Position numbers and translations under genes: made by a program
DNA from: a bacterium
GTDB taxonomy: Bacteria; Orphanbacterota; Orphanbacteria; Orphanbacterales; Orphanbacteraceae
Assembly (NCBI GenBank): GCA_025782575.1
Contig: JALGYY010000017.1
Coordinates: forward strand, 1 to 64,000
DNA: 64,000 nucleotides
Reading direction: 5' to 3'
Shown: in pieces, positions 1-64,000 of the stretch
How positions within the stretch are numbered: position 1 is the first letter of the stretch
Layout of the letters: the number at the start of each line of letters is the position of its first letter
The notes under the pieces: model-generated
The model's input: only the letters and a program-made list of their open reading frames with translations
Told to the model about the DNA's origin: nothing
The model's database searches: none

Positions 1-41
1 AGAACCGAGTCCATATTCTTCGTCGTCATCGCCATCTTCAT
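1..41 (-). CDS. 5' end of an unidentified gene leaving the window (partial)
   Basis: Reading the minus strand, a strong purine-rich ribosome binding site (AGGAGGGG) lies just before two in-frame ATG codons at 41-39 and 35-33. The second ATG has the better spacing, about 8 nt. The frame stays open to the window edge and begins MKMAMTTKNMDSV. Too little is visible to name a product. The same bases in another frame would give an acidic run (DEDGDDDEE), so the stretch could instead be the end of a different gene. The call rests only on the start codon and its ribosome binding site. Confidence 0.3.
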   Translation of the reverse strand, partial: MKMAMTTKNMDSV

Positions 42-604
42 CCCCTCCTGTCCACCCATCTCGTTCCAAGCCCCACCGATATTTTAGCATGCCCTTTTCG
101 GCTTCGTGGGAGGCCCTGTAGGAAGGACCGGCAATGAATCTGAAAACTGCACAGAGAAGATCGCATCCAACTAGCACTAAAAGAGGAGAGGCGCTTGTAA
201 GCGAACCTGGCGAGGGATCGGAGATAGTTGGAATCGATAGGCTCCAGAACGTGTCAAGCAATATTTCTTTAAATCGATAGAACATTCAAAATAATCGAAT
301 CATAGGGCGGATCTACGGTTCGGTGCCGCCAGAAAACGCATACGTCTCCGGACAGCCCCCGGAAAGTGGCCACCTCTCGCAGAACAGAACGACCTTTTGA
401 TACTCCGAACGATAATAGTGATCAAAGCGTGACCTGAAAAAGAGAGGCAGCAATTCGCCCACAACAGAACTCCGCCAGCCGAAGAAGACGCTTCTCCGGG
501 AGCCGCGTGCCACCTGCGGGTCCCTCCCCACGCCTATCTACCCTCCTCTCTGGAGGATTTAGTGAGACGAGGAGAGTGGCACATGAGCAGAGGAACCGAA
601 GGTA
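42..604. other. Intergenic region, no gene recognised
   Basis: This 560-nt region separates the partial gene at the left edge from the end of lnt. It is somewhat AT-richer between 235 and 305. A TTGACA-like hexamer on the minus strand (254-259) has no convincing -10 partner. A small hairpin with arms CCTCC and GGAGG (542-556) lies downstream of lnt but has no T run, so it is at best a weak terminator. Short open frames here (about 70 codons) lack ribosome binding sites and recognisable sequence. No RNA gene was recognised. Confidence 0.5.
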
Positions 605-2140
605 TCAGTCGCGGGACGAACGAGAACGGCGGCGCTCAATCCTATGCCTGGCAAAGGCGAGCAAGATCCCGAGAGCGAGTACCGCCCCCTCCAGCCTGGG
701 GAGCCAGTCCCCCCAGCGATAGTAAAATGTATCCGCCTGCCTGGGCCGGATGGCGCCGATAGCATAACCACGCTCCATGAGCGGCTTGGAGTCTATCGTG
801 CGTCCGAATGAATCCGCAAGCAGGCTGATCCCGGTGTTCGCCGCCCGTGCAAGTGGGATTCCAAGCTCCACACACCGAACGCGCGCCATGTCCGCATGCT
901 GATCAGGGGCCGCGGTCGTCCCGAACCAGGCGTCATTCGTCAGATTGACGAAGTACATGGCACCCGCCTGGGCGAACTGCCTGCAAAGCGCAGGGAATAT
1001 CGCCTCGTAGCAGATGGTCACCGAGAAGTGACCCGCTTTGCCCGAGGAGAGAACGGTGAACTCGGAACCGGGATAGAAGTTCGCCTGACCCAGATCAATT
1101 CTGGTGATCCAGTCGACCTTCCCCGAAAGAGGGATTCTCTCGCCGAACGGAACCAGATGGATCTTCCTGTAAGCCCCCTCCTCAATTCCGTTCTTGTTCA
1201 GTAACATGCCCGCGTTGTAGTAGCGATAGCCCGCCCGCCCCAGATAATCCGCGTCCGGATGGCCGAACACGATCACGACCCCCGTCTCACGGGCGAGGCT
1301 GGTGATCTTTTTGAAGACCGAAAATTCCTGACGGACATACGATGGAACTGAGGTCTCTGGCCAGATCGCGAGATCGATTTTTTCTTCTCTGATCGCCTCT
1401 CGTGTCAGGTCGGAGAGAATATCGACCGCCTTCGCTTTGAATTCCTTCGTCCACTTGTCCTCGGCGAGAATGTTCGGTTGGATCACCGCAACCCGAACGG
1501 GCCGCCCTTCACCCGGTAACGGTCTCGACATACGTATGACGCCATCCACCCCGGCGATGAAGACAACCAGCAATCCGGCCACCAGATAGATGACAACCCG
1601 CTTGACGTTCCCCCCCGCCGCGGCAATCACCGCCTGGCTCACAAAAACATTCACACCTACAACGATGGATGAAAGAAGATAGATCCCGCCGAATCGGGCG
1701 CTCTGGATCAGCGTGGTGTAATCGGAGAGTGTGTAGCCGATCGATCCCCAGGGAAATCCGAGCGGACCGAGTGATCGGAAGTACTCAACGAGCCCCCATG
1801 CCGCGGGGATGAGAATCACAGGGGGAAGAACACCCCACCCCAGGCGAACCAGCAGACTGAAGAGGCCGAAAAAGATGGCAAGGGCCGCGGAGAGCGCGAC
1901 CCAGCCGACGCCGGTGATCCCCCGTATCGGAATCCCGCTGTCCACGAGAAGACCGATCCAGTAGAGAAGACCGAGAAAGAAACCGAATCCGGCGATCCAG
2001 CCGGTGGAGAAGACCTCACGAAACGAGCGCCGGGTGGCGCACTCGCCGATCAGTATCAGGAAGAATGGAATAAGCGAGACAAGCCCGAGCAGGCCGGGAA
2101 CACCATTCTGAAACGGCATCGTGCCGATAACGCCTGCCAC
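605..2140 (-). CDS. lnt: Apolipoprotein N-acyltransferase
   Basis: Lnt transfers an acyl chain from phospholipid to the N-terminal cysteine of lipoproteins, in the inner membrane. The N-terminal half is a multi-span membrane region (GLLGLVSLIPFFLIL onward). The C-terminal half is a nitrilase-like domain whose catalytic triad is visible: Glu in AIWPETSVPSY, Lys in YRKIHLVPFGE and Cys in VTICYEAIFP, at about residues 262, 326 and 377 from the chosen start. The start is uncertain. The frame is open to 2314, but that would overlap apgM by 125 nt, so a GTG at 2140 is chosen; an ATG at 2119 or a TTG at 2227 are alternatives. It follows apgM closely. Several probable lipoproteins elsewhere in this window would be its substrates. 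Confidence 0.9.
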   Translation of the reverse strand: MAGVIGTMPFQNGVPGLLGLVSLIPFFLILIGECATRRSFREVFSTGWIAGFGFFLGLLYWIGLLVDSGIPIRGITGVGWVALSAALAIFFGLFSLLVRLGWGVLPPVILIPAAWGLVEYFRSLGPLGFPWGSIGYTLSDYTTLIQSARFGGIYLLSSIVVGVNVFVSQAVIAAAGGNVKRVVIYLVAGLLVVFIAGVDGVIRMSRPLPGEGRPVRVAVIQPNILAEDKWTKEFKAKAVDILSDLTREAIREEKIDLAIWPETSVPSYVRQEFSVFKKITSLARETGVVIVFGHPDADYLGRAGYRYYNAGMLLNKNGIEEGAYRKIHLVPFGERIPLSGKVDWITRIDLGQANFYPGSEFTVLSSGKAGHFSVTICYEAIFPALCRQFAQAGAMYFVNLTNDAWFGTTAAPDQHADMARVRCVELGIPLARAANTGISLLADSFGRTIDSKPLMERGYAIGAIRPRQADTFYYRWGDWLPRLEGAVLALGILLAFARHRIERRRSRSSRD

Positions 2141-2189
2141 GAAGGGAACGAGGACCCGGGATCGGCGATCGAGAAGTCGTACGCGCAGA

Positions 2190-3392
2190 TCAGGCTCCGA
2201 ATTTCCGCAGCCGCCCGGCGTGAGCAAGGGCGATCGGCAGAATCTCCCGCGCCGGGAAGCGGCCGAGTGATCCCGTCGCACAGGCTGATTCTCCGAACGA
2301 CATGGCCGCATCACTTCGTACGAGCCGTCCGTTGATCAGGATCGGGACCGGGTGCCAACTGTGAGCCTTCATCTGGGAGGGCGTGGAGTGATCCCCCGTC
2401 ACGATCAGAACCTTCTCTGGAAGATCGTCGAACCGGGCGACCAGGCGATCCACCTCTTCGATCGCTTTTCGCTTCGCCTGGTAGTCCCCATCCTCCCCTG
2501 CTTTGTCCGTATCTTTCACATGTACATAAAAGAAGTCGTATTCATTGTAATGAGCGGTGACTGCCTCGAAGAGGGAGTGGAGCTTCCCCTTCACATCCTG
2601 AATCGTCATGCCCACCAGGCGGGATACCCCCCGGTACATCGGATAGAGAGCGATGGAGAGCGCGTTAAGCCCGTAACGATCACGAAACGAGGGTAACGGC
2701 CTGAAGCGGGCGAAGCCACGCAATAGAACGCCGTTCGCCTTCTCTTCGTTCGCCAGAATCTTACGTGCTTCATCTACGAACAGGTTCGCCAGTCGGGCTG
2801 TCTCTTCGGATGAGCCGTCTCCCGGTTCGATCGCGAGGGGCGTAACGCCCGTCGCCTGAGGATCAGAATCATTCAGATGGTCACCCAGATCTTTCGCCCG
2901 AAAGATGACAGCAGCCCGATGTTCTTTCACGGGACGAACAAAAATCTCGGCACCTGGAATATCGATTTTGTCGAGCAGAGCCGTGAGACGTTCGCACTCT
3001 TCCGTCGGGATCCGTCCCGCCCGCCGGTCGGTGACGTTTCCATCGCCGTCAAGAGTACAGAAGTTGATTCGGGCGGCTACGTCGATTTCCTGGAGTTCAA
3101 AGCCGATTCCGAGTGCCGCGAGAACGCCCCGCCCTACTTCGTACTTCGTCGGATCATATCCGAATAGTCCGAGATGGCCCGGCCCGCTCCCCGGGGTGAC
3201 GCCCGGAGCGACAGGATCGATCAATCCGAGAGCCCCCTTCTTGGCAAGACGATCGAGATTCGGCGTGGTAGCCGCTTCGAGCTCCGTTTTTCCCGCCACA
3301 CGGTCCGGTAGACCGCCGAGGCCGTCGATGACGAGAAGTATGATCTTCTCGCCTTTCTGCTGTACAAGCTTGCTGACAAACGCATCGGACAT
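2190..3392 (-). CDS. apgM: 2,3-bisphosphoglycerate-independent phosphoglycerate mutase, archaeal type
   Basis: This enzyme interconverts 3- and 2-phosphoglycerate in glycolysis and gluconeogenesis and belongs to the alkaline-phosphatase superfamily. The 400-residue length fits the ApgM family, not the roughly 510-residue GpmI type. The metal-binding Asp is at about residue 23 (VIDGLGG). The phosphorylated Ser is at about 69 in TPGSGPGHLGLFGYD. The C-terminal metal site is in VTGDHSTPSQMKAHSWHPVP. ApgM occurs in archaea and scattered bacteria, including many candidate phyla. It lies just upstream of lnt on the same strand, with no obvious functional link. Confidence 0.93.
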   Translation of the reverse strand: MSDAFVSKLVQQKGEKIILLVIDGLGGLPDRVAGKTELEAATTPNLDRLAKKGALGLIDPVAPGVTPGSGPGHLGLFGYDPTKYEVGRGVLAALGIGFELQEIDVAARINFCTLDGDGNVTDRRAGRIPTEECERLTALLDKIDIPGAEIFVRPVKEHRAAVIFRAKDLGDHLNDSDPQATGVTPLAIEPGDGSSEETARLANLFVDEARKILANEEKANGVLLRGFARFRPLPSFRDRYGLNALSIALYPMYRGVSRLVGMTIQDVKGKLHSLFEAVTAHYNEYDFFYVHVKDTDKAGEDGDYQAKRKAIEEVDRLVARFDDLPEKVLIVTGDHSTPSQMKAHSWHPVPILINGRLVRSDAAMSFGESACATGSLGRFPAREILPIALAHAGRLRKFGA

Positions 3393-3473
3393 GACCGGTC
3401 TGACCTCCCCTGTTTCAAAATCATGGACCGAAGGAGACTAACAGAGGGTGTGGAGCCGGTCAATTCAGGGTGG

Positions 3474-4814
3474 TCAGGGAGCGGGCCGGTCACCGATTGC
3501 GGGCGCCTGGGGAATGAGGCCCGAGCGGGAACCACCGAGAAGGGCGGTCACGGTCAAATCGTTCCCTCTCGCAAGAAAGCCTTCGGGAAGCATCTGGAGG
3601 GCGGCGAAATAGAAGCCGGAATGCTGTAGAAAATCGGCCAGTTCATCCTTCGGAATCGGATCGGCCGATGGGACGTCGATTTTCAAAGGGTTTACGTGGG
3701 TCCCGTTCTTCTTCATGCGGAAATCGAGATGAGGCCCGGTGGAGAGACCGGTGGAACCGACATAGCCGATCACCTGCCCTTGAGAAACCCGGACCCCTTC
3801 TTTGATCCCCTTCCCATACTTGGAAAGATGGCCGTAGGTGGTGGTGTATGTCCGGTTGTGCTTGATTTCCACATAGTTCCCGAAGCCTCCGTTCCATCGG
3901 GATTTGACTACAACACCATCGCCGATCGAAACGATCGGTGTTCCTCGGTTGGCGGCGTAGTCAATTCCAAGATGTGGCCGGTAACGCTTTAAGATGGGAT
4001 GAAACCGGGCGTGGGTGAATCCGGACGAAATGCGCCTGTAATTGAGAGGGGACTTCAGGAAGATCTTCTGGAGAGACTCGCCGTCCCTCGCGAAGTAGTG
4101 CGCTTTTTCGCCGGGGAGAGCATAGCGGACCGCCTCTACTTCGCCCCGGTCACCATTGTAACGGGCGACCAGAATATCGCCGTACCCGACTCGCTCTTCC
4201 CCATCGTAAAGAGTTTCCACCAGAAACTCGAAGTGATCTCCGGAGCGACAATCGGTAAGGAAGTCAAACGTCCATGCAAAAATATCCGCGAATAGAATGA
4301 CGAGTTCCGGCGACGCGCCCCGTCCTGTGATCGATTCCCAGAGAGAGGATCCGATCTCCCCTTCGAAACGGGCGATCTCCCGGCGGAACTGCTTCTTTTC
4401 GAAGCTCCCCACCCAGAGACCGGAAGCGTCTCTCTCCACGATCAGACGGTCCCGATTCCGGCGTTTCACCTCGAACCGGATCGGCTCGCCCGAAGAGGCA
4501 AAGCTCACAAGAAGACGGTCATCCGTCCGAAAGCGGGATGCGGCGAGATGAGGCTGAAGCGCCTCTAGAATTGCGTAGGCGGTATTCGGCTCGACCCCTC
4601 GGCGAAGGACCCATCCCATGGGCGTTTCGCCCGGTTCAAGCTCTCCCTCGAGCAGTGTAGTCTCCTGAACCGCAGCAGGGTCGTCCGTAAGAACAGCCCC
4701 CTCCTCCGGAGCGCTCGCCTCATGGGAGCGGCAACCCGCGAACAGAATCAGGGCGACCAGAAAAGACCATCCCCGCCGGGTGATCGCGATCATATGCAAC
4801 GACTTTTTTTCCAT
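3474..4814 (-). CDS. M23 (LytM) family peptidase, lipoprotein
   Basis: The protein starts with a lipoprotein signal (FLVALILFAGC), so it is probably anchored in an envelope membrane and acts on peptidoglycan. A long N-terminal region without recognised motifs precedes a LytM/M23 domain at roughly residues 270-380. That domain shows HLGIDYAANRGTPI, YGHLSKYG and TGPHLDFR. The usual third motif is HxH; here it is HLD, so the last metal ligand may be Asp, or the domain may be a non-catalytic regulator. The gene is divergent from the glycosyltransferase at 4963. A TATAAT-like hexamer (4866-4871, minus strand) lies about 50 nt upstream. The start at 4814 is taken as the first ATG; MIAITRRG, seven codons in, is possible. 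Confidence 0.85.
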   Translation of the reverse strand: MEKKSLHMIAITRRGWSFLVALILFAGCRSHEASAPEEGAVLTDDPAAVQETTLLEGELEPGETPMGWVLRRGVEPNTAYAILEALQPHLAASRFRTDDRLLVSFASSGEPIRFEVKRRNRDRLIVERDASGLWVGSFEKKQFRREIARFEGEIGSSLWESITGRGASPELVILFADIFAWTFDFLTDCRSGDHFEFLVETLYDGEERVGYGDILVARYNGDRGEVEAVRYALPGEKAHYFARDGESLQKIFLKSPLNYRRISSGFTHARFHPILKRYRPHLGIDYAANRGTPIVSIGDGVVVKSRWNGGFGNYVEIKHNRTYTTTYGHLSKYGKGIKEGVRVSQGQVIGYVGSTGLSTGPHLDFRMKKNGTHVNPLKIDVPSADPIPKDELADFLQHSGFYFAALQMLPEGFLARGNDLTVTALLGGSRSGLIPQAPAIGDRPAP

Positions 4815-4962
4815 CTGCTCATCGGGGCTACCCTACGAAACGAGGCCTCTCCAGTCAAATCGGAAATTATAGGTCTGTTCTTGAGCCCCCCTTTCCGTTG
4901 AACTGAAGAGCGTTCCCCGATAGTCTGAAAGCTGATCGATTTTAGCGGAAAGGCGGGAAAGT

Positions 4963-5649
4963 ATGCTCTCGGTCCTCGTGCCGGTATTCAACGAAAAAAA
5001 GACGGTCCGCGACATTGTCGCCCGAATCCAGGCCGTGGATATCGACAAGGAAATCATCATGGTGGACGACTATTCCACCGACGGCACCCGGGATATTCTG
5101 AAGGAAATCGAAGCGGAGAATGGGAACGTCCGCGTGGTCTACCATGAAGTGAACAAAGGGAAAGGGGCCGCCCTTCGATCCGGAATCCCTTACATCAAAG
5201 GGGACATCACCGTCATCCAGGACGCCGACCTCGAGTATAACCCCGAAGAATACCCCCGCCTCATCGCACCGATTCTGGACGGCCGCGCCGACGTCGTTTA
5301 CGGCTCGCGATTCAAGGGAGGCGAGGCGGGACGGGTCCACCTGTTCTGGCACTACCTGGGAAACCGCCTTCTCACGCTCGTCTCCAACATGTTCACCAAT
5401 CTGAACCTCACCGACATGGAAACCTGCTACAAAGTCTTCCGATCGGAGATTCTGAAGTCTCTCCCGCTCGAAGCGAATCGATTCGGTTTCGAGCCGGAAG
5501 TGACAGCCAAGATCGCCCGCAGGAAGTGCCGGGTCTATGAGATCGGAATAACTTATGACGGCCGGGACTACGCGGAGGGGAAAAAGATCGGGTGGCGAGA
5601 CGCAGTCGCCGCTTTCTACTTTATCATTCGGTACTGGCTGCGAGACTGA
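4963..5649 (+). CDS. Family 2 glycosyltransferase, dolichyl-phosphate mannosyltransferase-like
   Basis: This 228-residue protein has a GT-A fold. The N-terminal strand [13 protein letters not shown] is followed by the nucleotide-binding VDDYSTDGT (residues 34-42), then the metal-binding [13 protein letters not shown] and the acceptor-side YGSRF. This order is typical of DPM1/polyprenol-phosphate sugar transferases of the GT2 family. There is no C-terminal membrane anchor, so it is a soluble or peripheral enzyme. The probable reaction is transfer of a hexose from a nucleotide sugar to a polyprenyl phosphate; the exact sugar cannot be read from sequence. It stands alone on the plus strand, divergent from the M23 gene and convergent with rarA, whose stop is only 6 nt away. 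Confidence 0.85.
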
Positions 5650-5655
5650 TCCGGT

Positions 5656-7059
5656 TCAGTCAGTCTGTCCGCCGGAACGCGCTTTCCGCCTCGCCTCGAG
5701 CCATCTTTCCAGTCTCTCCTTGATTCTCTTTTCGATCCCGTCCGATGTGGGATGATAATATCTCGGCTCTCCCAACTTGTCGGGGAAGTGACCCTGGCGG
5801 AGCCCACCCGCCTGATCACTCGGATCATATGCGTAACCCTTTCCATACCCGATCTCTTTCATCAGACGAGTCGGCGCGTTTCGCAGATGTTTCGGAACGC
5901 CGAACCCCGGCTTTTCCCGCACGTCTTTCATGGCGGCGGCGTACGCCGAGTAGACCGAGGTCGATTTCGGCGCCATCGCAAGATAGACGACGAGCTGAGC
6001 GACGGCGAGATCTCCTTCGGGGGAACCGAGCATCCGGTAGGTCTCCGTGGCACTCCTCGCGACCGTAAGCGCGTTCGGGTCGGCGAGCCCGACATCTTCC
6101 ATCGCGATCCTGACAAGCCGGCGGAGCAGGTAGAGCGGATCTTCGCCCGATTCCATCATGCGGGCCGTCCAGTAGAGAGAGGCATCGGGATCGCTCCCCC
6201 GAATGCACTTGTGGAGCGCCGAAATCAGGTTGAAGTGCTCTTCCCCACTCTTGTCGTAGAGGAGGGCTCGCTTCTGTGCTGCCGACTCCAGCAGTTCCTC
6301 GTCAATATGCGGAGCTTCAGGGTTTTTGTCCCGGGCGAGATCGGCGGTCAGCTCCAGTAGGGAGAGCGCTCTTCGTGCGTCGCCGGACGAATAAACAACC
6401 ATCCACTCTTTCGCCTTCACGTCCAGACTGACAATCGGGAGCCCGATTCCACGTTCCTCATCATGAATCGCCGCTTCCAGAATCGTCGCAATGTCCGCAC
6501 CATCCAACGGCTCGAGTGTGAAGACGCGGGTACGCGATAGAAGCGCCGCGTTCACTTCGAACGAAGGGTTCTCCGTGGTGGCGCCGATCAGCGTGATCGT
6601 CCCCTTTTCCATGTGAGGGAGAAAGGCGTCCTGCTGCGCCTTATTGAAACGATGAATTTCATCGATAAAGAGAATCGTCCGCTCACCCGAACGATCGAGC
6701 AGGATCCGGGCCTGGTCGATCGACGCCCGCACTTCCTTGACACCGGAAAGAACCGCCGAGTATTCGATAAAGCGGGCGCCGCCGTATCGCGCAATCAGCC
6801 TGGCAAGGGTCGTCTTCCCTGTGCCGGGAGGGCCCCAGAGAATGAGCGAGACCGGCCGGCCCGAACGTATGATCGATTCGAGCACACCCCCCGCCCTGAG
6901 AAGGGCTGACTGACCGGCGAATTCTTCAAGTGTTTTCGGGCGCATCCGGTCAGCGAGAGGGGATTCAGGTCGGCCGCCATCCCGACCTTCGCCCCGAATT
7001 GGCCGGTCCGTCGGACGGTGATCGTCGTCAAAGAGCGTCGAGCCCTCATCAGCGTTCAT
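5656..7059 (-). CDS. rarA: Replication-associated recombination protein A (MgsA/RarA AAA ATPase)
   Basis: RarA is a clamp-loader-like AAA+ ATPase that acts at stalled replication forks. Visible motifs are Walker [10 protein letters not shown] (about residues 76-84), Walker [10 protein letters not shown] (about 131-139) and the sensor motif [12 protein letters not shown]. The C-terminal half carries the family's tetramerisation region (YPTSD-type end, here [17 protein letters not shown]). The start ATG at 7059 follows a very G-rich ribosome binding site and overlaps the end of the upstream amidohydrolase, giving [10 protein letters not shown]. The frame is open further upstream to 7122, but that would extend into the amidohydrolase without reason. 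Confidence 0.94.
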
Positions 7060-8541
7060 GAACCACCCTCCCCCCCGCGATCGTAAGGCGAAGACTCTCT
7101 TCCGTCGGTGCCCCGGGATCATCAGGAATGCGGTCGAACCAATTCAGATCCGCCCGCTTGCCCGTCTCGATCCTGCCCGAATCTCCCCCGGGAAAAACGA
7201 ACTCTTCCGCCGTTTGGCTGTAGTGTTCATAGGCATCCTGCCAGTTCATGCGCTCTCCCGGATTGGGGTGGTTCACCATGGACTGAATCCCGAAGAGCGG
7301 GTCCATCGGCATGCCGTCCGATCCGAAGGCGACCGGGATCCCCCGCTTGATCCATGTAGCACATCGGTTCATCGATGCCGCTCGATCCTTCCCCAGACGA
7401 TCCTCGTATAGCCCGTTCGGACGCCCCCAACGGCCGGCGAAGTTCGGCTGCATGCAGAGTCTGATGCCCGCCCGAACGACCTGTTCCGCCTCTCTTCGCT
7501 CAACATTTCAGCATGCTCGATCCGAACAGGAATGCGAAGCGTACCTGATCGGCTGACCTCCTCCACCGTGCGGACCACACCGTCAATCGTCCGGTCTCCG
7601 ATTGCGTGAAGGGCAACCGGTACGCCCGCCTCATCCGCTTCCCGCAGAAAATCGGCTACATGGTCCCAGTTTAAGAGAAGACCTCCCGTGGACCCGTCAT
7701 CATATGGATCGTTCAAGGCGGCGCTCCGGCCGCCGATCGATCCGTCGAGATATTCTTTCGCTCCGGCTATGCTGAACAGGGCGCTCCCATCATCCTGGCC
7801 CTGCCCGTTGTCCCGTTCCGCCTTCGCCGCGCGGAGAGACCGGCTCACGATAAACCGGATCCGAAGCTTTAGCTTTCCATCCGATTCGAGTGACCGGTAA
7901 ACGGCAATCAAATCGGGGCTGTCGATTTCATGCACGGTGGTGATTCCCCTGGCAAATGCTTCTTTCTGTGCCAGAAGAATCGCTTTTCTCTGCTCATCGA
8001 TTGGGAGGGGAAACCACTTATTGTCGATATCGAACACCGCATCTTCTTCCATGATTCCCGTTTCATGATCGACGTAACGGGTCCCTCTCTCGATTCGGGC
8101 AAGAGCCGCGCTGTTGGCGACGGCCACATGAAGACAGACTCGGCGGGCGATCAGTGGTCGGTCGGAGATTCGATCGAGCTCTTCCTTCGTCGGCCACCGG
8201 CCATCCGGCCATGCCGATTCATCAAACCCCTCGGCGATGAGAACAGGCGCATCATTCGTGCGAGCCCATTGCGTCATTTCTTCGAGAGCGTCTGCGAGCG
8301 TGGCCGATCGGGAGAGATCCGGCCGGGAAAGATGGCAACCGGTTCGATAGAGATGGATATGGGCATCCTGGAAGCCGGGAAGCAGAATTCCGCGTCTGAG
8401 TTCGATACATTTCCCCCCCGCCGGAAGTGCGGCAAGCACTTCATCGCGGGAAGCGATCAGCGCGATCCGGTCACCGTCGATCAGGAGGGATCGGGATTCG
8501 GGAGAGTCGAATCCTATGGCGCTATCGAGTAAGGCCAGCAA
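7049..8541 (-). pseudogene. Amidohydrolase family 3 (YtcJ-like) protein, split by a frameshift
   Basis: Two overlapping frames together make one amidohydrolase. The N-terminal frame runs from 8541 and contains the metal-binding GFQDAHIHL (His at about 61 and 63), a conserved middle section, and VALHAIGDR and RIEHAEML. It then degenerates. The missing C-terminal part continues in another frame as EAEQVVRAGIRLCMQPNFAGRWG to GKRADLNWF and ends at 7049. The break lies at 7489-7497, in a CTCTCT tract. Removing one AG pair (minus strand) gives SEEAEQVV, so a 2-nt slippage is the simplest explanation. Homologues are metal-dependent hydrolases of unknown substrate. It could be a recent pseudogene or an assembly error. 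It overlaps the cupin gene upstream and rarA downstream, and the rest of the coding sequence looks undegraded. Confidence 0.85.
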
Positions 8542-8866
8542 GGTTTTTCACATCTTTCGTCGACAGATTCTTCGCCTCCACGACGAGGACATGGGCGCCC
8601 AGCTTCGATCGGGATACATGGGGCCTCCCCTGCTTGATCATGTAGGATTCCCCTTTCCGAAGCTTGATCGTTCGAGTTCGGAATCGGAATTCGATCTCAC
8701 CCTGGAGCACCAGAAAAAACTCATCGGCGTTATGGCTGTGGGCATCGTATTCACCTTTGTACCAGACGAGACAGACACGATATTTGTTGTCCAGAATCGC
8801 CAGGTCATGCCGCCTCCATGCATGATCGAGCTGCGAGATGACCTTGCTCAGTACTTTCTTTTCCAC
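8522..8866 (-). CDS. Small cupin-domain protein
   Basis: This 114-residue protein is a single conserved beta-barrel cupin. The first cupin motif is seen as DAHSHNADEFFLVLQGEIEF, with likely metal ligands His43, His45 and Glu49. The second is GRPHVSRSKLGAHVLVVE with His at about 83. Such small cupins include mannose-6-phosphate isomerase-like and dioxygenase-like proteins, and the substrate cannot be told from sequence. It overlaps the start of the downstream amidohydrolase by 20 nt and follows the MFS transporter by only a few bases, so the three are probably one transcript. Confidence 0.8.
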   Translation of the reverse strand: MEKKVLSKVISQLDHAWRRHDLAILDNKYRVCLVWYKGEYDAHSHNADEFFLVLQGEIEFRFRTRTIKLRKGESYMIKQGRPHVSRSKLGAHVLVVEAKNLSTKDVKNLAGLTR

Positions 8867-8871
8867 GCCCG

Positions 8872-10032
8872 TTACCCTCCCGATTCATGCCGCCGGTACA
8901 ATACGAGACCGAGCAATACCATCATAACCGAGAAGAGCGCCAGAAAGGGGAAGACCTGCGCCATGCCGGAACGATCCGCCACAAACCCCGCCGCGCTCGA
9001 GGCGAACGAGCCGGCCCCGAATCCCATGAAAAAGGAGAAGCCATATCCGAGACTTCGCTTGGCCGAGCGAGTATACTGGGCTACAAGGCCGTTAACCACC
9101 GGCTGGGTTGAAAAATGAAGAAAGAGAAAGAGGGCGGCCACGACGGCGACCAGAGGGTAGCCGGTTCGACCGATCAGGTAGAGGAGAGGCGCCGCGCCGG
9201 CGACGAGCAGAAGCAGCAGCTTCTCCCGGCTCGCGCTCTTATAAATCGCTCCGCCGAAAATCTGGCCCCCTACGCCGAGGAGAAGAGCCAGGCTCGTTAC
9301 CAGACCCCCCTTTACGAGATCGAAACCTTCACCGTTCACCTGGGAGAGCCAGGTAGGGAGATAGGTGAGAACACCGCGATAGACGAGGCCGTTCAAGGCC
9401 GCAATGGCATAGAGAAGAACAAGCTGCCCCCCCTTCCCCTCCTCGGCGAGCCGGTTGGATGGTGATTTTTCCTTTGCGAAGAGATGGGGGGCGACCGGAA
9501 TCGCGCTCGCGAGAACGGCAAAGAGAAGGCCGGCGCACCCGACCGCCAGATAGGCGCCACGCCAGCCCCAGCGACTTCCGATCAAAGCGAACAGGAATGG
9601 CGCGACCGCGATTGAGAGAGTTCCGAACACACCGTGTACGGCCAGTGCCCTTCCCCGCTCCCGGATTGTCGAAATGAGAGTCAGTCCCGCGGGATGATAG
9701 AGTGACGCGAATATCCCGAGGAAAAGAAATCCGACGTGGATTGCCGCGAACGAACTCACCCGACTGAGGAGAATCGCAGTCACGGATGAGCCGTAGAGAA
9801 AAAGAAGAACAATCGGTCTCGCGCCGATCCGATCGGCAAGCCATCCGGCGGGGGCCGCACCTATGCCGAACGCGAGATAAGCGACGTTACCCAGGACACC
9901 TATGCGGAACAGATCGGCGCTGAACTCGCCGGCAACCAGGAGGAGAACCGCCGGGAAGACGAGCATATACGAATGACAGAAGAAGTGGCCGATCGCGCCG
10001 AGCAGCTGGATTCGTTTCTCGTTAGCGTCCAT
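8872..10032 (-). CDS. MFS transporter, fosmidomycin-resistance (Fsr)-like
   Basis: The protein is 386 residues with about 12 hydrophobic segments. The major-facilitator signature between helices 2 and 3 is present as GWLADRIGARPIV. The start resembles the Fsr/NarK-like group (LLGAIGHFFCHSYMLVFPAVL), which includes fosmidomycin-resistance exporters, but the substrate is unknown. The start ATG at 10032 (MDANEKRIQLL) is the first plausible one. It is 21 nt downstream of the TlpA-like gene on the same strand and is followed at once by the cupin gene. Confidence 0.85.
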   Translation of the reverse strand: MDANEKRIQLLGAIGHFFCHSYMLVFPAVLLLVAGEFSADLFRIGVLGNVAYLAFGIGAAPAGWLADRIGARPIVLLFLYGSSVTAILLSRVSSFAAIHVGFLFLGIFASLYHPAGLTLISTIRERGRALAVHGVFGTLSIAVAPFLFALIGSRWGWRGAYLAVGCAGLLFAVLASAIPVAPHLFAKEKSPSNRLAEEGKGGQLVLLYAIAALNGLVYRGVLTYLPTWLSQVNGEGFDLVKGGLVTSLALLLGVGGQIFGGAIYKSASREKLLLLLVAGAAPLLYLIGRTGYPLVAVVAALFLFLHFSTQPVVNGLVAQYTRSAKRSLGYGFSFFMGFGAGSFASSAAGFVADRSGMAQVFPFLALFSVMMVLLGLVLYRRHESGG

Positions 10033-10053
10033 CGTTCGGCGACTCGGCTCCCT

Positions 10054-10575
10054 CTAGAGCAGACTCTGAATAACCTCCTCGAAAACACTCAGGGACTGGT
10101 ATCCCACGAATCGCCGCTGCACATTCCCCTTGCGGTCAATCACGAATGTGGTCGGTATCGCCTGGATCGGCCCGTACTGCTCCACGATTTCGCGTGAGGC
10201 CATCGCGTTGTTGTAGGTAATCGGCGTCTGCTTGACGAAGCGATTGACGGCGCTCGGGCCACCTTCATCGAGCGAGACACCGAGAATCTCGAGACCTTGA
10301 TCTTTATATTGAGCATAGAGATCGTTGAAATGCGGAATCTCTCTCTTACAGGGGCCACACCAGGTCGCCCAGAAATCGAGGATCAGAACCTTGCCCTCGA
10401 AATCGCCGAGAGCGTACTCTGAACCGCCGTCAACGCTCGTTACCGAGAAGTCCTTCGCGGAAAGAGCACTTGAATTGGTCTCTCCCACCGCCTCCTCATC
10501 CGCCTTTTTCCCGCACCCGGCGAACAGAAGTGCGATCGATCCCAGAATGATCATTGTTCGTATATGTCGTTTCAA
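10054..10575 (-). CDS. TlpA/ResA-like thioredoxin lipoprotein
   Basis: This is a periplasm-facing thiol-disulfide oxidoreductase. The signal ends in a lipobox (ALLFAGC), so it is a membrane-anchored lipoprotein. The AlkC/TSA-Redoxin-like thioredoxin fold carries the active site ATWCGPCKRE and the cis-proline segment AIPTTFVIDRKG. TlpA/ResA proteins keep cytochrome c cysteines or other periplasmic thiols reduced, which is relevant to the multihaem protein encoded at 20448-21875. A TTG start at 10575 is chosen because AAAGGAG lies six nt before it; an ATG seven codons later is the alternative. The gene follows galE at a short distance. Confidence 0.88.
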   Translation of the reverse strand: MKRHIRTMIILGSIALLFAGCGKKADEEAVGETNSSALSAKDFSVTSVDGGSEYALGDFEGKVLILDFWATWCGPCKREIPHFNDLYAQYKDQGLEILGVSLDEGGPSAVNRFVKQTPITYNNAMASREIVEQYGPIQAIPTTFVIDRKGNVQRRFVGYQSLSVFEEVIQSLL

Positions 10576-10673
10576 ACCAATCTCCTTTGAAGCAAGTGGG
10601 GGCATTTGTCGCCGATTGTAGCGATCGGTGGGGCCGGGGTCAAACGGCGTCGAAACGGCCACGGATCATCAAG

Positions 10674-11660
10674 TCAGTCACTGTAGCCATCCGGATGATT
10701 ACGGTGCCAGTTCCAGGCCGTGCGAATAATCTCCTCGGCATCGGTAAACCGGGGCTCCCAGCCGAGCGTTTTTTGAATTCGGCTGCTATCAGCGACGAGT
10801 TCGGCCGGATCGCCTGGGCGCCTCGGATCGACTTCAGCCGGGATCGGATGGCCGGTAACGCGGCGTGATGCTTCGATCACTTCACTGACGGAAAAGCCCT
10901 TCCCCGTTCCCACGTTGAAGGCATCGCTCCCCCCGCCATCCGCCAGATGGCGAAGCGCGAGGACATGTGCCCGTGCCAAGTCGACCACATGAATATAGTC
11001 ACGAACACAGGTGCCGTCAGGCGTATCGTAATCGTCACCGAATATCTTGATTTTCTCCCGCTGGCCGAGTGCGACCTGGAGGACGAGCGGGATGAGGTGG
11101 GTTTCGGGGTCATGATCCTCGCCGATCATTCCCTCCGGATCGGCACCTGATGCATTGAAATACCTCAAAATAACGCTCCGAAAGCCGTGGGATCGATCGA
11201 GTGCTCGGAGCATGCCCTCTACTACAAGCTTGGTGTCACCGTACACGTTTACCGGTTTCTGGGGATGATCCTCACGAAGCGGCAGGCGGACCGGATCGCC
11301 GTATGTCGCGCAGGTAGAGGAAAAAACGAAGCGCCTCACTCCCGCCTCGACAGAAGCTTCCAGCAGGTTCAGCGCGTTCGCCGCGTTGTTTCTGTAGTAC
11401 TTGAGCGGGTCTTCCATCGATTCGCCCACGTAGCAGTGGGCTGCGAAATGGACGACCGCATCGACCGGCTCCTTTCGGAACATCTCTTGAAGCGCCTCGC
11501 GGTCAGCAAGGGAGATCTGATGAAAGGAATCGACGGAGACGGCTTTCCGGTGCCCCTCGGAAAGGTCATCAACGATGACGGGGTGAAACCCCTCCTTCTG
11601 AAGTTCCTTCACCGTGTGACTTCCGATGTATCCCGCTCCGCCCGTAACCAATACTCGCAT
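10674..11660 (-). CDS. galE: UDP-glucose 4-epimerase
   Basis: GalE interconverts UDP-glucose and UDP-galactose. The 328-residue protein begins with the NAD-binding motif GGAGYIGSH, has FSSTCATYGDP with the conserved Ser/Thr, the YxxxK pair in VNVYGDTK, and the family's RYFNASGADP. The start ATG at 11660 has GAGGAG four to five nt upstream. This start lies inside the upstream ATPase gene, whose stop is at 11569, giving an unusually long 92-nt overlap. GalE would supply UDP-galactose to the surface-polysaccharide pathway suggested by the genes at 34-39 kb. Confidence 0.94.
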   Translation of the reverse strand: MRVLVTGGAGYIGSHTVKELQKEGFHPVIVDDLSEGHRKAVSVDSFHQISLADREALQEMFRKEPVDAVVHFAAHCYVGESMEDPLKYYRNNAANALNLLEASVEAGVRRFVFSSTCATYGDPVRLPLREDHPQKPVNVYGDTKLVVEGMLRALDRSHGFRSVILRYFNASGADPEGMIGEDHDPETHLIPLVLQVALGQREKIKIFGDDYDTPDGTCVRDYIHVVDLARAHVLALRHLADGGGSDAFNVGTGKGFSVSEVIEASRRVTGHPIPAEVDPRRPGDPAELVADSSRIQKTLGWEPRFTDAEEIIRTAWNWHRNHPDGYSD

Positions 11661-12801
11661 CGCTCTCCTCGACCGCCAGGACGTATTCCTCGCGGGGTCT
11701 GCTCGGTTCTCTCTCCATCTGTGGGGTACTTTCACCGTTAACGCGATGGGAACCATAACGGATGTAGTCGTCCAGGTCCTCTTTCAGTACGCGCCATCCC
11801 CGGCCAACTTTAGCCGCCTGAATCACCCCTCCATGAAAGAGATGGCGGGCGGTCTTTATTGACACACGAAGATATCGGGCCGCTTCATCGGCTGTCATAG
11901 GCCTGCCGTCGGTGTATCGATTGGAGCCTGATTCCTCCCGATCACCACGGCCGTCAGTCTCCTCGCTCCAGCCGGCCGTCGGCCCGCTCGGAACAATGAC
12001 CTTGTTCCATTCCGCGATTACTTCTGATGCAATCGCCTCATTCACAGGGGCAGTGTCGTTTCCGAGAGCATGCATGAGCGAGTTCGATGCGAGAACATTC
12101 AATAGACGAGGGATTCCGTTCGCAGCCTCCGCGATTTTCTCTACCGCCTCCTTCGTGAAGATGTCCCTCCAGAGAACGCCTACTACACGAAGTCGATGTT
12201 CGATGTATTCGACACTTCTCTCCTGGGTCATGGCGGGAATATCGAACCGCACGGCCACGCGCTGCCGGAGTTGCCTGAGATCGTTTCTTTCGAGTTTCGC
12301 CGCGAGCTCCGGTTGGCCGACGAGCACGATTTGAATCAGCTTCGATTTCCGCGCTTCCAGATTGGAGAGCATTCGAATCTTTTCCAGAAGGGAGACGCTC
12401 AAGTTTTGCGCTTCATCAAGAATAAGGACCGACTTTTTGCCATCCCGATATTGTTTAAGCAGATAACGATTCAGCTCGATCAGCAGGAACGCTTCGGAAT
12501 CCCCGGTCACGCCCGTATCGAAATCATCGTGAATGAGTTTCAGTAGTTCGACGAAATTCATGGCTGTCGAAAAGATAAACGCAGTCTCGAGATCGTTCGG
12601 GGAACGGTCGAGAAACGAGTGCACCAGCGTCGTCTTGCCAGTCCCCACTTCACCGGTCAACAGCACAAAGCCCTTCCCCGATCCGACGCCGTACTCGAGG
12701 TGGGCCATCGCCTCACGATAGATTTCATCCAAGAAAAGGAACTGGGGGTCGGGAGTGAGTTGGAAGGGGTCCTCGGAGAACCCGAAGTACTTACAGTACA
12801 T
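11569..12801 (-). CDS. ExeA/MshM-like AAA ATPase with C-terminal excisionase-type HTH
   Basis: The 410-residue protein begins MYCKYFGFSEDPFQLTPDP, the hallmark of the ExeA/GspA family of AAA ATPases associated with secretion and pili. Walker A is GEVGTGKTT (50-58) and Walker B VLILDEAQ (124-131), followed by NGIPRLLN. Instead of the usual peptidoglycan-binding domain, residues about 302-348 form a helix-turn-helix of the excisionase/MerR type (MTADEAARYLRVS ... WRVLKEDLDDYI). A charged low-complexity tail follows, whose last 30 codons overlap galE. The DNA-binding fusion suggests a regulatory or DNA-linked role rather than secretion-pore assembly. The ATG at 12801 is chosen by family alignment. 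Confidence 0.85.
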   Translation of the reverse strand: MYCKYFGFSEDPFQLTPDPQFLFLDEIYREAMAHLEYGVGSGKGFVLLTGEVGTGKTTLVHSFLDRSPNDLETAFIFSTAMNFVELLKLIHDDFDTGVTGDSEAFLLIELNRYLLKQYRDGKKSVLILDEAQNLSVSLLEKIRMLSNLEARKSKLIQIVLVGQPELAAKLERNDLRQLRQRVAVRFDIPAMTQERSVEYIEHRLRVVGVLWRDIFTKEAVEKIAEAANGIPRLLNVLASNSLMHALGNDTAPVNEAIASEVIAEWNKVIVPSGPTAGWSEETDGRGDREESGSNRYTDGRPMTADEAARYLRVSIKTARHLFHGGVIQAAKVGRGWRVLKEDLDDYIRYGSHRVNGESTPQMEREPSRPREEYVLAVEESDASIGYGRSGIHRKSHGEGTSEGGVSPRHR

Positions 12802-12999
12802 TGGCCGTCCTTTTGCGGGTTTCTTATACGATTCGACCGGAAGAGAGAGAATCTTGATGGTTTTCTCACCCCGGCCGGGGCTGCAGGATCCCGTACGGAA
12901 GCTGCTGGCCCTAATCCGGGGTTCAGTCTCCCAATTTCGACATGAGGATGTCAACCCGCCTGTGAGAGAGTGAGATACGCAGCCGATTCGGCTCCCGGG

Positions 13000-13977
13000 C
13001 TACCCGAGGTGCCTGTCGGGAACGATCCAGGTGCCCGTGCGACGCTCGAGGCCGTCGATCAGGTGATCGGGGGATGTGATCAGGACGCCATGCCCCCCGT
13101 CTTCCAGGAACGCTACGGAAGCGGCGATCTTGGGACCCATGCTCCCGGGGGGAAACTCGTTCTGACGGAGATAACGACTCGCCTCCCCCGCATCCATTTC
13201 GTCGATATCGCGCTGCTCGGGCTTCTTGAAATTAAGTGCCACTTTCTCAACCCCGGTCAGAAGGGCCAGATAACGGGCACCTACCACCTGGGCGAGCAGA
13301 TTGGCCGTCCAGTCCTTGTCGATCACGGCGTCTACTCCCTCGAGCGAACCGTCCCTTCTTCGAATGACCGGGATACCCCCCCCTCCCGCCGCGATCACTA
13401 CCGCCCCCGATTCAGCAAGAGTCCGGATCGACTTCCCTTCCACGAGGGCGATCGGATGGGGAGAGGCAACGATCCTTCGCCAGCCCCGGCCGCTATCCTC
13501 GACCATTCTCCATTTGTTTGAGGCCATGAGAGAGGCGGCTTCCTCCCTGCTGTAGAAAGGTCCGATCGGCTTGGTCGGGTGGCCGAATGCCGGGTCGCTC
13601 CGCCGGACCCTCACTTGAGTTACCAATGTAACCACATCTCGCTTGATGCCGACCGCGCGCAGTTCATTGCAGAGGGCTTGCTGCAACATGTAACCGAGGC
13701 CGCCGGTGGAATCGGCCACGCAGATTTCGAGAGGCATCGGGGGGATCTCGGAAGAGACAGCCTCGTTCCTGATCAGGATGTTCCCCACTACCGGGCCGTT
13801 TCCGTGGGTGAGAACGATGTGGTATCCCTCGACGATCAATTCCGCTACAGACTTCATCGTCTTCCGGGTTGCCGCCCGCTGCTCTTCGAAGGGCGCCTTC
13901 CCTTTCTTATCCATGATCGCGTTCCCGCCGAGGGCGACAACGATCACGTCCCCCTTTTTTATCTCCGAACCATTCAT
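13000..13977 (-). CDS. arcC: Carbamate kinase
   Basis: The enzyme converts carbamoyl phosphate and ADP to ATP and carbamate, or the reverse. The 325-residue protein has the amino-acid-kinase fold, with VVALGGNAIMDKKG near the start, THGNGPVVGN, and the C-terminal FPPGSMGPKIAA. No arginine deiminase or ornithine carbamoyltransferase is adjacent, so a role in the arginine deiminase pathway cannot be assumed. It could serve allantoin/purine breakdown or carbamoyl phosphate balance with the pyr genes. It ends about 200 nt before the ATPase gene and follows the sulfatase-like gene by 3 nt. Confidence 0.93.
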   Translation of the reverse strand: MNGSEIKKGDVIVVALGGNAIMDKKGKAPFEEQRAATRKTMKSVAELIVEGYHIVLTHGNGPVVGNILIRNEAVSSEIPPMPLEICVADSTGGLGYMLQQALCNELRAVGIKRDVVTLVTQVRVRRSDPAFGHPTKPIGPFYSREEAASLMASNKWRMVEDSGRGWRRIVASPHPIALVEGKSIRTLAESGAVVIAAGGGGIPVIRRRDGSLEGVDAVIDKDWTANLLAQVVGARYLALLTGVEKVALNFKKPEQRDIDEMDAGEASRYLRQNEFPPGSMGPKIAASVAFLEDGGHGVLITSPDHLIDGLERRTGTWIVPDRHLG

Positions 13978-13980
13978 GAT

Positions 13981-15348
13981 CTACCTGCCTGTGTATCCGA
14001 GAGCTCTCAAACGCTCCCGCACTTCCTCGCTCGGAGTCGCGATCTCCTCCGGGTCGAACTTGTCTGTTTCGGCGATGTGATCATCCAGGATCGTGCTGAG
14101 TTCCTGAAACGCCTCCGCTCCCGCGCCGATCCCGCCCCGTCGTCCTCTTGATTCTCCAGGGTCGTTTTCGAGGTCGAACAGTGCCCGCGCGCCGCCCCCT
14201 GCAGACTCCATCAGTTTCCAGCGCCCCTTCCGGACCGCCTTGGATTTCCTTCGATTGAACCATTCTCCCGCTCGTTCGGCTACCCACGGCATGGATGCCT
14301 CCAGATAGGCGCTCCTCTCGCTGGTGGGGGGGGCGAAAAGTGACTGTCCCTCGATCGAGCGGGAAGGGGTCAGACCAAGAAGGTCTCGCAATGTAGGGTA
14401 AACGTCAATAGTGGTGACTGGATCCTCCCGCAGCGAGGCCTCGGCTCGACCCGGATCGGATAAAATCAGCGGAACTCGGAGGGCGGCGTCGAAGACATCA
14501 CCCCCATGTTTGAAATAGACACCATGCTCCGTGAGGCTCTCGCCATGATCGCCTACTACAAGAATAGAAGGGGCGTCGGCCTCTCCGGAAAGCGATGTAA
14601 GCAGCCGGCCGATTTCACGATCCATATGGGCGATCTCGTCTCGATAGAGACCGTCGATCGTCCGGACCATCTCGGGCGAGGCGATTCGTCTCCGGTTCCA
14701 GAGCTCCGTCAGGAAGGCCATCGATCCGTTCGCCTCCGCCGTCGAAGGGAGCCCGCGCCGGTACCGTCTCGGGGGATCGTATGGGAAGTGGGGATCATAT
14801 AGATGAATCCACAGGAAGTAGGGCTCTCCGCCGATCTCTTCGATCCATTCGAGAGCCGCGTCTACCACTTCACCCGCTCCTCGCCGGTCTTGATCGCCCG
14901 CGATCCGGCTGCTCGCAATGCTGAAGTTTTCATCGTAAGTATCAAATCCACGATCGAGACCAAATGCGGAGCTGACAGCGAAACTGCCGATGAATGCCGC
15001 CGTATGCAGGCCCGTTTCTCTTGCTTCCTCGGCGATGGTCTTGATATCGGCCCGCAGGTGAAAGCCGTTTCGCGGGATACCGTGCTGGTAGGGATAGAGT
15101 CCGGTCAAAATGGTAGCGTGGGACGCGAGAGTGGTCGGCACGACCGCGGTAGCGTCGGCAAATTGAATGCCCGACCGGGCCAATCGATCCAGATTGGGCG
15201 TGGATGATCTCCCGTCGCCATAGCAGCCGAGCCGGTCGGCACGGATCGTATCGATTGTAATGAGCAGGACGCTCCGACGCTCCCCGATCTCCGTGCCGCA
15301 GCTCGCGATACAGACAAGCAGGGGAAGCAGTCGTAACAGTCTTCTCAC
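13981..15348 (-). CDS. Sulfatase-superfamily lipoprotein
   Basis: The protein belongs to the alkaline phosphatase/sulfatase superfamily: the N-terminal metal site is LLITIDTIRADRLGCYG, followed by STPNLDRLARSG, and SILVVGDHGESLTEHG carries further metal ligands. The nucleophile region reads VVPTTLASHATILTG. The C/S-x-P-x-R signature of true arylsulfatases is absent and a Thr is in the nucleophile position, so a phosphatase or phosphotransferase activity is as likely as sulfatase. A GTG start at 15348 has AAGGAGG seven nt upstream and yields a lipoprotein signal (LLVCIASC). The frame is open to 15375. Confidence 0.82.
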   Translation of the reverse strand: MRRLLRLLPLLVCIASCGTEIGERRSVLLITIDTIRADRLGCYGDGRSSTPNLDRLARSGIQFADATAVVPTTLASHATILTGLYPYQHGIPRNGFHLRADIKTIAEEARETGLHTAAFIGSFAVSSAFGLDRGFDTYDENFSIASSRIAGDQDRRGAGEVVDAALEWIEEIGGEPYFLWIHLYDPHFPYDPPRRYRRGLPSTAEANGSMAFLTELWNRRRIASPEMVRTIDGLYRDEIAHMDREIGRLLTSLSGEADAPSILVVGDHGESLTEHGVYFKHGGDVFDAALRVPLILSDPGRAEASLREDPVTTIDVYPTLRDLLGLTPSRSIEGQSLFAPPTSERSAYLEASMPWVAERAGEWFNRRKSKAVRKGRWKLMESAGGGARALFDLENDPGESRGRRGGIGAGAEAFQELSTILDDHIAETDKFDPEEIATPSEEVRERLRALGYTGR

Positions 15349-15445
15349 CAGACATCCTCCTTGGAGATGAGGCATAACGCTATCACCCGCTTGGATCGAG
15401 GGTCAACTACGGGGACCCAGAACCCGCTGACAGCTCTCCCCCTGC

Positions 15446-15492
15446 CTGGCCTCGCGATCCTCCTCCCGGGAGAATTAGGGAGACGAGGCCAG
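15446..15492. repeat. Short inverted repeat beside the long palindrome
   Basis: A 9-bp inverted repeat, CTGGCCTCG at 15446-15454 and CGAGGCCAG at 15484-15492, flanks 29 nt containing CCCGGGAG. It abuts the 36-bp palindrome on its left side and may be part of the same mobile or regulatory element. Its meaning is unknown. Confidence 0.4.
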
Positions 15493-15498
15493 CCGGGA

Positions 15499-15581
15499 CC
15501 CATTTAGATCTGGGGACACAATACGCAATTCCACCAGAACGGCGTGTGGAATTGCGTATTGTGTCCCCAGATCTAAATGGG
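15499..15581. repeat. 36-bp perfect inverted repeat with 11-nt loop (REP/MITE-like element)
   Basis: Arms at 15499-15534 and 15546-15581 are exact reverse complements over 36 nt, separated by an 11-nt loop. The arms contain the segments ATTTAGATCTGGGGACACAA and TACGCAATTCCAC. No T run follows on either strand, so it is not a classical intrinsic terminator. Perfect arms of this length with a short loop suggest a recently inserted or actively maintained palindromic element, for example a REP or MITE mobilised by an IS200/IS605-like or RAYT transposase elsewhere in the genome. It lies 12 nt after the stop of the outer-membrane gene and 150 nt upstream of the sulfatase-like gene, so it could also end or block transcription. 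Confidence 0.9.
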
Positions 15582-15592
15582 CTGCCGAACTC

Positions 15593-17359
15593 TCAACTCT
15601 CATGGCGCATACTGATCTCGAGGGCGAAGCGGCCCGGGCCGGCAAGGACGGACCAGTGGACGGCGGTCTGCCTCGGGCCTCGATAGACGAGACGCCATCC
15701 ACCGGCTTTCCGGCTTCCGCCATACCATTCGATCGGGAACGATCCGGGAAGTGATGGCGCAGGGAGGGCGATCGGTGCACCGGGGGAACGAGCCCACGCC
15801 CAAGAGAAATCGAGATGGGGTGACCTGAAACCGAGGGCAGCCCCGCCCCCGACGGTCTGACCGGAGTCACCATTCCCACGCTTGGCAATCAGTCTGACAT
15901 CGAGTCCGGCGCGCCTCTGTCGCCGGGCGCCGAACCAGAGTCCGGCAGTCAGTGACCGCCTCGCCCCGACACCGATCACACCCCTCCGGCTCTCCATCTT
16001 ATCCTCCCCCGATATCCGGACATAGAGATCTCGTGCGCCTGTCCGCCGGCCGGCCCGAAGGGACCACTCCTCCCCGACCACGCCGGAAGGGGAGTTCCAT
16101 GTGCGGCCGAGCGAGCGATAGCGATGAAACCGGATATCCAACCGTCCCGCGCGGCCCAGCTTTCTCTCACCGATCAGAACAACGCCACGCTCCCCTGTCG
16201 GCTCACTCCGGAGTCGATGATACGTCGTCCCCCTCGGTGCGTGAAAGGAACGGGAATACTCCCGAACCCGAATGGCGATCGACGTTCCGGCTCTCCTGAA
16301 ACCGGCCATCCCCCGTAACGCGGTCCCCCCTCCGGTAGTTCTCCCCATGTCCACCCCTATCGCTCCTCGCCTTCCCTTCCGGTGGACCGAGAGCCCGAGT
16401 CCCCCGAGCGCATCACCGGTAAAGGCATCCGGTTTCCGATCACGATCGCCTCCTCCAAGCCCGGGCGAGTATCGAGCAGTAACCGCCGTGACTCCCAGGC
16501 CGACCGTTCCTCTGGTCCGTTCCAGATGAACCCCTGCAATCTGCTCCCTCAATCGGTCCTTGCGAGAAGACTCCGATTCGTTCCTGTGATACCCGCCGGC
16601 ATCGATGGAAGAGACGAGTCCCCTGTCGTCCACGCGAGCGTCTCTCCTGGAATCGGTTAGAATCAGGAGATAGTCCGATGAGTTGGTACGGATTCGAATT
16701 CCGATTCCCCGATGGGCAGCGCTCTCCGTTCGTGACTTGTAAAGACCAAGACGACTCGACCGAAATCCCCCCGTCCCGGATGGCGGGCCGAACGGCTCGG
16801 AAGTACCGAGCAAGAGTCCCGTTCCCAGTCGAGCCGACAGGTCGCCGGCGACCACGCTTCGGGGGCCCCCTTTTCTCTCCCATGAGACGCCGATCGATCT
16901 GAAATCGTCCCACCGGCCCTCACCCGCATCTCTTTCGGCCAGAAACCGAGCCCCATACGAACCGGCCGCACCCTCCGCTTCTATCCACGAACCGGTCCCT
17001 GAACCGTCACGCTGGTTCAGGCGGGTGCGTACACGAACAGTACGAGCCCCCCCGGGAAAACGGATCATCGATCGGTCCGGGCGAGGTCGGTCGCCCCATA
17101 AATCGGTCAATCGTTCCCACGATCCGATCGGCTCGTTCGATCGAGAGCCGCCGATGATTCCCGCACCGGAGCGGCCGATACCGGCGATGCGGCTCAGCAG
17201 AAAGAGGGGCGCACGATCCGGATCGACCATGACCACCCCCTCCTCTTCATCCACAATAGTCTCTTCAATAAACGCAACCGGCTCTTCGGTGAAGAGCACT
17301 TGCCCTTCCACCCTGCCGGCGAGAACAATCAGGCAGACGGCGGCCACTCCCCGAATCAT
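15593..17359 (-). CDS. Probable outer-membrane beta-barrel protein with N-terminal helix-hairpin-helix region
   Basis: The protein is 588 residues with a Sec signal peptide (about 1-19, ending VEGQ). Residues about 52-95 resemble a ComEA-type helix-hairpin-helix segment (LSRIAGIGRSGAGII ... IGSWERLTDLWG). The remainder is rich in Gly, Arg and Ser with alternating hydrophobic residues in short strands, as expected of an outer-membrane barrel, and ends near FALEISMRHES rather than in a classical terminal Phe. The arginine content is very high. No family can be named with certainty; HhH-plus-barrel proteins occur in Bacteroidota and relatives. It follows the VWA gene by 107 nt and the long palindrome lies just after its stop. 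Confidence 0.7.
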   Translation of the reverse strand: MIRGVAAVCLIVLAGRVEGQVLFTEEPVAFIEETIVDEEEGVVMVDPDRAPLFLLSRIAGIGRSGAGIIGGSRSNEPIGSWERLTDLWGDRPRPDRSMIRFPGGARTVRVRTRLNQRDGSGTGSWIEAEGAAGSYGARFLAERDAGEGRWDDFRSIGVSWERKGGPRSVVAGDLSARLGTGLLLGTSEPFGPPSGTGGFRSSRLGLYKSRTESAAHRGIGIRIRTNSSDYLLILTDSRRDARVDDRGLVSSIDAGGYHRNESESSRKDRLREQIAGVHLERTRGTVGLGVTAVTARYSPGLGGGDRDRKPDAFTGDALGGLGLSVHRKGRRGAIGVDMGRTTGGGTALRGMAGFRRAGTSIAIRVREYSRSFHAPRGTTYHRLRSEPTGERGVVLIGERKLGRAGRLDIRFHRYRSLGRTWNSPSGVVGEEWSLRAGRRTGARDLYVRISGEDKMESRRGVIGVGARRSLTAGLWFGARRQRRAGLDVRLIAKRGNGDSGQTVGGGAALGFRSPHLDFSWAWARSPGAPIALPAPSLPGSFPIEWYGGSRKAGGWRLVYRGPRQTAVHWSVLAGPGRFALEISMRHES

Positions 17360-17466
17360 GGGATTCCCCTCTCAGAACGCATAGGATTTTTGGGATCGGG
17401 AAAATCAGGCCGGAAAACCGGTGGGATCGGAAACGTATCAGAGGATGAAGAGATCGGTCAAGCGGG

Positions 17467-19683
17467 CTAGGAAAGGCCCTTTCGTTTTCGAATGAACCAT
17501 TCGGTGGTGAATAAACCGATAATGCCCAAGAAGAGGAGCGGATGATTCCAGATTTCCTTTTCAGTACGGGTGATGTGGGTTCGGGACTCGAGCGACAGAT
17601 CTCCCTGCCAGTCCCCGAGTTCCTCGACTGAAAAAACCCGCCCGCCGGAAGTCTGAGCCAGTGCGGCCAGAAGAGCGTCGTCCCTCTCTGTCTCCAGGAA
17701 CTCCGCAGAGAACTCGCTTACCGAAAACTCGCCCGAGTCTTCACCTAACAGAGCGTCATTGGTGGCGACCGAAGCTGTGTAGGTGTAATCGCCCGGAGGC
17801 AGGGACTCGATCGTCTTCTCATAGGCACCCGGATCTCCGCCATCGGAAGCAAGGAAGAAACGGTCGCTCTCCCCTTCGGCCCGGTCGATCACGACTTCGA
17901 CGCGAGCATCAGACACGGGCTCCAGACTCGGACTCATGACGAGTCCGCGAAATACGATCGGCTCTCCCCTGTTGTAGGTGATGTTCTCCGGCTTCACAGT
18001 CACATTTCGAAATCCACCTCGCGCCACCATCCAACGAACCAGGTTGGACCAGAACTGTTTGTATGTGCGGTTCGTCTTCCCAACGCCCCACATACGGAAA
18101 TCCCATTTCCAGAAGCCGCTGCCGTTGGCGAGAAACACACGCCCCTTCCCGGCGGATCCGAGCGCGAACACCGGAACGTCTTTCCCGTCGACCTGATAGC
18201 GGGGGTGGGAAGCGAGAAGCGCCGTACCCGGCCGAATCGGCCCGAGAAGATTGGCACCGGTGAGAGGGGGAAGCTCCTCCCACATGGTTCGATTTCGCTT
18301 TTCATCTCTGTGAAGCCGCAGCACCGGGTGGCGCTCCCCCTGGTGGGACATCTTGATGCCGAACGGTTCCAGCCTGTACTTGTCTCTTCTCCTGTTCGTC
18401 TGCACGGGAAGAAGATCGGCGAGTCGTTCCGGCACCATGCCGTCAATCGGATCGAACGCCAGGAAGAGGAGTGCTCCTCCCCTGGCGCGCACATATCGAT
18501 CGAGCGTGGCGCCCCAATCCCGTCCGGCCACGGCCGGCACTCCTGCAAGCGCGACGAGATCATACCGAACGAGTTCCTCGAGGGAGTGAGGGAAACCGGA
18601 ACCAGCCCCACCACCAAGAGGGCCGGGTGATCCGTCACTATTCTGAACGAAGTAATCTACGTTCAGGTTGGGGTCGGTATCGAGAACCCTCTTCAGAAAA
18701 CGGAAATCCCAACCGGGCCTGTCGGCTAGAAACAGTACTTTGATTTTCTCTTTCACAGCCTCCAGGGTAAACAGGAATGAATTATTCTCCTCGATCAGTT
18801 CACCGGTCTGGAACGGCACTTCAACCGTATAGCGGTGGATCCCCTCCCGATCCATACGGAAAGAAAAGGGGATTTCGATGCTTTCGCGACGATCCCGAAC
18901 GCTCACTTCCTGTTCCGCAACGGTTCTCTCTCCTTCACGGATGCGGACAAGCACGGTCTCCCCGGCAAACCCTTTTGCTCTCAAGTGAACTTCGACAACT
19001 ACTCGACTGTTCACATATACCACGCGGTTCGAAAGGACTTGTTGAATCGAGAGATCTCTCGACGGAGTCGGGTCACCTACTGCAATCGGGTAGATCGGTA
19101 CTCCCAGATCGCGGGCGGCGGCAATCGGGTCCTTGCCGGCGTTCGAGATGCCGTCACTGACGATTACGAGAGCATCGACGCCACGCTCCCACTCGGCATC
19201 CACCGCCCCTTCGAGGGCAAGCGCAATGTTCGTCGCACCGCCGAATTCGGCTTCCTCTGCCGACGACAGCAGAGCGGCTGCGAAGGGGAAGACGGCCGTG
19301 TCGTAGCGTCGGCCGAGCTTCTGAAGCACCTGAGCCCCCCTGTCGTCCAACAGACGGGAAGCGATATCAGCCCGGCTCATCAACTCCTCCCCTCCGTCCG
19401 GAACAGGGTCGACAATCCCCATGCTCGCCGAGTAGTCGACGAGCACAACCACGTTCGGTTTGACTCTAATCGTCGATTCGAAAGAGAGAAGCGGATCAAA
19501 AAGAAGGAGGATTATAAGTGCGATCGCCCCGAACCGAAGAGCGGCAAGCAGACGGGTCCAGAGGCGACTGAGTGGGGGGAGTGTCTGCCGGTATGCCCAG
19601 AGTGTGAGAGCGAGCGCAGCGAGAATCGCCAGAATAAAGATGAGCATGCTTCCCCGCTGGAGCGAAAAGTGAAAACCGCTCAC
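17467..19683 (-). CDS. VWA-domain membrane protein with glutamine-amidotransferase-like region
   Basis: The protein is 738 residues. Two N-terminal membrane segments (about 13-30 and 48-68) precede a von Willebrand A domain whose MIDAS motif is LVDYSASMG (about 82-90). A central class-I glutamine-amidotransferase-like fold (KVLFLADRPGWDFRFLKRVLD) and extracytoplasmic beta-rich domains follow. One C-terminal membrane helix (PLLFLGIIGLFTTEWFI) ends in a basic tail. This layout matches the large BatA-like VWA proteins of planctomycetes and FCB bacteria, whose function is unknown. It starts 6 nt after the sirtuin gene, so the two are almost certainly co-transcribed. Confidence 0.83.
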   Translation of the reverse strand: MSGFHFSLQRGSMLIFILAILAALALTLWAYRQTLPPLSRLWTRLLAALRFGAIALIILLLFDPLLSFESTIRVKPNVVVLVDYSASMGIVDPVPDGGEELMSRADIASRLLDDRGAQVLQKLGRRYDTAVFPFAAALLSSAEEAEFGGATNIALALEGAVDAEWERGVDALVIVSDGISNAGKDPIAAARDLGVPIYPIAVGDPTPSRDLSIQQVLSNRVVYVNSRVVVEVHLRAKGFAGETVLVRIREGERTVAEQEVSVRDRRESIEIPFSFRMDREGIHRYTVEVPFQTGELIEENNSFLFTLEAVKEKIKVLFLADRPGWDFRFLKRVLDTDPNLNVDYFVQNSDGSPGPLGGGAGSGFPHSLEELVRYDLVALAGVPAVAGRDWGATLDRYVRARGGALLFLAFDPIDGMVPERLADLLPVQTNRRRDKYRLEPFGIKMSHQGERHPVLRLHRDEKRNRTMWEELPPLTGANLLGPIRPGTALLASHPRYQVDGKDVPVFALGSAGKGRVFLANGSGFWKWDFRMWGVGKTNRTYKQFWSNLVRWMVARGGFRNVTVKPENITYNRGEPIVFRGLVMSPSLEPVSDARVEVVIDRAEGESDRFFLASDGGDPGAYEKTIESLPPGDYTYTASVATNDALLGEDSGEFSVSEFSAEFLETERDDALLAALAQTSGGRVFSVEELGDWQGDLSLESRTHITRTEKEIWNHPLLFLGIIGLFTTEWFIRKRKGLS

Positions 19684-19689
19684 TGTGGT

Positions 19690-20418
19690 CTACGCCTCCT
19701 CAATCAATAAGGGTACGATTTCGGCCGCCGGCCCGGAGAGAGAGATGTCGGCCTGCGAAGTGATCGGCGTCTCTTCCGGGTTCACTTCAATCAGTCGCGC
19801 CCCCGAATGCTTCGCCAGCAGAGGGAGCGATGCGGCCGGCTGAACCACGGCGGATGTTCCGATCGTGAGAAACAGATCACACGAAACGGCTGATTCGTGG
19901 GCATGTCGGACCGCCTCGATTGGTAGAGATTCTCCGAACCAGACAATGTCGGGCCGCATCATGTGCCCGTCCGGACAGGTCGGAATCGCCTTATCGTCCT
20001 CACCGGCGCTGAGTTCGCAAATATAGCCGTCAATCGGACAGCGAGCTCGAAACAGATTGCCATGGAGTTCCACAACCTCGATCGACCCCGCTCTTCGGTG
20101 AAGTCCGTCCACATTCTGCGTAATGAGGGAAAAGCGATCCCGCCCTCTTTCCATTTCCGCCAATGCAATATGGGCGGCGTTCGGATCGGCGCCCGCCACG
20201 ATCACCTGTCGGTAACGATACCACTCCCAGACCAGCTCCGGGTTCCTCTGAAATGCTTCCGGTGTGGCCAGCTCCTCCGGACGATGGCGGCGCCAGAGGC
20301 CCTTCTCTCCCCGGAATGTGGGCACACCACTTTCGGCGGACACACCGGCGCCCGTCAGCACGGTAATCGATCGGGATTGGGAGATCCAGCCTGCGGCGAG
20401 GCGAAGATCAGTGCTCAT
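19690..20418 (-). CDS. SIR2-family NAD-dependent protein deacylase
   Basis: Sirtuins remove acyl groups from lysine using NAD. The 242-residue protein has GAGVSAESGVPTFRG (about 23-37), the NAD-site ITQNVDGLH, and the catalytic His in VELHGN (about 119). Tyr67 and Arg70 in WEWYRYRQ match the Tyr/Arg pair that recognises succinyl and malonyl groups in SIRT5/CobB, so desuccinylation is likely. The zinc-binding module is unusual: only three cysteines remain (about 127, 134 and 148) and the normal CxxC pairs are missing. It lies 29 nt after the selenoprotein gene and 6 nt before the VWA gene. Confidence 0.9.
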   Translation of the reverse strand: MSTDLRLAAGWISQSRSITVLTGAGVSAESGVPTFRGEKGLWRRHRPEELATPEAFQRNPELVWEWYRYRQVIVAGADPNAAHIALAEMERGRDRFSLITQNVDGLHRRAGSIEVVELHGNLFRARCPIDGYICELSAGEDDKAIPTCPDGHMMRPDIVWFGESLPIEAVRHAHESAVSCDLFLTIGTSAVVQPAASLPLLAKHSGARLIEVNPEETPITSQADISLSGPAAEIVPLLIEEA

Positions 20419-20447
20419 GGCATGCCGTGATCATGGGTGGCAGTGAT

Positions 20448-21875
20448 TCAGTTGATCCAGGACCGATCGGACGTATGGACAACCTCTTCCAGGTAGCCGT
20501 CGTAATCGAAATCGGGACTGTGCTCCACAACATGACAACTCGAAGTGCACGTCGCTTGATTGACCCGAGAACGTCCGGCGCCACGGATATGATCGGTACC
20601 CATGCCATGGCACGATTCACACTGCACATTCCAGAGATCGGGCTGCAATTCTGTCGTCGAGTGCCCGCTAGGCTCGCCCCATGCCAGAACGTGGCAGTTC
20701 CAGCAGTCGGGATTCTCCCAGTCCTGCTCGCTTTCGGCAATCACCTGGAAGGCCTGGGAATGCACGGTCTCTTCGTAGCTCTCGTTAATATCGGCGTGGC
20801 AGATGAGGCAGGTCTGGGTGCCGAGGTAGCGGTCAGCTGACTGGGCAACCGTCTCGGTCTTCTGACGATCACGATTGGCGGCGGCACCCGGTTTCTGATC
20901 CTGATCGACCTGTTGCGACAGGTCCTTCTTCTTGTCTTTCTTGATCCGGACGCCATTTTCATCCAGTTCCAGATGGCCCCAAGCCAGACCCTTTACTACT
21001 TCATCCAGGGGACCGTCATCCTGCTGCAGTTGCCAGGACTTTCCCTCGAATGAAATGATCTGACCATCTTCGACGACAAGAGTGAGTTCACCGAGCATAT
21101 TGCTCCGCGAACCAGGGGACGCGAGAATCACGCCGTTCTCTTTTTTGGGTTCCGGGATCGAACGTCCGCCGTGACCGATCAGCATGACATCGTAGCCGCC
21201 GAGCTCCTCTGCGAGCAGCTCCCCCTTCTGGAGCCCGGTATGGGCGATCAGCACCTGCACGTCAGACTTCTTCTCCAGAATCTGGAGCATCTCAAGAGCA
21301 GCGGCTATGGGATCTGTCAGATCAACCCCTTCTCTATCTTTGATCGTTCGTGCCACGACAGCATCGCCACCGAGAATCGATGTAACCCCTACCTTGATGT
21401 TTCCAGCCTCGATGATCGTGTATGGCTGGTAGTGGAGTTCACCTGTCTCCGTATCGATTACGTTCGCATTGATGGCAAGCAGGCCGTTCTGTTCGATCAG
21501 CTTGTCCACTTCAGCGAGACCCCGGCTCAGTTCCTTCTCCCCGATCCCCAGCGCGTCATACCGCATCTGGCCCAGACACTGCAATGCAACCGGCGTGTCG
21601 TACCCGTAAGGGGGATTTTTTCGTGAAATAAAGTTACCCAGGTCAAGAAGGACGACCGGGTTCAGCTCTCTCTTCGCGTTAACCTCGCCGGCCCGCCGGG
21701 CCAGCCCACCTTTGCCTTTAGAGTGTCAGCCACACGGCTTGAGTTCGCCGATCGTCTCATTCGAGAACATCAGCGTTACCGTCTGGGGTCCCTTCGGGCC
21801 GAACATGCCGAAACCGGAGCAACCTGCGAACAATGTCGCGCCGAGAGCAAGGATGGTGATGGAAATCCGTTTCAT
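20448..21875 (-). CDS. UshA-like multihaem lipoprotein, probable selenoprotein (in-frame UGA)
   Basis: The full frame from ATG 21875 to 20448 is 475 codons, with one in-frame TGA at 21728-21726 (codon 50). Before it come a lipoprotein signal (ALGATLFAGC) and SNETIGELKPCG. After it the same frame continues HSKGKGGLARRA, a 5'-nucleotidase/UshA-like metallophosphoesterase region (GVTSILGGD, LIAHTGLQKGE, LIGHGG), and haem sites CLICH, CWNCH, CESCH plus an atypical CTSSCH. Relatives have Cys at the TGA position (PCGC), so Sec insertion is the best reading. A hairpin 21-39 nt downstream fits a bacterial SECIS, and selB is in this window. An ordinary reading would start only at 21584 and lack a signal peptide. 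AAGAGGT lies upstream of the ATG. The role is probably periplasmic redox or phosphoester chemistry. Confidence 0.85.
21687..21728 (-). promoter_or_regulatory. UGA codon and SECIS-like hairpin
   Basis: The TGA is at 21728-21726. Twenty nt later, arms GCTGGCCC (21705-21698) and GGGCCGGC (21694-21687) can form an 8-bp stem with one G-U pair and a GGC loop (21697-21695). Bacterial SECIS elements have a short stem about 16-37 nt after the UGA with a G among the first two loop bases. This hairpin satisfies that, although GC-rich coding DNA can form such stems by chance. Confidence 0.65.
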
Positions 21876-21935
21876 TTCTTTACAATACCTCTTGGGGATA
21901 ATCGGCTAAAACAGCCGAAAGTTAAACCAGCCATC

Positions 21936-21964
21936 AAGTTAGCACAGGGCCTCGGGGGTGTCAA
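21936..21964 (-). promoter_or_regulatory. Sigma-70-type promoter of the selenoprotein operon
   Basis: On the minus strand a perfect TTGACA (21964-21959) is followed after 17 nt by TAACTT (21941-21936). It lies about 60 nt before the ATG at 21875. A small hairpin (21902-21918) sits in the leader. This supports 21875, upstream of the TGA, as the real 5' end of the gene. Confidence 0.65.
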
Positions 21965-22030
21965 GGTCAGTGACGGTCTGGAGTTACACCCCTTATCCAT
22001 ACACCTCGCAATCCGATTCACCCAATCAGA

Positions 22031-25000
22031 TCAGAATCCCCCCAGCCGTCTCTCTCCTTTTTCATAGAAGATCTCCCGATGAGCTTTGACCCGGATATTG
22101 AAATAGTACTCCCACTCGTCGCCGGAAAATCGCCCGCGAAAACTCGCCTCCCAGCAATGGAGATCACGAATCACCCGAAAGCTCTGACTCACGATCTCTG
22201 AGTCTTCGAGGTCATATCGATTCTGATAACTCAGCTCCCAGTTCTTCGTCAATCCGACATCGAGAGAGCTGTTCAGCCACTGGGAGACGGGCGATCCAGG
22301 TGCACCGCGGGAGATGCTGTGCCGGAGCGACCCGGAGATCGGGATCACCTGGGAACTGGCTCGGCCTTCTCCGTGAACCCGCTTATCCCCCCGATAGACC
22401 TCCTCTTTGTCTTCCTCGAACGGGTCGTCCGATCTCCTCGAACTCCTCTGGTCAGGGGCGAGCGGATCATATTCGAACCCTTCCTCCCCCTCTTCGGGGC
22501 CCGGATCCGCCTCTCCCCCGAGGCTCCCCCGAAAGCGGTAACTCGAGTTCAGAGAAACCCGCTCGCTCGCCCATGAATAGACATCGTGGGTGAGCCCCAG
22601 TTCGGAACTGAAGCTCCTCAACGGTTGGAGGCGAATGCTCGTTGACAGGTCGGACCACGGCTTCTCTTTCGCCTGGTAGTTGTAGGAGGAGGAATTCGAA
22701 ATACTGATCAATTGATCGTTCTTCTTCACCTCTTCATCCCCGAGAAGGTACTTCGTCTGGATCTTGTGGGTCAGGCTGAGACCGAGCGACTTGCTCCGTG
22801 TACGCCGGGACGATCCGAACGCGCCAAAATTGAAGAAGCGGTCCGTTTCATCCCCATCTTCGTCGAGAAAGAAGTGATTCGGGTTTTTGGGTTTGATCGA
22901 GAAGCTGGCCGAGGGGGTCATGATATGGCGGAGCCCGTCCAGCGGGCCGATCCGAGGGAACCACGTACCATATATGTTGGTATTTGCGCTCATCGACGCG
23001 TCACCCATTCCGCGGCGCACTTTCTTCTGTCCGAGCCGGTCACTGTCGTACCAGGTCTCTTTCCAGTTTCCTCTCGTCGTGAGCCCGAGCCAGCCTCCGA
23101 CTTTCTGGGAGAAAGTAAATCGGAGATCATGGTTCCAACCGAAGTTATCCTCCCTCTCCAGAGATTCGAATGTCGTGTCCAGCGCGACCTGCCCGCTGTC
23201 CGTCTCGATAAAGATCGTCGTATCCCGGGAGACGGGCATCTCCTGCCGCGAATTCAAGAGGCGGGACGTATACCGATAGTAAATATCGTTGAACCACTTG
23301 CGTTCTACGTTACCTCCGCCCACCGCTTCCGGCGGCGGGAAGATCTCTGTCTGGTTCTGATTGTAAGAGATCGAAGGGAGTGTTTCGTCGATGCGATCCT
23401 GATCGAGTCTCTCCGTTCTCGTCATTTGAAGAGTAAACGATCGAGAGTTCCACCGCTTTTTCAGCGTGAGATCCGATTTCAGAGTGCGATCGAGTTCCTC
23501 GAGAGTGGTCGACTCCTCCACACGAAATGATCGATCACTTACGAAGTTCGCCCTCATGGTGAGATCCGTATTTTCGCCGATATCCTGATTATGTGAAGCA
23601 TTGACGCTCCACCGCCTCCGACCGTTCTCTGAACTCTTGAACGAAGTATTGATCGCGCCGCTCAGCAGATATCTCTTTCGATACCTCCCGTTCAGATACC
23701 CGATCCAGTGAGAGTTCTGAAAGAAGTCTCCTTTGAAAGTAAGGTCGGCGTAGTCGTTAATCGCCCAGAAGTAGCCGCCGTTCCGAATGAACCGTCCCTT
23801 CGACTCCGAGAATCCGAACTCAACCTGGGGCAATATGAAGCCGCTCGAACGATTCCCTTTGAGCGGGAAGACGTAAAACGGGAACCAGAGAACAGGCAGC
23901 TTCCCGATATGAAAAACGATCGGCCTCACGAAAGTCTGTTTGTCTGTGTAGATTTTCATCTGCTTCGCCGAAAAATAGTAATGAGGTTCGAGCTTATCGC
24001 AGCTCGTATAGATCCCATGATCGACGAGGAGTGTCTGGTCCCCGACACGGAGAATTCGACGGCCCCGGCAAGTTCCCTGGTCATAGGCCGTCACGCCCTC
24101 ATAGATCGTCCCCTTTCCATCCTTGACGTTGTAGATCATCCGTTCCCCGTCGACCTGCTGGCCTGCATCTTTCAGAACGGGCGATCCGAGAGCGGTGATA
24201 ATCGAGCGGTCAAGGTCATAGCGAATGAGGTCGGCGTCGAGGGCGGTATTCCCCTTCTCCACGTGGCCATGGCCCCTCAGAGTGAGACGGGATTCCGCTA
24301 TCTGGTAAACGACTCGATCCCCTTGATAGCGAACGCGCTCCTCTTCCTCTTCCTCAGGAGTCGCGTGGAGCGGGACAGTGACGGTGTTCCCACTAGCTCC
24401 TCCGGCAATATGCACATCGGTAAGATCATTCCCGTCGATGAAGAAGCGAATGGTGTCACCCTCGGCGTGGCTCCGCTCCCGTTCATCCGACACCAAATCC
24501 TCGATCGTTCTGTCACTTCTGGCGCCGCCGATGACATCGGTTCGAACGAGATCGCCCGACTCGAAAAAGAGGACGATCGAATCTCCAGTCGCTTCGGAAT
24601 GTTCGACAAGCAGAGAGTCGTCCTGAATGCTCAGGAGCGTGGCATTTCCCCGGACCACAACGCGTTCGATCTCGTCTTCGTCGCTGAAGTAGATCACCAT
24701 CGAATCGCCCGACATGGTTTCCCCCTGATGGGTGAGCACGGGTGATCCGCCGAGAATGACCGAGCGGGAGTCGGCGTCCATTGCCGTCCGGCCCGCCTCG
24801 GTAACCACGTCCCTGTAATCGGCAAGCGTGCCGCCGGATGCGTAGACTCGCTCCTCATCCGGGTAGATCGTGATCGTATCCCCCTCGAGGAGCCCCACTC
24901 TGGCGCCCGTGGAATCGACCTCTTCCATGAAAGGCTCTCCGGTAACGACGATCCGATCGGAGTCGAAGAACGCCTCTCTGCCGGAGACGCGCTGGTTATC

Positions 25001-25558
25001 CCGGTAGAGATCGATCAGGACGTTCCCCCTGGCGATCGCCTCTTCCCTCCCGGCAAATACATCGAGCGATTCGGCGATCATGAGCGCCGTGGAATCGATG
25101 ACACGTACTGAACCCCGAAAGATGATCCTGTCTTCCCCTCCCTCTCCCCCTTCCCCGAAGTGGAAGATCGCGCTCTCAGCCGTGATCGTCCTGTCCCTTT
25201 CGACCACCAGAACTCCGTCCGGGAATATCATCCTCTCGGATTCGGAATCGATCACCGCCCGTGGACCGTAGATCCAGCTTCCCTCACGGTAGATCGCCGC
25301 CCCCCCTTCCAGCCTGAGTTTGGAAATCTGCTCTCTCCAGAGTCCGCGGTAAGCCGAGGCGACGATTCCACGATTTCTGTCGAAGAAACGGACATTACCG
25401 ATGAGATCGAGCGCGGACTCTCCATCGCCGAGCGAGCGGAGGACGAGCGAATCGCCGGATACATAAACGGACTCGCCGTCCAGTTCAGACTGGGCCAGAG
25501 TGATTCCCGGCAGCAGGAAGATTGTAAGGAGACAAAGGGCGAGGCGGTTCGCGCTCAA
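22031..25558 (-). CDS. lptD: LPS assembly outer-membrane protein LptD, enlarged
   Basis: LptD inserts lipopolysaccharide into the outer leaflet of the outer membrane. The protein is 1175 residues, much longer than the roughly 780 of E. coli. A signal peptide (LLTIFLLPGITLAQ) is followed by about 500 residues of repeated OstA/LptA-like strands (for example GNVRFFDRN, GGSPVLTHQGE, LGSPVLKDAG). The conserved LptD core then begins (YTSCDKLEPHYYF, PVLWFPFYVFPLKG, SSGFILPQ), leading into the barrel. An acidic low-complexity insert (EEGEEGFEYDP) sits in a late loop. It overlaps the accD stop by 4 nt. A large N-terminal jellyroll in FCB bacteria may replace part of a separate LptA bridge. Confidence 0.92.
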   Translation of the reverse strand: MSANRLALCLLTIFLLPGITLAQSELDGESVYVSGDSLVLRSLGDGESALDLIGNVRFFDRNRGIVASAYRGLWREQISKLRLEGGAAIYREGSWIYGPRAVIDSESERMIFPDGVLVVERDRTITAESAIFHFGEGGEGGEDRIIFRGSVRVIDSTALMIAESLDVFAGREEAIARGNVLIDLYRDNQRVSGREAFFDSDRIVVTGEPFMEEVDSTGARVGLLEGDTITIYPDEERVYASGGTLADYRDVVTEAGRTAMDADSRSVILGGSPVLTHQGETMSGDSMVIYFSDEDEIERVVVRGNATLLSIQDDSLLVEHSEATGDSIVLFFESGDLVRTDVIGGARSDRTIEDLVSDERERSHAEGDTIRFFIDGNDLTDVHIAGGASGNTVTVPLHATPEEEEEERVRYQGDRVVYQIAESRLTLRGHGHVEKGNTALDADLIRYDLDRSIITALGSPVLKDAGQQVDGERMIYNVKDGKGTIYEGVTAYDQGTCRGRRILRVGDQTLLVDHGIYTSCDKLEPHYYFSAKQMKIYTDKQTFVRPIVFHIGKLPVLWFPFYVFPLKGNRSSGFILPQVEFGFSESKGRFIRNGGYFWAINDYADLTFKGDFFQNSHWIGYLNGRYRKRYLLSGAINTSFKSSENGRRRWSVNASHNQDIGENTDLTMRANFVSDRSFRVEESTTLEELDRTLKSDLTLKKRWNSRSFTLQMTRTERLDQDRIDETLPSISYNQNQTEIFPPPEAVGGGNVERKWFNDIYYRYTSRLLNSRQEMPVSRDTTIFIETDSGQVALDTTFESLEREDNFGWNHDLRFTFSQKVGGWLGLTTRGNWKETWYDSDRLGQKKVRRGMGDASMSANTNIYGTWFPRIGPLDGLRHIMTPSASFSIKPKNPNHFFLDEDGDETDRFFNFGAFGSSRRTRSKSLGLSLTHKIQTKYLLGDEEVKKNDQLISISNSSSYNYQAKEKPWSDLSTSIRLQPLRSFSSELGLTHDVYSWASERVSLNSSYRFRGSLGGEADPGPEEGEEGFEYDPLAPDQRSSRRSDDPFEEDKEEVYRGDKRVHGEGRASSQVIPISGSLRHSISRGAPGSPVSQWLNSSLDVGLTKNWELSYQNRYDLEDSEIVSQSFRVIRDLHCWEASFRGRFSGDEWEYYFNIRVKAHREIFYEKGERRLGGF

Positions 25559-26445
25559 CGCTTTTCCGACGCCCCTCTCGTCTCCCCCGATGATAAAGTC
25601 GGGTGAGGAGTGGGGAAGTAGGAAAGAAGAGATGCGACAGTCGATTTGAGATCCTTACGTGAAACGATTTTGTCGACCATGCCATGGTCCAGCAGAAACT
25701 CCGATCGCTGGAAACCCTCGGGGAGTTCCTGGCCGATCGTCTGCTGAATCACCCGGGGTCCGGCGAACCCGATAAGCGCTTTCGGCTCGGCAATGACGAG
25801 ATCACCCTGGAATGCGAAACTGGCACTCACCCCTCCCGTGGTGGGATGTGTCAGAATGGAAAAGAAGGGGATCCTGGCCTCACGAAGCTGAGCGAGAACG
25901 ACACTGGTCTTGGCCAGCTGCATGAGGGAGAGGATCCCCTCCTGCATACGCGCCCCCCCGGAGCTGCAGACGATCAGGAAGGGATTGCCCGTTGAGAGAG
26001 AATACTTGACGGCTCGCACGATTTTCTCGCCCATGACCGATCCGAGAGACCCCCCGCCAAACGAGAACTCGAGTGCGGCAAGCGTGACTTTCCGTCCCTC
26101 GATTTCTCCGGAGCCGGTAAGAATGGCCTCTTTCATTCCGGTCTTTGCCTGATAGGCCTTGATCCGATCAGTGTATTTCTTGGAATCTTTGAACTTCAAC
26201 ATATCGACCGGCTGAATATCCCGGTCCATTTCATCAAACGTCCCCTCATCCAATAGGATCCGGACGTAATCGTGGGAACGAATGCGAAAGTGAAACCCGC
26301 ACATATTGCACGTCCAGAGATTGCGCTCGAGCTCTTTCCTGTAGAGGATCTCCCCGCAATAATCACAACGCATCCAGAGGCCGTCGGGGAGATTCTTCCT
26401 CTTCTCCGCCTTGACCCCTCTATCTTTTTTGTTAAACCAGGCCAC
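25555..26445 (-). CDS. accD: Acetyl-CoA carboxylase carboxyltransferase beta subunit
   Basis: AccD with AccA forms the carboxyltransferase that makes malonyl-CoA for fatty-acid synthesis. The N-terminal zinc ribbon is intact: Cys27, Cys30, Cys46 and Cys49 (RCDYCGE ... WTCNMCGF). The crotonase-like core shows SSGGARMQEG, THPTTGGVSASFA and GFAGPRVIQQT. Length (296) is normal. accA is not nearby. Its start overlaps the end of rimI by 14 nt and its end overlaps lptD, so it sits inside a long operon of envelope and translation genes. Confidence 0.96.
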   Translation of the reverse strand: MAWFNKKDRGVKAEKRKNLPDGLWMRCDYCGEILYRKELERNLWTCNMCGFHFRIRSHDYVRILLDEGTFDEMDRDIQPVDMLKFKDSKKYTDRIKAYQAKTGMKEAILTGSGEIEGRKVTLAALEFSFGGGSLGSVMGEKIVRAVKYSLSTGNPFLIVCSSGGARMQEGILSLMQLAKTSVVLAQLREARIPFFSILTHPTTGGVSASFAFQGDLVIAEPKALIGFAGPRVIQQTIGQELPEGFQRSEFLLDHGMVDKIVSRKDLKSTVASLLSYFPTPHPTLSSGETRGASEKR

Positions 26446-26920
26446 TGGTATCTCCCGTAGGACCGCTCAATTCACGAACCATGACGATAGCATCCTCCCC
26501 ATTCGCCCCATAATACCCTTTTCGAATGGCAACGCCTCGGAAATCTCGACTGTCATAGAGCCCGATCGCGGGAAGATTACTCTGCCTCACCTCGAGAGCG
26601 ACATAACGGCACCCTCTGATCCGTCCCTCTTCGAGCGTCTGATCGAGTAGGTAGGCGCCGAGCCCTTTTCCCTGAGCATCTTCCCGCACCGCCAGATTCG
26701 CAATGTGAAACTCCTGTCGCACCACCCAGGCGATGGCGTAGCAGACTACGTGGCCGTCCCGGCAACCGACAACGGACCAGGATGTCTCCGTGTCTTCGAC
26801 CTCGCGAACAAACACCGTTCGGGGCCAGGGCTCACTGAAGAGCTGCTTCTCGATCACGACGATCTCATCAAGGTCGTCGAATGTCATCGGCCGGAGCACG
26901 ATCGGATTACTGGGGTCCAT
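26432..26920 (-). CDS. rimI: Ribosomal-protein-alanine N-acetyltransferase (GNAT)
   Basis: This is a GNAT-family acetyltransferase. The acetyl-CoA binding motif is seen as IANLAVREDAQGKGLGAYLL, followed by LEVRQSNLPAIGLYDSRDF and GVAIRKGYYG, typical of RimI, which acetylates the N-terminus of ribosomal protein S18. Its place directly after tsaB is the common arrangement. The start at 26920 (MDPSNPIVL) is preferred; an ATG at 26950 would extend the overlap with tsaB to 44 nt. Confidence 0.9.
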   Translation of the reverse strand: MDPSNPIVLRPMTFDDLDEIVVIEKQLFSEPWPRTVFVREVEDTETSWSVVGCRDGHVVCYAIAWVVRQEFHIANLAVREDAQGKGLGAYLLDQTLEEGRIRGCRYVALEVRQSNLPAIGLYDSRDFRGVAIRKGYYGANGEDAIVMVRELSGPTGDTSGLV

Positions 26921-27596
26921 CACGTCCACCGGGGAGCTTGGCGTCGGCAAGACGCGCGTAGAGAGGTTCCAGATCGTCCAGCGAATCGGTTAGGCCGGAG
27001 AGAATTCGGTTTCGCCCGGTCAGCGCTATCTGCCCGGCACTCGGGAGACTTCGCGTTTCCTCGGCGAAACGAGCGCGGCTGCCGATGATCTCCTCGATCA
27101 ACGTTCGATATTTTGCGGATCCGCTTCCGACAAAGAGGACAGGATCTCCCTCCTCTCCGATCGAACGGAGATGATCGGCGGGAGAGCGCGTTTCGGCCGG
27201 TGCTACTTCCTGTCCCGACCGGAACGCGCCCCCGAATACCTCACCTCGTCCGACATCGATCCACGGGGATACGAGCCCCTCCCAGGGTTCTACGTTTCGG
27301 GCCAGAATCGGCAGGAGCCGAACTCCCACCAGGGGACACCCCCGGGCAAGCGACACACCCTTAGCAGCACCGAGTCCGATCCGCAGCCCGGTAAATGACC
27401 CGGGCCCGAGGGAAACAGCCACTCCATCGAGATCAGCCGGAGCAATTCCGGCACCGGAGAAGAGATCCTCAAGAATAGCCTGCAACTGTTCCGTCCGGCC
27501 TCCATCGAGGCGTTCAATCACGCCGAGAAGGCCACTCTCTCCTGCCAGGGCGGCCCCCGCCCATTTGGCCGAAGTTTCTATGCCGAGAACGATCAT
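26907..27596 (-). CDS. tsaB: tRNA t6A37 threonylcarbamoyladenosine complex subunit TsaB
   Basis: TsaB is the non-catalytic partner of TsaD in making t6A37 on ANN-decoding tRNAs. The 229-residue protein has the ASKHA-type start VLGIETSAKWAGAAL and the family motif VSLGPGSFTGLRIGLGAAKG. It overlaps tsaE (stop 27593) by 4 nt and rimI by 14 nt. tsaD and tsaC are not in the window. Confidence 0.94.
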   Translation of the reverse strand: MIVLGIETSAKWAGAALAGESGLLGVIERLDGGRTEQLQAILEDLFSGAGIAPADLDGVAVSLGPGSFTGLRIGLGAAKGVSLARGCPLVGVRLLPILARNVEPWEGLVSPWIDVGRGEVFGGAFRSGQEVAPAETRSPADHLRSIGEEGDPVLFVGSGSAKYRTLIEEIIGSRARFAEETRSLPSAGQIALTGRNRILSGLTDSLDDLEPLYARLADAKLPGGRDGPQ

Positions 27597-28078
27597 CTGC
27601 CGTTCTTTCCGTGTGGGGTACGAATGTCGAGAGAACTGCGGATGGCGGTCATCCGCGGATCGCTCCAGGTGATCGAAATGTCTCGACCATCCCGGCCTTC
27701 ACAGGAAATGATCTCTACACGAATCGTCTCGTCCGGCAACCGGCTGCCCATCAGCTCCCCCCATTCGATCAGCGCCACCGCTTCCTCCAACCGGTCGTCG
27801 ATGCCGAGGGTGGACCACTCATCCGGGCTCCCCAACCGATAGAGATCGATGTGGAACACCGGGACATCTCCATGGTATTCCCTGACAAGGACAAATGAGG
27901 GGCTCTTCACACGCTCCCTGCATCCGAGAGCCCGGCACACTCCCCGCGCGAAGACGGTTTTTCCCGAGCCGAGATCGCCGGTGAGGCAGAGGAGATCACC
28001 GGCTGTCAGGTGCCGGCCGACGCGGGCACCCACATCCGTTGTTTCTTCCGGGGAATTCGTGCGAACGAGGACCGTCAT
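27593..28078 (-). CDS. tsaE: tRNA t6A37 biosynthesis ATPase TsaE
   Basis: TsaE is the small P-loop ATPase that recycles the TsaBD complex. Walker A is TGDLGSGKT (about 33-41), followed by VKSPSFVLVREY, HIDLYRL and ALIEWGE, all family signatures. The 161-residue length is normal. It lies 9 nt after the porX-like gene and overlaps tsaB by 4 nt. Confidence 0.94.
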   Translation of the reverse strand: MTVLVRTNSPEETTDVGARVGRHLTAGDLLCLTGDLGSGKTVFARGVCRALGCRERVKSPSFVLVREYHGDVPVFHIDLYRLGSPDEWSTLGIDDRLEEAVALIEWGELMGSRLPDETIRVEIISCEGRDGRDISITWSDPRMTAIRSSLDIRTPHGKNGR

Positions 28079-28087
28079 GGAGGTCTG

Positions 28088-29653
28088 TCAACGTTTCGGT
28101 GTGAGGGTCACAAGCGGGAGAATCACTTCGTCCATCGAAATCCCGCCGTGCTGGAACGTATTTCGATACTGCCGCTCGTACTCGTGGAACTTCGTGGGAT
28201 AGACGAAATAGTAGTTCTCCCTCGCGAAAATGTAGTTCTTATTGAGCGACTCAGAGGGGAGACGATAGTCTTTCGGGTCTTTCACTTTGACTACCTGTTT
28301 CTCATCACAGTTCAGATTGCTTCCGAACTTGTAGCGAAGGTTGGTGGACGCCTCTCGATTACCGTAAACCGTGGTCGCTTTCTTGCAGAGCACGGATCCA
28401 TGATCAGTCGTGATAACGACCTTCGCCTTCTGTGTGGAGATCGCTCTCAGAATCTCGAACAGCGCCGAGTGCTTGAACCAGGATTCCATTACGGAGCGGA
28501 ACGCCGATTCGTCAGGGGCGAGTTCCAGAAGAATCTCTGATTCAGACCGGCCGTGAGCGAATATGTCGACGAAATTAAATACGAGGGCGACGAGCGGAAT
28601 CGAGTAAAGCGAAGATACCTGTCGTTTGATCTGGTCCCCCTCTTCAATATTGAAGATCTTGCGGTATTTGGGGGGGTGAGCCAGGTGCACTTTGCTTCGC
28701 CTGATCTGCTCCTCCATCAGTTGACGTTCAAATCGATTCTTGCTCCGTTCGTCGTTATCGAGTTCGGACCACCATTCGGAGTAGCGACCTGCAATCTCAT
28801 CGGGATAGAGCCCGGCGAATATCGCGTTCCGGGAATAGGGTGTAGCGGTGGGCAGGATGGAGTAATGAAAATCAGTCTTCATCTGAAAGTAAGGCTCGAG
28901 CAATGTCTCGAGCGCGAACCAGTGATCGAGCCGCATGCAGTCGATCACGATAAAGTAGACCTTCTCGCCGTTCTCGATCGCCGGAAAAACGCGCTCCTTG
29001 AAAATGCCGGGAGAGAGAAGCGGCCCTGGTGAACCGTGCACCCAATCCTGATAGTTCTTGGAGTAATAGCGGCCGAACTCGGCATTCATCTCCCGCCGGA
29101 TGTCTTCGTGAGTCTGCTTCAGCCCGAGATCGCGAAACCGGTCGAGTTCGAGGTCCCACTTGCAGAGGCTTTTGAAAATTCCCGTCCAGTCGTTCCAATC
29201 CGCTGTCGGTGCGGTGGCACGAATCCGGTTATAGTCGGCAAGATAGTCCTGGGTAACCTGATTCTGCTCGATCCGGTCTTTTTCAAGGACTCGCCGAAGG
29301 GCCGAAAGGATCTGGACCGGATTCACGGGCTTCAGCAGGTAGTCATTGATTCGTTTCCGGATCGCCGTGTCTACAAGGTCCTCTTCTTCGCTCTTGGTGA
29401 TCATGATGACCGGCATGTTGCCGTCCAGCTCTTTGATCCCTTCGAGCGTCGAAAGCCCGTCGCGGCCGGGCATCATCTCATCGAGGAGAACCGCATCGAA
29501 CGACTCTTCGCCTACAAGTCGAACCGCTTCGTCTCCCGAAGTAACCGTAACCACATCATAGCCTCTCTCCTCGAGAAACATGACATGCGGTTTCAGGAGC
29601 CTCACTTCATCATCGGCCCAGAGTATTCGTTTCCTACGGTCCACTTTATTCAC
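28088..29653 (-). CDS. porX: PorX-like response regulator with PglZ phosphatase domain
   Basis: The 521-residue protein has an N-terminal receiver domain: acidic pocket WADDE, phosphoacceptor Asp58 in DAVLLDEMMPG, and the conserved Lys in YLLKPVNP. The C-terminal half is a PglZ/alkaline-phosphatase-like domain with metal-ligand motifs VIDCMRLDHW, NFVDIFAHG and ITTDHGSV. This is the layout of PorX, which in Bacteroidota controls the type IX secretion system and has nucleotide phosphodiesterase activity. A GTG start at 29653 follows GGGGAGAGA. The histidine kinase gene ends 22 nt upstream. No T9SS structural gene is visible, so the output may be different here. Confidence 0.88.
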   Translation of the reverse strand: MNKVDRRKRILWADDEVRLLKPHVMFLEERGYDVVTVTSGDEAVRLVGEESFDAVLLDEMMPGRDGLSTLEGIKELDGNMPVIMITKSEEEDLVDTAIRKRINDYLLKPVNPVQILSALRRVLEKDRIEQNQVTQDYLADYNRIRATAPTADWNDWTGIFKSLCKWDLELDRFRDLGLKQTHEDIRREMNAEFGRYYSKNYQDWVHGSPGPLLSPGIFKERVFPAIENGEKVYFIVIDCMRLDHWFALETLLEPYFQMKTDFHYSILPTATPYSRNAIFAGLYPDEIAGRYSEWWSELDNDERSKNRFERQLMEEQIRRSKVHLAHPPKYRKIFNIEEGDQIKRQVSSLYSIPLVALVFNFVDIFAHGRSESEILLELAPDESAFRSVMESWFKHSALFEILRAISTQKAKVVITTDHGSVLCKKATTVYGNREASTNLRYKFGSNLNCDEKQVVKVKDPKDYRLPSESLNKNYIFARENYYFVYPTKFHEYERQYRNTFQHGGISMDEVILPLVTLTPKR

Positions 29654-29675
29654 TCTCTCCCCGCGTTCGTGAATC

Positions 29676-30995
29676 TCAGGCAGGTAGGGTAATGGAGAAC
29701 ATCGTGCCGGCCCCGATCTGGCTTCGCTCGATCGCGATCTTGCCGCCGTGATAATCCTCGATGATCCGGCGGGAAAGCGCGAGCCCGAGCCCCCACCCCC
29801 TCCTTTTGGTACTGAATCCGGGATGAAACGCGCGGCTCTGCTCCGAGGGGGACATGCCCCGGCCATCATCAGAAAACGTGATCTTCACCGTGCCACTCAT
29901 GCGGTTATACCCGGTCTTGATCGTGATGGTTCCTCCTCGGTCGGCCATGGCATCGATGGAATTCCGAAACAGATTTTCAACTACCCATTCGAGAAGCTCA
30001 CTATTCACGTTACATGGAGGAACTTCTTCGAATTCTTCGACCAATTGGATATCCCGGCCTATCCGATCGAATCTCTTCCTGAGATAACTGAGCGCGTCCT
30101 TCAAGATCGGATTGACCTCAAGCATCTTGAGTGTAGGGAGGGATCCGATATTGGAGAATCGATAGGCGATCTTGTTCAATCTTGTCAGGTCTTCTTCCAT
30201 CTCACTCACCACCTCACCAAGCTGATTGGTGTCGAGCGAAATCTGTCCCTTACCGACATCGCCTGCACGGCTCCGCAGGAGGTGGAGCCACCCGAGGAGC
30301 GAGGAGATGGGGGTTCCGAGCTGGTGGGCAGTCTCTTTGGCCATCCCGATCCAGATCGAACGCTGCTCTCCTTCCTTGAGCCCTCGATAACCTAAGTACC
30401 CCAGAATCAGGAAGATTCCGAGAACCGCCACCTGAATCACGGGAAGAAACCGGAGCTGCGCCGCAATCCGGGAATCACCGTAATGAACATGCCCGATGAT
30501 CGTTCCACCTCGTGGATCGTAGAATGGGATCGGCGGCTGATCTTCGTCCATTCGAGCCGCAATTCGGAGCAGTTCCCTCATCGCTCCGGGCGGCGGGTTT
30601 TCGGGGTCGGTGTAAACGAAATCCTCGTAGGAAACATCCCCGATACGTAAAGATACTTTGTTCAGCTCTTCGGGGATACCGTGCCATGTCCAGGGGACAC
30701 CCCTGTGATCGGTAACGATAACGGGGAAGGGAATATCCTCGACCACTTCACTGAAGATTCCCGAGATAGCCTGATTGCGTGATGCCGGGACGATCGTACC
30801 GGCACAGAATTGCGCGAAAATCCGACTGAGCACTTCCGATTCTTTTTCCAGCCGGTCGATGACGTGTTGGGTATAGAAAAACAAGGTGAGAATGAGAAAC
30901 CCGCTTCCCAGAAACACGTAGGCCCGGAGAATGGCGGATGACACCTGGCCTCTCTCTGACTGTCCCCCCGAACGATGTCTTGTTATCCGATCCAT
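29676..30995 (-). CDS. Membrane sensor histidine kinase (PorY-like)
   Basis: The protein is 439 residues. Two membrane helices (about 23-42 and 184-203) enclose an extracytoplasmic sensor of about 140 residues without a recognised fold. The H box is MAKETAHQLGTPISSLLGW (His224), a form typical of FCB-group kinases. The N box is ENLFRNSIDAM, and the G boxes are FSDDGRGM and GWGLGLALSRRI. It is immediately upstream of the PorX-like regulator, so the two form a natural pair. It overlaps the end of serS by 13 nt. Confidence 0.9.
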   Translation of the reverse strand: MDRITRHRSGGQSERGQVSSAILRAYVFLGSGFLILTLFFYTQHVIDRLEKESEVLSRIFAQFCAGTIVPASRNQAISGIFSEVVEDIPFPVIVTDHRGVPWTWHGIPEELNKVSLRIGDVSYEDFVYTDPENPPPGAMRELLRIAARMDEDQPPIPFYDPRGGTIIGHVHYGDSRIAAQLRFLPVIQVAVLGIFLILGYLGYRGLKEGEQRSIWIGMAKETAHQLGTPISSLLGWLHLLRSRAGDVGKGQISLDTNQLGEVVSEMEEDLTRLNKIAYRFSNIGSLPTLKMLEVNPILKDALSYLRKRFDRIGRDIQLVEEFEEVPPCNVNSELLEWVVENLFRNSIDAMADRGGTITIKTGYNRMSGTVKITFSDDGRGMSPSEQSRAFHPGFSTKRRGWGLGLALSRRIIEDYHGGKIAIERSQIGAGTMFSITLPA

Positions 30996-32251
30996 TCCTG
31001 CCCGTCCATGTAAGGGCGAAGCGCTTCCGGGATCGCAATGCGACCTTCCTCGGTCTGGTAGTTCTCGAGGAGAGCGATCGTGAGCCTTGGAAGGGCGAGG
31101 CCCGAACCGTTCAGCGTATGTACGAAGCGGTTCTGTTTCCGGTCCTCCGGTTTGTAACGAATCTTCATCCGTCTTGCCTGGAAGTCGAGAAAGTTGGAAC
31201 AGGAAGAGACTTCGAGCCAGCGATCCTGTCCCGGCGCCCAGACCTCGAGATCATATGTCTTCGCAGCGGCAAAAGAGAGATCACCTGTGGCCAGAGTAAG
31301 AAGACGATAGGGGAGATCCAGTCGCTTGAGAACCTCTTCGGCGTGCGAAACGAGTTTCTCGAGCGCCTCCCACGATTCATCCGCCCTTTCGAACCGGACA
31401 AGCTCCACCTTATCGAACTGATGGAGCCGGTTCAGGCCTCTCGTATCTTTTCCGGCGGCGCCCGCTTCACGGCGAAAACAGGGAGTGTAACCGACGTAGC
31501 GCATTGGCAGATCGCTATCGGCAAAGATCTCATCCGCGTGAGCGTTGGTAATCGGCACCTCCCCTGTGGGGATCAGGAAGAGCTCGTCCCTCTCACAATA
31601 GTACATGTCGGATTCCAGCTTGGGAAGCTGTCCTGTTCCGAACATGCTGTTCCGGGAGACAACGAACGGCGTGTAGATCTCGTCGTAACCGTGTTCTTTC
31701 GTATGAAGCTCGATCATGAACCGGATGAGCGCACGCTGAAGCCGGGCACCGTCACGCAGAAACAGCGGAAATCCCGCACCGGAGATCTTCGTTCCCCGTG
31801 CGAAATCGATGATGCCCAGACTTTCTCCGAGATCCCAGTGAGCTTTCGCTTTAAATGAAAGTGTGCGTGGCTCACCCCAGGTACGGACGAGCTCATTGTT
31901 CGACTCGTCTCCGATCGGCACGGATTCATGGGGAACGTTCGGAATTCGAATGGCGATATCGTGGAGTTGGTCTTCGGTCTCCCGGAGCTTTGCATCGATC
32001 TCCTGGATCTCCCCCGATACCGTTTTCATCTCGGCAATCTTGTCGTCAGCGTCTTTCTTCTCGCGCTTCAGCAGGCCGATCTCTTCACTGACACGGTTTC
32101 GAGTCTCTTTTCTCTGCTCTCCCTGCTGGAGGAGTTCCCGGCGCTCACCGTCAAGTACCAACCACCTGTCGATGTCCGCCTTGTCGTTTTTGGCCTGAAT
32201 CGCCTCCCGTACTGCTCCGTGGTGCTCACGGATAAAAGCGGGATCGAGCAT
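30983..32251 (-). CDS. serS: Serine--tRNA ligase
   Basis: SerRS charges tRNA-Ser and, in selenocysteine-using bacteria, also charges tRNA-Sec with serine as the first step of Sec synthesis. The 422-residue protein has the N-terminal coiled coil (about 30-100, rich in Lys, Glu and Arg), motif 2 at CFRREAGAAGKDTRGLNRLHQ, and motif 3 at GSGLALPRLTIALLEN. Length and motifs are normal. It lies between hemL and the histidine kinase gene. Confidence 0.97.
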   Translation of the reverse strand: MLDPAFIREHHGAVREAIQAKNDKADIDRWLVLDGERRELLQQGEQRKETRNRVSEEIGLLKREKKDADDKIAEMKTVSGEIQEIDAKLRETEDQLHDIAIRIPNVPHESVPIGDESNNELVRTWGEPRTLSFKAKAHWDLGESLGIIDFARGTKISGAGFPLFLRDGARLQRALIRFMIELHTKEHGYDEIYTPFVVSRNSMFGTGQLPKLESDMYYCERDELFLIPTGEVPITNAHADEIFADSDLPMRYVGYTPCFRREAGAAGKDTRGLNRLHQFDKVELVRFERADESWEALEKLVSHAEEVLKRLDLPYRLLTLATGDLSFAAAKTYDLEVWAPGQDRWLEVSSCSNFLDFQARRMKIRYKPEDRKQNRFVHTLNGSGLALPRLTIALLENYQTEEGRIAIPEALRPYMDGQEWIG

Positions 32252-32266
32252 TCCTCATCCTCCCGA

Positions 32267-33565
32267 TCACTGTCCGGTAGACGCGATCCGTCCAAAGACC
32301 CGCTCCGCTTTCCGGAGTGTTCGATCGATCGTTTCCTGGTCATGTGCCGTGGAGAGGAAGTACGCCTCGTACTGGGATGGCGGCAGGTAGACTCCCTCGT
32401 TCAGCATGGCACGATGATAACGCGAGAAGAGGATTTGATCCGCTCCTTTTGCGCCTTCGTAGTCGACCACTTCTTCTTCGCTGAAGAAGAAGGACATCAT
32501 CGTCCCCTCAGCCTGGTAGCGAGCCGGAAGGCCGGCATCTACCGCCCGTTTCTGCAGACCCTCGCCGAGAAGGCGCCCCAGCCTCTCGAGACGCTCATAA
32601 GGCGGGTCGGCCGCAAGAGCACTCACGGTGGCGATTCCCGCCGCGACGGCCAGCGGATTCCCCGAGAGCGTGCCTGCCTGATAGACGCCACCCAGGGGAG
32701 CCAGGTGTTCCATGATCTCCCGGCGCCCACCATAGGCACCGAGCGGGAGCCCGCCGCCGATGATTTTCCCGAGGGCGGTCAGGTCGGGAGTGATACCGAA
32801 TCGATCCTGTGCTCCGCCGAGACCGAGACGGAAACCGCTGATCACCTCGTCAAACAGAAGCAGTATCCCGCGCGAAGCGGTCTCTTTACGAATCATCTCC
32901 AGAAACCCGGGCCTCGGGGGAACGACGCCCATGTTTCCGGGCACCGGTTCGGCGATCACGACGGCAATCTCGTCCCCTCGAGCATTGAGTAGATCGACGA
33001 ATGACTGCTCGTCATTAAATGGAGTGGACCAGGTTTTTTCGATCATTCGATCGGGCACACCGACACTCCCTGCAATAGAAAGAGTCGCCGGGCCGGAACC
33101 GGCTTCCACGAGGAGGGAGTCCGCATGACCATGATAACAGCCGTCGAATTTGACGATCCCTTCCCGTCCCGTGAAACCGCGGGCGAGCCGGAGTGCGCTC
33201 ATCGTCGCCTCGGTCCCTGAAGAAACGAGTCGAACCGATTCCATGGAAGGGACATGGTGGACCAGAAGTTCACCGAGATCGGTTTCGGCGACAGTCGGTG
33301 CCCCGAACGTCGTCCCTCTTTCAAGTACGGCGCGGGCGGCATCGATCACACCTTTGTGCCGGTGACCGAGGATGAGCGGCCCCCATGACATGACATAGTC
33401 GATGTACTCGTTGCCGTCGATATCACGCACCAGGCAACCACTACCCGAATCAATGAACGGGGGATCCCCTTCCACCGCGTTGTAGCTCCGTACCGGGCTG
33501 TTCACACCCCCGGGGAGCACCTTCTGGGCTCGCTTCCACTCTTCTAGAGACTGGGTCCGATTCAA
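32267..33565 (-). CDS. hemL: Glutamate-1-semialdehyde 2,1-aminomutase
   Basis: HemL is the PLP enzyme that makes 5-aminolevulinate in the C5 haem pathway. Visible motifs are GGVNSPVRSY at the N-terminus, YVMSWGPLILGH, SSGTEATMSALRLARGFTGR, and the PLP lysine in TALGKIIGGGLPLGAYGG. Length (432) is normal. It starts the long minus-strand run that continues into serS. Haem supply is relevant to the multihaem protein at 20448-21875. Confidence 0.96.
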   Translation of the reverse strand: MNRTQSLEEWKRAQKVLPGGVNSPVRSYNAVEGDPPFIDSGSGCLVRDIDGNEYIDYVMSWGPLILGHRHKGVIDAARAVLERGTTFGAPTVAETDLGELLVHHVPSMESVRLVSSGTEATMSALRLARGFTGREGIVKFDGCYHGHADSLLVEAGSGPATLSIAGSVGVPDRMIEKTWSTPFNDEQSFVDLLNARGDEIAVVIAEPVPGNMGVVPPRPGFLEMIRKETASRGILLLFDEVISGFRLGLGGAQDRFGITPDLTALGKIIGGGLPLGAYGGRREIMEHLAPLGGVYQAGTLSGNPLAVAAGIATVSALAADPPYERLERLGRLLGEGLQKRAVDAGLPARYQAEGTMMSFFFSEEEVVDYEGAKGADQILFSRYHRAMLNEGVYLPPSQYEAYFLSTAHDQETIDRTLRKAERVFGRIASTGQ

Positions 33566-33614
33566 TCGTCCATTCCTTTCCTAACCCGTTTCCGGCGAAA
33601 TTCCGGCTATTGCG

Positions 33615-33639
33615 AAAAACCCTGCGCCGCAGCGCAGGG
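33615..33639 (-). terminator. Intrinsic terminator after the WecA-like gene
   Basis: On the minus strand, arms CCCTGCGC (33639-33632) and GCGCAGGG (33627-33620) form an 8-bp stem with a 4-nt loop and are followed at once by five T (33619-33615). It would end transcription from the WecA-like gene before hemL. Confidence 0.85.
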
Positions 33640-33697
33640 CGAGAAGATTGCTGAAACACCGGGCACGCGGCCAAACTACCATACCGGCCAGGAGACG

Positions 33698-34717
33698 TCA
33701 ATCTCGGGCAGCACCCTGGATCGGTACGCGGGAGAGTACGGCACCCAGCGTCAGAAGAAGGCCGGCCGTGACGATGAAGGCCACCCAATAAGCGGAGACC
33801 TCTTCGGTGAAATGGAGGCCTACCGCGACGAGCGCGAGCACCAGGCAGACTGCATAGACCACGCCGGCGGTACCCCTGACGTTCTCTAGCAGCGTACCGA
33901 GTCGGTGGGAAGTGTGATCCTTGCCGGGAGTTGCTACATGTGTCCCCCGGGCGATTCGAGTCAACACGACGAAACTGACGTCAAAAATGGGATACCCCAA
34001 TATCAGGACCGGGATGATCAGCGAAACGTAGGAATCCTGGTGCCAGGTGGACATCAGTCCGAGCGTTGCCAGGACGTAGCCATAGAGAAGCGAGCCTGCA
34101 TCACCCAGGAAGATCGACGCCGGATGGAAATTGAAGAGCAGAAAAGCGAGAGCCGAACCGGCCAGCCCGATGGCGATCACTGCGGGAAAGGCCTGCCCCT
34201 GAAGAACAAACAGTGTAAAGAAACCCATCGCAGCCAGGAATGTGACTCCCGTTGCAAGTCCGTCCATGTTGTCGAGGAAGTTCAGCGCGTTCATGAGCCC
34301 CACGACCCAGACCAGAGAAAGCACCAGGTCCAGAGGAGCGTTCGTAATCAGCCCGTTCGTATTTCCTGAGAAGAAAAGGAGTGCGCACGCGACTACCTGG
34401 CCGACCAGTTTGGGAACGGAGCCGAGGTTCAGTTTGTCGTCGATCAGACCGAGCATGAAGATCCAGATCGCCCCGAGCAGAAAGCCCACGAGCGGAAACG
34501 TCAGCTCCACGTCGATCAGACGGACGCCCACAAAAAAAGTGGCGAGAAAGCCCGCCATAATTGCAAGCCCCCCCAGAAGGGGCGTCGGCTTCTTATGAAC
34601 TTTGCGATTGCTGGGGACATCGAGAAATCCCCATCGAACCGCCGCTTGCCTGGCCAGCGGGGTTACCGAGACCACCAGGATAGCGGCCACCAAAAATAGC
34701 GCAAGATAAGGCATCAT
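33698..34717 (-). CDS. WecA/TagO-like polyprenyl-phosphate sugar-1-phosphate transferase
   Basis: The protein is 339 residues with about ten membrane helices. It belongs to the MraY/WecA family, with the Asp pair in LGLIDDKLNLG, NALNFLDNMDGLATG, FLGDAGSLLYGY and the loop HTSHRLGTLLE. Members transfer GlcNAc-1-phosphate (or a related sugar phosphate) from UDP-sugar to undecaprenyl phosphate, the first step of O-antigen, teichoic-acid or enterobacterial-antigen-type glycans. The absence of cell-division neighbours argues against MraY. It lies beside the sugar-nucleotide genes at 34.9-39.3 kb, which supports a surface-polysaccharide role. Confidence 0.88.
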   Translation of the reverse strand: MMPYLALFLVAAILVVSVTPLARQAAVRWGFLDVPSNRKVHKKPTPLLGGLAIMAGFLATFFVGVRLIDVELTFPLVGFLLGAIWIFMLGLIDDKLNLGSVPKLVGQVVACALLFFSGNTNGLITNAPLDLVLSLVWVVGLMNALNFLDNMDGLATGVTFLAAMGFFTLFVLQGQAFPAVIAIGLAGSALAFLLFNFHPASIFLGDAGSLLYGYVLATLGLMSTWHQDSYVSLIIPVLILGYPIFDVSFVVLTRIARGTHVATPGKDHTSHRLGTLLENVRGTAGVVYAVCLVLALVAVGLHFTEEVSAYWVAFIVTAGLLLTLGAVLSRVPIQGAARD

Positions 34718-34749
34718 TCCCTTCCCAAGTCACCGAGCGCGAACGCCCT

Positions 34750-34779
34750 ACTCTAGATAACGTCAGGGAAGAGTGTCAA
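34750..34779 (-). promoter_or_regulatory. Possible promoter of the WecA-like gene
   Basis: On the minus strand TTGACA (34779-34774) is followed after 18 nt by TAGAGT (34755-34750), about 33 nt before the start at 34717. The -35 is perfect and the -10 weak. Confidence 0.45.
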
Positions 34780-34849
34780 GGCCTTTCGAAGGGTGAAACC
34801 GATTGAAAATCAAGGAATTAGGATTGTCGAGCCCCAAAAGAACATGCTG

Positions 34850-34875
34850 AAAAGCGGCCGTTCCGCCCGGGAACG
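34850..34875 (-). terminator. Possible terminator after the epimerase gene
   Basis: Arms CGTTCC and GGAACG (34875-34870 and 34864-34859, minus strand) form a 6-bp stem with a 5-nt loop just after the epimerase stop. A short TTTT follows a few bases later. It is weak but well placed. Confidence 0.4.
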
Positions 34876-34877
34876 CG

Positions 34878-35837
34878 CTACTCCTCGAAATAGCGGATCA
34901 CACTGTCTACCAGTTCGTCGAGCCCCACACTCGCCTCGTAGCCGATCGTCTTCTGAATCAGCTGGAGATCGGGGACCCGCCGCCTCATATCCTCGAACCC
35001 GCTCTCGTAGGCCTTGTCGTACGGGATGAGTTCCAGTTTCGACTTGGAGCCGGTCCGCTTCTTGACGATCTTCGCAAGATCGAGAATGGTGATTTCATGG
35101 TCCGATCCGACATTGAATATTCCGCCGACCGCCTTCTCCGATTGCGCCAGCTTGTAGACCGCATCGACCACATCCAGAACCGAGGTGAAACACCTGGTCT
35201 GCTTTCCGTCTCCGTATACGGTCATCGGCTGATTCAGCAGTGCCTGGCGGACAAACCGTGGAAGCACCATTCCGTACTGTCCCGTCTGCCTCGGGCCGAC
35301 GGTGTTGAAGCACCGGACGATCGTGACCGGTAGTTTTTTCTCTCGCCAGTAAGCGAGCGCCAGAATCTCGTCGAGCGCCTTGGTGACTGCATAGCTCCAC
35401 CGATTGATAGTAGTCGGTCCAAGAAGACGGTCCTGATCTTCTTTGAACGGCAACGAATTCGACTTGCCATAGACTTCGGATGTGGAGAAGAGAATCACCT
35501 TCTGCTTCTTGATATTCGCCTGCTCCAGAACGATTTCGGTACCCCGGATATTGATCTTCAAAGACTTGAGGATGTTGTCCATCACATAGGCGACACCGAC
35601 AGCAGCAGCCAGGTGGTAAACAATGTCAGACTCCGCCACCAGATCGGCCATGACCCCTTCATTCAAGATCGTGTCGATCACATAGCGAAATCGGGGATTC
35701 CCTTCGAGATGAGCGATGTTGTCGAACGAACCCGTGGAGAGATCATCGATGATGGTGACCTCATCCCCCTCGCGGAGGAGCCTCTCCGCCAGATGGGAAC
35801 CTATGAAGCCGGCTCCTCCGGTTATCAGCGCTTTCAT
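34878..35837 (-). CDS. NAD-dependent sugar-nucleotide epimerase/dehydratase (extended SDR)
   Basis: The 319-residue protein has the Rossmann motif TGGAGFIGSH, the Asp that binds the adenosine ribose (IIDDLSTG), FSTSEVYGKS and the catalytic YxxxK in SYAVTKAL. It resembles UDP-glucose 4-epimerase/dTDP-glucose dehydratase-like enzymes of surface-sugar clusters; the substrate is not certain. Its ATG at 35837 overlaps the stop of the upstream aminotransferase by 4 nt (ATGA), so the two are translationally coupled and may act consecutively on one nucleotide sugar. Confidence 0.85.
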   Translation of the reverse strand: MKALITGGAGFIGSHLAERLLREGDEVTIIDDLSTGSFDNIAHLEGNPRFRYVIDTILNEGVMADLVAESDIVYHLAAAVGVAYVMDNILKSLKINIRGTEIVLEQANIKKQKVILFSTSEVYGKSNSLPFKEDQDRLLGPTTINRWSYAVTKALDEILALAYWREKKLPVTIVRCFNTVGPRQTGQYGMVLPRFVRQALLNQPMTVYGDGKQTRCFTSVLDVVDAVYKLAQSEKAVGGIFNVGSDHEITILDLAKIVKKRTGSKSKLELIPYDKAYESGFEDMRRRVPDLQLIQKTIGYEASVGLDELVDSVIRYFEE

Positions 35838-36988
35838 TGTCTCACCCCTCCACCGGCACGTTCGGGAGTTGCGACAGGCCTGTTCGCGCTCTCTACCCAT
35901 TCCCGGATAGCATGGGAGACCCGGAGGGCGTCTTCCCGGGTAAGACCCGGATGGACCGGAAGGCAAAGGACTTCCCTGGCCGCCTGCTCGGCCACAGGGA
36001 ACGGACCCTGCTTCTCGAGATAGGCGGGCTGCTCGTGAAGGCACCGGGGATAGTGAATAGCCGATGCGATTCCCCGGCTACCGAGATGAGTTGCCAGGCT
36101 GTCGCGATCGGCGACTCGAACAGCGTACTGATGCCAGACTGTTGTACTGCTCTCGGGGATTTCCGGCAGCCTGAGTGGCAGGTCCCGCAGTTTCTCTGAA
36201 TAGACAGCTGCGATTCTCCGTCGGGCTTCGTTCCTACGGTCTAACGATGGAAGTTTGATTGAAAGAACAGCCGCCTGAAAGGCGTCGAGCCGGCAGTTCC
36301 ATCCGAACCGGCCATGCTCATACTTTCCCGTCTGACCATGATCACGCAGAACACGAATCTCTTCAGCGAGATCATCCCGTCCTGTCGTCACAAGGCCTCC
36401 GTCTCCACAACAACCGAGGTTCTTCGTCGGATAGAATGAAAACGCTGCCAGATCACCGATGGAACCGACTTTTTCGCCTTTCCAGTCGGCGCCGATCGCC
36501 TGAGCGGCATCCTCGATCAAAGCAATTTCCCTTTCTTTCAATACTGTACGGATTCGGTCGAGCGGAACGGCAAGGCCATAGAGATGAACCGGCACGACCG
36601 CCTTCGTTCTCGGACCGATCGCGGCGAGAACCTGCTCGTCATCGAGAAGAAATGTCCGGGGATCCACGTCTACAAAAACCGGCGTCGCACCGCACCGCTC
36701 GATCGCTTCCGATACGGCGAAAAATGAGTACGTCGGCGTGATGACCTCATCGCCCGGCCCCGTCCCTACCGCGCGGAGGGCGAGCCAGAGCGCATCCGTT
36801 CCCGAAGAGACGCCGATCGCGTGTTTCACCCCGAGATAGTCTGCCACTTCCCGCTCGAACCGCTTGACCGGTTCACCGAGCACGAATTGCCCTGCCTCCA
36901 GGAGAGAGCCGATTGCAGCGAGAATCTCCTCGCGCAGGACATGGTGCTCCCCACGGAGGTCCAGCATTTCGATTGGTTTCTCGTTCAT
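35834..36988 (-). CDS. DegT/DnrJ/EryC1/StrS-family sugar aminotransferase
   Basis: This is a PLP-dependent aminotransferase that adds an amino group to a keto-sugar nucleotide. Motifs are GVSSGTDALWLALRA, EDAAQAIGADW, and the PLP lysine in FSFYPTKNLGCCGDGG. Length (384) fits the family. The start ATG at 36988 (MNEKPIEMLDLRG) has AGGGGAA upstream; the frame is open to 37030. Coupling to the downstream epimerase and nearness to Ugd and UDP-xylose synthase suggest an amino sugar for a surface glycan. Confidence 0.9.
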   Translation of the reverse strand: MNEKPIEMLDLRGEHHVLREEILAAIGSLLEAGQFVLGEPVKRFEREVADYLGVKHAIGVSSGTDALWLALRAVGTGPGDEVITPTYSFFAVSEAIERCGATPVFVDVDPRTFLLDDEQVLAAIGPRTKAVVPVHLYGLAVPLDRIRTVLKEREIALIEDAAQAIGADWKGEKVGSIGDLAAFSFYPTKNLGCCGDGGLVTTGRDDLAEEIRVLRDHGQTGKYEHGRFGWNCRLDAFQAAVLSIKLPSLDRRNEARRRIAAVYSEKLRDLPLRLPEIPESSTTVWHQYAVRVADRDSLATHLGSRGIASAIHYPRCLHEQPAYLEKQGPFPVAEQAAREVLCLPVHPGLTREDALRVSHAIREWVESANRPVATPERAGGGVRQ

Positions 36989-37059
36989 TTTCCCCTGTCC
37001 GATTTCAGGCAATTCGGGCGAGTGTATCACAGGCGGAGTATTCCGGCGATCTTCCGGCG

Positions 37060-37992
37060 TTACTTCTTCAGCTGGCGGAAGTATTCGACCGTTTGGGCCA
37101 GTCCGTCTCGAAGCTGCACCCCGGGCTCCCAGTCGAGCACCTCCTTGGCGCGCCTGATATCGGGCTGCCTCACTTTCGGGTCGTCCTGCGGAAGATCCTT
37201 GTAAGTAATCGTCGAGTTACTCTCGGTCAGCTCGAGTACGGACTGGGCGAATTCGCTGATCGTCATCTCGGTCGGATTCCCGATATTGACCGGGTTTTTC
37301 TCTCTGGAGAGCAGCATTTTGTATATCCCGCGAACGAGATCATCGACGAAACAGAACGACCGCGTCTGCGAACCGTCACCAAATATGGTCAGGGGATCAC
37401 CGCGAAGAGCCTGGGTGATGAATGTAGGTACTACCCTTCCATCGATCGACCGCATTCTGGAGCCGTACGTATTGAAGATCCGCACGATGCCCGTATCTAC
37501 ACCGTGAGCCCGATGGTAAGCCATGACCATCGCCTCGGCGAACCGCTTCGCCTCATCATAGACCCCTCGGGGGCCGATGGGATTCACGTTTCCCCAATAG
37601 GACTCTTCCTGCGGATGGATGAGCGGATCACCATAGACCTCAGAGGAAGAGGCGAGAATGAAACGGGCCCCTTTCTTCTTGGCCAGACCCAGCGCGTTAT
37701 GCGTGCCGAGTGCACCTACTTTGAGCGTCTGAATCGGAAGCTCGAGATAGTCGATCGGGCTCGCGGGAGATGCGAAGTGAAGAATACCGTCCAGCTCCCC
37801 CTCCACATACATGAACTCGGTGATGTCATGGTGAACGAACTTGAACTTCGGGTTCCCGAAATGATGTTGGATATTATCCGGATTTCCTGTGATCAGGTTG
37901 TCCATTGCGATCACTTCGTTCCCCTCTCGGATGAGAAGATCGCAAAGATGGGACCCCAGGAACCCAGCCCCTCCGGTGACCAGGACGCGCAT
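37060..37992 (-). CDS. UDP-glucuronate decarboxylase (UDP-xylose synthase)
   Basis: The 310-residue extended SDR begins [17 protein letters not shown]. It has the UXS signatures [44 protein letters not shown], catalytic VYDEAKR and [10 protein letters not shown]. The family converts UDP-glucuronate to UDP-xylose. UDP-glucuronate would come from Ugd, encoded immediately upstream at 38042-39349, so the two genes form a two-step pathway. It is about 50 nt after ugd and about 70 nt before the aminotransferase. Confidence 0.93.
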
Positions 37993-38041
37993 AAAAAAGA
38001 TCCTCCTCAGGATGGCGTATCAGCCGATCCCAGTCTAACGA

Positions 38042-39349
38042 TCAAGGTCTCCCGATGGAGTGATTTTCGAAACCGAGCTCTCGTATTTTTCGAGGCTCAT
38101 AAACGTTTCGGCAGTCGACGAATTTCGGGCTCTTCATAATTTTCGCAATGCCTGGAAAATCGAGATCCCGAAACTCATTCCACTCGGTCATGAGTACGAG
38201 AATGTCGGCCCCCTCGGCAGTGCCGTTAATTGAATCGACGATTTCCAGCGACGGCATCTCCGCTTTTGCGAGAGCGCCGCAAACCGGATCGAATGCCTTC
38301 ACTGTCGCTCCCTGCCTGATCAGGATCTCCGCGATCGCAAGTGCGGGCGCATCACGGATATCGTCAGTGTTGGGCTTGAATGACAGGCCGAGGATTCCGA
38401 CGGTCTTTCCGGCGAGATCGCCGCCAAGCGCATTGGAAATCAACCGGGCCACATGCACCCGACGCTCTTCATTGACATCGATCACCGCCTGAATGATCCG
38501 GGGCTTGTATCCCGCCTGACCCCCGAAGTGAACGAGCGCTTTGGTGTCCTTCGGGAAACAGGACCCTCCGAATCCGGCGCCGGCATGAAGAAACTTGGGA
38601 CCGATCCGCTTGTCGAGCCCCATACCATGGGCGACCACGTTCACATCGGCACCGACCAGCTCACAGATATTAGCCATTTCATTGATGTAAGAGATTTTTG
38701 TGGCCAGAAATGCGTTGGACGCGTACTTGATCATTTCGGCTGTAGCGACGTCCGTTTTCACGATGGGAGTTTCGAGCAGGTAGAGAGGCTCATAGACCTC
38801 GGAAATGACGTCCATGGCGCGCGGAGACTCCGTACCGATAATGATCCGATCGGGCCGCATGAAGTCCTCGATCGCACTCCCCTCACGCAGAAACTCCGGG
38901 TTCGAGACGACGTCGAACTCATGCGGTTCGGATTGTGACTGCTTGATGAGCTTGGCCACGAGTGCACCGGTTCCCGTGGGAACCGTACTCTTGGTCACGA
39001 CAACTTTGTAGCCGTTCATCTCCTGTCCGATTTCCACCGCCACATTCTTTACGTAGGAAAGATCGGCGTGTCCGCTATCATCGCTCGGCGTGCCGACAGC
39101 AATGAAGATGACCTCGCATTTCTTAACGCTCTCTTTAAGAGAGGTCGAGAAAGTGAGCCGGCCGCTCGCCGCATTTCGGGAGACCATCTCCACAAGGCCG
39201 GGCTCATAGAACGGAATCTCTCCGTTCTTGAGGGAGTCGATTTTCTCCTGAATCACGTCGACACAAATGACGCTGTTTCCGAAGTCAGCAAGACAGGTAC
39301 CCGTTACCAGTCCGACATACCCGGTGCCGACGACGCAGATACTCTTCAT
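38042..39349 (-). CDS. ugd: UDP-glucose 6-dehydrogenase
   Basis: Ugd oxidises UDP-glucose to UDP-glucuronate with two NAD. The 435-residue protein starts with the NAD motif VVGTGYVGLVTG, has AVGTPSDDSGHADLSY, NPEFLREGSAIEDF and the catalytic Cys in GAGFGGSCFPKDT. It heads the sugar operon, with a good promoter at 39391-39419. The UDP-xylose synthase downstream uses its product. Confidence 0.96.
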   Translation of the reverse strand: MKSICVVGTGYVGLVTGTCLADFGNSVICVDVIQEKIDSLKNGEIPFYEPGLVEMVSRNAASGRLTFSTSLKESVKKCEVIFIAVGTPSDDSGHADLSYVKNVAVEIGQEMNGYKVVVTKSTVPTGTGALVAKLIKQSQSEPHEFDVVSNPEFLREGSAIEDFMRPDRIIIGTESPRAMDVISEVYEPLYLLETPIVKTDVATAEMIKYASNAFLATKISYINEMANICELVGADVNVVAHGMGLDKRIGPKFLHAGAGFGGSCFPKDTKALVHFGGQAGYKPRIIQAVIDVNEERRVHVARLISNALGGDLAGKTVGILGLSFKPNTDDIRDAPALAIAEILIRQGATVKAFDPVCGALAKAEMPSLEIVDSINGTAEGADILVLMTEWNEFRDLDFPGIAKIMKSPKFVDCRNVYEPRKIRELGFENHSIGRP

Positions 39350-39390
39350 GAAGCGATCTCCCTCAATGATTCAAGCGGTTGAAACTAGAA

Positions 39391-39419
39391 ATGTTACCGG
39401 CGCACGGGAGCAAAGTCAA
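39391..39419 (-). promoter_or_regulatory. Promoter of the ugd sugar operon
   Basis: On the minus strand TTGACT (39419-39414) is followed after exactly 17 nt by TAACAT (39396-39391), about 40 nt before the ugd ATG. Two near-consensus hexamers at ideal spacing support it. Confidence 0.65.
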
Positions 39420-39518
39420 TGGTGAATGATCGCTGTCCGTGATACTCTGGCGGTCATGAGGCTGCGGTCGAACTCGACCCGGCGACCCCGCTCGGGACAT
39501 GGAAAGGATGCTGCTCGT

Positions 39519-40601
39519 TTGGGCTTGTTCGATCCGTACAAGACTTTGATCCGGCCGCTCCTCTTCCGGGTCGACCCGGAGAGGGCTCACTCCCTTGCAA
39601 TCCGCATTCTCCCTTTGCTGCCCGAGGCTGCAAAGCCGGGTGGGATCCCGCTCTCCACTGAACTGTTCGGCTGTTCATTTCCGAACCCGATCGGACTGGC
39701 GGCCGGCTTCGACAAGGACGGCTCCCGTCTGCAACACCTCCACCGGCTCGGATTCGGATTCGCCGAAGTCGGCACCGTAACCCCATCGCCCCAGAGAGGC
39801 AATCCTAAACCACGATTATTCCGGCTGAAGGCCGAGAGGGGGCTCATCAATCGGATGGGCTTCAACAATAAGGGAGGCGAAGCACTTCGATCCGTTCTCG
39901 AGAAGTTGCCACCACCCGGCCGGAGGAGGCTCCCTGTTGGCGTCAACATAGGGAAGCAACGGGAGACGCCGCCTCATCGGGCAATCGACGACTACGGCAG
40001 ACTGATAGAGCTGCTTCTCCCGATGGCGGACTACATCGTCATCAACGTCAGCTCACCTAATACTCCGGATCTCCGACTCCTGGAAGAGGCGGAAACGCTT
40101 TCCGGGCTTCTCGCGTCTATCCGGAAAATAGCGGATCGAGCGGCCGGGAAATCTGGGGTGAAGTGCCCCCCTCTTCTGGCCAAGCTATCCCCCGATCTGA
40201 CCTCGAATCGTCTCGAAGCGTCTGTCGCCACGATTGCCGCAAACGGATTGGACGGCGCAATCCTGACCAACACGACTGTCGACCGGAGCGCCGTCGGGCC
40301 GGATGCCCCGGCTGACGGGGGGCTCTCGGGCGAACCGCTCCGGCCACTCTCGCTGGAAGCTGTGCGTGTCGCCCGGAAAGCGACATCCGGCGGACTCCCT
40401 CTTATCGGGGTGGGAGGAATTTCCACACCGGAAGACGTTTATGAGCGCATCCGGGCTGGAGCATCCCTTGTTCAAGTCTATACCGGGCTCATTTACCATG
40501 GCCCTCGATTCGTCCCCCGCCTGCTCGCCGGACTGGCCGACCTCCTCCAGCAGGATGGCTTCACCAAGATTTGCGAGGCGATCGGCACCGAGAACAGTTA
40601 G
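39519..40601 (+). CDS. pyrD: Dihydroorotate dehydrogenase, class 2 (quinone)
   Basis: PyrD oxidises dihydroorotate to orotate and passes electrons to membrane quinones. Class 2 features are the N-terminal membrane-associating helix (LFDPYKTLIRPLLFRVDPERAH), LAAGFDKDG, GFNNKGG, and catalytic Ser in INVSSPNTPDL. The FMN phosphate site is GVGGISTPEDVYERIRAGASLVQVYTG. A TTG start at 39519 is preferred because AAAGGA lies nine nt upstream and it gives the normal family N-terminus. An ATG at 39426 would add 31 unconserved residues. It is divergent from ugd. Confidence 0.94.
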   Translation: MGLFDPYKTLIRPLLFRVDPERAHSLAIRILPLLPEAAKPGGIPLSTELFGCSFPNPIGLAAGFDKDGSRLQHLHRLGFGFAEVGTVTPSPQRGNPKPRLFRLKAERGLINRMGFNNKGGEALRSVLEKLPPPGRRRLPVGVNIGKQRETPPHRAIDDYGRLIELLLPMADYIVINVSSPNTPDLRLLEEAETLSGLLASIRKIADRAAGKSGVKCPPLLAKLSPDLTSNRLEASVATIAANGLDGAILTNTTVDRSAVGPDAPADGGLSGEPLRPLSLEAVRVARKATSGGLPLIGVGGISTPEDVYERIRAGASLVQVYTGLIYHGPRFVPRLLAGLADLLQQDGFTKICEAIGTENS

Positions 40602-40664
40602 AATGGCTTTTCCCAATCTGCGGACCAATCGACTGAGTAGTGTGCGAGGAAGGAACGAGGGATA

Positions 40665-41735
40665 TTGAGCACGACTCTTCTCTTTCTCATCGGACTCGCT
40701 CTCATTATCGGAGGGGCGGAATTACTCGTCCGGGGGGCGATCGGGCTATCGAAGACTCTCGGCATCCCCCCTCTCATCGTGGGTCTCACCGTTGTCGCAT
40801 TCGGAACAGCCTCTCCTGAACTAGCGGTCTGCATCGACGCTGCCAGAAACGGACACTCCGACATCTCCGTCGGGAATATCGTGGGGAGCAACATTCTGAA
40901 TGTTCTTCTCATTCTCGGGCTGGCTGCAATCGTTCGGCCGCTCGCGGTTGCTCAGCAGCTCGTTCGCCTGGATGTCCCCATCATGATCGGCGCTTCGGGG
41001 CTTCTGATGCTTGTCGTGCTGGACCGCACGATCGGAATGATGGACGGCGTGCTCTTCTGCGCGCTTCTGGTGGGATATCTGATTCTGGTAGTACGCATCA
41101 GCCAAAAAGAGAGCAGGGAAGTTCAGAAAGAGTACGAAAACCAGTACTCGCCGGACGCCCGACCGGGGATTCTCCGGACTCTCATCGATCTTGCCACCAT
41201 CGGTATCGGTCTCACCCTTCTTCTCACCGGCACCCCCCGTTTCGTTCAGGGAGCGGTGGCGATCGCCCAGGTTCTGGGACTCAGCGAGCATGTGATTTCA
41301 CTTACCATCGTATCGGTCGGCACGTCGCTGCCCGAACTCGCCACATCGGTACTCGCTTCGATACGGGGCCAGCGAGACATCGCCGTCGGCAATGTAGTGG
41401 GGAGCAATATCTTCAACATTTTTGCCGTACTCGGAATCTCCACCCTCGTGGCCGGCGGCTACACAGTCTCGCCCGCGGCGATCCACGTCGACATCCCGGT
41501 GATGATCGCCGCCGCCTTCCTCTGCCTGCCTGTCTTCCTGACCAGAAATGTCATCTCACGCGGCGAAGGACTACTTTTCGTGGGCTACTACGTTGCATAC
41601 GCCGCCTATCTGCTTCTTTCGGTGACCGATCACGGTCTCCTTCCTATTTATCGAACGGTACTCATCTACGTCGTCATCCCGCTCACACTGATTCCGGTTC
41701 TGATCGGACTTCTGAGAGCGATGAAGAGACGATAA
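40665..41735 (+). CDS. CaCA-family calcium/sodium:cation exchanger (YrbG-like)
   Basis: The protein is 356 residues with about ten membrane helices in two inverted halves. Both alpha repeats are clear: GTASPELAVCIDAARNG with GNIVGSNILN in the first half, and GTSLPELATSVLASIRG with GNVVGSNIFN in the second. These are the ion-binding regions of the Na+/Ca2+ exchanger superfamily. The start codon is TTG at 40665, preceded by a GAGG ribosome binding site. It follows pyrD by 63 nt and its stop directly abuts the pyrE stop on the other strand. Confidence 0.92.
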   Translation: MSTTLLFLIGLALIIGGAELLVRGAIGLSKTLGIPPLIVGLTVVAFGTASPELAVCIDAARNGHSDISVGNIVGSNILNVLLILGLAAIVRPLAVAQQLVRLDVPIMIGASGLLMLVVLDRTIGMMDGVLFCALLVGYLILVVRISQKESREVQKEYENQYSPDARPGILRTLIDLATIGIGLTLLLTGTPRFVQGAVAIAQVLGLSEHVISLTIVSVGTSLPELATSVLASIRGQRDIAVGNVVGSNIFNIFAVLGISTLVAGGYTVSPAAIHVDIPVMIAAAFLCLPVFLTRNVISRGEGLLFVGYYVAYAAYLLLSVTDHGLLPIYRTVLIYVVIPLTLIPVLIGLLRAMKRR

Positions 41736-42314
41736 TCAGGCCCCGAGTCCGCGGGAACCCGGTTTCTCAAGGGGGAGGCCCTCCGCGCAGAGCGGGCAAC
41801 GATCCGGTGTGAATACGTTCAGATTCAGAGCGGCCAAGGAATGAAATGGGGCGGCGAAGTGGGCCCGCCCTCCGGAACGATCGATCAGCGCACCGACAGC
41901 AACAGGCCGGCCGCCCAGACGTTCAATCATCTCCAGAACGAGTTTGACCGATCCGCCCGTGGTAACAATATCTTCGATCACCCCGACCCTCTCCCCCACT
42001 CCCACTTCGAAACCACGGCGAAGAGCGAATGAGTCACCCGTCCGCTCGGCAAACAGTGCCCGGCAACCGAGAGCTCGGGCGACCTCCTGGCCGATGACGA
42101 TTCCTCCTACGGCAGGGGCGATCACCAACTCAGGTTTTTCCCCCTGGATAAGCCCGGCTATCGCCTCCCCCGCGATGGTTGCAAGGTCAGGATTGGAGAG
42201 AAAAATCGCCGACTGGAGATAGCAGTCCGTATGCATTCCTGATCGGAGAAGGAAATGGCCCTGGAGAAGGGCGCCCGCTTTCTCATAGGAACGAATCAGT
42301 GGGGGGCTATCCAT
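41736..42314 (-). CDS. pyrE: Orotate phosphoribosyltransferase
   Basis: PyrE joins orotate and PRPP to give OMP. The type-I PRPP-binding loop is GVIEDIVTTGGS, and the N-terminal part has GHFLLRSGMHTDCYLQ. Length from the ATG at 42314 (MDSPPLIRSYEK) is 192. It overlaps the end of pyrF by 8 nt. The C-terminus carries a CPLC pair (DRCPLCAEG), an extension seen in some OPRTases. Its stop touches the stop of the exchanger gene on the plus strand with no gap. Confidence 0.94.
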   Translation of the reverse strand: MDSPPLIRSYEKAGALLQGHFLLRSGMHTDCYLQSAIFLSNPDLATIAGEAIAGLIQGEKPELVIAPAVGGIVIGQEVARALGCRALFAERTGDSFALRRGFEVGVGERVGVIEDIVTTGGSVKLVLEMIERLGGRPVAVGALIDRSGGRAHFAAPFHSLAALNLNVFTPDRCPLCAEGLPLEKPGSRGLGA

Positions 42315-42972
42315 CGAGAAGCTCCGCCTCGATCGATTCAAGGGCTCGAATCGGGTCATCGGAACGGGTGACCGGCCTGCCGACTACGATCGCGTCGGCG
42401 CCTGCTACCATCGCCTCAGCCGGTGTGGCTACTCTCTTCTGGTCATCCCGGGCTGTACCGGATGGGCGAATACCCGGCGTAACCACCAGGAACTTCTCGC
42501 CACACGCCGCTTTGATGGCACGTGCTTCAGCGACCGAAGCGACGACACCATCCAGTCCACATGTCGCGGCCATGTTCGCCCGATCAAGTACAAGGTCGGC
42601 AACAGCTTCACCTGATTCGCTTGTCAGTACTGTCACGGCAAGAACACGTGTCGAAGAGTTCCCCCGCCCAAGAGCGGCTGCGCGCATCATCTCTTCCCCG
42701 CCTGCCGCGTGGATATTCACGAGCCGGACACCCAGACTGACAGCTCCGCGAACCGCCTGTCCGACGGTCGCCGGAATATCATGATACTTGACGTCCAGGA
42801 AGACTCCTTTATCCCGGCAATGGAGCTGTTCGATGAAACCGGGTCCATATCGCGTAAACAGTTCGAGCCCGACTTTGTAGGTAAGCAGCTTTCCACCGAT
42901 CCGATCGACCAGTTGAATGGCCTCGGAATCGGTCATGCCGTCCAGAGCCAGGATTATTTCGGGAGCCTTCAT
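42307..42972 (-). CDS. pyrF: Orotidine 5'-phosphate decarboxylase
   Basis: PyrF makes UMP from OMP. The catalytic Asp-Lys-Asp array is FLDVKYHDIPATV, and the phosphate-binding end is VVTPGIRPSG followed by ADAIVVGRPVTRS. Starting from MKAPEIILALDG at 42972 gives 221 residues, normal for the bacterial type. It is the first gene of a pyrF-pyrE pair. Confidence 0.95.
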   Translation of the reverse strand: MKAPEIILALDGMTDSEAIQLVDRIGGKLLTYKVGLELFTRYGPGFIEQLHCRDKGVFLDVKYHDIPATVGQAVRGAVSLGVRLVNIHAAGGEEMMRAAALGRGNSSTRVLAVTVLTSESGEAVADLVLDRANMAATCGLDGVVASVAEARAIKAACGEKFLVVTPGIRPSGTARDDQKRVATPAEAMVAGADAIVVGRPVTRSDDPIRALESIEAELLDG

Positions 42973-43100
42973 TTCAAGACCGGGTTTATCACACACCCGA
43001 GCGACTGTCACCCCCCTGAATCAAACAGGGAGCTCGATGACAGGGGTCTTGGCCAAGTTCGGAGCTTTTACCTAATTTCGCGGATAAAGCCCTCTTTCCC

Positions 43101-43129
43101 TTGACAGGGGGTGGAAAATTCGATAAATA
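43101..43129 (+). promoter_or_regulatory. Sigma-70 promoter of the MarR gene
   Basis: A perfect TTGACA (43101-43106) is followed after 17 nt by TAAATA (43124-43129), giving a predicted start near 43136 and a leader of about 105 nt before the MarR ATG. The position and the strength of the hexamers make this one of the clearest promoters in the window. Confidence 0.8.
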
Positions 43130-43140
43130 GTAAAAGATGC

Positions 43141-43172
43141 CTAAAAGGTGCAGATATCAATGGCACCCTTAG
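43141..43172. promoter_or_regulatory. Candidate MarR operator (imperfect palindrome)
   Basis: The half sites CTAAAAGGTGC (43141-43151) and GCACCCTTAG (43163-43172) form an imperfect inverted repeat with an 11-nt spacer, just downstream of the predicted transcription start. MarR proteins bind such palindromes as dimers, often at their own promoters. Autoregulation is inferred. Confidence 0.45.
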
Positions 43173-43241
43173 ATTTCCCCCCCGGGGACGCCCCGTCGCG
43201 TCCCGGACCATCGAGAACATACCAAAAAGGAGAAAAAAACA

Positions 43242-43673
43242 ATGGCAACTAAGAAGGTCTCAACAGGAACCTGGTCTCAGCTATCGCAGTGTTACCAGAT
43301 CGCCCAGAAGCAGTGCCGCGACGCTCTCCGGACCACCGGCCTGACCCAGCCCCAGTTCGAGGTCATGTCCCAGATTTCTGACGAAGAGGGTATTCCGCTG
43401 ACCAGAATCGGTGAGAACATGAACGTCACCGGTGGCAACATTACAGGGATCGTCGATCGCCTCGAGCGTGGCGGCCTCGTGAAGCGGAAAAGGGATTCCG
43501 AAGATCGTCGGATCATCCGCGCTTTCTTCACGGCCAAAGGGCGCAAGCTCTATTCCAAGGCCACGCCGTCCTACGACCGCTTTCTGAAGGGCGCGTTCGG
43601 CGACATGAGTGATGCCGAACTGAATCGTCTCCAGAAGAGCCTGGTAGGTCTGCAGAAGAATTTCGACGAGTAG
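43242..43673 (+). CDS. MarR-family transcriptional regulator
   Basis: The 143-residue protein has the winged helix-turn-helix of the MarR family: LTQPQFEVMSQISDEEGIPLTRIGENMNVTGGNITGIVDRLE is recognition helix and surroundings, and KRDSEDRRIIRAFFTAKG is the wing. The N-terminus contains two cysteines (QCYQIAQKQC) that could sense oxidants, although this is speculative. A strong AAGGAG precedes the ATG. It is monocistronic, with its own promoter and terminator, and the regulated target is not evident beyond itself. Confidence 0.9.
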   Translation: MATKKVSTGTWSQLSQCYQIAQKQCRDALRTTGLTQPQFEVMSQISDEEGIPLTRIGENMNVTGGNITGIVDRLERGGLVKRKRDSEDRRIIRAFFTAKGRKLYSKATPSYDRFLKGAFGDMSDAELNRLQKSLVGLQKNFDE

Positions 43674-43703
43674 TTTTCCGCCGCGGCGCGGAGATTAGAG
43701 CAA

Positions 43704-43740
43704 ACCCGGGAGATTCTCTGAATTTCCCGGGTCTCTTTTT
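43704..43740 (+). terminator. Intrinsic terminator after the MarR gene
   Basis: Arms ACCCGGGA (43704-43711) and TCCCGGGT (43725-43732) form a perfect 8-bp stem, followed by CTCTTTTT. It lies between the convergent MarR and TPR-lipoprotein genes and may serve both directions. Confidence 0.9.
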
Positions 43741-43764
43741 GCCTGGCGGTTTTGCCGACCTATT

Positions 43765-45546
43765 TCAGGGCCCGGGGCTGAAGCGGAATCGGAGCGTCGC
43801 TTTTCTCGGTTCCAGGGCACCGTCAGCGACGTAGCGACACTGATAGGCTGCCGCGAGGGCGGGCCCCTCGAACTCGGGTGATGAGCTCCTGATAATCCAG
43901 GCATCCCGAACTCGCCCCCCACCTCCGACTTCCACCTCCACATCGACCTCACCGGAGGGGGTGGGGCTTCCCTCGTTAAACAGCGGATAGTCCGCCTCTA
44001 CTCTGCTTTCTAGACGGAGGGGGCCCGGTGGCCCGAGAATCGGAACAGTCTGTCCCTCCCGAAAAACTTCGATCTCTCCTTCACCCGGGAAGACTCGAAT
44101 TCTCCCGTACTCCTCATATGCCTCTTCCGCGATCGAGTCCTGTCTGCTTTCATGGATTTCGTCCCATGCCGCCCTCCAGAAGGCCAGGGAATCCTCGGAC
44201 ACTTCCACATCCCCTCGGTCGAAGTGTTCGATTGCGGCCTCGCTCCGCGGATAGCGTCGAATGAGGTCCCGTACCGTCGACACGCGAGCGCCTTCGTCAT
44301 CATCTCTCAATTTCATCAGATAAGCCTTGGCCGCCAGGGCCTTCGGCGCCAGTTCCGACTCGGGATAGTCGCGTGCCACCCGATCGTACCGTGGAAACGC
44401 CGAATCAATCTCGCCGAACTCGAAGAAGGAATTCTCCGCCAGCAGGAACTCCGCCTCGGCACTGTCGAGCACCCCTTCGGCCAGCTTGCTGAGCAGGATG
44501 GACTGCTCCCCGAGAGCAGCGGTAAGGCGGGACGCTTTTACTTTGGTTTCCGGTTCCGCCTGGTAGGTCGCTACTTTGCGAAAAGCACTCGCCGCTGAAT
44601 CCTTCCGGCCGTACTCGTACAGATAGATCTCGCCAAGCTCATAAGCCATCTCACCGGCCACCGGGGCGGATGGGGATCCATCAAGCGATTCCTCGTAGAG
44701 AGTGACGACTTCCTGTAACCGCCCCTCCGCGATCAGTGCCTGGCCCCATCGGTGATCGACCTGCATTGAGTCGATCCGGCTCGAAACTTCGGACCGAACC
44801 GTCTGCAGAAACTCGTACGTCTCTTCGTACCGTCCCTCGTCAATCAGAAGGTCCGCCAGATCAAGCGAAGTACGAAATCGCTCCGTCGGGAGAAGAACCG
44901 GATTATCGAGACGCCTCTCGTAGGCATCGCGGGCGGCAGCGTAGTTGCCTGCTTCTCGGTAGGAAGCGCCGAGAAAGACGCGTGCCCTGTCGGCATTGTC
45001 CGTGTTTCCTTCTTCCTTGAGGAAGCTCTCAAAACCACGGGCCGCTTCTTCGTAATTCCCCTGTTCATACTGGACGCGTGCATAGAGAAAGTCCGCCTCT
45101 CGCTTCCATCCGAGATTAGGGCTGTTCCGATAGGCTTCCAGAACGCTGACCGCCTCACCATATCGATCGAGGGCGACATACGTTTTGGCCTTGAAGAACC
45201 GAGCTTCCTCAGCAATCTTCGTGTTTCCATAATAGGAAGCGATCTCGTCGAATTTCCTGAGAGCTGCCAGATAGTCCCCTTTGGCGTACATGCACTTACC
45301 CATGAGAAGGACGGCGTCATCGACCCACTTGGAATCGGGATGCTCGACAATCACCTTGGCGCACTTTTTCATCGCTTTCTCATAGAGATCCAGGCCGATT
45401 TTGCCCCGTTTTTCTTCGGGCGTACCTGCTCTCGCCTCTTCAGCATCATCGTAGTATTTACGCGCGTTAAAAAAGGTGTTGTAGTACGCGCACCCGGACA
45501 AAACGAAGGAGACAAGCAAAATAGCGAGGAGACAGCGCCGGATCAT
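43765..45546 (-). CDS. TPR lipoprotein with C-terminal TonB-like domain
   Basis: The 593-residue protein has a lipoprotein signal (LVSFVLSGC) followed by AYYNTFFNARKYYDDAE, a start seen in many FCB-group TPR lipoproteins. Repeated TPR/BamD-like units fill about residues 30-440 (for example LLMGKCMYAKGDYLAALRKF, ARVQYEQGNYEEAARGFESF). The last 90 residues (VDVEVEVGGGGRVRDAWIIRSSSPEFEGPALAAAYQCRYV) match a TonB C-terminal fold. Such a fusion could link an outer-membrane complex to energy or peptidoglycan. It is the last gene of the dusB-lar-pyr operon and overlaps pyrC by 4 nt. Confidence 0.85.
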   Translation of the reverse strand: MIRRCLLAILLVSFVLSGCAYYNTFFNARKYYDDAEEARAGTPEEKRGKIGLDLYEKAMKKCAKVIVEHPDSKWVDDAVLLMGKCMYAKGDYLAALRKFDEIASYYGNTKIAEEARFFKAKTYVALDRYGEAVSVLEAYRNSPNLGWKREADFLYARVQYEQGNYEEAARGFESFLKEEGNTDNADRARVFLGASYREAGNYAAARDAYERRLDNPVLLPTERFRTSLDLADLLIDEGRYEETYEFLQTVRSEVSSRIDSMQVDHRWGQALIAEGRLQEVVTLYEESLDGSPSAPVAGEMAYELGEIYLYEYGRKDSAASAFRKVATYQAEPETKVKASRLTAALGEQSILLSKLAEGVLDSAEAEFLLAENSFFEFGEIDSAFPRYDRVARDYPESELAPKALAAKAYLMKLRDDDEGARVSTVRDLIRRYPRSEAAIEHFDRGDVEVSEDSLAFWRAAWDEIHESRQDSIAEEAYEEYGRIRVFPGEGEIEVFREGQTVPILGPPGPLRLESRVEADYPLFNEGSPTPSGEVDVEVEVGGGGRVRDAWIIRSSSPEFEGPALAAAYQCRYVADGALEPRKATLRFRFSPGP

Positions 45547-46865
45547 CGGGTGAGCGGCAGGGGAAAACGTGTGTTCGACTCTTCGGGTTGAACCGGTTCG
45601 ATCCGATCACCCCCGATGAAGAGCCCCATAATGGCTCCATAAAGGCGTTCGCCGGCAAACGGCGTATTCCGAGAAAGAGATTCGAACCTGGATGGATCAA
45701 CTACCTGGGAGCGTTCCGTATCGAACAGAGTGAGCGACGCCTTCCGTCCCTCCACAATGCCGAGGTGTTCTTTCCCGATCACCCCCGCCGGCCCCGACGT
45801 CATCCGTTCGATCAGCGTGGGGAGCGATAAGTGACCAGGCCGAACAAGATGGGTGAGCATGACAGCAAACGAGGTTTCAAGGCCGAGCACACCGAAAGGC
45901 GCGCGATCGAACTCGGTCTCTTTTTCGTGGATCCCGTGGGGAGCATGATCGGTGGCGACCACCTCGAGTACGCCGCTGGCCAGCGCTTCCCGCAGGGCGT
46001 CCCTGTCTCTCGATGTTCGGAGAGGAGGGTTCATTTTTCGATTGGTATCATATCCCGCAAGCGACTCGTCTGTGAGTGCGACGTAATGAGGAGCCGTTTC
46101 GCCGGTGACCGGAAGGCCCCTTTCCTTGGCACGTCGAACGAGTTCGGCTCCGTATGCGGTGGATACATGCTGAACATGCAGACGCCCGCCTGACAGCTCC
46201 GCGAGCCGGAGATCCCGGGCGATCCCGATTTCCTCCGCTGCGGCAGGAATCCCCTTGAGACCGAGTCGCGTGCTCACGACTCCTTCATTCATCACTCCGC
46301 CGCGGGAAAGAGTTTTGTCCTCCGGATGAGTGAGAATGGGAATGTCGAAGCTCTTCGAATACTCGAGAGCCCTTCTCATGAGATCGGAATCGGCTACGGG
46401 ATCGCCGTCATCAGTTACGGCCACCGCTCCGCCACGCACGAGATCGCCCATTTCAGCCAGTTTCTCGCCTTTACGCCCCTGCGTGATCGCTCCGGCCGGC
46501 CAGACTTTGACAGGACCCCACCGCTCCGCCTCCTCGATGACGAAACGGATCGAGGCATGCGTGTCCAGTGCAGGTTCCGTGTTCGGCATGCAGACGACGG
46601 CCCCGAACCCCCCGGCGGCGGCGGCGCGTACCCCTGTTTCGATCCGCTCAGCGTATTCCCGGCCCGGCTCGCGAAGGTGCACATGAATGTCGATGAACGA
46701 GGGGGTGAGCGTCATTCCCTCCGCCTCTATTTCGCTTACCTCGCCGTCTATGCGAATCTCTCCGCCCACCCGGGCTATCTTGCCCTCCTCGATCAGAAGG
46801 TCTCCCTTCCGATCGATACCGTTGGCCGGATCGAGTAGTCTGGCTTTTCTAATGAGCCATCGCAT
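45543..46865 (-). CDS. pyrC: Dihydroorotase, class I
   Basis: PyrC closes carbamoyl aspartate to dihydroorotate. The metal site begins DIHVHLREPG, continues VTDDGDPVAD (the class-I Asp ligand), THPEDKTLSRGG, HVQHVSTAYG and ends VVATDHAPHG. Length (440) is typical of the large class I form, which often associates with aspartate carbamoyltransferase, encoded immediately upstream with a 17-nt overlap. Confidence 0.96.
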   Translation of the reverse strand: MRWLIRKARLLDPANGIDRKGDLLIEEGKIARVGGEIRIDGEVSEIEAEGMTLTPSFIDIHVHLREPGREYAERIETGVRAAAAGGFGAVVCMPNTEPALDTHASIRFVIEEAERWGPVKVWPAGAITQGRKGEKLAEMGDLVRGGAVAVTDDGDPVADSDLMRRALEYSKSFDIPILTHPEDKTLSRGGVMNEGVVSTRLGLKGIPAAAEEIGIARDLRLAELSGGRLHVQHVSTAYGAELVRRAKERGLPVTGETAPHYVALTDESLAGYDTNRKMNPPLRTSRDRDALREALASGVLEVVATDHAPHGIHEKETEFDRAPFGVLGLETSFAVMLTHLVRPGHLSLPTLIERMTSGPAGVIGKEHLGIVEGRKASLTLFDTERSQVVDPSRFESLSRNTPFAGERLYGAIMGLFIGGDRIEPVQPEESNTRFPLPLTR

Positions 46866-47790
46866 CGTCTAGCTCTCCCCCCGAAAGTAGATAGAGAACC
46901 GCCATCCGAACAGCCACGCCGTTCGTTACCTGATCAAGAATAACCGATCGCACTCCATCGGCTACGTCCGGGGCGATTTCAACGCCCCGGTTCATTGGTC
47001 CGGGATGCATAATCAGACACGAGTCTTTGAGGGAATCCGCTCTTTTGCGACTGATCCCGTATTGCATGGCATATTCGCGGAGGGACGGAAAGAAGTGCTG
47101 GCCCTGTCGCTCCATCTGAATGCGGAGCACCATGACAACGTCTGCGCCCTGGATCGCCTTATCGAGATCGCTCTCGATCCGCGCGCCGAAATTCTCCATC
47201 CCCGGTGCGAGAAATGTAGGGGGTGAACAGATGGTGATGTCAGCCCCCACCGCGCCGAGTCCCCACAGATTCGACCGGGCTACCCTGCTGTGGAGCGCAT
47301 CCCCCACGATGACGACCTTGAGCCCTTCGAAGCTCCCGAACTTCTGCCTTATTGTAAAGAGATCAAGCAACGCCTGCGTGGGATGTTCGTGACACCCGTC
47401 TCCCGCATTGATGACCGCCACGTCGATCCGGGAAGCGAGAAAGTGCGCCGCTCCGGCCGAGGAATGGCGCACGATCAGGAAATCGACTTTCATCGCTTCC
47501 AGATTGCGCACCGTGTCGACCAGCGTTTCCCCTTTTTCACTGCTCGACATCTTGGTCGAAATCGACACCGAGTCCGCCGATAGCCTCTTTTCCGCCAGCT
47601 CGAATGACACTCTCGTTCTGGTACTCGGCTCGAAGAAGAGATTGACCGCCGTCTTCCCCCGCAATGTCGGCACTTTGGGAATCTTGCGTTCCAGAATCTC
47701 TTTGAATGATTCCGCCGTGTTCAAGATCGTTTCGATCTCGCTTCGAGAAACACCTTCGAGACCGAGTAGATGTTTGCGCGAAAGTTTCAC
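46849..47790 (-). CDS. pyrB: Aspartate carbamoyltransferase catalytic subunit
   Basis: PyrB forms carbamoyl aspartate. Carbamoyl-phosphate motif FFEPSTRTRVSFELAEKRL and aspartate-side motifs GDGCHEHPTQALLDLFTI and MHPGPMNRGVEI are intact; length is 313. No regulatory pyrI is seen. It overlaps both pyrR (4 nt) and pyrC (17 nt), so the three pyrimidine genes are coupled. Confidence 0.97.
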   Translation of the reverse strand: MKLSRKHLLGLEGVSRSEIETILNTAESFKEILERKIPKVPTLRGKTAVNLFFEPSTRTRVSFELAEKRLSADSVSISTKMSSSEKGETLVDTVRNLEAMKVDFLIVRHSSAGAAHFLASRIDVAVINAGDGCHEHPTQALLDLFTIRQKFGSFEGLKVVIVGDALHSRVARSNLWGLGAVGADITICSPPTFLAPGMENFGARIESDLDKAIQGADVVMVLRIQMERQGQHFFPSLREYAMQYGISRKRADSLKDSCLIMHPGPMNRGVEIAPDVADGVRSVILDQVTNGVAVRMAVLYLLSGGELDDAMAH

Positions 47791-48329
47791 GTTTTCCTCC
47801 GAATAACCTGAACGCCGTCTCTTCCTTCCACCTCTGTAAGTTCGACCTCGACAATCTCGTCTTCAGCTGTAAAAAGATGTTCACCCACAAAATCAGCTGA
47901 GATGGGAAGCTCTCTATGGCCGCGATCGATCAGCACAGACAACAGCACGCGTTTCGCCCGGCCGAGATCAATCAGCGCGTCGAGTGCCGCTCGAATCGTC
48001 CGTCCCGTGTAGAGAACATCATCGACCAGGACGATGACCTTACCTTCGACATCGAAGAGGATTTCACTCCCTTTCAGAATCGGTTGCTTGGCGACCGTCT
48101 GCAGATCATCCCGATATAAAGTAATGTCGAGAATCCCGAGAGGGACGCGGGTCCCCTCGATTCTTTCGATCTCATTGACTATGCGTGATGCCAGATGGGC
48201 GCCCCGCGTGCGAATTCCGACAATCGCCACATCATCTACGCCTCGATTCATTTCAAGAATCTGGTGGGAGAGCCTCGTCACCGCCCACTGAATTTCACGG
48301 CTTCCCATAATGGTTCGATCGGTCGTCAT
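47787..48329 (-). CDS. pyrR: Pyrimidine operon attenuator / uracil phosphoribosyltransferase PyrR
   Basis: The 180-residue protein has the PRPP loop VIVLVDDVLYTGRTIRAALDAL and the PyrR start IMGSREIQWAVTRLSHQI. In Bacillus it binds pyr mRNA to attenuate transcription in response to UMP. Here no leader region exists directly upstream, because its start overlaps larC by 4 nt. Control would therefore have to act on an upstream leader of the operon, or the protein may be mainly a salvage enzyme. Confidence 0.95.
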   Translation of the reverse strand: MTTDRTIMGSREIQWAVTRLSHQILEMNRGVDDVAIVGIRTRGAHLASRIVNEIERIEGTRVPLGILDITLYRDDLQTVAKQPILKGSEILFDVEGKVIVLVDDVLYTGRTIRAALDALIDLGRAKRVLLSVLIDRGHRELPISADFVGEHLFTAEDEIVEVELTEVEGRDGVQVIRRKT

Positions 48330-49495
48330 TCCCGGTCAACTCCTTCGCGCCAGATCGTCTCCCAGACAACTCGGATCGGAATCCCCATACGCCTGGCGAT
48401 CGACGCGAGGTCATCAAACTCCGGAGTCCGTCTGATTTTTCCGTCGGGGAGCCGCGCCGTCTTAAAACGGACAGTACCGAAAGCAGTCTCCCTCTCTTCC
48501 ACTTCGCGGGAGAGGGCATGTCGGTCGACCTCATGAACCCGGACACCGAGAGTCCCGGTTTCGAGCATGAGGAATTCGGTAAGCCTCGATCCGTCCTCCG
48601 GGCGGGCGATGATTGTCACACGATGTCCGGGGCGGTTCTTCTTCATCACGATCGATGTAAGACTGAGATCGAGCGCCCCGGCTGCGAGGGCCCGATCAAA
48701 AAGCCCCCCCAGAATTTCAGCAGGAATATCGTCTACGTCTGTCTCGAGGACGACGACACGTTCTGTGCCGTGACCTTCCACCGTCTCCCCGATCTGAAGC
48801 CGGAGAACATTGGGCAGACCCTCTCGTTCAGCACTGCCGATGCCGTACCCGATCGATTCCAATCGATAGGCGGGCGGTGGGCCGAAACTATCAGTCAACC
48901 CGACAAGAAGCGCCGCACCCGTCGGCGTCAGAAGCTCACCTTCGACTCTGCTCGGGCGAACCGGGCGGCCTAACAGAATCTCGGCGGTAGCCGGCGCCGG
49001 AACGGGGAGTGTGCCGTGTGCGCATTCCACTGTACCGCTTCCTACGGCCGGCACCCCGGAGTAGACCGCCTCTACCCCCATCAGATGCAGGCCGGCGATC
49101 GATCCGACAATGTCCACGATCGAGTCGACAGCACCGACCTCATGAAAGTGTACTTTTTCGAGCAAAACACCATGAACCTTTGCTTCCGCCTCGCCTAGAA
49201 GCCGAAAAACCGCTTTGGCGCGCTCTTTCACTACGGCCGGAAGCTCGGCTTCATCAATCATACCAGCGATTTCGGGATAGTGACGCGCTTTCGTTTCGGG
49301 GGGCGCCTTGACCACCAGTCGTGTTCCGGCGATCCCGTTCCGACTGTCCCGCGTAGCTTCGAATTCAAATGGGGGAAGGGAAAGTGTGCGAAGGGAATCA
49401 CGAAGAGAATCGAGCGAAAGACCGGAATCAAGAAGCGCGGCGAGAATCATATCCCCGCTCGCCCCCGACGGGCAATCAAAGTATCCGACCTTCAT
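48326..49495 (-). CDS. larC: Nickel pincer cofactor biosynthesis protein LarC
   Basis: LarC inserts nickel into the pyridinium-dithio(mono)carboxylate mononucleotide cofactor using CTP. The protein (389 residues) begins YFDCPSGASGDMILAALLDSG, has VHFHEVGAVDSIVDIVG, TPTGAALL and a C-terminal ETDVDDIPAEILG domain, all family features. Some species split larC into two frames; here it is one intact frame. It overlaps larB and pyrR by 4 nt each. LarE and LarA are not in the window. Confidence 0.94.
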   Translation of the reverse strand: MKVGYFDCPSGASGDMILAALLDSGLSLDSLRDSLRTLSLPPFEFEATRDSRNGIAGTRLVVKAPPETKARHYPEIAGMIDEAELPAVVKERAKAVFRLLGEAEAKVHGVLLEKVHFHEVGAVDSIVDIVGSIAGLHLMGVEAVYSGVPAVGSGTVECAHGTLPVPAPATAEILLGRPVRPSRVEGELLTPTGAALLVGLTDSFGPPPAYRLESIGYGIGSAEREGLPNVLRLQIGETVEGHGTERVVVLETDVDDIPAEILGGLFDRALAAGALDLSLTSIVMKKNRPGHRVTIIARPEDGSRLTEFLMLETGTLGVRVHEVDRHALSREVEERETAFGTVRFKTARLPDGKIRRTPEFDDLASIARRMGIPIRVVWETIWREGVDRE

Positions 49496-50250
49496 CTACC
49501 CCCCTGACTGGATCGGAGGATCCGGTGGGCGGCGCACGCCGCGCCAAAACCGTTATCAATGTTTACTACGGTAACGCCTGAAGCGCAACTGTTCAGCATT
49601 CCGAACAGGGCGGTCATTCCGCCGAGCGCTGTTCCATAGCCGATGCTCGTCGGCACGCCGACAACAGGAACGGAAGTCAACCCGGCCACCACAGAGACGA
49701 GTGCGCCCTCCATGCCGGCGAGCACGAGAATGACCCGGGCACGGCGCATTCTCTCTTCCTGAGCGATCACTCTGTGAATACCGGCGACCCCCACATCGTA
49801 AATCGGATCGGGGTCGTGGCCGAGAGAGCGAAGCGTTTCAATCGCTTCCTCCGCCACAGGAATGTCAGACGTACCGGCGGTGAGCACTGCTACCGGATGT
49901 CCCTTCTCGGGCTCCTGCTGAATCGCTACCGCAATTCGTCCCTTTTCATTGTAGCGGATGCCGGGAATTCGCTTCCCGATCACATCGAATTTATCGGGTG
50001 AAAGCCTGGTAGCCAGCAGATTGCTGCCCGATTTGTAGATCGCCTGTGAGATGGCGAGGATCTCTTCCGCCGCTTTTCCTTCGCAAAAGATCGCCTCCGG
50101 CCATCCCTGGCGGAGAGTGCGGTGATGATCGACCCTGGCGAACTCCAGGTCCTCATATGGGAGGGTACGCAGCTTCTCGAGGGCATCGGCGCTCCTCGTA
50201 TCCCCCCGGGCAACCGATTCGAGAAGTTCCAGTAACGCATCAGGCCGCAT
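49492..50250 (-). CDS. larB: Nickel pincer cofactor biosynthesis protein LarB
   Basis: LarB carboxylates and hydrolyses nicotinate adenine dinucleotide, the first step of the pincer cofactor. It resembles PurE: VLTAGTSDIPVAEEA, DVGVAGIHR, LAGMEGALVSVVAGL and VGVPTSIGYG are seen. The start ATG at 50250 (MRPDALLELLESV) has GAGGGA upstream and overlaps dusB by 11 nt. With larC immediately downstream the pair is clear. Confidence 0.94.
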   Translation of the reverse strand: MRPDALLELLESVARGDTRSADALEKLRTLPYEDLEFARVDHHRTLRQGWPEAIFCEGKAAEEILAISQAIYKSGSNLLATRLSPDKFDVIGKRIPGIRYNEKGRIAVAIQQEPEKGHPVAVLTAGTSDIPVAEEAIETLRSLGHDPDPIYDVGVAGIHRVIAQEERMRRARVILVLAGMEGALVSVVAGLTSVPVVGVPTSIGYGTALGGMTALFGMLNSCASGVTVVNIDNGFGAACAAHRILRSSQGGR

Positions 50251-51232
50251 GGGGCCGTCCCTCTCGCTCCTGCGCGCTGAAGAACTCTTCGAGCAACTCT
50301 TCAAGATGCGTCCGGCGATCGATCTTGTTGACGCGATTCCGAAATGCGGCGCTCCCCGGAAGCCCCTTGGTATAGGCGGATAAATGGCGGCGGAACTCGG
50401 GGATTCCACGGCGCTCACCCCGTTCGTCGATCTGAAGGCCGATGTGTTCGAGCACCACGGCGAGCCGTTCGGCCGGTGTCGGAGGTGCGGGGTTCTTTTC
50501 TCCGGCCATTCGGGCCGCGACGTCCCGGAAGACCCACGGGTTACCGATCGCGCCCCTGCCGATCATGACCGCCCGGCACCCCGTTTCTTTCATGCGACGC
50601 TCGGCCGCTGACGGACCGGTCACGTCCCCATTCCCGATGATCGGGATCGAGACTAAGTCGACGGCCTTTCGGATCCAATCCCAGTTCGCTGTCCCCGAAT
50701 ACCCCTGCGACCTGGTCCTTCCGTGAATCGTGAGGGCGGATCCACCTTCCCCTTCTACGATCCTTGCGATCTCTTCAACCACGATCGTCCCTTCGTCCCA
50801 GCCGGTCCGCATCTTGCAGGTCACCGGAATGGTCACGTTTTTCACCGTCTTCTGAACGATCGCGCGAATCCGGGCGGGGTCCCTGAGGAGCGCCGCTCCT
50901 TTGTCTTTCTTCACGAACTTGGGTACGGGACAACCGAAATTGAGATCAATCAGGTCGGGTGACACCAGATCTTCGATGATCCGCGCGGCGAGTGCGATCC
51001 TCTCGGCATCACAGCCGAAGATCTGAATTCCGATCGGCCTCTCTTCGGGGTCAAAGCGGGCGAGGTCGAGCGTTCGGGCGTTCATCATATTGATTCCGTC
51101 CGCTGAGACGGTCTCGGAATAGACAACCGCCGCTCCGTACCGCCTGCAAAGCTTCCGGAACGCTTTTGTGGTCACACCACAGAGAGGCGCGAGAAACGCA
51201 CCATCATCCAGTTTGAGATTACCGAGGTCCAT
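50240..51232 (-). CDS. dusB: tRNA-dihydrouridine synthase
   Basis: Dus enzymes reduce uridine in tRNA D-loops using FMN and NADPH. The 330-residue protein has APLCGVTTKAFRKL, catalytic Cys in NFGCPVPKFVKKDKGAALL, ALTIHGRTRSQGYSG and IPIIGNGDVTG. The gene heads the dusB-larB-larC-pyrRBC run; the DusB assignment, rather than DusA or DusC, is by general resemblance. Confidence 0.92.
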   Translation of the reverse strand: MDLGNLKLDDGAFLAPLCGVTTKAFRKLCRRYGAAVVYSETVSADGINMMNARTLDLARFDPEERPIGIQIFGCDAERIALAARIIEDLVSPDLIDLNFGCPVPKFVKKDKGAALLRDPARIRAIVQKTVKNVTIPVTCKMRTGWDEGTIVVEEIARIVEGEGGSALTIHGRTRSQGYSGTANWDWIRKAVDLVSIPIIGNGDVTGPSAAERRMKETGCRAVMIGRGAIGNPWVFRDVAARMAGEKNPAPPTPAERLAVVLEHIGLQIDERGERRGIPEFRRHLSAYTKGLPGSAAFRNRVNKIDRRTHLEELLEEFFSAQEREGRPHAA

Positions 51233-51290
51233 AGCCTGATTCTAAAGCAAGTTCCCGAGGGAGCCAAGGGGCGCGAACGGTTTCAGCGGG

Positions 51291-51335
51291 CAATTAAAGA
51301 GGGGGGAGCGGCAACTTTCGGTCCGCTCCCCCCTC
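51291..51335 (-). terminator. Intrinsic terminator after ctpA
   Basis: Two perfect 13-nt arms (51299-51311 and 51323-51335) enclose an 11-nt loop; on the minus strand the stem is followed by TTTAATT. It separates ctpA from the dusB operon. Confidence 0.8.
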
Positions 51336-51357
51336 AGAGTAGTCTGCTATCGGATCG

Positions 51358-53013
51358 TCAGTCGCTGGCACCGATGTACTCCGTGGCGCCCAGCTGATCC
51401 TCTCCCTCGCCTTCCTCGTCTGTCTTCTCAGCGGCGGCGAGGGCCTCGCGGGCAGCTTTGTGGGTCTCGGTAACGGCGAGGAGATCCGCTGATCCACCAT
51501 ATTCCTTGAACAGGTCGAACGTTCGCTGAAGCTGGTCATCCACCTCAACGGTCACTTCAAACGCCGCCTGCTCGCCGAAGAGCTTTCGGAAAATCTCTCT
51601 CTTAATACCGTTTCGGAGATAGTCGATTGACTCGTCCCACTCCTCTTCGGTGTACTCCTCTTCCGTCGCGTCGATCTCCTCATGGAAATCGGCAAACACC
51701 TCATCGGATACTTCCCAGTCACGATCCACTTCATGATGGGCCGTATATTCGATGGCGAATTTCCAGTAAACCTGCTTTCTCTCGGCAATCTCTTCAAGCC
51801 TGGTGGCATAACGCTGATCGATCTGAATGTCAGGGGTGATTCCGCCACCACCGTAGACTGTTCTACCCTGGTTCTTAGTCAGAAAGATCTCTTTTTCCTC
51901 GCCATCTTCGACGTCTTCCATGGCGAGCTCGCCCCTTCGGCGTAGATGAGTATCGTCCTTGTGAATACTACGGCCACTCGGCGTATAGTACTTCGCGGTC
52001 GTGAGCTTGAGACCTGTGTCCTGAGAGAGGGGGAGCACCGATTGCACCGACCCTTTGCCGAAAGTGGTATTCCCTACCACAAGTCCCCTGTCCCAATCCT
52101 GGATCGCGCCGGAGACTATCTCCGAGGCGCTCGCCGACCCACCGTCAACGAGAACGACGAGTGGGTAGTCTCCATGACGGGAGTTCGCCCTGTCTACGAA
52201 CCGGTTATTCGTGTTCCGCTTACGCCCTTTGGTGTAAGTGATCAGCTGGCCGCTATCGAGAAAGAGATCGGATACTTCCACTGCCTGATCGAGCAGGCCG
52301 CCCGGGTTGGAGCGGAGGTCGAGAACGAGACCATTGATCCCCACTCCCTCGAGGCTGTCCAGAGTCGCCGATAATTCGCTGCTCGTTCTTTTGGAAAACT
52401 GGGAGACCCGCACGTACCCGACGCCGTCTTCGTTGATGTATTTGTTTCGGACGGATTTGAGTTTGATAATCGCGCGGGTGATCGTGTAATCCAGCAGCTC
52501 GTCCACACCTTCCCGTCTGATCCTGATCTCTACCTCTGATCCCTCGGGACCGCGCAGACGTTTTACGGCATCTTCAGACGTAAACCCTTTGGTCGGTTCG
52601 CCGTCGATATAAAGAATCTTATCCCCCGCCTGTATACCGAGGCGGGATGCAGGAGTCCCTTCGATCGGGGAAATCACGGTGAGAACATTATTTCTGATTG
52701 AGATGACGATCCCCAGGCCACCAAAGCTCCCCTTGGTACCGACCATCAGGTCACGAAACTGTTTGGTGTCAAGAAACTGCGTATGGGGGTCGAGAGTCTT
52801 CAGCATTCCGCGGATCCCGCCGACGATCAGCTCCCTCATTTCCACTTCATCGACATAGTCTGATTGAACTCGCTGGAGTACTTCACTGAAGAGATTGAGA
52901 TCACGGTAGATATTCCCGTCATCATCAGAAGCGATGGTCGTCCCGGGAAGGGACAGAATGAACATGGGAAGAACCCAGAAAAGAATTCTTAACTTCCGGG
53001 AGGGTCGCGGCAT
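51358..53013 (-). CDS. ctpA: Carboxyl-terminal processing protease (S41)
   Basis: This is an envelope serine protease. A signal peptide (LFWVLPMFILSLPGTTIAS) precedes a PDZ domain (about 90-170, GLGIVISIRNN ... RLGIQAGDKILYIDG) and the S41 core. Catalytic Ser is in VDGGSASASEIV and Lys in TFGKGSVQS. Length (551) exceeds most CtpA proteins because of an acidic C-terminal extension with a probable coiled region. The ATG at 53013 has AAGGAG nine nt upstream. It has its own upstream region of about 260 nt and a strong terminator. Confidence 0.94.
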   Translation of the reverse strand: MPRPSRKLRILFWVLPMFILSLPGTTIASDDDGNIYRDLNLFSEVLQRVQSDYVDEVEMRELIVGGIRGMLKTLDPHTQFLDTKQFRDLMVGTKGSFGGLGIVISIRNNVLTVISPIEGTPASRLGIQAGDKILYIDGEPTKGFTSEDAVKRLRGPEGSEVEIRIRREGVDELLDYTITRAIIKLKSVRNKYINEDGVGYVRVSQFSKRTSSELSATLDSLEGVGINGLVLDLRSNPGGLLDQAVEVSDLFLDSGQLITYTKGRKRNTNNRFVDRANSRHGDYPLVVLVDGGSASASEIVSGAIQDWDRGLVVGNTTFGKGSVQSVLPLSQDTGLKLTTAKYYTPSGRSIHKDDTHLRRRGELAMEDVEDGEEKEIFLTKNQGRTVYGGGGITPDIQIDQRYATRLEEIAERKQVYWKFAIEYTAHHEVDRDWEVSDEVFADFHEEIDATEEEYTEEEWDESIDYLRNGIKREIFRKLFGEQAAFEVTVEVDDQLQRTFDLFKEYGGSADLLAVTETHKAAREALAAAEKTDEEGEGEDQLGATEYIGASD

Positions 53014-53271
53014 GGTCGCTCTCCTTGTTTGGTTGGTCCTGCTCTCGTCTGCGCGCGTCCAAGGAGATCCGAATCGGGCCAGGTCGACCCGAGAGCCCCC
53101 TCTCCAAACGACACCCCTGAATTGCAGCTCTGTTCCGCAGCAAAAGGGCTTATTACCCAAGTACTTACCACAAATAAGACGATTCGGGGGGGGGTAAGCA
53201 CCCAAAAAACCGCCTTATCCCCTTTTCGGCAGATGAGTGGTCACAATCAAGTAAGCCGGATGAGGATCGCG

Positions 53272-53919
53272 CTAAAGGACCGAACGGGCGTGCCACATCC
53301 GCTGAAAGGCGGTGAAATGGCTCCCGATCACGAGTGCCCATAGGGCAAGAGTGAGGAGTGGTCCACCAATCACAAGACCGAGAAAGAGAATCACCACCCG
53401 CTCGGGCCGCTCCAGGATTCCGACTGAGCACTCCCCTCCCAGACCCTCCACCCGTGCACGGGTGTAGCTCACCATGAGTGAACCGGTGATGATCAGGAAT
53501 GGGAGCAGGAAGAGATCATCGAACCGGAGGGAATAGGCCAGGCCGAGATAGGGAACGATTTCGGCATAACGATCGATTGTGGAATCGAAAAATGCGCCGA
53601 AACGGCTCCCCTGATCGCTCTGGCGTGCGACCTGCCCGTCAAGCATGTCGAAAATGCCTCCCACAAGCAGGAGAACCGCCCCGAAGCGATAATGGGATGC
53701 CCAGAATTCACGACCGGCCAGAAAGGCGAAAGCCAGCCCCACTAAAGTAAGAATGTTGGGATGCACATTCGATCGAACAAGAAAAGAGGTCACCGGGTCC
53801 AGAACAGATCGTATCCGGTCTTTTTGATCGGCATTAAACAAGGTTTCCGCGATCCGCCTATCTGTGTGAGGGACTGTGCTGAGGGCGGCATCGTAGCAAT
53901 CGGCCGGAACCCCTGTCAA
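53272..53919 (-). CDS. CDP-alcohol phosphatidyltransferase
   Basis: The protein is 215 residues with several membrane helices. The family signature DG-x2-AR-x8-G-x3-D-x3-D is complete in MLDGQVARQSDQ followed by GSRFGAFFDSTIDR. Members attach an alcohol to CDP-diacylglycerol: glycerol phosphate (PgsA), serine, or inositol phosphate. The sequence around SVGILERPERVV is closer to the inositol-phosphate/archaetidylinositol type than to PgsA, but this is tentative. The gene follows rsmI by 36 nt. Confidence 0.88.
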   Translation of the reverse strand: MTGVPADCYDAALSTVPHTDRRIAETLFNADQKDRIRSVLDPVTSFLVRSNVHPNILTLVGLAFAFLAGREFWASHYRFGAVLLLVGGIFDMLDGQVARQSDQGSRFGAFFDSTIDRYAEIVPYLGLAYSLRFDDLFLLPFLIITGSLMVSYTRARVEGLGGECSVGILERPERVVILFLGLVIGGPLLTLALWALVIGSHFTAFQRMWHARSVL

Positions 53920-53955
53920 GAGAAGGGTTTGGCGACCCGTTCCGGATCCGCGCCG

Positions 53956-54777
53956 CTACCCCTTCTCTTTCAGCAGCCGATAAACATCCTGTTCTTTCCA
54001 GCCGGCAAGCCTGGCCGTCAACCGAACGGTATCCCGGAGGGAACTCTCTACCGCTGTCTCTCTCGCAATTGCCAGCACTCTCTCCGGCGGCAGGGGAGCA
54101 TCCTCCCCCGCCCCTTCAACGAGCACAACGAACTCTCCGCGGGGGGGGTGGTCTTTCAGCCGATCCGACAGATCCCGGACCGGCCCACGGGCAAACTCTT
54201 CGAATTTTTTGGTTATTTCCCGAGCCAGAACAGCTTCCCGATTCCCCATGATCTTATCGATCTCCTTAAGGAGTCTCTCCACCCGGCGGGGAGATTCGTA
54301 GAAGATGATCGTCTCCTGTTCCGATCGAAGTTGTTCCAGCCTCTTTTGCCTGGGTCCCTGCTTGGCGGGGAGAAATCCCTCGAATCGGAACCGTCTCGTC
54401 GCGAGGCCCGACGCAATTAACGCGGCAACAAAGGCGCTCGGTCCGGGCACGGGGACAACAGGAACGGCAGCCTGCACAGCAGCACGTACAAGGGTTTCGG
54501 CGGGGTCGGATATCCCTGGATTCCCGGCATCGGACACGACCGCAACAGATTCGCCACGTTCCAGGCGCCCCAGGATTTCGGGGACCCGACTCCGCTCATT
54601 ATGCATGTGAAACGAAATCATGCGGGTGTCGCAGGAGATGTGTTTGAGAAGAAGCCCGGTCCGCCGCGTATCTTCGGCGGCAATGAGATCGACCATGAGA
54701 AGCGTGTCGACCGCTCTCGGTGAGAGATCGCCCAGATTGCCGATCGGAGTCCCGACGAGATAGAGCGAACCGCTCAC
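53956..54777 (-). CDS. rsmI: 16S rRNA (cytidine1402-2'-O)-methyltransferase
   Basis: RsmI methylates C1402 in the ribosomal P site. Signatures are LYLVGTPIGNLGDLSPRA, AEDTRRTGLLL, VVSDAGNPGISDPAETLV, PVPGPSAFVAAL and IIFYESPRRVERLL. A GTG start at 54777 overlaps the threonine aldolase stop (GTGA), giving 273 residues. The frame is open much further upstream, inside the aldolase gene, without any meaningful sequence. Confidence 0.94.
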   Translation of the reverse strand: MSGSLYLVGTPIGNLGDLSPRAVDTLLMVDLIAAEDTRRTGLLLKHISCDTRMISFHMHNERSRVPEILGRLERGESVAVVSDAGNPGISDPAETLVRAAVQAAVPVVPVPGPSAFVAALIASGLATRRFRFEGFLPAKQGPRQKRLEQLRSEQETIIFYESPRRVERLLKEIDKIMGNREAVLAREITKKFEEFARGPVRDLSDRLKDHPPRGEFVVLVEGAGEDAPLPPERVLAIARETAVESSLRDTVRLTARLAGWKEQDVYRLLKEKG

Positions 54778-55799
54778 GACAATACGTCTCGCAGAATGCC
54801 GGCCGCTTCTCTGACCTGATGGTCGGCCACATCGAGATGAGTTACAAGACGGAGTCGGCGAGCGCCGATCGTGAGAACAAGAACCCCCTTTTCCGCCAGC
54901 CTGGCCAGGATCTCCTCGTCCGACATAGGGTGGCGTTTCACATCGGCAATCACGATATTGGTTTCCACACCGCCCGGATCGATATCGATCTCGGAGAGAT
55001 CGGCGAGCGCCTCGGCCAGAATGCGGGCGTGTTTGTGATCTTCCCGGAGCCTTTCCCTGTTGTTTTCGATTGCGTAGATCCCGGCAGCCGCCAGAATGCC
55101 CACCTGGCGCATCCCTCCCCCGAGCGATTTCCGCACTCTCCTTGCGCTCTCGATGACTTTTCGTGCACCTGCAACCAGGGATCCGACCGGCGCACCGAGT
55201 CCCTTGGAGAGACAGACCGAAATCGTGTCGGCGCATGCCGCATATCGGTCTAGGGGGATGCCGCTCGCCATCGACGCGTTCCATAGCCTTGCGCCATCGA
55301 GATGAATCGGGATGCCCCGGTCCCTCGCCAGGAGTGCGACATTCTCCATCTCCTCGATCGGGAAAATCGTACCGCCTGCCTTATTGTGCGTATTTTCGAT
55401 ACAGACGAGCGATGTCGGCGGATAGTGCAGATCATCGGGCCGGATAAGAGGCTCCACATCACCCGCACGGAACCAGCCATTTCTGCTCGTGATCAACCGG
55501 AACTGGATTCCGGCATACCGCGCGGCCGATCCCTGTTCAAAATTATAGACATGGGAGCCCTGTTCAGTAATCGCCTCGGTTCCCGGACGACAGAGAGTCA
55601 TGATTGATGTGAGATTGGCCATCGTACCGCTCGGGACAAACAGGGCCGCTTCTTTTCCGAGCAACTCCGCGACCCTCTCTTGCAAGACGCGAACTGTAGG
55701 ATCTTCATCAAAAACGTCATCACCTACTTCGGCTCGGTACATGGCGTCCCGCATACCTTGGGTAGGAACTGTCAGAGTATCACTTCGCAGATCGATCAT
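54774..55799 (-). CDS. ltaE: Low-specificity L-threonine aldolase
   Basis: The PLP enzyme cleaves threonine to glycine and acetaldehyde. The 341-residue protein begins [20 protein letters not shown], has FVPSGTMANLTSIM and HLDGARLWNA, with the PLP lysine in SVCLSKGLGAPVGS. It overlaps selB upstream and rsmI downstream by 4 nt each. Some aldolases also act on related beta-hydroxy amino acids. A direct link to selenocysteine metabolism is not supported. Confidence 0.94.
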   Translation of the reverse strand: MIDLRSDTLTVPTQGMRDAMYRAEVGDDVFDEDPTVRVLQERVAELLGKEAALFVPSGTMANLTSIMTLCRPGTEAITEQGSHVYNFEQGSAARYAGIQFRLITSRNGWFRAGDVEPLIRPDDLHYPPTSLVCIENTHNKAGGTIFPIEEMENVALLARDRGIPIHLDGARLWNASMASGIPLDRYAACADTISVCLSKGLGAPVGSLVAGARKVIESARRVRKSLGGGMRQVGILAAAGIYAIENNRERLREDHKHARILAEALADLSEIDIDPGGVETNIVIADVKRHPMSDEEILARLAEKGVLVLTIGARRLRLVTHLDVADHQVREAAGILRDVLS

Positions 55800-57730
55800 C
55801 GCCCTTGCTCCCTCGCCTGGTCAGCTCCGTCAGGATTGAAGTTCCGCCCCGGTATGCGCCTGTCATCCTCTCGCCGCGTGAATCCACAGCCGTCGAAGTA
55901 CTCTAGAATCGGCACAGAGTACTTTCTGCTGAGACCGGTCAACTGCTTGAATGCGGCAATATCGATTTCACCGGCCGATTCGATGTGCCCCCGAACAAGG
56001 CGGGTGATCTCCCCGATTTCCTCCGCGCGATAGATGAGACCCGGTGGGATACGGACCACCTTGCCGAGCCGGGAGAGAAGATCGAGCACGGCTGACAGCT
56101 CTTTCTTCTCGACACCCGCCCCAGCGGCAAGATCGATCGCGGACGGTGGTGTGAAACCGGATTTTTCCAGTAAAGTCTCAACCTTTTCCCACACCCGGGC
56201 CACCTCGGGCGGAAGTCCTCCCCGGCCGAAGAGGATCAGCTCTCCCTGACCCATGATCATCCCCTTTGCTTCGAGCCCTTTCAAAAGCAGATTGAACAGG
56301 GGGAGTTCCACCCGCCGGGTAAGCCCCTTTCGGATCGTCTCACGGGGAACGCCCGGCTGAAGCGGGGACTTCTCAGCGACCGTCTTCACTGTCTCGACAA
56401 TCTCATCCTGAAGTGTTTCGATCATCTCCTCCCGGACAATATTTCCGCCGATGATCCGGACACGATTTTCCGAGAGGAGTACCTCGATCGATTCTTCCAC
56501 TTCAGCTGAAGCGAGCCGCAATCGAGAGGCGAGATCCCTGGCGGGAAGCTGAGCCTCTCGCGACGCCTCCAGTAAGGCCTCGATTCTGGCGGGGCGATCA
56601 CCCTTTTCCATTACCGAGAGGAACTGTAGATCGGCGCGGCGGCCCCGCTTTCTTTTGGGAGGGTCCGGATCGATCACGATCGCGCCGGCGATCGTCCGCG
56701 CAGGAGAGTATGTGCGGATGATGATCCGGTCACCTGTGGCGAGGGCGGCCGCCGTCTCCAGCCGGAGCTGGGCCAGGCAGTCGCTCCCCGCCTCGATCGT
56801 CTCATTTTCGAGCGGAATCACCCGCCCGAGAATTTCCGCAGCACCATGGTGAACACGGACTCTCTGCCTGTGCACGATTTCTTTGGAGCGGGGGGAGAGG
56901 CGGAGTCGGACATCCACCATGTGGGAGGGGGCCAGAACGCCGGGAGTCACGAGCTGATCCCCCCGGGAGACCTCCGACCTCCCTACGCCGTGCAGTGCCA
57001 GAGCGGTTCGCTGCCCTGCGTGCGCCTCATCAACCTCTTCGTGAAACACCTCTACTTTTCGTACACGAACCAACCGGCCGCCGGGTACGATCTCCAGCTT
57101 GTCACCTGTACTGATCCGGCCCGACCAGACAGTGCCGGTCGTCACCGTACCGAAGCCTCTCGACGAAAAAACGCGGTCCACAGGTTGTCGGAACCAATCC
57201 GCCGTCTCCCGGGCGGGCGCCTTTTCGATGGCGGTCAGAAGCGCCCCCTTGATGTCCGACAACCCTTCGCCGGTTACTGCCGACACCTGTATGATCGGCG
57301 CATCGGCGAGTGATGTTCCGGCAAACGCCTCGCGCACATCCTCCATGACCAGTTCGCGCATCTCCTCGTCAGCCAAATCTGATTTGGTAAGCGCGATCAC
57401 GCCGGTTCTTACATCAAGAAAATGAAGAATCTCCAGATGCTCCTCTGTCTGAGGCATGACTCCTTCATCTGCGGCGATGGTGAACAGAACGGCGTCGATC
57501 CCGCCGACGCCGGCGAGCATGTTCTTTACGAAGCGCTCATGGCCGGGGACATCCACAACAGCGACGCGGAGGCCGCCCGGTAGATCGAGGGGAGCAAACC
57601 CGATATCGATGGAAATCTTCCGCTCTTTCTCTTCTTTGAGCCGGTCGGTATCGACACCTGTGAGGGCTCGGACGAGGGTTGTCTTTCCGTGGTCGATGTG
57701 GCCCGCCGTGCCGATGACCTTGCTGATCAT
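55796..57730 (-). CDS. selB: Selenocysteine-specific translation elongation factor
   Basis: SelB is the GTPase that delivers Sec-tRNA to UGA codons next to a SECIS. The 644-residue protein has G1 [14 protein letters not shown]2/G3 DIGFAPLDL and [13 protein letters not shown], and G4 TKSD. It has the SelB-specific [15 protein letters not shown] and [19 protein letters not shown]. From about residue 370 there are several winged-helix units that bind SECIS RNA ([19 protein letters not shown] is the typical end). Its presence shows that UGA can be read as Sec in this organism. It lies between murA and ltaE in an operon of wall and translation genes, with no selA, selC or selD in view. Confidence 0.96.
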
Positions 57731-57765
57731 TATTTTCGACCTCTTCCCATCTGTTTCCCGCCCGA

Positions 57766-59022
57766 TCAGGCCTGCGTAACCCGCCAGATTCTCGCACCCA
57801 GACCGGCCAGCTTTTCCTCGATCCGTTCGTACCCGCGATCGATGTGATACACCCTGGTCACCTCGGTGGTGCCGCCGGCCACGAGACCGGCCAGAACCAG
57901 CGCCGCGCTCGCTCGTAGATCACTCGCCATTACCGGAGCCCCCGTGAGGGACGAGACTCCCTCGACTACCGCGCGATTCCCTTCCACACGGATGTCGCCC
58001 CCCATGCGGGCGAGTTCCGGTACATGTTTGAAGCGATCGGGAAATATCGTCTCGACAATTTCACTCGTTCCCCGGGCGAGAAGGAGAAGAGTCATGAGCT
58101 GGGCCTGCATATCCGTAGCGAACCCCGGATAAGGCCGGGTCTCGAACCGGACTGGAGAGATTTCCGATCCGGCCCTAATCCGGATCCCCTCCCCCTCCGT
58201 TTCGATCTGTGAGCCGGTCCTCTGAATCGCCTCGATGGTCGCGGTCAGATGGGACTCTTCGATTCCCTGCAGATGGAGGTCACCCCCGGTAATCGCACCA
58301 GCGACAAGATAGGTCCCCGCTTCAATACGGTCTGGAATAACCACATGATCCGCAGGATGGAGTTCCGATACTCCCTCGATGGTAAGCTCGGATTCGCCGA
58401 TCCCCTTGATCTTCGCGCCCATGTCCGTCAAGAAGTCGCAGACGGCATTGATTTCCGGCTCCCGTGCTGCGTTTCGAATGACCGTTTCCCCTTCAGCAAG
58501 AACTGCCGCCATGACCGCATTCCCGGTCGCGCCGACCGACGAGATCGGAAAGTCGATCTCACCGCCATGGAGCGGCGCCCCTGCCGCGTCGATCGTGCCG
58601 TGGTCCAGCCGGATCGTCGCACCGAGAGCTTCCATCGCTTTCAGGTGAAGGTCGATCGGCCGGGGGCCCCAGGCACATCCCCCCGGAAGAGAGACCCGGG
58701 CATGACCGAACCGCGCCAGCAGAGGGCCGAGCACGTATACCGATGCACGCATGGTTCGAACGAGGTCATAGTGCGCCTCGTTCGGAACGGCCGCGGTCGA
58801 ATCGATCAAAAGGGTCTCTCCCTCCCGCGAGGATCGAACACCCAGCGTTCGAAGGAGAGAGCAGAGTGTGGTTACGTCCCTGAGGAGGGGAACATTATCG
58901 AAGCGGTAGTTACCGGGGGCGAGCAGGGTAGCGCACAATATGGGAAGAACGGCATTCTTGGAGCCCGAAATCTTGACACGGCCTTCCAGCCTGGCTCCCC
59001 CCTCGATTCGAAGTGCATCCAT
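57766..59022 (-). CDS. murA: UDP-N-acetylglucosamine 1-carboxyvinyltransferase
   Basis: MurA makes the first committed intermediate of peptidoglycan. The 418-residue EPSP-synthase-like protein begins [25 protein letters not shown] and has the catalytic fosfomycin-sensitive Cys in [16 protein letters not shown], plus TDMQAQLM. It is the normal length. It is 10 nt after prmC and 35 nt before selB. Confidence 0.97.
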
Positions 59023-59031
59023 CGTCGCCCC

Positions 59032-59907
59032 CTATTTCCGCGCCGAGGCGACCCGCTCGTGCCCGGCGTAATCCCGACTTGTCGTTACTTTCGTAAGCGC
59101 CTCGTTCTTCAGCATGTTTACCACGCCATTCGAGATGGTGTCACTGATCTCGAGCAGCAGAGCTCCTCCTTCTCGAAGGGCTCGTGCCGCGGGCGGAATC
59201 AGAGTGCGATAGGGATCTAGACCATCATCACCCCCGTGAAGTGCCAGACCGGGATCGTGATCCCTCACTTCGACCGGCAGCTCATCCATCTCGGCCGTCG
59301 TTACATAAGGGGGGTTCGCCAGAATAAGATCGAATGGAGCCGACTGATCGGCGAGAACCTCCGCCCAGTCGCCGTGGATGATCTGAACGCGGTCACTGAC
59401 ATCGTTCCGTTCCGCATTCGATTTCGCGCAGGCGACCGCCTCTGTCGCCAGGTCAACGGCCAGAATCCGTGCGGCCGGGACGTGGCGCGCGAGAGCGATC
59501 GCGATGGCGCCGGTCCCTGTACCGGCATCGAGAACGCGCAACGTTGCCTCCCCGTCCAGGCGTCTCGCAAAGGCGACGGCCTGATCTACCAGAAGCTCAG
59601 TCTCCGGTCTCGGAATCAATACGCCGGGTTCCATTTTGATAGGCAGAGAATAGAACTCGGTCTCTTCGCAGATGCGCTGAACCGGTTCGCCACGAGCCCG
59701 TCGTTTGACGGCATCCCGATAGCGGTCCGTTTCGGCATCGGTCATCGGCTGGTCGTAAGCGACGTAAAGATCGATGCGCCGTTTCTCGAGGATATGTGCG
59801 AGGAGCAGTTCCGCATCGATACGAGGCGACTGGATCTGCTTGTCAGAGAAGTACTTCGTAGTTGTTTCGAGGAGACGGAGAAGGGTCCAGCGCTCCGCCC
59901 GGGCCAT
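59032..59907 (-). CDS. prmC: Release-factor glutamine methyltransferase
   Basis: PrmC methylates the Gln of the GGQ motif in release factors RF1 and RF2. SAM-binding LRVLDAGTGTGAIAIALA and the substrate loop LILANPPYV are present, and the N-terminal domain has the family helix bundle. It lies 2 nt after prfA, whose product is its substrate, the classic arrangement. Confidence 0.95.
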   Translation of the reverse strand: MARAERWTLLRLLETTTKYFSDKQIQSPRIDAELLLAHILEKRRIDLYVAYDQPMTDAETDRYRDAVKRRARGEPVQRICEETEFYSLPIKMEPGVLIPRPETELLVDQAVAFARRLDGEATLRVLDAGTGTGAIAIALARHVPAARILAVDLATEAVACAKSNAERNDVSDRVQIIHGDWAEVLADQSAPFDLILANPPYVTTAEMDELPVEVRDHDPGLALHGGDDGLDPYRTLIPPAARALREGGALLLEISDTISNGVVNMLKNEALTKVTTSRDYAGHERVASARK

Positions 59908-59909
59908 CG

Positions 59910-60980
59910 TCAGCTGCCTGCCGCCTGAAGAAGCTCTTCCTGATGGGCGAGAGTGAGGGCTTCGATCAGTTCGTCCAGGTCACCGTCGAGAATCGTTACC
60001 AGTTTGTGAAGTGTAAGCTTGATCCGATGATCGGTCACTCTTCCCTGCGGAAAATTGTAGGTTCGAATCTTGGCACTCCTGTCACCCGAACCGACCTGCG
60101 AGCGCCGTTCCTCCGCCATCTTGGCGTGCTCTTCCGCAACCTTGAGTTCATAGAGCCGCGACCGGAGGACTCGGAGCGCCTTCGCCCTGTTTTTGTGTTG
60201 CGATTTTTCGTCCTGGCAACGGACGACGATACCGGACGGAAGATGGGTGATACGAACAGCGGAATCGGTTGTGTTCACACTTTGACCGCCCGGGCCGGAT
60301 GCGCGGCAAACATCGATCCGCAGCTCACTGGGATCGAGTTCCACCTCCACCGCTTCCGCTTCGGGTAGAATCGCAACGGTCGCCGCCGAAGTGTGAATCC
60401 GCCCGCTCGACTCGGTCGCCGGGACGCGCTGCACACGATGGACACCGGACTCGAACTTCAGGAGGCGAAACACATCGGTCCCCGTCACACCGAATACGAT
60501 CTCTTTAAACCCGCCGAGCCCTGTCGGACTGGAATCCATCGTCTCTGTCTTCCAGCCCTTCCCCTCAGCATAGCGGCTGTACATCCGAAAGAGATCGCCG
60601 GCAAAGAGAGACGCCTCATCCCCTCCCGTCCCCGCACGAATCTCGACGATGGCGCTTCGATGATCCCGCTCGTCCTCAGGGAGGAGAAGCAATCGCAATT
60701 CATTCTCCAGAGAAGGGATTTCGACCTCCGCCTCTTTGATGTCCGCTCGTGCAAGACCGGAGAGATCCGCGTCACCGCCGTCACGGATGATCTGTTCCCC
60801 TTCGTTCTTCTGACAGAGGAACTCTTCGTACCGGTCCCCCACATTGAGGATCTTCTGAAGTTTCATCCGCTTCCGGCCGAGGTCGGCGAGGAGCCCCGGA
60901 TTGCGTGACGTATCGGGCAGAGAAAGCCTGGCGTCGATCTCTTCGAGTTCCTCCCGGAACTGACGAATCTTATCCAGCAT
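59910..60980 (-). CDS. prfA: Peptide chain release factor 1
   Basis: RF1 ends translation at UAA and UAG. It has the catalytic GGQ ([20 protein letters not shown]) and the codon-recognition PAT tripeptide in [18 protein letters not shown], which identifies RF1 and not RF2. UGA would be read by RF2, the competitor of SelB, which is not in the window. The start at 60980 (MLDKIRQF) overlaps the DUF1385 gene by 11 nt. Confidence 0.96.
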
Positions 60981-61914
60981 CGCTGAGTAACTCCTCGCGG
61001 TTCTCTTCATTCTCACCGAGTGCCGCCCGAAGCGCCACGAGGGCGACCTCTACCTGCTCATCGTCCGGCTCAGCCGTCGTCATCGTCTGCAGGAACAGAC
61101 CGGGGCCGATAAGCGGCTTCATCCAGGCTGCATCCGCCCATTTGGCGGTCAATTTCAGGAATTCGTAGGAGATGCCACCGATCACCGGCAGAAAAGCAAG
61201 ACGGACCAGCTTCAACTCTATGGAATGGGGTTTCCCGAGAAAGGCGAACACGAATATGGCGGTGACCATCACGATCAGCAGAAAACTGGTGCCACATCGG
61301 GGATGGAGACGGGGATGGACCTGGGCGTTTTCTACCGACAGCTCATCACCGGACTCGAAATTGAAGATCGATTTATGTTCGGCGCCGTGATAGGCAAGCA
61401 CCCGTTTCATCTCTCCCCAGAAACTGATCGCCTTTACATATGCGAGGAGAAAAATGATTCGAATCAGCCCGTCTACCAGATTGTAGGCGACCGACCCCTC
61501 GACGCCGATCCAGTCGGTGATGATCAATGGTAAATAGAAAAAGAAGCCGATCCCGAATGCGAGTGAGAGTACAAGCGTACCGATAAGAGCCAGGTTAATC
61601 TTACCTGTCTCCTCGGTCGTCTCCTCTCCCATCGATTCCTCTGCTGAATACATGAGAGAACTCATTCCGATCGCGAGAGTTTCGATCAGTGCGACCGCTC
61701 CCCGGACGATCGGAATTTTGAAGAACGCAAACCGCTCCGCCAGCGAGCGGTATTCCCGGTTACGAACGGCGATCGTGCCGTCAGGGCGGCGCACGGCCGT
61801 AGCGATCCGACCGGGCGCACGCATCATGACACCCTCGATCACGGCCTGTCCGCCGATCTTGTTGAACATCGTCTTGCCGAGACGATCGCTCGGCTTGTTA
61901 TCTGATTCGCTCAT
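60970..61914 (-). CDS. DUF1385 (YqhQ-like) membrane protein
   Basis: This 314-residue protein has the family start [22 protein letters not shown], several membrane helices, and the central motif [13 protein letters not shown] followed by [13 protein letters not shown]. The His-rich motifs suggest metal binding but no function is established for the family. It is often next to prfA and prmC in Firmicutes and related lineages, as here. Confidence 0.9.
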
Positions 61915-61950
61915 AATCGTCTTCGCTTTCCAAGGTCATATCAATTCGCG

Positions 61951-61993
61951 TATAAAGAGAATCCGGCGCCAGACATATGCCCGGGCCGGATTC
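61951..61993 (-). terminator. Intrinsic terminator after rpmE
   Basis: Arms GAATCCGGC and GCCGGATTC (61993-61985 and 61967-61959) form a perfect 9-bp stem with a 17-nt loop, followed on the minus strand by TCTTTATA. It ends the rho-rpmE unit and so makes DUF1385-prfA-prmC-murA-selB a separate unit. Confidence 0.75.
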
Positions 61994-62007
61994 GAAAGAC
62001 GAACGCG

Positions 62008-62244
62008 CTAGTTTGAAGTCTCGACCGACTTCTCCTCCTCGTCATTGGCGAGGCCGTACTGCTTGCGGAATCTCTCCACACGACCTGCTGTATCAACGAG
62101 TTTCTGCTTACCCGTAAAGAACGGGTGGCATTTCGAACATATTTCGATATGCATACCGGGCACTGTGGCTCCGACTTCGATTTCGTTCCCGCAGAGACAC
62201 TTGACGGTTGTCTCGTGATATTCGGGATGTATTCCTTTTCGCAA
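62008..62244 (-). CDS. rpmE: 50S ribosomal protein L31, zinc-binding type
   Basis: The 78-residue protein has the zinc-binding cysteines of the C+ form (VKCLCGNE and [14 protein letters not shown]) and the usual tail VERFRKQYG. It follows rho by 34 nt, a common bacterial pairing. The C-terminus has a short acidic extension. Confidence 0.97.
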
Positions 62245-62278
62245 GGCTCCTACTCCTGTTTGCCTGATATTCGGCTGA

Positions 62279-63526
62279 CTACTTACTCATCGATTCCAGG
62301 AACTGCTTATTAGACTTCGTTCGTCCGAGTCGCTCCGTAAGGAATTCCATCGCTTCGATGCTGTTTCTCTCAGTCAGGAACTTACGAAGAATCCAGACAC
62401 GATTCAAGACATCGGGTGACAATAGCAGTTCTTCTTTTCTCGTACCGGAGCGATTGACGTCGATTGCGGGCCATACACGCCTATCGGCCAACTTTCGATC
62501 CAGAACGAGCTCCATGTTACCCGTCCCTTTGAACTCTTCGAAGATCACATCATCCATGCGGCTCCCGGTATCAATCAGCGCGGTCGCAATGATCGTAAGG
62601 CTCCCGCCGTTCTCGATATTCCGCGCCGCACCGAAGAATCGCTTCGGCCGCTGCAGAGCGTTCGAGTCGACACCACCGGAAAGGATCTTTCCGCTATGGG
62701 GCACCACGCTGTTGTGCGCCCGGGCAAGCCGGGTGATCGAATCGAGCAGAATCACCACGTCTCTTCCGTGCTCCACGAGTCGTTTCGCTTTTTCGATGAC
62801 CATTTCGGCCACCTGGACGTGGCGCTGGGCCGGTTCATCGAAAGTCGAGCTGATCACCTCGCCCCTCACCGAACGCTGCATGTCGGTCACTTCCTCAGGG
62901 CGCTCATCAATGAGAAGCACGATCATGACGAGATCCGGCATATTGATCGTCATGGCATTCGCCAGTTGCTGCAAGAGCACCGTTTTCCCGCTCTTCGGGG
63001 GGGAAACGATCAGACCACGCTGCCCCTTGCCCACCGGGCAGAGCAGATCCATCACCCGTGTGGAGAGCTCCTCCGGTGCGTGCTCGAGGACCATCCTGTC
63101 TTCAGGATAGAGAGGGGTGAGGCTGTCGAAGAAGGTCTTCGACTTCATGGCCTCAGGGTTCTCGAAGTTGACAGCCTCGACCTTCAGGAGCGCAAAATAG
63201 CGTTCACTATCCTTCGGGGGTCGTACCTGGCCTGACACCGTATCACCGGTACGCAAGTCGAATCGCTTGATCTGCGACGGTGACACATAGATGTCATCCG
63301 GCCCCGGCAGGTAGTTGTACTCAGGAGAACGGAGAAAACCGTATCCCTCCGGCAGAATCTCGAGGACGCCCTGGCCGAAAATCAGACCGTTCTTTTCGGT
63401 CTGAGCGCCCAGAATCTTGAAGATCAGATCCTGTTTCCTAAGTCCGCTTGTGCCGCTCACCTTGAGATCTTGAGCGACATCGAGCAGTTCAGGCATTGTC
63501 TTGCACTTTAGAGCGGCAAGATCCAC
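62279..63526 (-). CDS. rho: Transcription termination factor Rho
   Basis: Rho is the RNA-dependent helicase that stops transcription. The N-terminal cold-shock-like RNA-binding domain ([29 protein letters not shown]) precedes the ATPase core: Walker [16 protein letters not shown], Walker [15 protein letters not shown] and the Q-loop/R-loop region [23 protein letters not shown]. It starts with GTG at 63526, just after GAGGTG. Length (415) is near the E. coli size, without insertions. Confidence 0.97.
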
Positions 63527-63724
63527 GAAAACACCTCACTTTTGAAAGGGAACGTCCTTGATACGGACGTAATCCGAATTGATTCGCTCTTATTTATCCC
63601 TGAAACCGCACACTCGCTCGCGGCAGACCAAGCTCAATCCCTGGTCTCGGTCGGAGGCTCGCACAACGGTGAAGAGAAGGCTGTGAAGGACACGGGGTGA
63701 CTCAGAGTCCCACGATCCCGTCAC

Positions 63725-63753
63725 ATTATATGAACCGACCCCGTCCTTGTCAA
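63725..63753 (-). promoter_or_regulatory. Full-consensus promoter upstream of rho
   Basis: On the minus strand TTGACA (63753-63748) and TATAAT (63730-63725) are separated by exactly 17 nt. Both hexamers are perfect. Transcription would begin near 63718, leaving a leader of about 190 nt before the rho GTG, which fits a Rho-autoregulated leader. A small hairpin with ACGTCC and GGACGT arms (63552-63570) lies in it. Confidence 0.85.
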
Positions 63754-63769
63754 GCCGAATCAGGGGGGA

Positions 63770-64000
63770 TCAATGACCCAATTCCAGATCCTGCTTACGC
63801 TTAAGCGCCCGGAGAGCATCCTGTCCCCGACCCAGTTTTGTATAACTGTTTCCGAGCAGGCTCCAATACTTCGGATCGTCGGGCGCCTCTCTGACCAGAG
63901 CCTCGCCCAGCTCGATTGCATCGTCCCACTCCTCGGCTTTGTAGGAGGAGACCATCATGAAATAGAAAGCGTCGAAATAGTCAGGCGATCCGGGCGCAGC
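63770..64000 (-). CDS. TPR protein, 3' end (partial)
   Basis: The frame ends at 63770 and is open to the right edge without a stop, so the start lies outside. The 76 visible residues contain a TPR pair (YKAEEWDDAIELGEALVREAPDDPKYW and LLGNSYTKLGRGQDALRALKR, each read as one helix hairpin). Only the C-terminus can be described: TPR proteins are protein-interaction scaffolds. The rho promoter follows its stop immediately. Confidence 0.8.
   Translation of the reverse strand, partial: AAPGSPDYFDAFYFMMVSSYKAEEWDDAIELGEALVREAPDDPKYWSLLGNSYTKLGRGQDALRALKRKQDLELGH

Follow-up and report, generated by a model that had tools for sequence, protein, structure and literature searches.

The window, a 64,000-nucleotide stretch (positions 1 to 64,000) of contig JALGYY010000017.1 from a bacterium of the Orphanbacterota, carries on its reverse strand a gene for a UshA-like protein with four haem motifs (Table 1). 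The initial annotation had described a single frame from the ATG at 21875 down to 20448, interrupted only by a TGA at codon 50, and the 475 codons of this frame bear that out. Conventional ORF listing yields only a 378-residue frame starting at TTG 21584. This codon had been taken for an ATG, but the first in-frame ATG downstream of the TGA is at 21566 (residue 104). The good promoter proposed at 21936-21964 consists of just TTGACA and then TAACTT and was not among the sites reported by a sigma-70 scan. The lipoprotein signal ahead of the TGA includes a probable lipobox; orthologues aligned there have a cysteine in the equivalent place (e.g. ALTGC and GLAGC).

Table 1. Features of the selenoprotein locus and related genes in the window.
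Feature	Position	Strand	Basis or remark
CDS, 475-residue UshA-like selenoprotein, Sec at codon 50	20448..21875	-	ATG 21875, stop TGA 20450-20448
Signal peptide; LFAGC as probable lipobox (Cys19)	21819..21875	-	read by eye
UshA-type phosphoesterase fold, most metal ligands lost, about residues 30-290	21006..21788	-	AlphaFold2, Foldseek, ligand table
Cys48, partner of Sec50 in CxU	21732..21734	-	in every row of alignment A1
TGA codon 50, selenocysteine (PCGU)	21726..21728	-	TGA in 7/7 phylum genomes; other homologues have Cys (TGC/TGT)
SECIS hairpin, 8-bp stem, apical loop GGC, UGA-to-loop distance 28 nt	21687..21705	-	bSECIS model and comparison
Haem motif 1, CLICH	20796..20810	-	
Haem motif 2, CWNCH	20691..20705	-	
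Haem motif 3, CESCH	20607..20621	-	
Haem motif 4, CTSSCH (CX3CH)	20532..20549	-	CXXCH in full-length orthologues
LptD-like protein, upstream neighbour	22031..25558	-	Pfam LptD_2, 1.1e-68
Sirtuin deacylase (cobB-like), downstream neighbour	19690..20418	-	NCBIfam NF001753, 281 bits; synteny in five relatives
selB, selenocysteine-specific elongation factor	55796..57730	-	TIGR00475, 378.9 bits, cut-off 242

The C-terminal domain matches Pfam Cytochrome_C554 (PF13435; 7.9e-11, residues 355-424, 43.2 bits against a cut-off of 20.8), and with three CXXCH motifs and one CX3CH motif in a predicted exported protein, the gene product probably qualifies as a c-type cytochrome. The protein shares this domain with the cytochrome c554 family but fuses it to a Sec-bearing domain. 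The description as UshA-like and multihaem thus stands for the UshA-like domain and for the presence of haem motifs, though not for the fourth of them, which is CX3CH rather than CXXCH. Among full-length orthologues, the CX3CH form is found in this genome only; CTSSCH represents a variant haem site, or else a short insertion that keeps the frame.

Could the TGA encode selenocysteine in this organism? Besides the selB gene, which the initial annotation had already recognised in the window, the genome contains selA (524.6 bits), selD (379.1 bits) and a tRNA-Sec gene (selC) with anticodon TCA (72.7 bits, over the cut-off). The selD gene (L057, about 2974) has an in-frame TGA of its own near its start (ATKAG-U-AAKH), and hence is probably itself a selenoprotein gene. 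Among the large ORFs of the window, TGA is also the commonest stop codon (27/42), and it terminates the UshA-like gene itself, indicating that this genome does not recode TGA in general. A genome-wide reassignment of TGA, for example to tryptophan or glycine and with no selenocysteine involved, found no support in our data and can be dismissed, as the homologues have U or Cys in the relevant column and never Trp or Gly.

Strong evidence comes from orthologues. The same codon is TGA in all seven genomes of the phylum that were examined, including the window's own, and the full-length orthologues share 50-62% identity with the window protein. The reading frame is conserved upstream and downstream of the TGA, and on either flank dN lies well below dS, pointing to purifying selection. 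A scan of named contigs gave only three loci, all of the same clade, two in Candidatus Eisenbacteria MAGs and one in a contig labelled Gemmatimonadetes. A second paralogue, likewise with TGA at that codon, is present in all seven genomes. A single TGA in a single assembly would be compatible with either a nonsense mutation or a base-call artefact; we found no specific support for either, and given the same TGA in six other assembled genomes (which argues against a local sequencing error), the purifying selection and the paralogue with its own TGA in the same genome, a pseudogene or sequencing error has a negligible chance of being the explanation.

In more distant homologues, the column of residue 50 holds either TGA or a Cys codon (Cys for example in L107, L109, L114, L071 and L031). 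The initial annotation had placed the TGA at a position of Cys/Sec exchange, and the family comparison agrees, with Cys or U throughout. The surrounding motif in the window protein is KPCG-U-HSKGKGGLARR. The initial annotation's pairing of the Sec with a Cys two residues away is borne out as Cys48-Gly-Sec50, and in our alignment of 21 sequences (A1), C48, G49, residue 50, G56, G57 and R61 are invariant. Some further paralogues deviate from this pattern. A third, shorter paralogue without the haem domain but with the CxU motif occurs in two genomes (L058, 3704-4747; L059, 3557-4618); it has a hydrophobic N-terminal stretch instead of a lipobox and branches inside the window clade. A paralogue in genome G003 (L062, about 3,500, on G003:C28; also L087), which lies outside alignment A1, reads PVGU, with Val in place of Cys48, while its Sec codon and a SECIS-like hairpin are kept.

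Several of the invariant residues lie between the TGA and the possible restart codons, and this bears on whether the locus might instead be a split gene, producing a 49-residue peptide and a shorter protein that restarts at TTG 21584 or ATG 21566. The 378-residue open frame from the TTG would allow for this. However, the short product would lack both the export signal required for c-type haem attachment and the most conserved motif of the family, making a split gene highly improbable. We conclude that the TGA at 21728-21726 very probably encodes selenocysteine, making the gene a genuine selenoprotein gene, as the initial annotation had proposed. Of the refuting observations named there, neither homologues without Cys or Sec at this column nor a lack of selA, selC or selD in the genome turned up.

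The bSECIS model (PMC13188914, Fig. 2) requires a loop of 3-9 nt, a stem of 4-16 bp, a G in the first two loop positions, a UGA distance of 16-37 nt and an MFE of -7.5 or lower. The hairpin downstream of the TGA, which had been predicted at exactly this position, satisfies this model with its 8-bp stem, GGC loop, 28-nt distance and -18.6 kcal/mol. On its own, this is weak evidence; 17.5% of the window's TGAs satisfy the model (2.9% if the stem is at least 7 bp), and the folding energy does not differ significantly from that of shuffled sequences in this GC-rich DNA (z -1.06). A scan of the window against Rfam at gathering scores gave no match, and hence no Rfam support for a SECIS element.

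Comparison, by three tests, gives the SECIS strong support. Amino-acid-matched resampling revealed synonymous constraint under the hairpin (p about 5e-5, the lowest value the test can give), with an equal result for the second paralogue group. Most codons there hardly change, GGG CTG GCC CGG CGG being identical in the orthologues compared, whereas the rest of the gene uses varying codons for Gly, Leu and Arg. Two stem pairs show compensatory changes, from C-G to G-C in six sequences and from G-C to A-U in one. Pairing is possible in 93.8% of cells in the alignment, and shifting the structure along it lowers this to 50% or less. In a first set of sequences, the model was satisfied by 19/19 members with TGA and 0/3 with Cys, and in a wider set by 14/15 with TGA and 5/14 with Cys, although the rows are related and the counts hence not independent.

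The hairpin occurs in two registers within the family. In the window clade and in members next to it in the tree (L128, L129 and L145 too), the loop is GGC or GGA and lies 28 nt after the UGA, while most other members (L105, L106, L112, L118, L120, L124, L130 and L133) have mostly GGUCU-type loops at 18-19 nt. During the history of the family, the hairpin seems to have shifted its position by some ten bases while the peptide encoded beneath it stayed conserved.

We also modelled the structure of the protein with AlphaFold2, using A1 as the alignment. The model is mostly confident for residues 57-280, with low pLDDT for the haem domain and for residues 46-56, which form the CxU loop. Foldseek matched it to 5'-nucleotidases (3ivd, E 4.8e-21, and E. 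coli UshA, 1hp1, E 1.1e-20), identifying a UshA-type fold. In E. coli UshA numbering, the active-site positions considered here are D41, H43, D84, N116, H117 (catalytic), D120, H217, H252 and residue 254. We compared these nine positions in an alignment that joined the family to six canonical UshA homologues, of which three belong to the same phylum. The canonical homologues, same-phylum paralogues included, retain 9/9. In the window protein, the series reads E, I, N, E, K, S, H, H and G, retaining only the equivalents of H217 and H252 (2/9). Across the family, N116 and the His at residue 254 are absent from every CxU/CxC row, and H43 and the catalytic His from all of these rows except L127, in which H43 is retained and a His lines up with position 117. 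Judged from these aligned residues, the presence of CxU/CxC always goes with a dismantled nucleotidase site. The CxU pair itself sits a few residues past the former D-x-H motif of the first metal; as expected for the family in its broad sense, the window protein has its CxU after the first beta-strand, followed by GG[LV]xRR.

With the catalytic His gone, and with it most ligands of the dinuclear metal site, the window protein is not expected to be a nucleotidase. It might still be an active 5'-nucleotidase or other phosphoesterase that the selenocysteine merely assists, and the UshA fold and the two remaining site histidines would fit this. Against it stand the seven substitutions, at the equivalents of D41, H43, D84, N116, H117, D120 and residue 254, in a comparison where every canonical homologue is intact, and we consider continued phosphoesterase activity very unlikely. 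A selenoprotein on a dead phosphoesterase scaffold is a joint reading that we hold with high confidence.

The protein belongs to a recorded family. UshA-like CxU selenoproteins were counted in the 2008 Global Ocean Sampling survey, with 76 Sec sequences, under COG0737 (PMC2398784), and a 2026 review lists them as NF041198 (PMC13188914). The initial annotation's suggestion of a new selenoprotein lineage thus does not hold; the window protein is a divergent branch of this family, and not a new kind. All 21 aligned members match the NF041198 model (UshA_like_PCGU), which is also the best NCBIfam match of the window protein. At 208.7 bits, however, the window protein falls below the curated cut-off of 275 and is therefore not filed as an equivalog, whereas the second paralogue of the same genome passes (287.6 bits). 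The window protein has the PCGU motif of NF041198, the GGLARR after it and the UshA-type domain followed by a multihaem C-terminus, but differs in having also lost the equivalents of D41 and D84, in its CX3CH motif and in its position in the tree, where the window clade stands apart (8 rows, 100/100 support, a stem of 1.22 changes per column). The family is widespread, with matches over the cut-off in 32 of 386 genomes.

Other known proteins are less similar. The related profile NF049981 (UshA-like (seleno)protein family 2) matches the N-terminal region of the window protein, but at 30.3 bits against a cut-off of 140, and the motif listed for that family is CxxU rather than CxU (PMC13188914). 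E. coli UshA and CD73-type 5'-nucleotidases share the fold of the N-terminal domain, whereas the window protein lacks most of their metal and catalytic residues and has a haem domain in place of their C-terminal nucleotidase domain. Our literature search found no paper joining Eisenbacteria with selenocysteine, and none on the multihaem cytochrome c selenoprotein MccSep. A 730-residue frame in another lineage (L033, 91-2280) combines a UshA-like domain carrying CPTC, a thioredoxin-like stretch with CHYC and a membrane part resembling DsbD/CcdA. We set this fusion aside as a hint of thiol exchange; its thioredoxin-like matches are below the cut-off, and Pfam gives no match for the membrane part.

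What might such a protein do? Translation of the TGA would proceed by SelB binding the SECIS hairpin, 28 nt past the UGA at 21728, and delivering Sec-tRNA to give Cys48-Gly-Sec50, a step strongly supported by the sequence comparisons. The product is an exported selenoprotein of the UshA-like CxU family, probably with a lipid anchor. The CxU pair is its likely active site. Cys48 and Sec50 could act as a selenenylsulfide/selenol-thiol couple, trading electrons with an extracytoplasmic substrate, perhaps a disulfide or a selenium or sulfur compound, and the haems would carry these electrons onward. The loss of the metal site, together with the multihaem C-terminus, suggests an envelope oxidoreductase built on a dead phosphoesterase scaffold. 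We tentatively favour such an enzyme, with Sec/Cys chemistry and haems relaying electrons, while giving it somewhat less than an even chance. The coupling of selenocysteine and haem is called into question by the paralogues that have CxU without a haem domain and by the one that has Sec with Val for Cys48, showing that both the haems and Cys48 are dispensable across the family.

The same paralogues keep alive a competing reading, in which Sec50 is a structural residue or a ligand of a metal or haem rather than a thiol-type redox centre. The G003 paralogue, having lost Cys48 while keeping its Sec, indicates that the pair is sometimes dispensable. The structure of MccSep (PDB 9wt8) has also been solved, although its match to the window protein is not significant (E 0.81) and we rejected it as a relative. 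Conversely, CxC or CxU is the rule in the family, and CxU is kept in members without haem motifs. We therefore regard a ligand role for Sec50 as unlikely, though still a serious contender to the envelope oxidoreductase.

The gene neighbourhood may offer a further hint. The order accD, lptD-like gene, window gene, cobB-like sirtuin gene and VWA gene is kept in relatives as far as their contigs reach. In two other lineages, an lptD-like gene also lies upstream, directly adjacent in G031 (L069) and at a distance of about 2.7 kb in G331 (L143). Three cysteines in the LptD-like protein are conserved across relatives. From gene position, we conjecture that the window protein may be linked to disulfide maturation at the outer membrane. 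Elsewhere in the window, 28088-29869 and 43765-45546 hold a PorX gene (658 bits, over the cut-off) and a PorW/SprE-like match below the cut-off, possibly reflecting regulation of type IX secretion outside Bacteroidota.

Ordinary gene calling would truncate the window protein, and the curated NCBI model would miss naming it, despite its presence in all seven genomes of the phylum. What is new here is that the UshA metal site is dismantled in the CxU/CxC proteins of the family, yet intact in canonical UshA paralogues. Perhaps all CxU/CxC proteins form a redox class converted from a metallophosphoesterase, which lost its metal site and gained a Cys-Sec pair beside it, often along with four haems, and which in Eisenbacteria works with the adjacent LptD, for example in outer-membrane disulfide maturation; this wider proposal is possible but doubtful. 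The loss of seven of the nine active-site residues, next to canonical paralogues that are intact, offers a concrete functional hypothesis for the family, in which a phosphoesterase fold may have been turned to redox chemistry based on selenium, with the haems as a wire.
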